A stretch of DNA of 30,663 bases, taken from a virus. The translations under genes were made by a program, and so were the position numbers. A model generated the notes under the pieces. That model ran no database searches. It worked only from the letters and a program-made list of their open reading frames with translations, and had not been told where the DNA came from. The DNA is taken from the IMG/VR virus record IMGVR_UViG_3300042924_003604, positions 1-30,663 of that record. One strand, given 5' to 3'. Numbering within the stretch: position 1 is the first letter of the stretch; every line of letters begins with the position of its first letter. Below are positions 1-30,663 of this stretch, one piece after another.

Positions 1-1
1 T

Positions 2-145
2 TACTACATCCCTTTCCGCCTGCAGCCGACGCTAGCGGTTGTGTTCCTGATCCTCTGCACGTTCAGCGTGCTGGGGCGTGATGAGACCCGCCTTGACCGT
101 AGCTGCACCAGCTACGCCAGCGCCGCCGCTTGTCGGAGGTTCTGA
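2..145 (+). CDS. C-terminal end of a truncated small membrane protein
   Basis: An open frame enters from the left edge and ends at TGA 143-145, giving 47 residues. It has one strongly hydrophobic stretch (about residues 11-25, LAVVFLILCTFSVLG) followed by a charged segment and a tail with two cysteines (after SVLG: SC, then AAC). The stop lies 2 nt before the ATG of the next gene, and that gene's ribosome site GGAGGT (135-140) is inside this frame, the compact arrangement seen through the rest of this + strand block. The start is outside the window. The function is unknown; a small single-span membrane protein is all that can be said. The reading is modestly secure because only codon continuity and operon spacing support it. 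Confidence 0.45.
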   Translation, partial: YYIPFRLQPTLAVVFLILCTFSVLGRDETRLDRSCTSYASAAACRRF

Positions 146-147
146 TC

Positions 148-582
148 ATGACCCCTTCCTCCTTCACCCGCGCCTACGTGGCGCATGATCTTGGCGGTGA
201 TCTCCACCGCCTCGCCCAACGTGCCGCCGTCGTTGCGGCTGCTCTCTATGTCGCCGGCCTGGCGGTTGGTGTGGTGATCCACTGGGCCAACGACTGGCTG
301 TCTGGTGATCGCCGGCCGTGGCCGGTTGCCTGGGGGGCTGCAGCGGCGCCAGACCCGTTGTCGTCGATGGTCAGTCCCGCGTGGATCATTGATGAATCAG
401 GCCGTGGCAGCTTCGTCGATCTTGCCTTTCTGTCTGTTAATGAATTGCGCACTCTTGCCAGAATACAAGGATTGCGCGTTATCGAGACTGTTCTTCATGC
501 TCGAAAAACAGGTCTTTTCCGTGAGCTTCACCTAGCCCGCAAGGCAGACATCATTGCCGCCATTCTGAACACCATCGAATGA
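148..582 (+). CDS. membrane protein with SAP/Rho-N-like C-terminal motif
   Basis: The start chosen is ATG 148, because GGAGGT at 135-140 sits 7 nt upstream; an upstream TTG at 130 is in frame but has no such site. The product is 144 residues. A hydrophobic segment near residues 26-46 (AAVVAAALYVAGLAVGVVIHW) should be one membrane span. The C-terminal 45 residues contain LSVNELRTLARIQGL, a variable insert, then RKADIIAAIL, the pattern of SAP or Rho N-terminal domains (helix, turn, helix ending in K-x-x-I/L), which bind nucleic acid. Such domains are common at the ends of phage and cyanobacterial small proteins. A membrane-tethered nucleic-acid-binding protein is an inference from this combination. 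The stop overlaps the next start by ATGA. Confidence 0.7.
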   Translation: MTPSSFTRAYVAHDLGGDLHRLAQRAAVVAAALYVAGLAVGVVIHWANDWLSGDRRPWPVAWGAAAAPDPLSSMVSPAWIIDESGRGSFVDLAFLSVNELRTLARIQGLRVIETVLHARKTGLFRELHLARKADIIAAILNTIE

Positions 583-758
583 CCCACCCCGTAACGCACC
601 AAACGCGGCGACAGGCGTACCTGGAATGGCTCTACCGCCAGGCGGGCCGCGATGACCCCCGCCATCCTGCCCATGGCCTGTATACCGGCCTGTTGCAGCT
701 CCGCTGTGCAGAGCTAATTGACTTTGACCAACGTGTAGCCCTTGGAGATGTTCAATGA
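579..758 (+). CDS. 59-residue hypothetical protein
   Basis: This small frame fills the gap between two better supported genes exactly: its ATG (579-581) overlaps the upstream stop as ATGA, and its TGA (756-758) overlaps the downstream ATG (755) the same way. The product begins MTHPVTHQTRRQAYLEWLY and is basic at the N-terminus and acidic at the C-terminus, with one cysteine and no membrane span. There is no convincing ribosome site of its own, so translation probably depends on coupling. I recognise no family. The double ATGA overlap is the main reason for calling it a gene. Confidence 0.6.
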   Translation: MTHPVTHQTRRQAYLEWLYRQAGRDDPRHPAHGLYTGLLQLRCAELIDFDQRVALGDVQ

Positions 759-967
759 CCGAAGACGAAAAGAAAGCCCTGCTACTTGCGGGGAAGATGG
801 CTGCCGAAGTGCGTTTGCTTGTTGGTGGTGGTGACATGTTTGGTTGGCACCACGAGCCTTGCACAATAGAAAACCTTGGGCCAAGGGTAGGTGCTGTCAG
901 GAATGCCCTTGATGCCTATGACGACCACATCCTGCAAATGACCCGGAGTAAAAATGCCTCTCGCTGA
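755..967 (+). CDS. 70-residue hypothetical protein upstream of dCTP deaminase
   Basis: ATG 755 is preceded by GGAG at 744-747. The product, starting MTEDEKKALLLAGKMA, is predicted mostly helical, with a glycine turn (VGGGDMFGWHHEPC) in the middle and a second helix (VRNALDAYDDHILQM). It overlaps the deaminase gene by 14 nt, and that gene's GGAG (945-948) lies inside its 3' end, so the two are probably co-translated. No family is recognised. The single Cys and three His are not arranged as an obvious metal site. Confidence 0.6.
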   Translation: MTEDEKKALLLAGKMAAEVRLLVGGGDMFGWHHEPCTIENLGPRVGAVRNALDAYDDHILQMTRSKNASR

Positions 968-1463
968 TTTCCAGATCACCAACCTTGCCCTCGCCGGCAT
1001 GGTGGAGCCGTTTGAGCCTGAGCTAGTCAACCCCGCGTCGCTGGATGTGCGGCTGGGTGATTCGATTTTGATCGAGTCGGTGGTAGGTGACGCAATGGTC
1101 CCCTACCCACTGTCGAATCACACCGCAACCAGCCCTTACCTGCTATCGCCTGGTCAGTTCGTGCTGGCCCACACAGCGGCCTGGCTGGCCATTCCGCCGA
1201 GCCTGGCGGCCGGTTTCGCGCTCAAATCCAGCCGCGCCCGGGAGGGCCTACAACACCTACTGGCGGGCTGGATTGATCCCGGCTTCAAGGGAGTGCTGAC
1301 CCTGGAGCTGAAGAACGTCCGGCAGCTGCAGCCGGTGCCGATCTGGCCCGGTATGCGGATCGGCCAGCTGGTGTTTTACCCGATGAATGCCCGCCCGCGC
1401 CGCAGCTATGCGGAGACTGGGCGGTACCAGGGGGATACCACTGTCCAGCAATCAAGGGGCTGA
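954..1463 (+). CDS. dcd: dCTP deaminase (Dcd/dUTPase superfamily)
   Basis: A 169-residue protein of the trimeric dUTPase/dCTP deaminase fold, which converts dCTP to dUTP (and in bifunctional members on to dUMP), feeding dTMP synthesis. The signatures are in order: VNPASLDVRLG near residue 25; the phosphate-binding loop KSSRAREGL; AGWIDPGFKG; TLEL with the catalytic glutamate; GMRIGQLVF; and a short C-terminal YQGD tail that would close over the nucleotide. The length matches the family (about 170-190). The AGWIDPGFKG form resembles bifunctional deaminase/dUTPase enzymes more than E. coli Dcd, but the usual Thr before this motif is Leu (HLLAG). ATG 954 has GGAG at 945-948. Nucleotide-pool enzymes are typical phage early genes. 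Confidence 0.88.
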   Translation: MPLADFQITNLALAGMVEPFEPELVNPASLDVRLGDSILIESVVGDAMVPYPLSNHTATSPYLLSPGQFVLAHTAAWLAIPPSLAAGFALKSSRAREGLQHLLAGWIDPGFKGVLTLELKNVRQLQPVPIWPGMRIGQLVFYPMNARPRRSYAETGRYQGDTTVQQSRG

Positions 1464-1465
1464 TC

Positions 1466-1576
1466 ATGGTGTCTTCATGGTTGCTGGCGCTGCTGCTGTC
1501 AAGCGCTGTGGGCTGGCTGCTGGGGCAGGTGCTGCCGCCGATGGTGGATGAAGAGGAAAATACCGATGGCTGGTGA
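1466..1576 (+). CDS. 36-residue single-span membrane peptide
   Basis: A tiny frame starting MVSSWLLALLLSSAVGWLLG begins 2 nt after the deaminase stop and ends inside the following gene's start region. Residues 4-25 are a hydrophobic helix; the remaining C-terminus is acidic (VDEEENTDGW). The size and layout recall phage membrane micropeptides or signal-anchor peptides. Support is its position in a tight operon and the clean hydrophobic/acidic split; there is no strong ribosome site. The function is unknown. Confidence 0.45.
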   Translation: MVSSWLLALLLSSAVGWLLGQVLPPMVDEEENTDGW

Positions 1577-2159
1577 ACGGTGGACAGCGGAGGAGCAGGA
1601 ATGCTTCGAGTCGCTGTGCGGCGACATGCCTTGGCCGATGGTTGTTGCCTCCATGCACCACGAGGCATCGCGTTACGGCTGGCCGCGGCGAGAAGAATCG
1701 GCATTGAAGCGCAAGGCGGAATGTGATGGCATCCAGGTGTCGAGCGTCGGTGAATGGGTGCGCCCAAAGCTGATTGCCGACACGCTGAAGATTAGCTCTA
1801 ACACTGTGGTGCGATGGATCAAGGCGAACAGATTGCCAGCGCGACGGTTCTACAACGTGCCGTACGTGTCTCGGAAATCACTACGTGAGTTTGCCAATCG
1901 TGAACCGCATGTATTCGCCGGGTTGCCGGTGCCGGATCTGGTGCAGCTGTTGAGTGATCAGCGGTTGGCCGAGAAGCTGACGGATTACCCGGTAAGAATG
2001 CGGCGATTCTGCTCGCCGGTGGTGTGCGTGACGACTGGCCGAAGGTTTGAGAGCATCGCTGCAGCGGCAAAGGACGCAGGCGTGACGAAGCAGCGATTAC
2101 GAGATGCGATCCGCGAACGGCAACGCGCTGGCGGGAAGCTGTGGCGCCGCGAGATGTAA
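1566..2159 (+). CDS. DNA-binding protein: SANT-like, HTH and NUMOD1-like segments
   Basis: The start is placed at ATG 1566 (197 residues), with a purine stretch GAAGAGG about 10 nt upstream; an in-frame ATG at 1548 would add six basic residues. Three parts can be seen. Residues about 4-50 start RWTAEEQECFESL and resemble a Myb/SANT-type tryptophan-cluster helix bundle. Residues about 70-105 contain LIADTLKISSNTVVRWIKA then RLPARRF, a helix-turn-helix of the excisionase/MerR-like kind. The last 45 residues (CVTTGRRFESIAAAAKDAG, then a helix and a final KLWRRE) match the pattern of NUMOD1-like DNA-binding modules found in homing endonucleases and phage regulators. No nuclease motif is present. 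It is the best candidate for a transcription regulator in the left block. Confidence 0.65.
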   Translation: MAGERWTAEEQECFESLCGDMPWPMVVASMHHEASRYGWPRREESALKRKAECDGIQVSSVGEWVRPKLIADTLKISSNTVVRWIKANRLPARRFYNVPYVSRKSLREFANREPHVFAGLPVPDLVQLLSDQRLAEKLTDYPVRMRRFCSPVVCVTTGRRFESIAAAAKDAGVTKQRLRDAIRERQRAGGKLWRREM

Positions 2160-2175
2160 CGAATCTCCCACCCGC

Positions 2176-2204
2176 CGGCCATCCCGTAACGGATGCTCTA
2201 TACT
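2176..2204 (+). promoter_or_regulatory. candidate promoter (-10 TATACT) before the second + strand gene group
   Basis: The 78-nt gap 2160-2237 is one of the few real gaps in the + strand block. It holds TATACT at 2199-2204, a good -10 match placed to start RNA near 2211, ahead of the ATG at 2238. There is no recognisable -35 hexamer 17 nt upstream (CGGCCA), so it would need an activator or a non-standard sigma factor. The call is weak. Confidence 0.25.
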
Positions 2205-2237
2205 GGCAGCGGTTCCCCAATCCCCAACGACAAACCC

Positions 2238-2828
2238 ATGGAACAGTTCAAGGCTTCAGATGAAGACTGGCGGCAAATCGGGGTCAGGGCAAAGAATTAC
2301 TCCAGCGCCGAAGTATCACGCGCCGTTCTTGAACTCCGCGACCGCGTGGCGGCGCTGGAGGCGAAGCAAGCACCCGGGGAATCCCCGGCGACTGCCCCGG
2401 CTGCCCCGGTTGTGGCGGTGCCATCGGACGAGGAATTGTGGGAGCTGCAGTTAGAAGCAAAGAAGCGTGTAAGACCGCTTACGCCGTGGGTGCTGTGGAG
2501 GCCAAGATGGGACGGACATGAAGCCCTGGTTGCCGCTCACCGCGCCCTATACGACAGAGGAGCAGGCGACGGCTACGAGCAGGGCCTGGCCGCCGGCCGC
2601 GCCGAGCAGCAGGCAGCACCCGAGGAATCCTCGGCAGCTCAGTCGGACCCCGAGCCCGAGCCCAGCCCGTCCCCGGCGCCGGGGCTGGTGGAGGTGGTGC
2701 TGGATGCTATGGGCGAGGGCACAGAAGTGGAAGCCCGCGCCGCAATCCTCGCGGTGGCCAGATGGCTGCGCAGCGAGGGCCACTCCTACTATGTCGCCGC
2801 CGAGCTGGAGCGGGAGGCCAACCGATGA
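2238..2828 (+). CDS. helical phage accessory protein with proline-rich linker
   Basis: The start is set at ATG 2238 (MEQFKASDEDW, 196 residues) rather than in-frame ATG 2193, because 2193 lies upstream of the candidate promoter start point and would add 15 atypical residues. The protein opens with an acidic helical segment, then a predicted coiled coil (SRAVLELRDRVAALEAK), an Ala/Pro linker, a region starting SDEELWELQLEAKKR, a Gln/Ala stretch, an acidic Pro-Glu linker (DPEPEPSPSPAP) and a C-terminal helical domain (ARAAILAVARWLRSEGHS). This modular, low-complexity make-up is common in small cyanophage-type accessory proteins; I recognise no enzymatic motif. It overlaps the zinc-ribbon gene by ATGA. 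Confidence 0.65.
   Translation: MEQFKASDEDWRQIGVRAKNYSSAEVSRAVLELRDRVAALEAKQAPGESPATAPAAPVVAVPSDEELWELQLEAKKRVRPLTPWVLWRPRWDGHEALVAAHRALYDRGAGDGYEQGLAAGRAEQQAAPEESSAAQSDPEPEPSPSPAPGLVEVVLDAMGEGTEVEARAAILAVARWLRSEGHSYYVAAELEREANR
2813..2828 (+). repeat. 16-bp direct repeat, left copy
   Basis: GGAGGCCAACCGATGA occurs here and again at 2992-3007. Each copy contains the ribosome site (GGAGG), the stop codon of the upstream gene and the ATG of the next, so the pair brackets the zinc-ribbon gene. Confidence 0.9.
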
Positions 2829-3007
2829 ACATCGGTTACGACAGTTTCACCGGAAAGCCGATTGATCGATTGTCTGATCTTTTACCTCGGCGCACTGACC
2901 AAATCTGTGACGATTGTGGCACCTATCTGATCGATCGTTGCGGTCGCTGTGGCGCCCCTGTTTGTTGCCCACGCTGCTGCGCTGAAGACGCGGAGGCCAA
3001 CCGATGA
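2825..3007 (+). CDS. 60-residue zinc-ribbon protein
   Basis: ATG 2825 overlaps the previous stop (ATGA) with GGAGG 8 nt upstream. The product carries two close Cys pairs plus a Cys-rich end: CDDC, CGRC and CCPRCC, a treble-clef or zinc-ribbon arrangement able to hold one or two zinc ions. Family members of this size usually bind nucleic acid or protein. The gene looks poorer in G+C than its neighbours (the 2860-2900 stretch is visibly A/T-rich) and is bracketed by the 16-bp repeats, which suggests it was acquired as a unit. The last residues (EANR) repeat those of the upstream protein because of the repeated junction. Confidence 0.65.
   Translation: MNIGYDSFTGKPIDRLSDLLPRRTDQICDDCGTYLIDRCGRCGAPVCCPRCCAEDAEANR
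2992..3007 (+). repeat. 16-bp direct repeat, right copy
   Basis: A perfect second copy of the junction sequence at 2813-2828, supplying the ribosome site and start/stop overlap for the sulfotransferase-like gene. Confidence 0.9.
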
Positions 3008-3588
3008 TCATTCACCCTCAATTCGTCTACGTCCATTTCCCCAAGACCGGCGGGATGAAAATGCGTGACCTCCTGGCCACCATCCCCGGCGCCGAGGAGG
3101 TCGCCAGCCACCACCACGATTCGATCGAAGCCCGCATCGAGCGGGACCCCGGCTTCCGGGTTGGCGATCGGACGGTGGTCGTAGGGTTCCGCCGGCTGCC
3201 CAGCTGGCTCCACAGCCGCTATTCCTTCGAGCGGCAACGGTCGCCGCACCTGCCCCATGATCCACAGCGGCTCGCTGAGGGCTGGTTCCTGGAGGCCGAT
3301 GGGCAGGAAGGCTTCGCCGACTTCTACGCCCGCCAGTGGGCCAGCCCCTGGCTGGTGGAGAACCATCGGGTTCTATTCGTGAGGCAGGAGCACTTCGCGG
3401 CCGACTTCATGGCGGCCTTCGGGGAGCATCTGCCGGAAGGCTGGCAGGGTGATCTATCCGCCCGCACCAACCGGAGCGAGCATGACGACGAGGCAGCGGC
3501 CGTGATCAGATCCAACACGGATCAGATTTACGAGAGGTGCACGTATTGGGCGCACCTTGAAGACAACCTTTACAGGACACCACGATGA
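3004..3588 (+). CDS. sulfotransferase-like P-loop protein
   Basis: The 194-residue product begins with beta-strand FVYVHFPKTGG and helix MKMRDLL: the F-P-K-T-G-G loop (residues 12-17) is the 5'-phosphosulfate-binding loop of the PAPS-dependent sulfotransferase superfamily, which moves sulfate to sugars, lipids or proteins. A second block near residues 59-76 (GFRRLPSWLHSRY) fits the 3'-phosphate-binding motif (R-x-P-x2-x-x-S-R-Y). The length is short compared with typical 220-300-residue enzymes, but the strand-loop-helix core is complete. ATG 3004 overlaps the upstream stop, with GGAGG 8 nt before. In a phage this could modify host surface sugars or virion proteins; that role is inferred. Confidence 0.72.
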   Translation: MIIHPQFVYVHFPKTGGMKMRDLLATIPGAEEVASHHHDSIEARIERDPGFRVGDRTVVVGFRRLPSWLHSRYSFERQRSPHLPHDPQRLAEGWFLEADGQEGFADFYARQWASPWLVENHRVLFVRQEHFAADFMAAFGEHLPEGWQGDLSARTNRSEHDDEAAAVIRSNTDQIYERCTYWAHLEDNLYRTPR

Positions 3589-3884
3589 CCACCCCGCCCC
3601 TTTCCGCCGCCGCTCAGGCGGTGCTGGATGCCACTGAACAGGTTCCAGTGCCCCATGGGCAGGCCTTCCCGCTGATTCGCTTAGAGATCGCCGCCGCCAT
3701 CTGCGCCCTGGTGGAGGCGACCGTGCCGGAAAATCCGCGCAGATACGAGACCTTCGCCAATGAGATGGTCCGACTGAACCGTATGGGCATCCGCGCCGAC
3801 ATGCTCGCCATCGCCGCCGAGCTGGCCGGCGGGGCGGGCCAGCACACCACCCAACCCACGGAGATAACCAATGAGCACGCCTGA
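3585..3884 (+). CDS. 99-residue helical hypothetical protein
   Basis: ATG 3585 overlaps the preceding stop (ATGA), with AGGA shortly before. The protein is Ala-rich and helical: LSAAAQAVLDAT at the start, then EIAAAICALVEATV, and near the end ADMLAIAAELAG. The hydrophobic repeats suit packing helices, not membrane spans. Small proteins of the AAQAVLDA type recur in phage accessory regions, but I cannot name a function. Its 3' end overlaps the next gene by 14 nt and contains that gene's GGAG (3860-3863). Confidence 0.6.
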   Translation: MTTPPLSAAAQAVLDATEQVPVPHGQAFPLIRLEIAAAICALVEATVPENPRRYETFANEMVRLNRMGIRADMLAIAAELAGGAGQHTTQPTEITNEHA

Positions 3885-4623
3885 CCCCACCCTCACCCCC
3901 ACACCTACCGCGCCCGACTGGAAGGCGTTGTGCGCTGATTTGCTAGCTCAATGCGATGCCGGCGAAATGGCTCCCGTGGAAGCCCTGGAGGACATCCGCG
4001 CCGCCCTGACCACCCCTCCGGCCCCACCTCTGGAGCCCCGCGGCTGCCCGACGCCTGGCGCCTGCAGCTGCCCTGCCGGGGCGATCGTGCCGCCGGAGCT
4101 GATTCGGGCGCTGCAGGTGGCGGAGGAAGCACTGGCGGACATCGGCGACGCAGAGCGCGAATCCGGCGACGATCTGGCGTGGGCCGAGCGTCGCGCCGCC
4201 CAAGAGTTGCCCCGCATCCGCCACGCGCTGCGGACATGGCGCGATCACGCCACCCCGCCGGCCGCCACCCGCGAGGCGGGGCCGCTGCCGCAGGCGCCGA
4301 CAGACGAAGACCTGGACGATCTTTGCGCCGAGTTCTCCTTCCTCACTGATGACGAAGAATCTCGTGACTTGCTGATTGAGATGTTCCGCGCCGTGCTTGC
4401 CCGCTGGGGCGGCGCTGCGGTGCCGGTGGCTGTAAGTGAGCGGCTGCCAGGGACGGAGGATCTGGATGCGGCAAATCGGTGCTGGTGGTTCGCAGAGTCG
4501 CACGAGGGTCGTGATACGGCTCCAAGCTGGGGGTACACCTGGCGCAGCGACGACGACACCCACTGGCTGCCCCACTGGGCGCTGCCGGTGCCCGCCGCCG
4601 CCGCGGGGGAGGTGCAGCCATGA
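3871..4623 (+). CDS. accessory protein with DUF551-like C-terminal domain
   Basis: A 250-residue acidic protein. The first third has a short helix containing DWKALCADLLAQCDAG and a Pro-rich linker with three nearby Cys (GCPTPGACSC). The middle is helical (LIRALQVAEEALADIGDAE). The last 60 residues run from SERLPGTEDLDAANRCWWF to THWLPHWALPVP, the layout of DUF551-type domains (S-x-R-L-P ... D-x-x-x-R-C-W-W-F ... T-H-W-L-P), common in phages and prophages and of unknown biochemical role. DWKALCADLL-type starts resemble picocyanobacterial phage proteins I remember, one of the reasons for the host inference. The start ATG 3871 has GGAG at 3860-3863. Confidence 0.65.
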   Translation: MSTPDPTLTPTPTAPDWKALCADLLAQCDAGEMAPVEALEDIRAALTTPPAPPLEPRGCPTPGACSCPAGAIVPPELIRALQVAEEALADIGDAERESGDDLAWAERRAAQELPRIRHALRTWRDHATPPAATREAGPLPQAPTDEDLDDLCAEFSFLTDDEESRDLLIEMFRAVLARWGGAAVPVAVSERLPGTEDLDAANRCWWFAESHEGRDTAPSWGYTWRSDDDTHWLPHWALPVPAAAAGEVQP

Positions 4624-4790
4624 CCCCCACCGAAATCGCTGCCGCCATGGTCGCCGCCTATCTCGACCGCTGCGACCGCATCGGCCCGCTTGAGGACCCG
4701 GAGCCTGAGTGCCTCGCCGCTGCCCTGCGCGCCCTGCCGCCGGGTGCGGATCTGTCGGCCGTGATTGATGCGCTGGAGGCGATGGGATGA
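4620..4790 (+). CDS. 56-residue hypothetical protein
   Basis: The ATG at 4620 overlaps the upstream stop (ATGA) and has GGAGG about 10 nt before; the TGA (4788-4790) overlaps the next ATG. The product starts MTPTEIAAAMVAAYLDRC and ends in a helix (LSAVIDALEAMG). It is acidic and helical, with two cysteines. The function is unknown. The ribosome site and double overlap make the gene credible despite its size. Confidence 0.62.
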   Translation: MTPTEIAAAMVAAYLDRCDRIGPLEDPEPECLAAALRALPPGADLSAVIDALEAMG

Positions 4791-5353
4791 GCGACCCAAA
4801 GACCCGCCCGATCCTGTTCTCGGGCCTCATGGTCCGCGCAATCCTGGAAGGGCGGAAGACGCAGACCAGACGGACTGTCAATCCCAAATGGGTATGCGTT
4901 GACTGGCACTGGGAATATGTCAGCGTCGGTGATCGTTGCCATACTCACGCATCACATGCGTACGGCATCCCCGGCGACCGCCTATGGGTGCGGGAGACGT
5001 GGGCTGCCCCACACGCCTACGACGCGCACAAGCCCCGAGAAATACCGCCCAATGGCTGCAGCATTCACTATGCCGCCACTGAAGAGCGCGGCGGCCTGTT
5101 GTGGCGCCCGTCGATCTTCATGCCCCGATGGGCAAGCCGCATCACGCTGGAGATCACCGACGTTCGGGTAGAGCGGCTGCAGCAGATCAGCGATGCCGAT
5201 TCCTTGGCTGAGGGCTGTTCTGCTGCCGACATGAAGCACGGTGATTCGCTGGTCAGCGTGTACGCGAGGCTTTGGGAGAGCATCAACGGCGCCGGTTCAT
5301 GGGCCACCAACCCATGGGTCTGGGTCGTGTCGTTTCGGAGGGTGGAGGCATGA
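4787..5353 (+). CDS. ASCH-like phage protein
   Basis: The 188-residue product matches a widespread phage and prophage family. It opens with RPILFSGLMVRAILEGRKTQ followed by TRR, then PGDRLWVRETWA, a SIHYAA block, RPSIFMPRWASRI, ITDVRVERLQQIS, and finally NPWVWVVSF. The F-x-x-x-M-x-x-A-I-x-x-G-x-K-T-x-T-R-R opening is the hallmark of ASCH-type beta-barrels, a fold linked to RNA binding. Some databases call such proteins morphogenetic, on weak grounds. No catalytic claim can be made from the sequence. The ATG overlaps the previous stop, with GGAGG upstream in LEAMG codons. Confidence 0.8.
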   Translation: MSDPKTRPILFSGLMVRAILEGRKTQTRRTVNPKWVCVDWHWEYVSVGDRCHTHASHAYGIPGDRLWVRETWAAPHAYDAHKPREIPPNGCSIHYAATEERGGLLWRPSIFMPRWASRITLEITDVRVERLQQISDADSLAEGCSAADMKHGDSLVSVYARLWESINGAGSWATNPWVWVVSFRRVEA

Positions 5354-5580
5354 TCCCCGCCCCCGTCTCCTGGTTCGCCATGGGTGCTGTGTTCGGGCTG
5401 GTGCTGTGCGGCTGGCCCTGGCATCCCCGGTTCAGCCGCTACCAGCCCCGCCGCCGCCGATCCGTGCCGCCTTCCCCGCCGCGTGATCCACAGCCCCGCC
5501 CGAGCGGCCCGGGCCCCGTGTTGCCCGTCCTCCCCGCCCCTCCTCGACCGCGCCCCAGGCGCCGCCAGACATGGCGTTGA
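5350..5580 (+). CDS. 76-residue membrane protein with Pro/Arg-rich tail
   Basis: ATG 5350 overlaps the ASCH-like stop by ATGA. Residues 7-23 (SWFAMGAVFGLVLCGWP) form one hydrophobic helix; the rest is a proline- and arginine-rich tail (RRRRSVPPSPPRDPQPRP and on). The tail should be disordered and, being basic, lies on the cytoplasmic side or binds nucleic acid. The function is unknown. The extreme Pro/Arg content partly reflects the high GC of the region, so confidence rests on the start overlap and the clean membrane segment. Confidence 0.5.
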   Translation: MIPAPVSWFAMGAVFGLVLCGWPWHPRFSRYQPRRRRSVPPSPPRDPQPRPSGPGPVLPVLPAPPRPRPRRRQTWR

Positions 5581-5810
5581 CGCCTGCCGAACGCACCCGC
5601 CGGTATCGGCTCCGCAAAGCGGGGGAGCTCCCACCAGCCCCCGGCCGGTGGTGCGCGACGCCCGGTTGCCCGAACCGCAGCCACGGCAACCACGGGCCCC
5701 TGTGCTCGCGGTGCTGGCTGAAGTTCACGCCTGAGGGCAGAGAACAGCGGGCCGAGTGGGCCCGGCAACAACGCCGCCGGCAACGTGATCGCGATGGCCC
5801 CGGCCGATAG
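5571..5810 (+). CDS. 79-residue basic protein with possible zinc finger
   Basis: The ATG at 5571 lies in the last codons of the preceding gene (10-nt overlap). The product starts with a helix (TPAERTRRYRLRKAG) often seen at the N-terminus of small phage DNA-binding proteins. It then has C-x4-C (CATPGC), a His-containing turn (RSHGNHGP) and C-x2-C (CSRC), a plausible zinc site, and ends in a strongly basic helix (EWARQQRRRQRDR). Nucleic-acid binding is a reasonable inference. No ribosome site is evident, so translation is probably coupled. Confidence 0.55.
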   Translation: MALTPAERTRRYRLRKAGELPPAPGRWCATPGCPNRSHGNHGPLCSRCWLKFTPEGREQRAEWARQQRRRQRDRDGPGR

Positions 5811-5955
5811 ACTCCCAGCGGGTGTCCGGTCAGCCCCTAACCGCAAGGCGGGGCGTCGCCGCTGGCTGTTGGGGTCACCGGAAGGAACCGAAGCCGGGCA
5901 CCCCCCTACGACCCACAACCGGCCATCTGATCGCAACAGGTGGCCTACCATCAAC

Positions 5956-6267
5956 ATGCGGGGAGGTCCCGCATCCCATCCCAACGAAACATTGTCACAA
6001 CCACATCTACGCCCGCGGTTTTCCTGCGTCGGGCGAATCCATAGCCTCACGATCGATAACGGCTTCGCTACCTGGAAGCTCCAGGAACCACGCAATGGTG
6101 AGCCGTTTGATTTCAGGTTGAAGACCACCAGTCCCGACGTTCTGGAGCAGCTGGCCACCATTGCGGATGGTGCGCTGGTTGGTGTGATCGCGTCGTTGGA
6201 TCGAGCATCGGCACCAGGTGAGCCGTACACGGTGACGCGGTTGGAGGTGCTGAGCCGTGACCGTTGA
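5956..6267 (+). CDS. 103-residue beta-rich hypothetical protein
   Basis: The open frame extends back to 5785, but residues before ATG 5956 are low-complexity and overlap the preceding gene, so 5956 is preferred; AGGTGG at 5939-5944 is a weak ribosome site. From about residue 20 the sequence alternates like a small beta-barrel (FSCVGRIHSLTIDNGFATW, then KLQE, FDFRLKTT, GALVGVIASLD, YTVTRLEVLS). An OB-like nucleic-acid-binding fold is possible but not shown. The 145 nt between 5811 and 5955 hold no gene I can support. The 3' end carries GGAGGT (6244-6249), the ribosome site of the next gene. Confidence 0.5.
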   Translation: MRGGPASHPNETLSQPHLRPRFSCVGRIHSLTIDNGFATWKLQEPRNGEPFDFRLKTTSPDVLEQLATIADGALVGVIASLDRASAPGEPYTVTRLEVLSRDR

Positions 6268-6529
6268 CATCCCCAACCGCGATGAGCAGCACGGCGGCAT
6301 GGAAGCCGTCGGTGCGCTCAGTCAGAACCTGAAGGGTTGTCTTCGACGGAGTAACGGCTGGAGCCGGTTGGATTCAGGCGAACGCGAAGCGCTCGACATG
6401 ATCTGCCACAAGCTCGCCCGGGTGCTCTCCGGCGATAACCCCCACGATCCGGAACACTGGCGCGACATCGCCGGTTATGCCGTTGCCGCCCGCCGGGCGG
6501 ATCCACCTGCTGGCCCTACGGCCACCTAA
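6257..6529 (+). CDS. DUF6378-like phage protein
   Basis: The start is GTG 6257, 7 nt after GGAGGT (6244-6249). The 90-residue product ends with the typical block LDMICHKLARVLSGDNPHD, then EHWRDIAGYAVAAR. The pattern K-L-A-R-x-L-S-G-(5-7)-H-x-x-x-H-W-x-D-I-A-G-Y recurs in small phage proteins grouped as DUF6378, often in phage nucleotide-metabolism neighbourhoods. The biochemical function is not established to my knowledge. Its stop is 25 nt before the haloperoxidase start. Confidence 0.7.
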   Translation: MTVDIPNRDEQHGGMEAVGALSQNLKGCLRRSNGWSRLDSGEREALDMICHKLARVLSGDNPHDPEHWRDIAGYAVAARRADPPAGPTAT

Positions 6530-6554
6530 CCACCCAACAACCCAACAGCAGATC

Positions 6555-7871
6555 ATGCCCAATCAACAGTTCTCGAAGGGCTTCTATGCCGAGGATATGG
6601 CCGCCGCGCTGGAGGCCCCGGCTGAGAATCGCGCCGCTGCCTTCGCCGCCGTTCGCCTCAAGTCACAGGGCGGCATGCTGCCCGTCAACCCCCGCGCTGG
6701 CACGTTGCCGGCGTTGGAGCTGGTGGAGGAGCTGCCCCCATTTCCTGCGGATGACAGCGCCACCACTGCGGCCGAGCTGATCCAGGTCGCAATGGCCACC
6801 ACCTGGCTTCCGGATGTGCCCCTGCGGGATCTGCGCACCACCATCCAGGCCGCCGGCAACCCCCTCGAAGGGCTGGAGGTGGAGCTGGGCGCACCGGTGC
6901 GGCCTGCTGCTGCATTCCGCCTGGTGGACCAGGGCGAGAACAAGACGCCGATGATCTCCCAGCTGCTGCTGCGGCCATTCGAGGCGGGCAGCCTGGCGAT
7001 CGATCTCCGCCACCGCCTCGACCTGGGGCACTACGGATACCGCCCGGAGGCGCTCACGGCGCTGCTGAACGGCAAGCCGATCGAGTCGCAGGTGACCAGC
7101 TCGCGAACCCACTACATCCACACGCTGAGGGCGCTGGCGTCGAGCATGCGGGCCGATCCGCCGTACCTCTACGGCCTGCTTGCCGCCTGCATGCTGGACA
7201 CCCTGGGGGCGAAGCGCAGCAGCCTGTTCCCGGCGCTGCCGAAGGAGGCTGGTTTCGTGTTCTACGGCGGCCAGCTGGATGCGCAATGCCTGCTGGTGCA
7301 GGCGGTACGGCAGGCGATGAGTATGACCTGCTGGATGCAGAAGTGGGAGCAGGGCCAGCCCCAACGGGCCCGGCCCGAGGAGCTCATGGCAAACCCAGAG
7401 CGGCTCCATCCACTGTGGGCGGAACGTGGCGCGCCGCTGCTGGCCCGCCGTGGCCTGGGCCCCCATCTGCCGTTGCTGTCCGCAAAGGGTTCACCCATTC
7501 ACCCCTCGTACGTGAGCGGCCACGCCGTGATCGGCGGCGCCGTGGCAACGGTGCTGAATGCCGTCTACCGGGATGCCCCCTGGCCGGTGGCGATGGTGCA
7601 GGCGGACCCGTTGGGCCTGGAGCTGGTGCCAGCGAATGCGACAGCTCCGACCATCCACCAGGAGACACGGAAGCTGGGCGAGAACTACGGCATCGGGAGG
7701 GTGGTCGGTGGCCTCCACTACCTGTCAGATGTGCGCCAGGGTCTGCTGTTGGGGCAGCGGGTGGCGGAGCAGGTGCTGAGGGGGGCGAAGGTGAATGCGC
7801 GAGTGCTGGAGATCGAGGAGTGGGGATCGACCACCTTCGAGGGCTACTTCGGGACTACGGTTTCGATCTGA
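6555..7871 (+). CDS. vanadium-dependent haloperoxidase
   Basis: The start is ATG 6555 (438 residues); the frame opens at 6477 but that part overlaps the preceding gene. Vanadium haloperoxidases use vanadate and H2O2 to oxidise halides to hypohalous acid. The vanadate-site pattern is complete: K263 (MQKWEQ), R273 in RPEE, S321-G322-H323 in HPSYVSGHA, and R382 with H388 in GRVVGGLHYLSD, spaced as in the family (R-x5-H-x3-D). Departures are a slightly longer K-to-RP gap than in algal enzymes and Val in place of Pro before SGH. It is shorter than algal bromoperoxidases (about 600). No signal peptide is visible. The acid phosphatase (PAP2) superfamily shares this site, but the K-W and HPSY contexts favour haloperoxidase. 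The stop abuts the convergent late block. Confidence 0.85.
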   Translation: MPNQQFSKGFYAEDMAAALEAPAENRAAAFAAVRLKSQGGMLPVNPRAGTLPALELVEELPPFPADDSATTAAELIQVAMATTWLPDVPLRDLRTTIQAAGNPLEGLEVELGAPVRPAAAFRLVDQGENKTPMISQLLLRPFEAGSLAIDLRHRLDLGHYGYRPEALTALLNGKPIESQVTSSRTHYIHTLRALASSMRADPPYLYGLLAACMLDTLGAKRSSLFPALPKEAGFVFYGGQLDAQCLLVQAVRQAMSMTCWMQKWEQGQPQRARPEELMANPERLHPLWAERGAPLLARRGLGPHLPLLSAKGSPIHPSYVSGHAVIGGAVATVLNAVYRDAPWPVAMVQADPLGLELVPANATAPTIHQETRKLGENYGIGRVVGGLHYLSDVRQGLLLGQRVAEQVLRGAKVNARVLEIEEWGSTTFEGYFGTTVSI

Positions 7872-8186
7872 TCAGGGCGGCGGCAGGCGTAAGTGGCTCC
7901 GGATCTGCTGTAGCTCCCTATCCTGCCGTTTGTTCGTGGTTTCCACTTCGTTAACTCTTTCCATCACCCGCTCGCAAAACGCATCAAAAGATGCTTTGAG
8001 CGTTGCGAGTTGAATAGAGTTCTGCCCCATCTGACTGTTCACGCCTTGCATGGCACCAAAGAATGAAGCAGCCGCAGCAACTGCTACGCCAATCAGTAGC
8101 GGTCCTGTCCAGGCAGGAACGCCATTGCGGTGGCCGTCGCCGTTGCTTTCCATGTCGTCATTGTAGGATGCGCGGGCGTCACTCAT
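7872..8186 (-). CDS. small membrane/coiled-coil protein, possible lysis accessory
   Basis: The last gene of the late block, 104 residues. A charged N-terminus of about 25 residues is followed by one membrane helix (27-46, TGPLLIGVAVAAAASFFGAM) and a long predicted coiled coil (LKASFDAFCERVMERVNEVE and on to RELQQIRSHL). This layout occurs in phage holin-accessory or inner-membrane spanin-like proteins. Its place after the peptidase gene suits a lysis role, but nothing proves it. Ribosome site: only AAGGA about 15 nt upstream. Its stop codon touches the stop of the convergent haloperoxidase gene. Confidence 0.6.
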   Translation of the reverse strand: MSDARASYNDDMESNGDGHRNGVPAWTGPLLIGVAVAAAASFFGAMQGVNSQMGQNSIQLATLKASFDAFCERVMERVNEVETTNKRQDRELQQIRSHLRLPPP

Positions 8187-8234
8187 GGCGCTTCATGGGT
8201 CCTTGTCAGTGGGCCTGTGGGGATTGGGTCTTTC

Positions 8235-8263
8235 GCCCCGCCAGTGGAACGGCGGGGCTTTTT
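8235..8263 (+). terminator. intrinsic terminator for rightward (+) transcripts
   Basis: A perfect 8-bp stem (GCCCCGCC 8235-8242, loop 8243-8250, GGCGGGGC 8251-8258) is followed by TTTTT (8259-8263) on the + strand. The reverse orientation has no T-run after the stem, so it stops rightward RNA only. It lies 364 nt beyond the haloperoxidase stop, on the far side of the - strand gene 7872-8186. Confidence 0.8.
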
Positions 8264-8268
8264 GTTGG

Positions 8269-9009
8269 CTACTGCGGCCGCACATCGACGGCCCACCCGG
8301 TGGCGGGGCCGTCGGCTTCCCACCTCCTGCCCCAGTTCTTGCGGCTGTAGTGGATGCCGGCGCCGCCCGAGTGGTTGACGTAGCCGCCGCCGATCAGATC
8401 CGCCTCGCCGTTCGGGTCGTTGTGGATCCAGTCGGTGGGGGTGCAGCCGATCACGACGGTCCAATGGCCGCCGCCGGTGGGCGCAGTCGATGGGCCCTTG
8501 TGCAGCCAGCCGACGGGCACGGGCCGGCCCGCGGCCAGGGCGCCCTCCAGGAAGGCGGCGGTGCAGTTCGTCACGAGGCGGGCGGAGAGCCCCAGGTGGC
8601 GAAGGGTGGCGATCTGCGCCTCTGAGTTGGTGCTGTCGCCGAACTGGGCGCGGATCTTGTTGTAGGCATCGTCTGAGCCGATCTTCCCGTAGAACGCGGC
8701 CACCATGGCGCAGCTGCTACTGAAGCACTCGCGATAGCCGGTGCCGCTGGCGTTGTCGTTCTGGCTGAAGTAGGGCACCTTCAGCAGGATTCCGGCTTCC
8801 GGGTGCGGCTTGTCGGTCAGCTTCTTGCCCTGGCTCCAGGTGCTGAACCACGGTTCAGAACGGCGCATCACCTCGCTGTAGGGCCTGCCCTTCATCAGCT
8901 CTGATTCAAGCTCCACGATGGCGGCATCCTGCCGGGCGGCGGCTTCAGTGCCGGGGGCAGCCTTGTAGCGCCAGAGCTGCTGAAACGTGATGGGTGCTGG
9001 GTTGGTCAT
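8269..9009 (-). CDS. C39-like cysteine peptidase, putative endolysin
   Basis: A 246-residue protein. A helical first 70 residues precede a papain-like C39_2-type domain: KVPYFSQNDN with Gln83; RECFSSSCAM in which Cys95 aligns with the catalytic Cys of C-G-P-T-S-x-A-M motifs; GGGHWTVVIG with His182; and HNDPNGE with Asp198. These give a full Cys-His-Asp triad. Such domains cleave peptide bonds. In this place, after two small membrane proteins and at the end of the late genes, a cell-wall peptide target (endolysin) is the natural inference. Alternatively it could be a structural-protein maturation protease. There is no signal peptide. ATG 9009 overlaps the upstream stop by ATGA. Confidence 0.72.
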   Translation of the reverse strand: MTNPAPITFQQLWRYKAAPGTEAAARQDAAIVELESELMKGRPYSEVMRRSEPWFSTWSQGKKLTDKPHPEAGILLKVPYFSQNDNASGTGYRECFSSSCAMVAAFYGKIGSDDAYNKIRAQFGDSTNSEAQIATLRHLGLSARLVTNCTAAFLEGALAAGRPVPVGWLHKGPSTAPTGGGHWTVVIGCTPTDWIHNDPNGEADLIGGGYVNHSGGAGIHYSRKNWGRRWEADGPATGWAVDVRPQ

Positions 9010-9299
9010 GGTGTCGAGTCGTTGGGGTCAGGTCCGCCGCGGCGGGGGTCACGCAATGCCGGGTTGTAGGTGTGATACCCCAGCACCCCGCCAATACCGA
9101 GGCCACCAAGGGCAGTAACCAACCTGCCCACATCCGTGACTTGAATCGTCAGCGGGTTTTCCTTCCAGCATGCTAACGACGATCGCCCCTCCAGCCTGCA
9201 ATCGATGCCAACACCAAGCCAAGTAAGATACCAGACCGCAGCAATCCTGCCGCCGTATTTCAGAACAGCATTGATCGTTGCCGGCGAGAATGTCATCAT
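9006..9299 (-). CDS. two-span membrane protein, putative holin
   Basis: 97 residues with two hydrophobic stretches: about 19-32 (IAAVWYLTWLGVGI) and about 59-75 (LVTALGGLGIGGVLGYH). They are separated by a polar loop with two Cys (IDCRLEGRSSLACW). The C-terminus is charged and Pro-rich. The size, two spans and position directly before the peptidase gene (ATGA overlap) fit a class II holin-type protein that lets lysis proceed. The Cys pair in the loop could form a disulfide if exported. No family is recognised with certainty. Confidence 0.58.
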   Translation of the reverse strand: MMTFSPATINAVLKYGGRIAAVWYLTWLGVGIDCRLEGRSSLACWKENPLTIQVTDVGRLVTALGGLGIGGVLGYHTYNPALRDPRRGGPDPNDSTP

Positions 9300-9580
9300 G
9301 GCGCTTGGCGAAAGTTAGGCGATGCTTGAGGGGGGGGGTGGCCAAAGTGAATCTTTGGCGATAATACAGCAACCGCAACAGGCATTATTAAGCTGATTGC
9401 CGCTGCAATAATTACACCTTGCGCGATTCGTTGCTCGGCAATTCCAATTCGTTTGAAGGCCTCGCCGATGTCTCCGCGGTTGTTGGCCATGGTCGAATGG
9501 ATATTGTCTAGCCTCCCTTCGATCTTGCCGATGGCGTGCAATATGTCGCCGTGCGATACCCGCTCCGTGTCTTCTGGCAT
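9296..9580 (-). CDS. XhlA-like coiled-coil membrane protein
   Basis: Start ATG 9580 (94 residues) follows the adhesin stop closely. The first 50 residues form an amphipathic coiled coil (ILHAIGKIEGRLDNIHSTM, then IGEAFKRIGIAEQRIAQ). This leads into one membrane helix (residues 55-73, GVIIAAAISLIMPVAVAVL). The coiled coil-then-span plan is that of haemolysin XhlA and phage holin partners. The C-terminal tail contains a C9 homopolymer coding for Pro residues (see 9330-9338). It overlaps the putative holin gene by ATGA. Confidence 0.6.
   Translation of the reverse strand: MPEDTERVSHGDILHAIGKIEGRLDNIHSTMANNRGDIGEAFKRIGIAEQRIAQGVIIAAAISLIMPVAVAVLSPKIHFGHPPPQASPNFRQAP
9330..9338. repeat. nine-G homopolymer inside a coding region
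   Basis: Nine consecutive G on the + strand (C9 in the sense of the - strand gene) encode the Pro run near the C-terminus of the coiled-coil membrane protein. Such runs slip during replication and sequencing. Confidence 0.9.
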
Positions 9581-9584
9581 CACA

Positions 9585-11444
9585 TCACCCGATCACCCGT
9601 TGGTAATCCCACGATAGCGAACCCGCCGCATCAGTCATAACCAGCGTTGCCGTCGATGCGGTACCGCTCAGGGTGGTGGCCGTGGCCGTCACGATCGTTC
9701 GGGTCACGGTGGGCCCACTCCCCACCGACCCCGGCGCCGGGTCGGTAGTCACACCCTGCAGGTTGTGGCCGCCGCCGAGATCCAGCGCCAACGTGGCCGC
9801 CGGCTGCCGCAATGCCCACCCCTGCGCCAGGCAGCCATAGGCCGCATCGAATGACCCACTGGCATGCACCACCAGCCGTTGCCGGCCTGGGTCCACCTGG
9901 TACCGGGTGGCGCCGTACAGCGGTCGCTGGTTCGCTGGATCCAGCTGGGTTTCCAGCTCCGTCAGGTAGTCGAGGCCCGTTGCTTCGGTGTTGGTGGCCA
10001 GCACCGTGAGGGCATTGGAGAGGCCAAAGGTTGCGCTGCCGTAGCTGACCAGCCAGCCGGCGCCGCTGGCATCGAAACCCGCCGTGACGTGGTTGATACC
10101 GGTGAGGAAATTCCCGCCGGTGCGGGGGTAGGCGTAGTGATTCAGCACCCCGTAGGTGGATGACACCCGCAACAGCCCGAGGATGTTCGCCTGGCCGCTG
10201 ATGATGCTGCCGTTCGAGCCGATCAACAACCCGCCATCAGGCAGCACCACCATTTCGTTGTCGTAGGTGGTGGGGCCGGTGGCGAGGGGTGAGCCGTAGC
10301 CGCACACGGTCGAGACCGCGAACGCGCTCGTGAGCTTCACCAGGTAGGACCGGACGGATGGCGCGGTGGAGAAGTCCGACCGGCGGCAGAGGAACAGGAT
10401 GGTTCCATCGGTCTGCACCACCAGCCGGCGTAGTTCGGTCTCGGCGCCATCGACCGTGAACCGATGGGCGTTGATGAGGTTTCCATTGGCGGTGTTGAGG
10501 CGCACCAGGGTGGGCACCAACGCCACCGATGGTGTGCGGGCGGAGGTGCCGAGGATGATCTCTCCGCTGCTGGCGTTGGGGCACAGCTGCGCGGGGCCCA
10601 TGATCGCCAGCGCGTACTGACGCTGCCAGCGGGTGGAGCCGTCAGCTTCGAGGCACCAGACATGGGTGGCGCTGGTGACGTCCGGATCATCACTGCGGCG
10701 GGCTGCTACCACGCAGCCGCCGCCGGGCAGCGCTGCTACCGCGGGGGCGAAGCTCACAGCTCCCTGGTTCACACCGTCGAGGCCCGTGCTGGTCCACCGC
10801 TGCCACAGGATCACGCCGGCATCGGTGCGCTTCACCACCACCACCCGCGAAACGGTCGAGCCGGTGGGGGCGAACCAGAACGCCTGGTAGTTGGTCCCGT
10901 CCGATTCATCGGTGGCGATGTTCCCGTAGCTGCGGAACGCGCCGCTGCTGACGTTGGCGGGGGTGGTAAGCCTGCTGCTCCAGATGGTGGGCAGGGTGTC
11001 GGGGCCGACCAGCGTCGTAGGTGCGCCAATCTCGATGGTCGCTGTCCGGGCCCGCATGACGATCCGCTCGATCCACGGCGGCGCCGGATCCTCCACCAGC
11101 TCGAACGCGATCGAGTGACCGTCCTTGGCGGTGTCGTTCAGGTCCGGGATGCCGGCGTACCGCCAGCGCTTCACCCCCCACGATGGGTTGGGCGCCACGT
11201 CGATCAGCTCCGGCGACAGCAGCCACGACCCCATCCGCCCCTCGGCCATCGCATGGTCCCGGATGGTGTGCTGAACGGTGCGGCTGAGCCCCTCGAATGA
11301 CACTTGAATGCGCGCCGGCGTGGAGCGGTTGATGCCAGACACGGGCTTGTAGTTGCCGGCGTCGCTGCGCTCATCACTCACCGGCTGACTGCCAGGCAGC
11401 CAGGCAATGGAGGAGGCCCTGATGCCGGTGGGAAAGTCAGCCAT
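9585..11444 (-). CDS. distal tail protein/adhesin with beta-propeller-like region
   Basis: 619 residues. The first 110 (from MADFPTGIRASSI, including PARIQVSFEGLSRT and GSWLLSPEL) form a small domain seen at the N-terminus of distal tail proteins, probably docking it to the tail tip. Residues about 190-520 repeat a pattern of short strands with W-Q-R-W or W-x-x-x-Y and V-L-P-D/G-G-G-x-x-x-x (VVVKRTDAGVILWQRW; AALPGGGCVVAARR; VVLPDGGLLIG), like beta-propeller blades. The end is a Thr/Ala-rich beta segment (TATATTLSGTASTATL). A receptor-binding or fibre role is inferred from position and repeats. ATG overlaps the upstream stop as TGATG. Confidence 0.65.
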   Translation of the reverse strand: MADFPTGIRASSIAWLPGSQPVSDERSDAGNYKPVSGINRSTPARIQVSFEGLSRTVQHTIRDHAMAEGRMGSWLLSPELIDVAPNPSWGVKRWRYAGIPDLNDTAKDGHSIAFELVEDPAPPWIERIVMRARTATIEIGAPTTLVGPDTLPTIWSSRLTTPANVSSGAFRSYGNIATDESDGTNYQAFWFAPTGSTVSRVVVVKRTDAGVILWQRWTSTGLDGVNQGAVSFAPAVAALPGGGCVVAARRSDDPDVTSATHVWCLEADGSTRWQRQYALAIMGPAQLCPNASSGEIILGTSARTPSVALVPTLVRLNTANGNLINAHRFTVDGAETELRRLVVQTDGTILFLCRRSDFSTAPSVRSYLVKLTSAFAVSTVCGYGSPLATGPTTYDNEMVVLPDGGLLIGSNGSIISGQANILGLLRVSSTYGVLNHYAYPRTGGNFLTGINHVTAGFDASGAGWLVSYGSATFGLSNALTVLATNTEATGLDYLTELETQLDPANQRPLYGATRYQVDPGRQRLVVHASGSFDAAYGCLAQGWALRQPAATLALDLGGGHNLQGVTTDPAPGSVGSGPTVTRTIVTATATTLSGTASTATLVMTDAAGSLSWDYQRVIG

Positions 11445-12094
11445 CAGGGCGGGGGCGTGTAGGTGAGGTCCGCCACGCCGTCCAGGATGATCTCGCCGAC
11501 GTCGGGTAGCGCGAAGGTGGAGAACCGCAGATCCGCCACGCCGTCGAGGATGATCTCGCCAACCGGCAGCTGTCCGTCGGGTGATGGCGTCTCGACGATC
11601 ACCGGCGGCAGCACATCCGGATCCGGGATGGGTGTAGGGCGTGGCGGCAGGGCCGGCAGTGCGGCGCCGACGATCGCGCCAGCATCACCACCCGACAGCA
11701 CCGGGCCCGATGTGGTGGGTCCGATCGTGATGCCCACCGCCTGGAGCGCAACGGTCAGGCTGTAGTGCCCCGCGCTCACGTACTCGGGTTCAGGCGCGGC
11801 GGTGTAGATCCACTGCAGGGAAACATCCGCGATGGCGTCGCCGCCGTCGTTGCCGCACCAGACCGCAGCGGGCAGGGTGAAGGGTTCGCCGTGCTGCGTC
11901 TCGAAATGGTCGGTGATCTGATCGATCTCCGCGGTCGGCCGCTTCGAGTAGGGCAGCTCCAGGGTCTGCCCGACCGCGAGGGTGCCGACGCGGTAGAGGT
12001 AGGCGATACCGGATAGGCCGCTGTACTCCGCCGTCGGAATCTGCCCGATGGTGTAGGAGCGCTCATCTGGCGTGATCGCCGGGAACTGCGCCAT
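11444..12094 (-). CDS. distal tail structural protein
   Basis: 216 residues. The first 120 form a folded domain (ITPDERSYTIGQIPTAEY ... YSKRPTAEIDQITDHF ... FTLPAAVWCG) resembling phage minor tail proteins that sit between the hub and the adhesin. A Pro-rich linker (LPPRPTPIPDPDVLPP) follows. The C-terminus carries two copies of VGEIILDGVADL, 21 residues apart. Its neighbours on both sides are joined by TGATG overlaps, so all three are translated in series. The role is inferred from context. Confidence 0.6.
   Translation of the reverse strand: MAQFPAITPDERSYTIGQIPTAEYSGLSGIAYLYRVGTLAVGQTLELPYSKRPTAEIDQITDHFETQHGEPFTLPAAVWCGNDGGDAIADVSLQWIYTAAPEPEYVSAGHYSLTVALQAVGITIGPTTSGPVLSGGDAGAIVGAALPALPPRPTPIPDPDVLPPVIVETPSPDGQLPVGEIILDGVADLRFSTFALPDVGEIILDGVADLTYTPPP
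11469..11562 (-). repeat. 63-bp tandem repeat encoding VGEIILDGVADL
   Basis: Two near-identical copies of a segment with a 63-bp period (21 codons) at the 3' end of gene 11444-12094; the second copy is cut short by the stop codon. Confidence 0.8.
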
Positions 12095-12564
12095 CAGACA
12101 GCAGCGCGGATCCGGAGCATCCCGTCAGTAGCGCTGAAGTCCACCTTGAAGATGCCGCCGTTGGGCACGGTGATGGTGCTGGGATAGGCCCAGTACCCGA
12201 TCAGGCTCCGGTTTGCATCGGTGGCGTTGCTGGTCTTGCTGACCAGGACGACGTAGCGGAACGGACCAAAGCCGGTGGCATCAGTGGCGGCGGTGCCGGT
12301 CAGCTCGATGTCAGCGGCCACCAGGCGGTAGGTGTTGTTGAAGATGCTGCGGCTGCTGATCGTCAGATCGATCATCCCCGCATAGCCGTTCTTCGCCGTG
12401 ATCTCCGCGAGGTCGCCCTTCACCGCATGGGTTGCACGGTTGGGGGTGGCATTGCTGAGATAGACCGACAGGGTGTCAGTGGAGAGATCGATCTTCGTGC
12501 CACCTTTCCCCTTCGCCAATTCGGTAAGGATCGAATCGAAGGTGTAGAAGTTGGCAGCTGCCAC
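12094..12564 (-). CDS. phage structural protein, distal tail region
   Basis: 156 residues starting at GTG 12564 (MAAANFYTFDSILTELAKG). It continues with IDLSTDTLSVYLSNATPN and a beta-rich body with GFGPFRYVVLVS and LIGYWAYPSTITVPNGGIF. This F-Y-x-F-D-S-x-x-x-x-L-A-K-G opening with a later D-T-L-x-V-Y-L is found in small virion-associated proteins of several tailed phages; a precise role is not known to me. The ribosome site is weak. It lies 35 nt after the hub gene and overlaps the next gene as TGATG. Confidence 0.58.
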   Translation of the reverse strand: MAAANFYTFDSILTELAKGKGGTKIDLSTDTLSVYLSNATPNRATHAVKGDLAEITAKNGYAGMIDLTISSRSIFNNTYRLVAADIELTGTAATDATGFGPFRYVVLVSKTSNATDANRSLIGYWAYPSTITVPNGGIFKVDFSATDGMLRIRAAV

Positions 12565-12599
12565 GTCTGGTGGTTCTCAGTCCCGACAGTCTAGATCAC

Positions 12600-14672
12600 C
12601 TACGCCACAGTGGCCGCCGCCACTTCCCGGGCGATGATGCTGCAGCCGTTGTCGTCTACCGGGTGGTGGGATGCCTGGATCGTCCAGGGGCCCAGTAGGG
12701 GGCCGCTGATGCTCTCGATCTCGTAGAGGTAAGACCAGATCGAGGAGGCCCCCACCGATGGGTTACGCGCCCGGTCCTGCCGCACGATGTCGCCGGCCCG
12801 GAGTGCAGCCAGCTGCGGCGTGGCATCACTCACAACCCAGGAGGCGTCATGGGTGATGTGCCGCCGCTGCGCCAGGCGTAGCGCACCAGCTCGGACCGCG
12901 TGGAGCTCTCGCGTGATGAACTCGGACCCATCCAGGTCCGTCCATGGGCCGTCGATGGCGGTGCCGGCGTAGCGCACCTCCGTGGCTTGGGTGACGCCCA
13001 CATCGTTCTCGGGCTGGTCGCGCCACAGCACCAGGGCCGCGAAAGGCTTGCGGTCAGCGATCGGCCGCCGGGTGATTTGGAACTGGCTGCTGTTCGATTC
13101 GTCGAACGTCATCACCGGCGTGAGGGGGCTGGTATCGATCGCGTGGGCGATGGTCACCGGCAGGGCCGGGCGGAGACCCAGCAGGCCCCATCGATCGGTG
13201 ACGCGCAGCAGGTGCATGGGCGCCATGAGGCTCAGGTACTCGCGCACGTTCGCCGGGTTGGCGATCACCCCATCGAACGTGATGCCATTGACGGCACAGA
13301 ACCTGGCAGCTGCGGTGAGGCCCGGCACGTCGATCAGCTGGGACGGCATCCGGCCGGAGGCGATCAGCAGGTGATGGGCCACATCAGGGAAAAGGTTCGT
13401 AGCGCCAGGCGTGCCTTCGATGAGGCGATGGATGGGCTGGCCGTTGCGGATGAAGAAGTGCGCCTGTCGCTTCCAGCCATCATCACCAGCTGGGTAGGTC
13501 TTGGAGAGGGAGACGGTGGTGAGGGCGGCGTAGGTGCCGCCGGTGCCGCAATAGATGGTCGCCTCAGGCTTGGGTAGGGGCTCGCTGTTCTCCTCGGTAA
13601 CGGTGACCCTGTACGAGACCGCCGGCAGACCGCCGTAGATGGTCGCGTAGTAGGTCCCTTCAACAGTCAGCGCGCTGGCAGTGATCGGCAGCAAGAAACC
13701 GCCATTGATCACCTCACGAATCTGGTAGTCGATGTCCCCGTAGGGCTGTGTTGAAGGTGGGCGAGAGATCTGGTATTGCGCCGTGGGCAGATAGCGACCA
13801 GCGGAAGCGCGATCAATGAACCACTGATTGCTTGCCACCCACCACATCATGGTTCCGAACGATCCGTAGCGAAGAAGCTCGGGGCTGTTCCCAGAACCAC
13901 TGGGGCCGGCAGAGGAATCGCTACTGGCATTCCACGCCAGGCTCTCGTAGTAGGCGGCTGTTGCAGGGTTGTAGATGACGGTGCCAGTAGTCCCCCCTCC
14001 ACCGCCTCCACCGCCTGATGAAATGCTGACGCTGAACTCCCCAGGCGTGCCCTTGTAAGCCTTGGTGTTTCCAACCGCCGGCCAGTTGATTGTTTTCTCT
14101 ACGCTAACCTCGAATCCGGTTATGTAGTTTCCGCTGCTTTTTATATCGACCGTCGCGACCTGGTCGTCAATATGATTCGCCAGTTCTTCATCTGTGCCGA
14201 AGCTGGACAGGTCAAAGAAGGCCCCGGCGCCAATGGCCTTCCCCTCCACCGTCTCGACTCGGCTGGTGGTGGTCACCTCGAAGCGCTGCTGGATGAAGTT
14301 GCCGGGTGCCCAGCTGGCAGCCCTGGCGCCATACGCCTGGGTGATCTCACCCGACACCAGCTGCGTGTCCCCCTGATAGGCATCCGTTGCGGCGATGGTG
14401 CCCAGCTGGCCATCCGCCAGCACCAGCAGGTAGGAGGCCGTTACCCGGTTGGCGATGTCGTTGGTGAAGCGGCATTCCGCAGCGGGCGGGCTGATGAGCA
14501 CCCCGCCGGTGGATCCGGTGCGCTTGCCGATCACCAGCGGAATCGCCTGCCCGAGCTCCAGCGCCGTCTGCTGCCCGTTCAGATCAGCCCTCACCGACAG
14601 GTTGTCATTGCGCACCACCTGCCGGCGCTGCGCGGCGAGCGTGGGGACGGCAACGGCGGGTGTGGAGGGCAT
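12600..14672 (-). CDS. tail tip/hub protein (gpJ-position)
   Basis: 690 residues, the largest protein after the tape measure. It lies immediately downstream of the tape measure and minor tail genes, where lambda-like phages encode the hub. The N-terminal part contains ELGQAIPLVIGKRTGSTGG then ECRFTNDIANRV and a strand YLLVLADGQLGTI, as in tail-tip proteins. A run of eight Gly (residues 220-227) links it to a variable middle. The C-terminal half (AHHLLIASGRMPSQLIDVPG, then a helix-strand FCAVNGITFDGVI) fits the hub core. The Gly run may be a flexible hinge. There are no metal-binding or lysin motifs. Confidence 0.68.
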   Translation of the reverse strand: MPSTPAVAVPTLAAQRRQVVRNDNLSVRADLNGQQTALELGQAIPLVIGKRTGSTGGVLISPPAAECRFTNDIANRVTASYLLVLADGQLGTIAATDAYQGDTQLVSGEITQAYGARAASWAPGNFIQQRFEVTTTSRVETVEGKAIGAGAFFDLSSFGTDEELANHIDDQVATVDIKSSGNYITGFEVSVEKTINWPAVGNTKAYKGTPGEFSVSISSGGGGGGGGTTGTVIYNPATAAYYESLAWNASSDSSAGPSGSGNSPELLRYGSFGTMMWWVASNQWFIDRASAGRYLPTAQYQISRPPSTQPYGDIDYQIREVINGGFLLPITASALTVEGTYYATIYGGLPAVSYRVTVTEENSEPLPKPEATIYCGTGGTYAALTTVSLSKTYPAGDDGWKRQAHFFIRNGQPIHRLIEGTPGATNLFPDVAHHLLIASGRMPSQLIDVPGLTAAARFCAVNGITFDGVIANPANVREYLSLMAPMHLLRVTDRWGLLGLRPALPVTIAHAIDTSPLTPVMTFDESNSSQFQITRRPIADRKPFAALVLWRDQPENDVGVTQATEVRYAGTAIDGPWTDLDGSEFITRELHAVRAGALRLAQRRHITHDASWVVSDATPQLAALRAGDIVRQDRARNPSVGASSIWSYLYEIESISGPLLGPWTIQASHHPVDDNGCSIIAREVAAATVA

Positions 14673-14675
14673 GGG

Positions 14676-15143
14676 TCAGAGACGGCAGGGGGTGCCCACG
14701 AGGGCGGTTGTGAACCGACGGGGCGGCACCTGCGCGCCGAGCGATTCCAGAGCGGAACCCACGGTGATCGTCACGGTCGAGGGGAACACCTCGCCGCCGC
14801 CAGTCACCTCACCGATCGCGGTCAACAGCACCACCTGCCCCGGCGGGGGGGTGTCGGGGCGTGTCGGGAGGTCGAATTGGTAGACGGTGATGGTGGCCAG
14901 CCAGCCTTCGGCCATGGCGTCATCGGCGGCGGTGGAGATCGCCGTGAGGCCCGGCAGGGTGATCGTGAGATCTGTTTCGTCAGCGCTGCCGGTGTTGGCC
15001 AGATCGCTGATTGAGAAGTCCACGAACTGGTAGGAGTCGGCCCCGATCGTGACCGGCGCCTGCCGATAGAAGCTCTGCAGGGCCAGCCCGGTGGCGTTGG
15101 TGGTCGGCTCCCACAGGCGGAGGAAGGTGGCGTGTTGGATCAT
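14676..15143 (-). CDS. minor tail protein between tape measure and hub
   Basis: 155 residues starting MIQHATFLRLWEPTTNATG, mostly beta, ending VGTPCRL. ATG 15143 overlaps the tape-measure stop by ATGA. The position corresponds to the gpM/gpL-type proteins of lambda that cap the tape measure and connect the hub. The sequence contains FVDFSISDLANTGSADETDL and a strand-rich core consistent with such proteins. No iron-sulfur Cys cluster like that of gpL is present (one Cys only). Confidence 0.6.
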   Translation of the reverse strand: MIQHATFLRLWEPTTNATGLALQSFYRQAPVTIGADSYQFVDFSISDLANTGSADETDLTITLPGLTAISTAADDAMAEGWLATITVYQFDLPTRPDTPPPGQVVLLTAIGEVTGGGEVFPSTVTITVGSALESLGAQVPPRRFTTALVGTPCRL

Positions 15144-17533
15144 CTGAGGCCCACCTGCTGGCGGTAGGAGGGCGACTTCAGGTTGCGACGCATCTCAGCA
15201 ACGGCCTGCCGAGCGGCATCACTGGCGAGGGTCTGGGCCTGCGCCAGCGTCACCCGGTCTTCGCCGTCTTGGCGCACCACCTTGGCCACGCGGGTGTTGA
15301 TGGTGATGCCGCCGCCGCCGGTTTCGCCAGCAGATCGCCGATTGCGCAGGGCTTCCAGTTCGCCGCGGATGGAATCAAGCGATGGTGTACCGGTGATCAG
15401 GCGGCCATAGGACGGGCTCACTTCAGTCACGCCAAACCCCAGCGAACGGATTGCCTCTGTCTTGATTCGCCCCTCATTGGCGCCTGTGATGCTTCTGCCC
15501 TCTTCCCGCCAGCCGGCCATGACTGCCCCCGCTGCGCGCATGTAATCGCCGGGGCTGTTGGCCAATGTTTCCAGCGCAATCTCCCGCCAGGATGGCTTGA
15601 GTGCTTGCGCACCCTTGGCGCCGCTGGCGATGTTGTTGGCGAAGGATCTAACCTTCGACCTTGGCACCACATACTCCGGTTCACCACCTTCACCGATCAG
15701 CGCGAGGGTGGGCTTGGTGACGTAGCCGCCCCTGGCGTACTGAGGAATCCGAATTCCGCCGATGGTGGTGTAGCTGCGTGGCGTCTGGTTGAAGCCGTAG
15801 TCAGTGGCACCAGTGGCCTGCAGCACCGACGACTGGTAGTTGACGTTTGCGATGTTGCGCCTGATGCCGCCGATCTGCCGGGCCTGGTTGAACTCCGCCT
15901 GTGCCGCATCGGCTGCCGCCTTGGCCTTGTCCAACTCCAGCCGGTAGTTCAGGATCTTCTCTAGGCCGATCTGCCCAGCGTTGTACATGGCAGCCGCCAG
16001 CGCCATCGTGGATTCGATCGCCTTGCGGTTCGAGATGGCGCGGTTCAACGCTGCCGCCTTCAGCTGCTCCTCCGCCTGGATCTGCAGGTTGGTGGCCTCC
16101 AGCTGGAGCCGCGCCGATTCGGCTTCCATCTGGGCAATCTGCCGCCCGATCGCCAGCTTCTCCTCATCTGTCTGGGCCAGCGCCAGCCGGTTCTGCAGGA
16201 TCGTCTTGCCGAGGTTGTTGTAGGCCTGCGCCAGGGTGTTCTCCTCACCCGCCAACGCAAGGCGCCGTTGCTGCGCTGCGGAGATCAGATCGATCTGAGC
16301 GGCCTGCTTTTCGTAGGCGCTGCCGGCACGCTCCAGCCAGTAGGCGCGACCTTCCTCCTCTTTGCGCAGCGCTTCGGCGGCGGCCTTCTGCGTCTCGGCG
16401 GCAGCGGCGGATTCCCGCTGCTTAAGTGTAATTTCCTCAAGATTGCCCTCTGCTTCCTTCATCGCCTTTCCAAAGTCCAATCCACTGCCAGCCAGCTTTT
16501 CGCCTTCTTCTTTCGCCTTCTTCATTTCAACCGCAATTTTTCCTATAGCAACCGCACCAATCCCAAGCCCAGCCGCAGCAGCAAGCAACCCGATCGGATT
16601 GGCCATCGTGGTGGCATTGAACAATCCTTGCGCCAGCGCAGCCGCAGCCACTGCACCCTGGTAAGCCTTGTAAGCGACAACGGCCGCCGCAATGGGGCCG
16701 GCAATTTTTACAAGCTCGACAACTGTTGATGCAATACCCTTCGCAAACGCACCGATCGCCCCTTCGTTTTGCTTGAGCCAATTTTGCCCTGTCGTAATCA
16801 GCCCGCCAATGAACTCAGTCCCTTTGATCATGCTGGGCAATAACTGTTCCAGTATGGTCACACCTAAAGACGTGAACTGCATCTTTAATGTTTCAATGCG
16901 ATCATTGTAAATGCCAGCGCTTTTTGCAAACTCCGTGGTTATTCCAGTATTCAATCCCCTGATTGCCTCTGACCCCGTGTTAAGCAATGGCACCAGAGCC
17001 GCACCACTGCGCCCGAATATCCTTATCGCAAGGCTGGCCTTTTCTGCGCCGTCTTCCATCACGGCAAACCTATCAATTAAATCAAACATCACCTCGTCCG
17101 GCTTTCTTAGCTTTCCAGATGTATCAACTGCAGACACCCCAAGAGTCTGCAAGGCGTTAGCGGCGTCCTTTCCCTGGCCTATCGCAATCTCGCCCATGCT
17201 TCGCGAAAGCCTGGTCAGGGCTTTCGCGACATCTTCCGTTTGCAAACCCGACATTCGCGCCGCGGCGCCAAGCTTTGCCAGCGACTCAACCGACGCGCCA
17301 GACCACTGCGAAAGCTCATCCAAGCCATCGGCCATGTCGATGATGCCCTTGGTGGCACTCGCCAGCCCGACTCCCCCCACGGCCACACCTAGGCCGGTGA
17401 AAGCAGTGGCGATGGCGCCAAGGCTAGAGGCGCTTTTCGTCAGCCCACCGATCGCAGTGCCCAGCGCCTTAACCTCACCCGCGCCGCTGGCCTTGGCGTT
17501 GATCTTGAAGAGCGCGTCATACGTTACGGCCAT
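15140..17533 (-). CDS. tail tape measure protein
   Basis: 797 residues. It fixes tail length and takes part in DNA delivery; at about 0.15 nm per residue it would set a tail near 120 nm. The N-terminal 250 residues are helical with the common MADGLDELSQWSGASVE-type segment. Two hydrophobic stretches follow (about 275-300, IAGPIAAAVVAYKAY; 310-335, IGLLAAAAGLGIGAVAIG). After them comes a long Ala/Glu/Lys coiled coil. The C-terminal part has the frequent tape-measure block YARGGYVTKPTLALIGEGGE. It starts at ATG 17533 sharing TGATG with the chaperone gene. Part of it (about 16430-17340) looks clearly poorer in G+C than the rest. Confidence 0.88.
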   Translation of the reverse strand: MAVTYDALFKINAKASGAGEVKALGTAIGGLTKSASSLGAIATAFTGLGVAVGGVGLASATKGIIDMADGLDELSQWSGASVESLAKLGAAARMSGLQTEDVAKALTRLSRSMGEIAIGQGKDAANALQTLGVSAVDTSGKLRKPDEVMFDLIDRFAVMEDGAEKASLAIRIFGRSGAALVPLLNTGSEAIRGLNTGITTEFAKSAGIYNDRIETLKMQFTSLGVTILEQLLPSMIKGTEFIGGLITTGQNWLKQNEGAIGAFAKGIASTVVELVKIAGPIAAAVVAYKAYQGAVAAAALAQGLFNATTMANPIGLLAAAAGLGIGAVAIGKIAVEMKKAKEEGEKLAGSGLDFGKAMKEAEGNLEEITLKQRESAAAAETQKAAAEALRKEEEGRAYWLERAGSAYEKQAAQIDLISAAQQRRLALAGEENTLAQAYNNLGKTILQNRLALAQTDEEKLAIGRQIAQMEAESARLQLEATNLQIQAEEQLKAAALNRAISNRKAIESTMALAAAMYNAGQIGLEKILNYRLELDKAKAAADAAQAEFNQARQIGGIRRNIANVNYQSSVLQATGATDYGFNQTPRSYTTIGGIRIPQYARGGYVTKPTLALIGEGGEPEYVVPRSKVRSFANNIASGAKGAQALKPSWREIALETLANSPGDYMRAAGAVMAGWREEGRSITGANEGRIKTEAIRSLGFGVTEVSPSYGRLITGTPSLDSIRGELEALRNRRSAGETGGGGITINTRVAKVVRQDGEDRVTLAQAQTLASDAARQAVAEMRRNLKSPSYRQQVGLR

Positions 17534-17946
17534 CAGGATTCCTCGCTGCTGTCAGGCTTCGCCACGCGGAACTCATGTAGCCAGGTTCCCTCCATGATAC
17601 CCACGTCCGCCAACAACGCCGCCCGCTTCTTCCGCTTCACCCCATCCAGCTCCATGATCGACAGCAGCACGCCATAGTCCAGGCCGAGGTAGCCGTTGGG
17701 GCCGGTGCGCCATTGGGTCAGCACCCGGCAGAACAGCTCCACCGCTGGCACCGCCTCTGGCTCGATCTCCAGGTCTTCCTCTGGTGGCACCGCCAGCGCT
17801 TCCGGTGGCAAGGTCACCCCCTGAAGCGCTGCCGTTTCCCGTAACTTTTCGGCCGCATCATCCAACCCCTTGCGATCATCCCGCAAGAGGTAGCGTGCGA
17901 CCGCTTCTAGTTTTTTGCCTTCTTCCCGCTGAGCGATTCGTTCCAC
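17533..17946 (-). CDS. frameshift extension of the tail assembly chaperone (gpT-like)
   Basis: This frame overlaps the end of the upstream chaperone frame and lies -1 to it. It opens with GTG 17946, but it is more likely entered at the slippery site: after AAAAAAC the -1 frame reads Leu-Glu-Ala-Val-Ala and continues for 125 codons, giving a 251-residue fusion. The body is helical and acidic (KGLDDAAEKLRETAALQG; EDLEIEPEAVPAVELF). In lambda the G and GT proteins made this way coat the tape measure during tail assembly. The position between tube and tape-measure genes is exactly that of G/T. Confidence 0.78.
   Translation of the reverse strand: MERIAQREEGKKLEAVARYLLRDDRKGLDDAAEKLRETAALQGVTLPPEALAVPPEEDLEIEPEAVPAVELFCRVLTQWRTGPNGYLGLDYGVLLSIMELDGVKRKKRAALLADVGIMEGTWLHEFRVAKPDSSEES
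17866..17890 (-). other. hairpin downstream of the frameshift site
   Basis: On the - strand CCTCTTGCG (17890-17882) can pair with CGCAAGGGG (17874-17866), a 9-bp stem with one G-U pair and a 7-nt loop. It begins 19 nt after the slippery heptamer, farther than the usual 5-9 nt, so its role as a stimulator is uncertain. Confidence 0.4.
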
Positions 17947-18287
17947 GCCTCGACGATCGCCCGGGCGGCGCCGCCGTAGGAGAGGAGCTGCTCCAATCCT
18001 TCGGCCGTGAACGGCACCGTGCCAGCATCACCGGGCATGTCCTCCCAGCCGATCATCACCTCTGGCGCGATGCCAAGGTCAGTGTCGGAATCCTTGGGCT
18101 CCGATCCGGTCATCAGTGAACGATTCGCACTCAGTGCACGCTTCAGAATCGCCTCCGATTCCTGCTGCGTGAACCGCTTGAATCGCCCCTGAAACTCCAG
18201 GGTTTCAATATCACCCCCATCAACCGGAACAGGCACCTTCACCGGCCACTTGTAGGAATCACTGAGCTTGCCAAAAGTGAGCGCCAT
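17907..18287 (-). CDS. tail assembly chaperone (gpG-like)
   Basis: 126 residues starting MALTFGKLSDSYKWPVKV, a beta-rich first half (VPVDGGDIETLEFQGRFKRF) then helices (ESEAILKRALSANRS; EGLEQLLSYGGAARAIVEAW). The length, the place directly after the tube gene and the overlapping -1 frame identify it as the short tail chaperone. It ends Gly-Lys-Lys-Ala-Lys-Asn-stop, the last codons being the slippery sequence GCA AAA AAC TAG. Confidence 0.78.
   Translation of the reverse strand: MALTFGKLSDSYKWPVKVPVPVDGGDIETLEFQGRFKRFTQQESEAILKRALSANRSLMTGSEPKDSDTDLGIAPEVMIGWEDMPGDAGTVPFTAEGLEQLLSYGGAARAIVEAWNESLSGKKAKN
17910..17916 (-). promoter_or_regulatory. -1 ribosomal frameshift heptamer A AAA AAC
   Basis: Read on the - strand, codons GCA AAA AAC are followed at once by the zero-frame stop TAG. 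A-AAA-AAC in this phase (X XXY YYZ) is a classical -1 slippery sequence, and a -1 shift enters the long downstream frame. A purine stretch GGGAAGAAGG lies just upstream. Confidence 0.8.
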
Positions 18288-18307
18288 AGTTGGATAGGCG
18301 AGACCCC

Positions 18308-19261
18308 TTAAGTATAGGCGATCGACAGCTCAGAGGTTCCATCGGTCGAGATCGGCGCAAACGGTAGGTTGATGAACCTGGTCCCGTTGTCGAGCGTCGC
18401 AAAGCTCTGCTCGTAGATGTCCGCCTTGCCGACCGTGACGGTGCTACGAGTGCCGGCCGTCCCGCCGGTGTGGCCCACCACGATCGGGTAGGTCAGGTCA
18501 GACTCAGCCAGCGCCCAGAAGTTCTGGCCCGCGATCAGCTTGTCTTCCACCTGGATGCGCCCCTCGGGGTTCGATCCGGTCATCGACAGCTTCTCAGTGC
18601 AGCCGGCCCGGTTGGAATGTACCAGGTCGTTGTTCAGCGCCACCTCAAACTCCGACATGCAGCACGCCACAGCGTTGATCGTCACCAATGGCGTGTTGGT
18701 GCTGTTCACCTCCACCGCCAGGCCCTGGTTCGCGTAGGTGCCGGCTGCGTAGGTGATATCAGTCGGCTGGCTGTAGATCCCTTGAAACTCGAAGTCGATC
18801 CTCGGATATTCGCCGCTGTTGCGGATGATGGTCGCGGTTCCGTAGGCGCCGGAGAACTGGTGCTGAATCGCCTGGCCGCTGGCCGTGTCCTTCTCCACCC
18901 ATCGCATCGTCAGCGACTTGATGCCGGTGCTCACCAATGAGTAGGTGACGGACACACCGGTAACGATGGTCTCGGTGAAGCGGCACGCCAGCAGCAGGGG
19001 CCCATAGGCCGGGGCAGTCCCCACCACCCCGCTGCCGCCATCCTCGACCGAAAAAGTCATCGTCACCCGCTTGTTGATCAGCCGCTTTCGGTCAGCACCG
19101 AACCAGGGCTTGGCCTGGCCGCGCTCCAACCGATCGGCCACCAGCGGCGACAGCTCCGGATCCTTGAGGATCAGCAGCGGGGTGTAGGGGCTCGCCGGGG
19201 GCGTGCCGTAGATGGCCTCCTCCTTGAACGTGAGGAGGGCCTGGTTCCTGTTGATGGGCAT
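18308..19261 (-). CDS. major tail tube protein
   Basis: 317 residues (MPINRNQALLTFKEEAIYG). The opening T-F-K-E-E-A-x-Y-G-T-P and the later KDPELSPLVADRLERG plus FEFQGIYSQPTDI are typical of siphophage tail tube subunits. An Ig-like or beta C-terminus (RSTVTVGKADIYEQSFATLD) follows. The tube protein lies between the tail-end protein and the chaperones, as expected. It is longer than lambda gpV (246) and may carry an extra domain. A short region with adjacent Cys (VACCMSEF) is unusual but not diagnostic. Confidence 0.8.
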   Translation of the reverse strand: MPINRNQALLTFKEEAIYGTPPASPYTPLLILKDPELSPLVADRLERGQAKPWFGADRKRLINKRVTMTFSVEDGGSGVVGTAPAYGPLLLACRFTETIVTGVSVTYSLVSTGIKSLTMRWVEKDTASGQAIQHQFSGAYGTATIIRNSGEYPRIDFEFQGIYSQPTDITYAAGTYANQGLAVEVNSTNTPLVTINAVACCMSEFEVALNNDLVHSNRAGCTEKLSMTGSNPEGRIQVEDKLIAGQNFWALAESDLTYPIVVGHTGGTAGTRSTVTVGKADIYEQSFATLDNGTRFINLPFAPISTDGTSELSIAYT

Positions 19262-19267
19262 GGCGAC

Positions 19268-19543
19268 TTAGGGGGAGGTGGTGCCGGAGGAGCTGCCGGT
19301 GCCAGCACCAGCCGCCGGGGCGCTCGTGCCGGTGCCAGTGCCGCCCGTGCCGCCGGTACCGGTGCCGGCGTGCGGGTCGGTGTGGGTGGCGCCGGCATGC
19401 CCAGCAGGGGCCGCAGGATCGGGCGCATGGTCCAGCTCTGGCGTATCGGTGCGACGCCATTTCGTCTCAGAGGGGCCCCGCTCGAAGTGGCCACACACGT
19501 CAGGAAGCGGCACTTCAACCACAGCTGGCTTCGCGTCTGGCAT
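19268..19543 (-). CDS. small protein with Gly/Thr repeat tail
   Basis: 91 residues. The first 40 (MPDAKPAVVEVPLPDVCGHF, then ERGPSETKWRRTDTPELDH) look like a real folded start. The rest is low-complexity Ala/Gly/Thr (GTGTGGTGGTGTGT). The ATG shares TGATG with the upstream tail-end gene and the stop is 6 nt before the tube gene, so it belongs to the operon. The function is unknown; a disordered tail of this kind may be surface-exposed in the virion. The opposite strand also has an open frame here, a shadow of the GC-rich repeat. Confidence 0.5.
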   Translation of the reverse strand: MPDAKPAVVEVPLPDVCGHFERGPSETKWRRTDTPELDHAPDPAAPAGHAGATHTDPHAGTGTGGTGGTGTGTSAPAAGAGTGSSSGTTSP

Positions 19544-19986
19544 CAGATCGTGAGGTCATTCTCCCTCGTAACATAATCGATCTGGTAACCCATGTCGACG
19601 ACGCCTGGCCCTTCGTTTCCCTTGTCCGGTTGCCAGCGAGTCGCCAGCGGTCTGACCGCCGTGGCCAATCCTCCGAGGGTTGTATCTGCCATCAGGATTT
19701 GATGAATGCTGACCCTGGTGGGATCCGCCAGGCGTGATACCGCGCCGCCGGTGATCAGGATGTAGATGCGGACCGTCAGCAGCCAACGGGTGCGGCAGCT
19801 GGTGAAGGCTGGCGTCGGATCATCCACGTCAGGCAGCACCACCAACGCGGGGAGCTCCGCCTGCGCGAACGCCTCGGCCCGGTCCCGGTAGACGCGCCCA
19901 CCAACACCAGCCGCGGCCCCGAGGATGCCGGCGCCCTGGGTGGTGCCGGTGAGGTGTTGCAGGATCTGCTCGCAGCGGCTGGGCAT
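19543..19986 (-). CDS. tail terminator / gpU-position protein
   Basis: 147 residues. Pattern: N-terminal helix (RCEQILQHLTGT), then GGRVYRDRAEAFAQAELPAL followed by VVLP, then strand TRWLLTVRIYILITG and a helix (VSIHQILMADTTLGGLATAV). This is the layout of phage tail-end proteins of the gpU or DUF3168-like type, which close the tail tube at the head-proximal end. It precedes the tube gene, as U precedes V in lambda. Confidence 0.7.
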   Translation of the reverse strand: MPSRCEQILQHLTGTTQGAGILGAAAGVGGRVYRDRAEAFAQAELPALVVLPDVDDPTPAFTSCRTRWLLTVRIYILITGGAVSRLADPTRVSIHQILMADTTLGGLATAVRPLATRWQPDKGNEGPGVVDMGYQIDYVTRENDLTI

Positions 19987-19989
19987 GGG

Positions 19990-20214
19990 TCAACGCCTCG
20001 GGATGGTGGAATGATGGCCGCCGGGTGGGGCCATCTCGTGCCGCACCTCCTGCCGCAGGATGCGGCGTTCATGCTGATCCGTCAGCTCCTCCAGCCGCTC
20101 CAATCGGTAGCGGTTGGCATCGACGCGAAACGGCTCTGAGATGATGCGCAACAGGAATCCGGCGGCGATGATGCCGAGCACGCCGATCGCCAGATCTCGC
20201 CAGGCGCGGGTCAT
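19990..20214 (-). CDS. 74-residue membrane-anchored coiled-coil protein
   Basis: The N-terminal 24 residues include one membrane helix (LAIGVLGIIAAGFLLRII). A charged coiled coil follows (ANRYRLERLEELTDQHERRI), then a basic tail. The start overlaps the fibre-assembly-like gene by ATGA. It looks like a small inner-membrane protein, out of place among virion genes; a spanin- or superinfection-type role is possible but unsupported. Confidence 0.55.
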   Translation of the reverse strand: MTRAWRDLAIGVLGIIAAGFLLRIISEPFRVDANRYRLERLEELTDQHERRILRQEVRHEMAPPGGHHSTIPRR

Positions 20215-20774
20215 GGCGCTACCGGCGGCCCTGCTGGAGCAGCGGCAATCGCCGCCTGAAAATCAGCCGGTAGGTGATGGGCAGCGGCCAGGGCGCGGAA
20301 GCGGTCGAGCGTGTCGGCGGGTGGATTGGTGGCGATCAGCCATTCGGTCCAGATCGGCGTGAATCGATCCAGGTGCCCATCTTCCACCTCTTGCAGGGCA
20401 TGACCCAGGCTGAGCGCTGCCACCTGGGACAGCCGGCCCAGGTCGTTGATCGTGGCCACAATGAGCGGCTCGCCTTGCAGGGCGATATCAAACCCGATCC
20501 AGTCGGGCTCGGGGGGCTGCGGTGGTAGATCCACCAACCGCCAAGCCTGCCGCCATTGGCCGCCGGTCTCAACCGGCTGGATCTCCTCCACCCGCTGGCC
20601 GGGGCCAGCAACAGGAGGAGCCGTGGGGGCGACGACGCGCCAGCCGTAGGGCGCTACGTCCTCGTCGCGTGGGTTGTCGCCCACGGCCAGGTCGGGGAAC
20701 GCGGCGCGGAAATCCGCAACCGAGCGCGGGTAGAGGTCGGGGGTGGAGGGGGTGTAGAGAATGGCGACGGTCAT
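20211..20774 (-). CDS. tail fibre assembly-like protein
   Basis: 187 residues. The first part, SVADFRAAFPDLAVGDNPRD then EDVAPYGWRVV, and GGQWRQAWRLVDLPPQPPEP, is the pattern of proteins that follow tail-fibre genes in tailed phages (S-x-x-x-F-R-x-x-F-P ... L-A-P-Y-G-V ... D-G-x-W-x-Q-x-W-x-V). The second half is helical (SLGHALQEVEDGHLDRFTPI). Such proteins help fold or attach fibres. The ATG lies 75 nt after the glycine-rich gene, the largest gap inside the late block; no terminator or promoter is evident in that gap. Confidence 0.62.
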   Translation of the reverse strand: MTVAILYTPSTPDLYPRSVADFRAAFPDLAVGDNPRDEDVAPYGWRVVAPTAPPVAGPGQRVEEIQPVETGGQWRQAWRLVDLPPQPPEPDWIGFDIALQGEPLIVATINDLGRLSQVAALSLGHALQEVEDGHLDRFTPIWTEWLIATNPPADTLDRFRALAAAHHLPADFQAAIAAAPAGPPVAP

Positions 20775-20849
20775 CGGAAATCAAGAAATGGGGCGGTCAA
20801 AGCGGGGCTGTTGGCGGTCTGCTGGGTGCAAATAAGGCGGAGCATAGTT

Positions 20850-21587
20850 TTAGATTGGATAACGGATAATGACAATTCCAGAGCCGCCATTCTTTCCTGG
20901 GTACGACCCGGCGGACGAGACGCCACCGCCGCCGCCGCCGGTGTTGCTCGTTCCGGGTTGTGCACCTGCAAGCCCGAAGTCGTTGTAACTTTGCCCCCTG
21001 CCACCGCCGCCAGCGCCGCCAAGTCCGCCAAATGTAAACCCCCCACCACCCCCACCCGCGTATGTAACCGCTGTGCCCGTGATGGATGATGAACCGCCGT
21101 CTCCGCCAGTTCCGGCGTTTGGTGCAACTCCTACCCCCCCCGGCGTACCGGTTCCGCCCGCTCCACCATTTCTAGCCACAGTACTTGAGTTGCCGGATCC
21201 GCCTATGCCGCCGTTTGCTGTGATGGCTCCAAAAGAAGAACTGCCTCCATTGCCTCCATTGGCATTTGCGACGCCAATACCACCAGCTCCGACAATAACG
21301 TTAATGATTCCAGATATATTAACAGAGCCGGTTAGCATCTGCCCGGCGTTACCACCATCACCAGAGTTGTTAATTGCACCGTTTCCTCTACCTGCGCCGC
21401 CACCTGCAACTATTAGGTAGTCGGCCGTGCCGGATCCACTAACAACTAGGTTTGCGGAGCCAACTGTACGGAACTCATGCACGCGGTAGGTAATACCGCC
21501 GACCGTAATAACACTTTCAATGCCGCCCGAGGCAGACAGTGCCACACCTGCTCCGCTGGCTTTCAGTAACGAACTACGCCCCAGCAT
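20850..21587 (-). CDS. glycine-rich adhesin (receptor-binding candidate)
   Basis: 245 residues, about one third Gly. After a 50-residue start with TYRVHEFRTVGSANLVVSG and ADYLIVAGGGAG, it becomes many short Gly-rich turns (GGNGGSSS, GGAGGTGTPGG, AGGGGGGFTFGG). It ends GGSGIVIIRYPI, a terminal strand typical of this family of surface proteins. Gly-rich loops of this kind form polyglycine-helix sandwiches in phage adhesins (S16 gp38-like). The base composition is poorer in G+C than its neighbours, suggesting a swapped host-range module. Start ATG 21587, GGGAGGG upstream. Confidence 0.66.
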   Translation of the reverse strand: MLGRSSLLKASGAGVALSASGGIESVITVGGITYRVHEFRTVGSANLVVSGSGTADYLIVAGGGAGRGNGAINNSGDGGNAGQMLTGSVNISGIINVIVGAGGIGVANANGGNGGSSSFGAITANGGIGGSGNSSTVARNGGAGGTGTPGGVGVAPNAGTGGDGGSSSITGTAVTYAGGGGGGFTFGGLGGAGGGGRGQSYNDFGLAGAQPGTSNTGGGGGGVSSAGSYPGKNGGSGIVIIRYPI

Positions 21588-22903
21588 CACACCCTCCCTG
21601 CCATGGGTGCCACGTAGACCGTGGCTATACTAAACGGCGTGCCTGCTATGGCTGGAGTGATGCGAATAATTAACGTTTCAATCTCGCCAGCCGTGGGCGT
21701 TGCCGCAGTGTTGCCGTCCCATGTAGTGGTAAAGCCAGCGGCTGAGATTGTGATCACGCCAGATGTATAGCGGAAATCTACTTCCACTTCGACATATTCA
21801 GCAAACCCACCCGCTACCGCTAGGTCCGCTACATTAGAAAACGCGATCGTTGTATTCCCCACGATAGCGGCTGCCAGAATAAACCTACTGGCGGCTCGGA
21901 TGTCGCATGTGTAGGTCGATCCAGAAACCGTAACGATCTGTGCGCGAGGAAGGACATTGGAGCCCAGCACAGCCGCGTAGCCGGTGCGTGGTGCGACACC
22001 ACCGAGGCCGACGCTGGTGAAGCGGCCGGTGCTGGGTGTGGTTTCGCCGATCGCCCCAGGGACAGCAGGGTTAAAAAGCGTTGGCAATCCCGCAAGGGCG
22101 CTATACGCAATCTGCGCACCATCACCGCCGTCGTGGTTGTGGCTGTTGCCATTGGTGACGCCTTGCGCTGCAGGGGCCGCCCCAACATCACCGGGTGTCA
22201 GCAGTAAATCACGCCATAGGCCGTCTGGCCCTCGCACCAACGCCGGCCGCGGGGCTTCAGCTGCAGGCGGTGCGCCGGTAATCAGAACATCGTGCAGCTC
22301 ATCCAGCTCCTGCCCGTTGATGGCATTGACGTAGAGGATCCCAGCGGTGCCGGCAGCCTGCTTGATGCAGAAGCCGAAGAAGACACCGTGCGCGGGCTGC
22401 GTCGGGCGGGTGCTGGTGAGCTGCCCCGTGGTCTCGGACAGCCAGATCGCAGCGCCCTCGGTGAGCGTGGAGGTGTTGATGCCGGTGAGGATGCCGTGGG
22501 TGCGAACCATGCAGTCCGCGTTGTTGCCCACCGTCGCCACAACCAGGCCCAGCGAGCGGGCGGCGGTGACCTCGGATGAGGCATCCGCAAGGGCAACCGT
22601 CGGCTTCGTGCCCGAGCTGCCGGTGATGTAGACCGGCGCCCCGGCGGTAAGCCCCACGCCGCTGTTGTTGCGGCATTCCACATCGGACGGGATCGCCTGG
22701 CCTGGTTGCAGTGCTGTCACAAGCAGCGTCGCCTGCGCCGCCGTCATCTTCCCCGCCGTGCTCGTCGTCGCATCCGGCAGGGTGTCCGCAATCGCCGCCG
22801 CTGTTGCGCGCCTTTCACTACCACCCTGGACCACGTACGCCAGCTCAGCGCCGGTGAGGGGCGTCGTAGCCGGATTCAGCTGTGAGAGTTTCTGATCAGC
22901 CAT
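21587..22903 (-). CDS. tail fibre protein
   Basis: 438 residues. It starts MADQKLSQLNPATTPLTGAE, then LAYVVQGG, a fibre N-terminus common in marine phages. It continues with beta-rich repeats such as AGAPVYITG and ends in a domain containing PAVPGAIGETTPSTGRFTSV, the short block P-G-x-I-G-x-T-T-P-x-x-G-x-F-T that recurs in tail fibres. NSHNHDGGDG in the middle recalls the metal-binding HxH motifs of fibre trimers. It is the first gene of the fibre cassette and shares TAATG with the head-tail joining gene. Confidence 0.72.
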   Translation of the reverse strand: MADQKLSQLNPATTPLTGAELAYVVQGGSERRATAAAIADTLPDATTSTAGKMTAAQATLLVTALQPGQAIPSDVECRNNSGVGLTAGAPVYITGSSGTKPTVALADASSEVTAARSLGLVVATVGNNADCMVRTHGILTGINTSTLTEGAAIWLSETTGQLTSTRPTQPAHGVFFGFCIKQAAGTAGILYVNAINGQELDELHDVLITGAPPAAEAPRPALVRGPDGLWRDLLLTPGDVGAAPAAQGVTNGNSHNHDGGDGAQIAYSALAGLPTLFNPAVPGAIGETTPSTGRFTSVGLGGVAPRTGYAAVLGSNVLPRAQIVTVSGSTYTCDIRAASRFILAAAIVGNTTIAFSNVADLAVAGGFAEYVEVEVDFRYTSGVITISAAGFTTTWDGNTAATPTAGEIETLIIRITPAIAGTPFSIATVYVAPMAGRV

Positions 22904-23271
22904 TACGACTCCAAGAGCAAACGATCGCCGCTTTCCAGCAGCAGGTAGCCGCCGCCCTCAAGCAGCAGCGCGGGCAGGGTCGTTACAGCGATCGGGCCCG
23001 TCAGAAAAACCTGGTTCCACACCCCATCGAACAAAGGACGGTTCTCCCGCACAGTGTAGGCGAGGCCGTTGACCGTGATGGTATCGCCGTACTGCAACCC
23101 ATCCACCAATGACCCCAGGCATCGCACCGTCGGGTCACTCAGCATCATCACCCCGCCATCGCCCACGTACTCCCCAGGCGCGTCATAAATGCCGAGCCCG
23201 CTGACGCCATTGGCGACAACGGGCAGGCCAAAGTCCGCAAGAAAGATCGATTGATCTTCAGCGAACGGCAT
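22903..23271 (-). CDS. head-tail joining protein (gpFII-like)
   Basis: Start ATG 23271 (122 residues), because the open frame upstream of it to 23364 is occupied by another gene in a different frame. The N-terminus (EDQSIFLADFGLPVVANGVS, then GIYDAPGE) matches phage head-tail connector proteins of the gpFII/PF05354-like type: D-x-x-x-F-x-x-x-D-F-G-x-x-V-x-x-x-G. Position after the major capsid gene agrees. The C-terminus ends with repeated L-L-L-E-x-G-G/D-x-L units (ALLLEGGG, YLLLESGD, RLLLES), an unusual tail. No clear ribosome site; it overlaps the upstream gene by 14 nt. Confidence 0.65.
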   Translation of the reverse strand: MPFAEDQSIFLADFGLPVVANGVSGLGIYDAPGEYVGDGGVMMLSDPTVRCLGSLVDGLQYGDTITVNGLAYTVRENRPLFDGVWNQVFLTGPIAVTTLPALLLEGGGYLLLESGDRLLLES

Positions 23272-23434
23272 CAGCAGCACCAGGCGTTTTGGGCTTGCAA
23301 GCTTCCGCCTGCTCGACCACACCAGCCGCCAGCAAAGCAGCAGCTGCTTCCTCTGGTAAGGCAAGAGATTGCCCTACCTCGTATCGCGTCCCGTCGTGTT
23401 CAACAGGGCTCAGGATGGTGTAGTGCTTAGCCAT
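23258..23434 (-). CDS. 58-residue phage protein after the capsid gene
   Basis: ATG 23434 lies 2 nt after the capsid stop. The product begins MAKHYTILSPVEHDGTRYEV followed by GQSLALPEEAAAALLAAGVV. This is the pattern of small phage head-region proteins (Y-x-V-L-S-P-I-x-H-D-G-x-x-Y-x-x-G-x-x-x-x-L), usually annotated as hypothetical and located at the gpFI-like position. Its family-typical sequence and fit in the gap make it more convincing than the longer overlapping frame running 23364 to 23272. Confidence 0.78.
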   Translation of the reverse strand: MAKHYTILSPVEHDGTRYEVGQSLALPEEAAAALLAAGVVEQAEACKPKTPGAADAVR

Positions 23435-23436
23435 GA

Positions 23437-24405
23437 TCAGGACACCACGTCTTGGAAGAAGTAGCCGACATCACTGGCCATGATGATTTCGTTGACGCTT
23501 TCGCCAACGCGCAACCGCTGGCCGCCACGAAGGCCAACCTCCGGCGCTGGAATGGATCCAGCTACTCGGGTGCCATACTGCGCAGTCATGCCAAAGGTGA
23601 TGGCATTACCACGGATGGTGGCGGCGGGGTTCTGGTGAAGCAAAGCCATGTGCTTACCCCAGCATCGCGCAAGGCTGGCAGTTTGACCGGGCTTGGCGGT
23701 GTTGATGAACGCCTCTCCGACGTAGAGCGCATCCAGGCCAAACAGGTTGGCGATAGCTTGCGCAGTGGCCGGCGAGCCGTAGGCGTTGACCGTAGGTGTA
23801 TTACCAGTCGAGGAAGGCACCAGGGCAGCGGTGATCTTCGGGTGAACCGACAGCTTGGAAAAACCAAGCCTACCGATTACACCAATGTTGGGACGCATGA
23901 TCATCCCATCCATTGCCGTCATCACGGCGCTGTAAGGGTCCGAGTTGGTGTAATCGGACCATTGACTGGTACCGCTCAGGGTGGTGCGGTTGGTGGCGGG
24001 ATAGGTGTTAAGCCCGAAGACCAGATCGGCCGCGCGCTTCTCACGGCCCAAGGCGATCAGCTCAGTAAGGCCCATGTTGGCCAAACCGATCGGATCCCAG
24101 CCAGGAACGTTCTGAGCGGCGTCGATGTCATCGTTAGGCACGACATCATCGAGGCCATAATCCCGGACGCTGGCTGGCGTTTCGGTGCCACCGAATTCCA
24201 CCTCGTTGGGTTGGCCCTTGCGGCCCACCAAAGTTTCGGGAACCGTGAACATCTGATCACGGCCGATCAGTTTGTACTCGAATTCCCGACCACCAACCGG
24301 CACACGAGGAAGCACGGAGTCGGCGATGTACTGACGATTGGAATACGCCAGCGTGATACCCGTTTGCACCGGATCGATGGGAAACGGGAAATTCATGTTT
24401 GCCAT
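23437..24405 (-). CDS. major capsid protein
   Basis: 322 residues, the shell subunit. Features: PVQTGITLAYSNRQYIADSV near the start, an N-terminal arm with GREFEYKLIGRDQMF, then VPNDDIDAAQNVPG, MGLTELIALGREKRAA, and a long core with LFGLDALYVGEAFINTAKP. HK97-type capsids of the major capsid E kind show this layout. ATG 24405 has AAGGA upstream. The position after the decoration gene and before the connector genes is as in lambda. Confidence 0.85.
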   Translation of the reverse strand: MANMNFPFPIDPVQTGITLAYSNRQYIADSVLPRVPVGGREFEYKLIGRDQMFTVPETLVGRKGQPNEVEFGGTETPASVRDYGLDDVVPNDDIDAAQNVPGWDPIGLANMGLTELIALGREKRAADLVFGLNTYPATNRTTLSGTSQWSDYTNSDPYSAVMTAMDGMIMRPNIGVIGRLGFSKLSVHPKITAALVPSSTGNTPTVNAYGSPATAQAIANLFGLDALYVGEAFINTAKPGQTASLARCWGKHMALLHQNPAATIRGNAITFGMTAQYGTRVAGSIPAPEVGLRGGQRLRVGESVNEIIMASDVGYFFQDVVS

Positions 24406-24427
24406 GATTCATTCCTTAGAGAAAAGG

Positions 24428-24817
24428 TCAACCCTGGAATGAGCCAGGACTCAGGGAGATAGCTCCCACATCACCAACAACACCGCTCACCATGGCAACG
24501 CCAGCGGTGCGGACGTTGGTTCCAGCAGCAGCCGTAGCCGTGATGGCCCGGCCGGTGCTGTCACTCATGAGCAGTTGCCCACGGGTGACAGTGCCGCCGT
24601 AGGTCACAGGAGCGATGCCGCTAATGACAACATCCACCCGCTCACCACTGGCGGCAGCCGGAATGGGGCTACTGTCGCTAACACCAAAAACGAAATCAGC
24701 GGCAGCAGCGCCCTGAATCACGGTGCGGTCGTCGGCGTCAAACTTGACAAGACGTGCTGGTGAGATTGCGGCGCCGGCAAAGAAAGCTTTGATGAGGTCA
24801 GTGTTACGAAGAGTCAC
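24428..24817 (-). CDS. head decoration protein (gpD-position, DUF2190-like)
   Basis: 129 residues starting at GTG 24817 with GAGGA 8 nt upstream, overlapping the protease stop. The pattern ISPARLVKFDADDRTVIQGA, then FGVSDSSPI, GERVDVVISGIAPV, then GGTVTRGQLL and D-S-T-G-R-A matches capsid-stabilising decoration proteins of the DUF2190 type. The beta-barrel body would sit on the capsid outer face. It precedes the major capsid gene, as D precedes E. Confidence 0.75.
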   Translation of the reverse strand: MTLRNTDLIKAFFAGAAISPARLVKFDADDRTVIQGAAAADFVFGVSDSSPIPAAASGERVDVVISGIAPVTYGGTVTRGQLLMSDSTGRAITATAAAGTNVRTAGVAMVSGVVGDVGAISLSPGSFQG

Positions 24818-24827
24818 GGTGAAATCC

Positions 24828-26177
24828 TCAGGCGGGGGTGAGTTCAGCCCGCGCCTGTGCCACAGCAGCAGGAGCGGTCAAGGTCTGGCCTTTGGCTTCC
24901 GCTGCAGTGATCAGCTCACGAGCACGGCCGGCCAGGGCGGCGCCTTGGATGATCGGATCCACCGCGACCGGAGCGGCAGGGGCGGCTTCGGTTGCGGTGG
25001 GTGCGGGGGCGAACGTCACCGGCTGCAACGCATCAGCCATCCGCTCATCCTTAGCGGTAGCGATCCGCTGCCGCTCGGCGGCATTCACCAGCATCGCGGC
25101 TTCGGGGCCGGTGGTGTGACCATCGGTGGCGAGCTTCTCAATCAGGGCTTCATGGCCAGGCAGGGCCATCGAGCGAACCGCGGCGACGCGCTCGCATTCA
25201 GCGGCGGCACCTTCGGCCCGCAGGATCGCGGCGGCATCTGGATGATCAGCGGCCCAGGCGGCCGCCTCTGCGGTGGGAGTCATGGGAGGAGAGTCCATAG
25301 AAGAAGCGATGGCCGGGACGGTGATCAATGAGCGGCCAGAGGCCGCGCGATCGTTGAGCATAGAGATGGTCTCTTCGAGTGTAGCAATACTGTCCACCAA
25401 TCCGGCATCTATGGCTTGCTGCCCGATGAACATCCGGCCATCGGCCATCCTCTCCAGCACCTGCTCCACACTCACGCCGCGCTGAGCCGCCACATCACTC
25501 ACGAACAACCCGTAGAGATAGTCCACCTCCTGCTGGAGCACCTGCCGCCCCAGCTCCGTCAGTGGCCCGTACTGGCTGGCCGCCCGCTTGAAGGTGCCCG
25601 CCACGATCTCGGTAGTCTTCCGCCCCACCGCCTCCTCCGCCTTGCTCACATCCACGTGAGTAGCCACCACACCGATAGATCCTGCCTGGCTGGTGGCTGA
25701 CTCCATCAGCACAAGATCAGCCGCCGTCCCGACCCACACTCCCGCGCTGGCCATCACCCCCTCTACATAGGTCGCCACTGGCTTGACGCCACGCGCTGCC
25801 ATCACCGCCGCCGCTGCCCGCTGCGTGCCGCTCACCGCTCCACCCGGCGTGTCGGCCATGATCACAATCGACTTGACCGACGGATCTGCCAACGCTTCCC
25901 GCACATCCCGGGCGAACAGCTCCGTAGACGATCCGCCGCTGATCTCCGTCATCATGTTCATTCGCGGCGCCATCACCCCACGCAGCGGGATCAACGCAGC
26001 GCCATCCTGCACCGTGTAACCCTGCGGATCGTTCACCAGCGGTCGGCCGATCTTCGCCTCCACCGCCGCCACATCCACCGACTCACCCCGGGCCCATGCC
26101 GCATAGATCCCGTGGATCTGCTCCAGCCGGTGGGGGGTGATAGCCCAGGGGGCGTTCAGGATGTCGAGAACAGTCAT
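24828..26177 (-). CDS. S49-family prohead protease with scaffold-like C-terminus
   Basis: 449 residues. The first 280 are a ClpP-like S49 protease: strand SIVIMADTPGGAVSG, then VEGVMASAGVWVG with the likely nucleophile Ser144, and GTFKRAASQYGPLTEL with the likely general base Lys197. It matures the prohead by cleaving scaffold and portal parts. The last 156 residues (after Met294) are Ala-rich and helical (EAAAWAADHPDAAAILRAEG), resembling a scaffold. In lambda, gene C contains Nu3 in the same frame. An internal start at ATG 25298 is possible but has no clear ribosome site. Confidence 0.85.
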   Translation of the reverse strand: MTVLDILNAPWAITPHRLEQIHGIYAAWARGESVDVAAVEAKIGRPLVNDPQGYTVQDGAALIPLRGVMAPRMNMMTEISGGSSTELFARDVREALADPSVKSIVIMADTPGGAVSGTQRAAAAVMAARGVKPVATYVEGVMASAGVWVGTAADLVLMESATSQAGSIGVVATHVDVSKAEEAVGRKTTEIVAGTFKRAASQYGPLTELGRQVLQQEVDYLYGLFVSDVAAQRGVSVEQVLERMADGRMFIGQQAIDAGLVDSIATLEETISMLNDRAASGRSLITVPAIASSMDSPPMTPTAEAAAWAADHPDAAAILRAEGAAAECERVAAVRSMALPGHEALIEKLATDGHTTGPEAAMLVNAAERQRIATAKDERMADALQPVTFAPAPTATEAAPAAPVAVDPIIQGAALAGRARELITAAEAKGQTLTAPAAVAQARAELTPA

Positions 26178-27811
26178 GCGGACAGAATAGCGGTTGGATC
26201 CTCCACAGGATCATCCTGCTGGTCCGCGTCTTCCAGGTCATCCTCCGGCGAATCCTCCTCTTCGACAGGATCAGGCATCGGCGCCGCCGCTGGTTGCGCC
26301 TCAACATCCAAGCCACCTTCGCGGCGCACCTTCACCTCCCGCACCCGCTGCCGGGTCTTCTCCTCCCAGTCGCCGCCGTCATAGGCCACGGTTTCCTCGG
26401 CCTGGGTGGTGATGCCCACCTCAATCCGCTTCTCTGCCGCTTGTGCTTCCTTCAGCGGATCCAGCGCGCCGGGGCCATCGCCGCCCCAGTTCGAGCCGCA
26501 CCATGCCTCGCGCACGAACGGGTCAGCAAAGAAGCCCGGCGCATCGATAATGCCCAACGCGATCGAATCTGCCAGCCATTCTTCATAAATCGGCTGGCTC
26601 CAGTTCGATGCAAACCATTCGCGCTCAATTTTCCACGTATGCCAAGCGTCCAACAGCGCCGCACGGCTCGCCGAATAGCTCGCGTTGAATGCCTTGCTCA
26701 ACACCTCCTTCGGCAGATTAAGGCCCATGCTGACCAGGTTCAGCATCGCCCCGAAGAAGCCCTCGAAGTTTGGATTGGGCCGCCCGGGGGTCGGTGATGT
26801 GATGCTCTCACCAGGCAACAGCCGCACCGTCTTGCCACTGTTCAATCCGCCGTCGTACTCAGCCGCTGAGCTGATGTACGACTCTTTCATCTCGTCGCTA
26901 TAGATGGAGTCGAACGCCGTACCATCCATCATGGCGAACACCGCCAGCGCCGCGCTATTCACCGCTGCATCCACCTCGGCATCCGAATACCGCGTGAGCT
27001 GCTTCACCGTCGCAATGATCGGCCCCAAGCAGGGCCTACCACGGGTCTGGCCCGGTCGCTGCATCTTCTTAAGGTGCAACACATTGCGCCGCCCCGAAGG
27101 CGCATAGAACGGAACTTCCGTCCATTCATTCGCCCCGTATTGCTTGACGTTGCCAGGGTGATACTTTGCCAAGTGGATCTTCACTGGCTCGCCATCGGTT
27201 GCCCGTTCAACACCAGACACCAGCATTCCGGCGTCCATCTTCCCGCCTGGATTGCACACCCGATCCGCCTCCACCACCTGCACCGCCAACCGGAATGGCC
27301 AGCCCTCTTGCGCTTTGTTCACCAGCAGCGAGAACACATCCCCGCTCTCATCATGCGACCGCAACACCAGATCCTGCAGCTGGTAGAAGTTCTGCTCTCG
27401 CGTCACATCCGCAAACCTGGAGCGCGCCCACATGTGAAACCGCTTCTCGGTCTTCGATTGCCATTCCGACGCCTCATCTTCACTCAATCCCAGCTCGTCC
27501 GCATTGATCCGGCTTTGCAGCGTCAGGCCGGTGCCAATAATCTTGCTGGCCCTTGTCTGAATCGCACCAGCCGCAACCGGCGCCGTTCGCACCAGGTCAC
27601 GCGAAAACGCCCGTTCATCCCCTGCCTGCCATGCCGCTTCACTGTCGGCGTCATAGGAGAACGGCCGCCAGCTGCCAAACCTGAGCTGTCTGGCAAGATC
27701 GCTCGTGCCAACAGGCAAACCAGAACCAGTCACGGCCGAAGGTCCAGCCGGGGCCGTCTGCTGCGCTGCTGCAAGCTCCTTCAGGATCTGTCGCCGCTTT
27801 GCCTTGCCCAT
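26174..27811 (-). CDS. portal protein (lambda gpB-like)
   Basis: 545 residues from ATG 27811 (two GTG codons lie just upstream in frame). The portal is the dodecamer through which DNA enters and leaves. Signatures: KRRQILKELAAAQ at the start; DERAFSRDLVRTAPVAAGAI; RASKIIGTGLTLQSRINADE; GDVFSLLVNKAQEGWPFRLA followed by VQVVEADRVCNP; GLNLPKEVLSKAFNASYSAS. These follow PF05136-type portals. The C-terminal 60 residues are acidic. It shares TGATG with the upstream small protein gene and ATGA with the protease gene. Confidence 0.9.
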   Translation of the reverse strand: MGKAKRRQILKELAAAQQTAPAGPSAVTGSGLPVGTSDLARQLRFGSWRPFSYDADSEAAWQAGDERAFSRDLVRTAPVAAGAIQTRASKIIGTGLTLQSRINADELGLSEDEASEWQSKTEKRFHMWARSRFADVTREQNFYQLQDLVLRSHDESGDVFSLLVNKAQEGWPFRLAVQVVEADRVCNPGGKMDAGMLVSGVERATDGEPVKIHLAKYHPGNVKQYGANEWTEVPFYAPSGRRNVLHLKKMQRPGQTRGRPCLGPIIATVKQLTRYSDAEVDAAVNSAALAVFAMMDGTAFDSIYSDEMKESYISSAAEYDGGLNSGKTVRLLPGESITSPTPGRPNPNFEGFFGAMLNLVSMGLNLPKEVLSKAFNASYSASRAALLDAWHTWKIEREWFASNWSQPIYEEWLADSIALGIIDAPGFFADPFVREAWCGSNWGGDGPGALDPLKEAQAAEKRIEVGITTQAEETVAYDGGDWEEKTRQRVREVKVRREGGLDVEAQPAAAPMPDPVEEEDSPEDDLEDADQQDDPVEDPTAILSA

Positions 27812-28038
27812 CACCACAACGGCCGGGGAACAATCGACCGACGGCTTCCGCCCGCAGTGCCCAAGCTCAGATTGTCCGCCTTGTCACTCCAATACTCGAT
27901 GCCCTTCCGGATCTCTGCCAGGTCCGCTCGCTTCAGCGACCGATCCGCAATCCGATATTCCTGCCCGCTCAGTACCGCCGCCTCCGCGTCCAGGTACTGC
28001 GTCAGCCGCTGCTGCGCGATCTGCAGGGTGATGCTCAT
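27811..28038 (-). CDS. DUF6148-like protein at the gpW position
   Basis: 75 residues. The helical pattern AQQRLTQYLDAEAAVLSGQE then YRIADRSLKRADLAEIRKGI is the DUF6148 signature (A-Q-x-x-L-x-x-Y-L-x-A-E-x-x-V-L-x-G-Q-x-Y ... R-x-L-x-R-A-D-L). It lies between terminase and portal genes, where lambda has gpW. A joining role is inferred. AGGATGG precedes ATG 28038. Confidence 0.75.
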   Translation of the reverse strand: MSITLQIAQQRLTQYLDAEAAVLSGQEYRIADRSLKRADLAEIRKGIEYWSDKADNLSLGTAGGSRRSIVPRPLW

Positions 28039-28047
28039 GCCGCCATC

Positions 28048-29931
28048 CTAACGGGTGAACTTCGACACGCCAGCAAACAGCCCGCCCCCGCTGGAGCTGG
28101 TGGAGGATGGGCCAGCGCTGGCATCCCTGGCGCCACCTTCCGCCAGCCGCTCCAGCTGGTCCCACATCGTCGCTCTGTTGTACTTCCGCTTCAGCAGCTC
28201 CAGCATGGCCAGGCAGTACACCTCAAGGTCGAGCGGTTCATTCCGCGCACCCGACGGGCAATGCCACTCCAGCACCTGGAAGCCCTTCACGTACCGCGGT
28301 TGCAGCCGCTCCGCCGTCAATCCCGCCAGATACTCCTCCGTCGTCTCATCATCAAAATGCACGTAGCCCGGGCCTGGCTCCGCAATCTTCAACCTGCTGT
28401 AGACCGTCCGCTTCAACCCATGGCCGCCCACCATGTACAGCGTCAGACCATTCGCGATCGTCCGGCCCCTGAAGGTCACATCGATCCTGTTGCCCTTGCT
28501 CAGTGCCGGCGCGTCCCGCTTGTTCGCTCCCTTGATCGCCACCACTCCCTCCCTCGTGTGCTCCCGGGCCCAGTTGTAAGCCTCCGGCGTGAAGTGCCCC
28601 GCCGTGTCCACCGCACAGAACCGCACCCGCATCGTGCCGCCACCCTCCCGCGGAAAATCGGTTCGCAGAATCGTCAGCACCTGATCCCACACATCATCTT
28701 GCGCCGGGTCGCCCTCGATCTTCTGGTGCCACACCCGCCAGCTCTCATCACCCCGGCCATACCCCTTCACCTTCACCTCCAACCAGGTGTCCTGCACGTC
28801 CACGCTCATCAGCAGCACCAGCACACCCGCCGGGCATGTCCCCGCCCGATACTCACCCGCTCGCACAATCAGCCCGTCAGCGCTCACCTTCGCCAGCGCT
28901 TCATCCTCCCACGCCTCCGCTGCCCGCTTGTTCACCCAGCCTTTGAGCAACAGCGGATCACCGTGGGCCCTCAGAAACTCATCCCTGATCTGCTCCCACG
29001 GTGTCCACCCCGCCGGCGCATACCACCCGGGCAGGTGGAAGCCTGCCGTCATCCCATCACCCGCCGCGCTCGGCTTCCATACCGCGCCCATCAACATCGC
29101 GGTCTTGTGTTCCTGTCCCACCCGTTCCCCGCAAGCCGGGCATCGCATCCACACATCCCCATCCGGTCGGTCCCATTGCGCATGTTCCCGCCACTTCAGC
29201 ACCTCATGGGCGCCGCAACATGGCATCAACGCCGCATAACCCCGCCGGTCGCTGCGCTTCTCATACTCCTCCGTGATCCTGCACGCTCCCCTTGTACCCG
29301 GCGTGCTCGTGATCAGCACCTTGCCCATCGGGAAAGTACTAGTCCTGGTCTCCGCATTCTCCAGCGGGTCGCCCTTATCATCCGCCTCCATCGGGTAGCT
29401 GCTCACCTCATCCGCCGCCAGGTACGCGGCCGGCATGCTCTGCAGCGCACTACCACTGTTCGCACCCGTCAGCACGAACAGTCCCCCTCTGAACTCCTTC
29501 AGAAACATCGTGTTCCCGCTGTCCCGTGATCGGGCCGGTGCGATCAGCTCCGTCAGTACCGGCGTTTCCTTCAGCAGCGGATCCAATCGCTGCCGGTTCA
29601 ACCGCTTCGCCATGTCCAACGTTGGCTGCACCAGCAGCGTCGGGCCCGGCCACAGATGGATGATCGCCCCCAGCCAATTCAGCACCACCTCCGTCTTCCC
29701 CATCTGGCTCCCGAACATCAGCACCACCCGCCGCCACGGGCTCGACGGGCTCAGGCAATCCATCGGCTCCCTCAGGTACGGCGTCCGATCCGTTCGCCAT
29801 TGCCCCTTCTCCGCTGACCCCTTCCCGCTCAGCCATCGATGCCGGTCCGCCCACTGGCTCACCGTCATCGGATCCGGTGCACGCAGCCCCGCCAGGAATG
29901 CCCGCTCATAAACCTGCCCGCCGTCAGCCAT
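28048..29931 (-). CDS. terminase large subunit (GpA family)
   Basis: 627 residues; ATPase and nuclease that pumps DNA into the prohead and cuts it. Walker A FGSQMGKT (residues 73-80), Walker B AAYLAADEVS with Asp174-Glu175, a Cys cluster (PCCGAHEVL; RCPACGERV) typical of GpA proteins, then a nuclease core with MSVDVQD and CAVDTAGH as acidic clusters. GPGPTLLVQPTLDMAKRL-type segments fit lambda gpA relatives, which cut at cos. It overlaps the small-subunit gene by 8 nt. Confidence 0.92.
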   Translation of the reverse strand: MADGGQVYERAFLAGLRAPDPMTVSQWADRHRWLSGKGSAEKGQWRTDRTPYLREPMDCLSPSSPWRRVVLMFGSQMGKTEVVLNWLGAIIHLWPGPTLLVQPTLDMAKRLNRQRLDPLLKETPVLTELIAPARSRDSGNTMFLKEFRGGLFVLTGANSGSALQSMPAAYLAADEVSSYPMEADDKGDPLENAETRTSTFPMGKVLITSTPGTRGACRITEEYEKRSDRRGYAALMPCCGAHEVLKWREHAQWDRPDGDVWMRCPACGERVGQEHKTAMLMGAVWKPSAAGDGMTAGFHLPGWYAPAGWTPWEQIRDEFLRAHGDPLLLKGWVNKRAAEAWEDEALAKVSADGLIVRAGEYRAGTCPAGVLVLLMSVDVQDTWLEVKVKGYGRGDESWRVWHQKIEGDPAQDDVWDQVLTILRTDFPREGGGTMRVRFCAVDTAGHFTPEAYNWAREHTREGVVAIKGANKRDAPALSKGNRIDVTFRGRTIANGLTLYMVGGHGLKRTVYSRLKIAEPGPGYVHFDDETTEEYLAGLTAERLQPRYVKGFQVLEWHCPSGARNEPLDLEVYCLAMLELLKRKYNRATMWDQLERLAEGGARDASAGPSSTSSSGGGLFAGVSKFTR

Positions 29932-30496
29932 CGGTCAGCGCCCTCAGTGCAATCAGGATTTCATCAGTCAACAGCTGGTGGCACTGGCGCGCGTCACCGC
30001 AAGCCGCCACCAGTCCCGACACCCGATCTGGAATCCCCATCATCTGATCGCGCACCGTTCGCCCCAGGTCGAAAGCCTTCCTGTCCACCTCTTCAGTTAC
30101 AACCAGCTCACCCCTGCCCTGCAGTGCCGCCAGTTTCGACACCTCGGCCTGGTAATGCTCCCGCCTTGCGCGGCTGTCGTTGAGATCCGGGATCTTATCC
30201 TCTGGCAGCGACTCGATGTAGGCCCGCAACTGCCGATCACTCACCGGCGCCGTGGCCACGCCCGCCGCGGCCGGCTTCGGCAGCACCGGTTGACGTGATA
30301 CCCCATCGGCTGGCGCTGCCTTCTGCAGCGTGTTCCTCGCCCACAGCTCCACAGCCTTTTCCTCGTCGAGGAGCTCGCGGCCGTCTGGCATCGTCACCAC
30401 CGCGTCAGCTATCCGCCCCTGACGGATCGCCTTCCCAACCGCAGATGGGCTCACCCCCAGCCGCCTGGCCAGCTCGCTCTTCGTGACTTCCGCCAT
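29924..30496 (-). CDS. terminase small subunit (Nu1-like)
   Basis: 190 residues from ATG 30496; the frame opens at 30538, but that part overlaps the repeat array, and 30496 gives the natural start MAEVTKSELARRLGVSPSAV. That segment is a winged helix-turn-helix of the Nu1 kind (R-L-G-V-S-P-x-A-V-x-K-A-I-R-x-G-R-I), recognising the packaging site. The middle is a Pro/Ala linker, then a helical oligomerisation domain (HYQAEVSKLAALQGRGELVV; GRTVRDQMMGIPDRVSGLVA). AGG in AGGTTCAAGCG precedes the ATG. Being next to the box array, this protein is a good candidate for binding it. Confidence 0.82.
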   Translation of the reverse strand: MAEVTKSELARRLGVSPSAVGKAIRQGRIADAVVTMPDGRELLDEEKAVELWARNTLQKAAPADGVSRQPVLPKPAAAGVATAPVSDRQLRAYIESLPEDKIPDLNDSRARREHYQAEVSKLAALQGRGELVVTEEVDRKAFDLGRTVRDQMMGIPDRVSGLVAACGDARQCHQLLTDEILIALRALTDG

Positions 30497-30516
30497 CGCT
30501 TGAACCTGGTCGGCCC

Positions 30517-30545
30517 ATGTTAGAACACTTTGAACCACGGTTCAA
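30517..30545 (-). promoter_or_regulatory. candidate late promoter for the terminase-led block
   Basis: On the - strand TTGAAC (30545-30540) and TAACAT (30522-30517) are separated by exactly 17 nt. Each matches four of six consensus bases. RNA would start near 30510, 14 nt before the ATG at 30496. The -35 and spacer coincide with the palindrome TTTGAACC-AC-GGTTCAAA, so a bound protein would block or recruit polymerase. Confidence 0.4.
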
Positions 30546-30569
30546 ACCTGGTTCAAAGTCGGTTCAAAG
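30529..30569. repeat. phased TTTGAACC / GGTTCAAA box array
   Basis: Four 8-bp boxes: TTTGAACC 30529-30536 and GGTTCAAA at 30539-30546, 30550-30557 and 30561-30568. The last three repeat every 11 bp, about one helical turn, so a protein could bind all on one face. The first two form a perfect palindrome with a 2-bp spacer. Degenerate copies TTGAACC lie at 30500-30506 and 30612-30618, and GGTTCGAAC near the right edge. Confidence 0.85.
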
Positions 30570-30593
30570 CCCCGCTTGGGGGAGGGGGTCACC

Positions 30594-30663
30594 ATGCCTT
30601 GGCCTGCCAGATTGAACCATCTTTCCCGCCTCCCGCTAGAGATTTCGCGGGGTTCGAACAATG
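30594..30663 (+). CDS. N-terminal start of a truncated divergent gene
   Basis: ATG 30594 has a strong ribosome site GGAGG at 30581-30585 (8-nt gap), and the frame stays open to the window edge, giving 23 residues starting MPWPARLNHLSRLPLE. It would be transcribed away from the terminase genes, with the box array between them. The identity cannot be judged from so few residues. Confidence 0.4.
   Translation, partial: MPWPARLNHLSRLPLEISRGSNN

Follow-up and report, generated by a model that had tools for sequence, protein, structure and literature searches.

Frameshifted tail chaperones are textbook phage biology. In phage lambda the gene order is tail protein, G, T and tape measure, and a -1 shift takes place near the end of G on a heptamer of the form X_XXY_YYZ; according to the consulted part of PMC5009743, which covers the lambda system, the position between the tail-tube and tape-measure genes is the classical one for a G/GT chaperone. 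The lambda heptamer is G_GGA_AAG with the stop codon 15 nt downstream, and the mean slip-to-stop distance in two phage sets is 26 and 36 nt (excerpt of PMC10885494). In the portions of the literature consulted, a stop codon abutting the slip site has so far been printed for single phages, namely Burkholderia phage KL1, with G_GGA_AAC directly before TGA (PMC3483164), and Acinetobacter phage Loki, with A_AAA_AAC directly before TAA (PMC5313236), dnaX cases with a stop directly past the slip site being on record as well. Among eukaryotic viruses, Rous sarcoma virus and barley yellow dwarf virus (BYDV) have a stop past the slip (passages of PMC4373837), and these two and PEMV combine a stop at, or 3 nt past, the slip with a 3' structure, although on eukaryotic ribosomes and with unrelated proteins (passages of PMC4373837 and PMC4737148). 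A stop close to the slip is described as raising frameshifting in plant viruses, and a change of the nearby PEMV stop into a sense codon cut frameshifting in vitro by 72% (section of PMC4737148 consulted). In E. coli, by the authors' account in the consulted part of PMC4373837, frameshifting at the HIV slip site fell when a stop was placed behind that site, and it vanished once release factor 2 was raised. The excerpt of PMC4066793 describes an IS cluster with A_AAA_AAC and proven frameshifting that has no established stimulator. In the open-licence literature we found no paper that describes the abutting stop for a whole family and none that brings DUF1799 together with a frameshift; for Drexlerviridae and cyanophages, judged from listings and from passages of PMC9915841, PMC3483164 and PMC5313236, we identified none that describes the pattern.

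The window analysed here is a 30,663-base virus record, the minus strand of which carries most structural genes. Judged by Pfam families and gene order, the locus under study is a G/GT tail-assembly chaperone, with the following features:

17907..18287, minus strand: G, the short tail assembly chaperone, 126 aa (Phage_TAC_4, PF08748; PHROG 569)
17533..17910, minus strand: T region in the -1 frame, 125 aa past the slip (DUF1799, PF08809; PHROG 680)
17910..17916, minus strand: slippery heptamer A_AAA_AAC, identified by phase and conservation, the amino acid of the X-holding codon varying
17907..17909, minus strand: 0-frame stop UAG adjoining the heptamer, read as CUA G in the -1 frame; conserved family-wide
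17850..17903, minus strand: predicted 3' stem-loop from folding, 23 pairs with bulges, spacer of 6 nt from the heptamer
17918..17927, minus strand: purine-rich GGGAAGAAGG, a weak Shine-Dalgarno-like element, enriched family-wide and not significant in the window
15140..17533, minus strand: tape measure protein gene, from PHROG tape-measure matches; its ATG overlaps the T stop
18308..19261, minus strand: tail tube protein (Phage_tube_2, by Pfam), upstream of G

The identity of the pair follows from its Pfam matches and from its place between the tail-tube gene upstream and the tape-measure gene downstream. G reaches 25.9 bits against Phage_TAC_4 and T 60.6 bits against DUF1799, which in both cases passes the Pfam gathering cut-off (21.1 and 26, respectively), and in PHROG both fall in tail families. 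The two ORFs overlap with T in -1 relative to G, and a predicted 3' structure stands at short spacing, which is common but not universal in G/GT chaperones. Alignment-based searches against solved structures gave no match for G or T at E 0.1. A putative frameshift of the known G/GT kind, as expected in a long-tailed phage, is well supported by comparison. The T stop and the tape measure ATG overlap as TGATG (17533-17535), and a tape measure start at most 8 bases from the T stop is common among relatives, so that translation of the tape measure may be coupled to that of GT.

Whereas lambda shares the gene order and the type of shift, its chaperone belongs to a different Pfam family (Phage_TAC_2), and the T of KL1 and Loki likewise belongs to another, Phage_TAC_18. 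Closer counterparts exist in other phages. The T1-like (Drexlerviridae) Klebsiella phage Solomon carries Phage_TAC_4 and DUF1799 with A_AAA_AAC adjoining the stop, and its record annotates a frameshift product; it differs in that the stop is TAA and T is ~40% identical over half its length. Synechococcus phages S-CBS1, S-LBS1 and S-CBS3 share both the A_AAA_AAC adjoining the stop and the 3' stem-loop, but have TGA as the stop and G and T that are only 27-35% identical, the G of S-CBS1 and S-LBS1 falling below the Phage_TAC_4 cut-off. In the records of these three, T is a separate ORF or only partly annotated.

The sequence-only reading of this DNA had G ending in GCA AAA AAC TAG, with the heptamer in the exact phase for -1 slippage, adjoining the stop and leading into an overlapping frame for a 251-residue fusion. 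All of this agrees with what we find on the minus strand, a strand absent from the earlier description: the G ORF runs from 18287 to 17907, the X_XXY_YYZ heptamer occupies 17916-17910, and T is in the -1 frame, in which the reading beyond the slip begins LEAVARYLL... and the total product is 251 aa. AAAAAAC occurs once in the window versus 0.74 copies expected by chance, meaning that the bare heptamer is not rare. The evidence for the slip site is its place, its phase and its conservation.

To follow this conservation, 205 loci (L002-L206, the annotated Synechococcus phages being L024-L026) were collected via protein similarity, the DNA motif not being used. Two of the sets of relatives kept the best 80 of 566 and the best 80 of 317, and consequently the sample leans to near relatives. 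From 207 sequences loaded, 14 without a T or G profile match were left out of the junction count; left out were L004, L035, L193, L194, L196 and L197, truncated at the junction or short of it, L022 and L023, which did not look related, L001, which is the window itself, and, from the main count, L202-L205 and L008. The resulting 193 sequences, window included, collapsed to 139 distinct 120-nt junctions, with the window merged into L002. The heptamer adjoins the stop in 119 of these 139 sampled junctions, and in 11 of 13 extra annotated isolates from Serratia, Pseudomonas, Klebsiella, Cronobacter, Pectobacterium, Escherichia, Variovorax, Vibrio and a Campylobacter-labelled source. The expected conservation of the heptamer in homologues holds at most junctions and fails in two isolates, Klebsiella phage VLCpiS8c and Pectobacterium phage Taid (L211, L212), whose sole slip is of the A_AAG type, with CAA AAG near the stop, one of them still adjoining the stop. 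Outside the main count, the heptamer adjoins the stop in all four prophage-type loci L202-L205 and also in L008. No relative with a single uninterrupted frame, which would have spoken against a frameshift, turned up: T lies in -1 in 139/139 distinct junctions and 13/13 isolates.

Overall, the heptamer adjoins the stop in 131 of 153 junctions of this sample and the 13 isolates, counting the window and L002 both, although they are one junction. The abutting heptamers are AAAAAAC in 127 cases, GGGAAAC in three and AAAAAAT in one, and their stops are TGA (78), TAA (42) or TAG (11). This set includes divergent Synechococcus, Klebsiella, Escherichia, Pseudomonas, Vibrio and Variovorax phages; nearest to the window, nine loci with a G identity of 79-99% (L002, L003, L005-L011) have A_AAA_AAC followed directly by TAG, L004 not being scored among them since it ends before the slip site. 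Eight amino acids (R, A, T, L, V, S, Q, E) are encoded by the X-holding codon at the surveyed abutting junctions, yet in all A-heptamers this codon has A as its third base. Given the amino acids, codon usage would produce A_AAA_AAC with a probability of 10^-38.8, with 27 clusters treated as independent. A table by Xu et al. from 2004 may already show abutting stops.

A stop immediately after the slip site had been called unusual, with the suggestion that it may add to pausing; the precedents cited above have such a stop lowering frameshifting at the HIV site in E. coli and raising it in plant viruses. The word unusual is apt in comparison with other tail chaperones, given the mean distances and the lambda spacing cited above, but not within the Phage_TAC_4/DUF1799 family, of which the abutting stop, by the junction counts, is a conserved trait. 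What was once read as a curiosity of one phage is shared by a wide range of phages, the identity of the stop turning over. In a tree of 107 T sequences, from which the first two T residues were excluded, abutting versus distant stop requires 5 changes, while stop identity among abutting rows changed at least 15 times; these counts are rough because few columns were available and 45 of 104 inner branches are open. The changes in identity indicate that it is the position that is kept.

Downstream of the stop, the 9-bp hairpin earlier described at a distance of 19 nt is indeed present, but as the tip of a longer, bulged stem-loop of 23 pairs (17903-17850). A self-standing hairpin at that spacing was rejected, as the full stem-loop starts 6 nt past the heptamer. 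Folding of the 65 nt that begin at the stop gives -33.5 kcal/mol (z -5.4), which none of 200 dinucleotide shuffles reached, and over 60 nt of the window none of 500 synonymous T-frame shuffles was equally stable. In a nine-row alignment holding 7 distinct sequences, 93.8% of cells are paired versus 27-54% with a slid partner. The window clade gives limited covariation: both sides have changed in 3 of 23 pairs, a count reached by 375 of 500 shuffles, and the covariation score was reached by 4 of 500, while two other clades have one doubly changed pair each. Among 69 representatives, mean 50-nt energy is lowest for windows beginning at the stop, at an MFE of -17.87 versus -12.77 (sd 0.45) in synonymous shuffles, with only 35 of the 69 falling within the lowest 5% of their own shuffles.

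Bacterial cassettes of the dnaX type consist of a Shine-Dalgarno, a heptamer and a stem-loop (consulted part of PMC5009743), the Shine-Dalgarno-like site being placed some 10 nt upstream. The purine-rich stretch noted just upstream of the heptamer is present as GGGAAGAAGG at 17927-17918, but its Shine-Dalgarno character is weak: the site in the window is GGGAAG, which ranks 32 of 100 synonymous shuffles. Most relatives carry a Shine-Dalgarno-like site close to this place; over the family its centre falls some 10-15 nt ahead of the heptamer, with an energy of -5.17 versus -4.13 kcal/mol in synonymous shuffles (z -4.8), and only 2 of 69 sequences rank among the lowest 5% of their respective shuffles. 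We rejected a Shine-Dalgarno element as a shown part of the window, its significance being family-wide.

Support for the G-GT style reading comes from the protein families, the gene order and the phase, from a heptamer and frame maintained in distant relatives, from the conserved 3' stem-loop, and from the near absence of alternative T starts. We infer with high confidence that a programmed -1 frameshift of the lambda G/GT type yields G and a G-T fusion. Most ribosomes would read GCA AAA AAC and terminate at UAG to give the 126-residue chaperone G, and a minority would slip back one base at A_AAA_AAC, upon which CUA replaces UAG and the 251-residue G-T fusion is made. If lambda is a guide, the tape measure protein would be coated by G, and tail-tube subunits would be brought in by the T part. 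The likely stimulator is the modelled stem-loop with its 6-nt spacer, and the abutting stop would put the slip in competition with release factor, thereby setting the GT:G ratio. Could T instead be a separate protein with a start of its own, made through translational coupling and without any fusion? The window does contain a T-frame GTG at 17946, from which a 137-aa ORF is listed, and depositors of several relatives annotate T as its own ORF; for annotation, T is listed as separate or truncated in several of the GenBank records examined. However, 125 of the 131 abutting junctions have no T-frame ATG, GTG or TTG between the upstream stop and the slip, which makes independent initiation of T unlikely, and in the close relatives L003, L005 and L007 the T frame closes just before the heptamer. 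With the heptamer itself conserved, we regard a separately initiated T as very improbable. Slippage of RNA polymerase on the A-run, rather than of the ribosome, we regard as very improbable for the window. There is a run of 6 A on which it could act, but 6 A is short for polymerase slippage, and abutting junctions nearly always have only this number. Moreover, GGGAAAC replaces AAAAAAC in several lineages, fitting tandem tRNA slippage, and the phase and the NNA codon are conserved. Polymerase slippage is plausible in a related clade of ten loci, L012-L021, which have CGA AAA AAA ACC and a stop 27 nt past the heptamer; on their eight-A run (e.g. L012:2087-2094) it may have replaced ribosomal slippage.

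With a ribosomal frameshift as the preferred reading, what then is the role of the abutting stop? It may be an integral, selected element of the signal, with heptamer, stop and stem-loop acting together and the race between slippage and release factor setting the GT:G ratio for tail assembly, a proposal we hold tentatively and place just short of an even chance. Compatible with the frameshift, and concerning the stop alone, is that it abuts only because G needs nothing past Lys-Asn, or because the -1 frame needs Leu, with frameshifting unaffected; this is quite possible, if on balance doubtful. The first T codon is indeed CTG or CTA in 130 of the 131 abutting junctions. The 22 of 153 junctions that are not abutting by heptamer include whole clades, namely one with A_AAA_AAA and the stop 27 nt on and a G_GGA_AAC clade (L032, L034, L041, L068, L090) with the stop 24 nt on, besides L121 and L206. 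At the abutting junctions, were that stop lacking, the next one in the 0 frame would come at a median of 63 nt. The clades with a distant stop retain heptamer and frame, and it follows that the abutting stop is not essential. Against a stop without effect, Leu via CTC, CTT or CTG+G would give no stop, and none of these is found at abutting sites. Given Leu and the next T-codon base, the probability from codon usage of a stop in all clusters is 10^-8.2 over 31 clusters below 50% identity and 10^-18.4 over 82 clusters below 90%, both values being too strong since related clusters are treated as independent. Furthermore, in other clades G accommodates a further 8-9 residues. Amino-acid constraint alone thus does not appear to explain the conservation of the stop. 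The G_GGA_AAC clade, which keeps the Shine-Dalgarno-like site and the stem-loop, provides a natural contrast on the role of the stop, and the broad conservation permits a direct test of whether release-factor competition sets chaperone stoichiometry. If it does, the family would provide, on a large scale and in bacterial viruses, a counterpart to the stop-coupled frameshift sites of some eukaryotic viruses.

Elsewhere in the window, a 464-aa ORF at 6477-7871 (plus strand) has a sub-threshold match to the PAP2 superfamily (26.6 bits, cut-off 27.2) and by eye looks like a vanadium haloperoxidase; such an enzyme would be unusual for a phage. A dCTP deaminase-like ORF lies at 954-1463 on the plus strand (Pfam DCD, 99.7 bits), and a Peptidase_C39-like ORF at 8269-9009 on the minus strand (27.3 bits, cut-off 24).

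Follow-up and report, generated by a model that had tools for sequence, protein, structure and literature searches.

The closest described system is the cos site of phage lambda, whose parts are ordered cosQ-cosN-cosB (PMC4669245, PMC4856287; NC_001416). Within it, cosQ is a conserved 7-bp site and R2 lies in the orientation opposite to R3 and R1 (PMC4669245); the title of one paper gives the distance from an R site to the nick as 47 ± 2 bp (reference 25 of PMC4856287). Counted from the nick in the lambda record, R3 is found at 51 nt (+), R2 at 109 nt (-), R1 at 154 nt (+) and the ATG of nu1 at 191 nt. Phage N15 shares the lambda-type cos without the R3-IHF-R2 arrangement, and its cosB has one critical TerS site (PMC4669245), compared to six box copies at the locus described here.

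In the literature located, no description of a cos site in cyanobacterial siphoviruses was found. According to TerL similarity, the closest named relatives of the virus analysed here are Synechococcus phages S-CBS1 and S-CBS3 (74.5% identity), which have been stated to lack terS (PMC6157547). When read across their ends, the GenBank records of both phages proved to contain neither the 5' portion of terS nor the greater part of cos, which made a comparison of the site impossible; the published absence of terS may be an effect of assembly. The gene is unannotated in both of these "complete" records (HM480106.1 and GU936715.1; L019-L022).

A phased repeat array next to the terminase genes

The window, i.e., the whole 30,663-nt stretch of viral DNA that was analysed, contains four exact copies of GGTTCAAA (0.40 expected per window), all located inside 40 bp. 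Three of them are direct boxes starting at 30539, 30550 and 30561, at an exact spacing of 11 bp, while an inverted copy at 30529-30536 forms the perfect palindrome TTTGAACC-AC-GGTTCAAA with the neighbouring box. Looser copies of 7-8 bp are present on both sides of this cluster, at 30500-30506 and 30612-30619. The direct boxes, the palindromic partner and the flanking looser copies had all been described in a first-pass annotation of this DNA and were confirmed. In Markov simulations of the window, none of 150 runs contained any 8-mer occurring four times within 60 bp. An Rfam search and a promoter/terminator scan produced no matches.

The array is adjoined by terS (29924-30496, minus strand), encoding a small terminase (PHROG 57, E=8e-28) with an N-terminal winged-helix domain (residues 1-57). 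Next comes terL (28048-29931, minus strand), encoding a large terminase of the lambda gpA type (Pfam GpA_ATPase, E=4e-72; GpA_nuclease, E=3e-87), which is the adjacency expected of a lambda-type cos. The divergent gene that the first-pass annotation had placed on the other side of the array is absent: the window stops at 30663, and relatives spanning the junction carry a gene of the same direction there.

Iterons of replication origins are likewise direct repeats at helical spacing, and the array looks iteron-like in this respect. That it represents such iterons, or another repeat without a role in packaging, is nevertheless extremely improbable, since throughout the family the array is tied to cosN and to the N-terminal domain of TerS.

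Evidence for a fixed genome end

Relatives were gathered by a TerL search of viral contigs (two scans, 80 loci per scan). The same kind of search in bacterial genome contigs yielded no relatives, and the exact pattern GGGGCTTTGAACCNNNTTT, when sought in viral contigs, gave beyond the known relatives isolated matches without an array. Of the terL-bearing contigs, 99 have a true left end, and in 36 of them, drawn from many metagenomes, the first base falls no more than 1 nt away from the equivalent of the window's end (in 30 cases it is one and the same base); 14 other contigs with a true end read across the junction. The shared start point is located ~26 nt before a conserved CTAGCGG, and the contigs start mostly with GGTGATCC, GGTGTATTC or GGTCGTCC. 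Read from this end, the window starts with CATTGTTCG, one base short of the shared position. From the coincidence of contig starts at this point (36 of 99), we infer that the window ends at cosN and that the genome has a fixed end at a set distance from terS, as judged from assembled contig ends. The segment at 30652-30663 (minus strand) would be the left half of cosN; it reads CATTGTTCGAAC from the nick, which is predicted to be the left cohesive end, shortened by one base at the edge of the contig. The equivalent sequence in the spanning relatives L018, L026 and L102 is GCATTGTTCG.

Only two contigs carrying the window's own type of boxes (type A, see below) end at the nick, namely the window itself and L002; L029/L001 stops ~11 nt short of it on the inner side, and four contigs of type A cross the nick, as DNA that is replicating or circularised would. 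The contig of L055 has no terminal overlap, and the right side of cos is absent from its other end. The two scans for right-end contigs gave one usable end, that of L170, which stops with AAGGGTGATCCTATGG and overlaps by 13 nt the left end of L091, a contig from the same sample starting with GGTGATCCTATGG. The estimated cohesive-end length of ~13 nt comes from this one contig pair, single-stranded ends being invisible in contigs.

In the spanning relatives L003, L018/L004 and L026/L005, the same-direction gene is followed by GGGTCCT and then by the nick position. The motif GGGTCC[TC] lies 24-27 nt upstream of the nick in spanning relatives, and the window stops before that part. GGGTCCT, which we take to be lambda's cosQ, is also found 30 nt before the right end of the lambda record. 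Moreover, many relatives carry TTTTCGCTA shortly after the nick, at about the position of lambda's own TTTTCGCTA.

An array beside terS could also be the place where TerS initiates pac-type packaging, in which case the genome would lack fixed cohesive ends, and headful packaging with a terminus at 25,643 has been reported from a PhageTerm analysis of the more distant relative S-LBS1 (PMC6157547). This terminus call may have been affected by assembly. For the locus examined here a pac site is very unlikely, as contig ends piling up on a single base, an end overlap of 13 nt and an adjacent GGGTCCT are features of cos, and TerL belongs to the lambda gpA type.

At the end of the S-LBS1 record (MG271909.1:34236-34641; L114), one stretch is duplicated and GCCTAACCT repeats are found next to terS. 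In another record (L090, IMGVR_UViG_3300009492_000003), the first 75 bases appear to be an Illumina adapter in place of the phage end.

Layout of the site compared to lambda cos

Judged from the sequence, the array is very probably cosB, the part to which TerS would bind, in the lambda-type cohesive-end site of a cyanobacterial virus. The first-pass annotation had offered a cosB-like site of the small terminase as one of two readings, and this one gains strong support from the distance to cosN, from the lambda-like layout and from covariation with the TerS domain.

On the minus strand, going inward from the inferred end at 30663, cosN would be followed by an I2-like segment (30620-30651), which extends to the first box, is conserved in nearly all relatives and includes the conserved CTAGCGGGAG (30630-30639). 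Then come a putative R3-like box, TGGTTCAA (30612-30619), 47 nt from the nick, and a C-tract spacer, CCCCCTCCCCC (30578-30588), which separates it from the phased cluster. This cluster would comprise three R2-like boxes, a (30561-30568), b (30550-30557) and c (30539-30546), all reading TTTGAACC and located in 11-bp phase at 99, 110 and 121 nt from the nick, and the inverted box GGTTCAAA (30529-30536) at 129 nt, which forms the palindrome with box c. A putative R1-like box, GGTTCAA (30500-30506), lies 159 nt from the nick, just before the ATG of terS at 169 nt, and terS and terL complete the order. The orientations of the boxes are (+) at 47 nt, (-) at 99, 110 and 121 nt, and (+) at 129 and 159 nt.

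The order of parts in the window's family is the same as in lambda. Further points of likeness are GGGTCCT just upstream of the nick in the relatives, the positions of the boxes with the R2 position reversed in orientation, the N-terminal winged helix of TerS, the gpA-type TerL and the location of terS directly after the site. Unlike lambda, however, the window has (i) the box word GGTTCAAA in place of the R sequence, (ii) three phased direct boxes and one inverted box at the R2 position, (iii) a C-tract spacer, and (iv) a different cohesive-end sequence, of ~13 nt according to one contig pair. New here are the box word, the direct boxes in 11-bp phase at the R2 position, the C-tract spacer and a family-wide correspondence between box words and types of TerS domain. 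The IHF consensus WATCARNNNNTTR is absent from five type-A cos segments, and for this reason the site was not placed with the complex lambda cosB, which contains IHF site I1.

Box words in related genomes

A motif comparison at the same locus in related phages, proposed in the first-pass annotation, was performed with 37 non-redundant cos segments, and it revealed a constant layout with a varying box word across these distinct relatives. The word is GGTTCA in type A, GTCAGAAGG in type B (L068, L084), GTTAGG in type C (L077, L104) and CTTACA or GTTACA in type F (L030, L143, L155), and others have TTAA-containing words. In most relatives a box in the word of their own TerS type is found 44-50 nt from the nick, and C-tracts occur ~77-88 nt from it.

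When the segment 39-58 nt from the nick was compared with the cluster at 81-150 nt, the longest common word averaged 7.05 nt within the same genome and 5.38 nt against genomes of other types (own-genome excess, p=5e-5). Own-genome word sharing was not significant for three control segments. With one genome taken per TerS-domain group (nine groups), the own-genome box match gave a median p=0.002. The groups were defined by average linkage, because single linkage merged nearly all TerS domains and left no power. Direct 5-mer repeats at 11-bp spacing numbered 49 across the family (4.0 expected), with further peaks at 20-22 and 30-31 bp; the genomes compared are related and these counts are not independent events, a kinship which the one-per-type runs address in part. 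The peaks at 11 and 20-21 bp persisted when type A was left out. Taken singly, genomes not belonging to type A, B, C or F often gave a weak repeat signal.

In type-F genomes terS is located 1-2.5 kb from cosN and terL starts at 1.8-2.9 kb, and the boxes are still found beside cosN. This separates a packaging site from a terS operator. Extra genes (one with a ParB-like N-terminus, one methylase-like) are present between cos and terS in L030, L143 and other type-F genomes, and a Dam-like DNA methylase gene seems to be inserted between terS and terL in L002/L031.

The DNA-reading domain of TerS and the boxes

In the sequences compared, the box word changes in step with the winged-helix domain of TerS and not with its C-terminus. 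With the TerS C-terminus and the neighbouring cos DNA controlled for, the similarity of box regions correlated with TerS N-domain identity (partial r=0.35, permutation p=5e-4), whereas the C-terminus showed no such link with box similarity (0.065). Three natural dissociations agree with this. TerS of L068 is 69% identical to that of the window in the C-terminus and 41% in the N-domain, and the boxes are different. In L018 and L102, with N-domain identities of 86% and 70% and C-terminal identities of 54% and 53%, the boxes are the same. In L030, TerL is 96% identical to that of the window, the N-domain of TerS is unrelated (24%), and the word found exactly 47 nt from the nick is CTTACA.

An AlphaFold model of type-A TerS contains a confident N-terminal winged helix (pLDDT 85-89 in 10-residue blocks), the remainder being uncertain. 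Residues 2-59 of the model align with the terminase small-subunit domain 7lw0 (Z 6.5, rmsd 2.4, 55 aligned residues), and the N-domain also aligns with the TerS domains 6hn7 and 1j9i (for the latter, Foldseek prob 0.99, TMt 0.64). It matches Xis and MerR proteins equally well; the winged-helix fold is common, and the match was therefore given modest weight, as the fold alone would not identify function. A PDB sequence search with the TerS profile detected weak helix-turn-helix matches only (best E=0.005).

Operator and promoter readings of the array

Phased boxes with a palindrome resemble an operator, and the second reading in the first-pass annotation was an operator bound by a regulator encoded at 1566-2159. 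On this reading a phage protein, such as the helix-turn-helix protein encoded at 1548-2159, would control the late genes from the array, and the link with terS would be one of position. A homologue of this protein is encoded both by the window and by the complete type-A genome G004, a 45.4-kb record that appears to be closed because it has a terminal overlap of 127 bp. Several observations argue against the operator, which we consider highly improbable. Homologues occur together with different boxes, as in S-LBS1 and in G011, whose boxes are of type E. None was detected in most array-bearing records: the search of 11 further records, of which several have arrays, gave no homologue, G001, G005, G006, G007 and G010 included, although some of these records may be fragments. 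In addition, the boxes track the TerS N-domain, and in both the window and G004 exact boxes are confined to the cos position.

The late promoter that the same annotation had proposed over the array was not recovered: a sigma-70 consensus scan of the window was negative, and the only candidate was TAACAT (30518-30523, minus strand), a possible, weak and degenerate -10 element downstream of the array. A cosB overlapping a late promoter, at which bound TerS represses or times late transcription, would add to the cosB reading and not replace it; that one site might serve both purposes had also been raised in the first-pass annotation. In type A the box sequence TTGAAC lies 17 nt upstream of TAACAT, and in the relatives the -10-like word TAG[CG][CA]T is enriched near the boxes (14 of 37, compared to 3.1 expected). 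This strict word is, however, missing in 23 of the 37, and the window has no sigma-70 consensus promoter, so we view such a dual site as rather unlikely.

Proposed mechanism of packaging

For the preferred reading of the array as cosB, the following sequence of events is proposed. The winged-helix domain of TerS would bind the boxes along a single face of the DNA helix, with cooperative assembly on those in phase, and this binding would position TerL to introduce staggered nicks at cosN. Packaging would start from the terS end, and cosQ (GGGTCCT, at the other chromosome end in the relatives and outside the window) would mark its stop.

The cooperative DNA complexes of Xis and BldC (PDB 2ief, 6ama) involve proteins whose small winged-helix fold is of the class seen in the TerS model, and the title of 2ief refers to a nucleoprotein filament; the function of Xis and BldC differs from that of TerS. 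By analogy, we hypothesise that TerS may also form a filament. The fuller proposal, that a head-to-tail, one-faced TerS filament on the 11-bp-phased boxes both replaces bending by IHF and, through an overlap of the array with the late promoter, shuts down or times late transcription as packaging begins, is speculative and seems to us distinctly unlikely.

One fixed layout is shared by about nine types of TerS winged helix, each with box words to match, and several near-natural domain swaps are available among them. The TerS-cosB recognition code can thus be put to a direct test with small proteins and short DNA, and so, in this family, can the assembly of a lambda-type terminase without an IHF consensus. 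With the site as a marker, many metagenomic phage contigs could also be closed and oriented at their true ends.

Elsewhere in the window, at 954-1463, the phage encodes a dCTP deaminase-like protein (Pfam DCD, E=2e-28).
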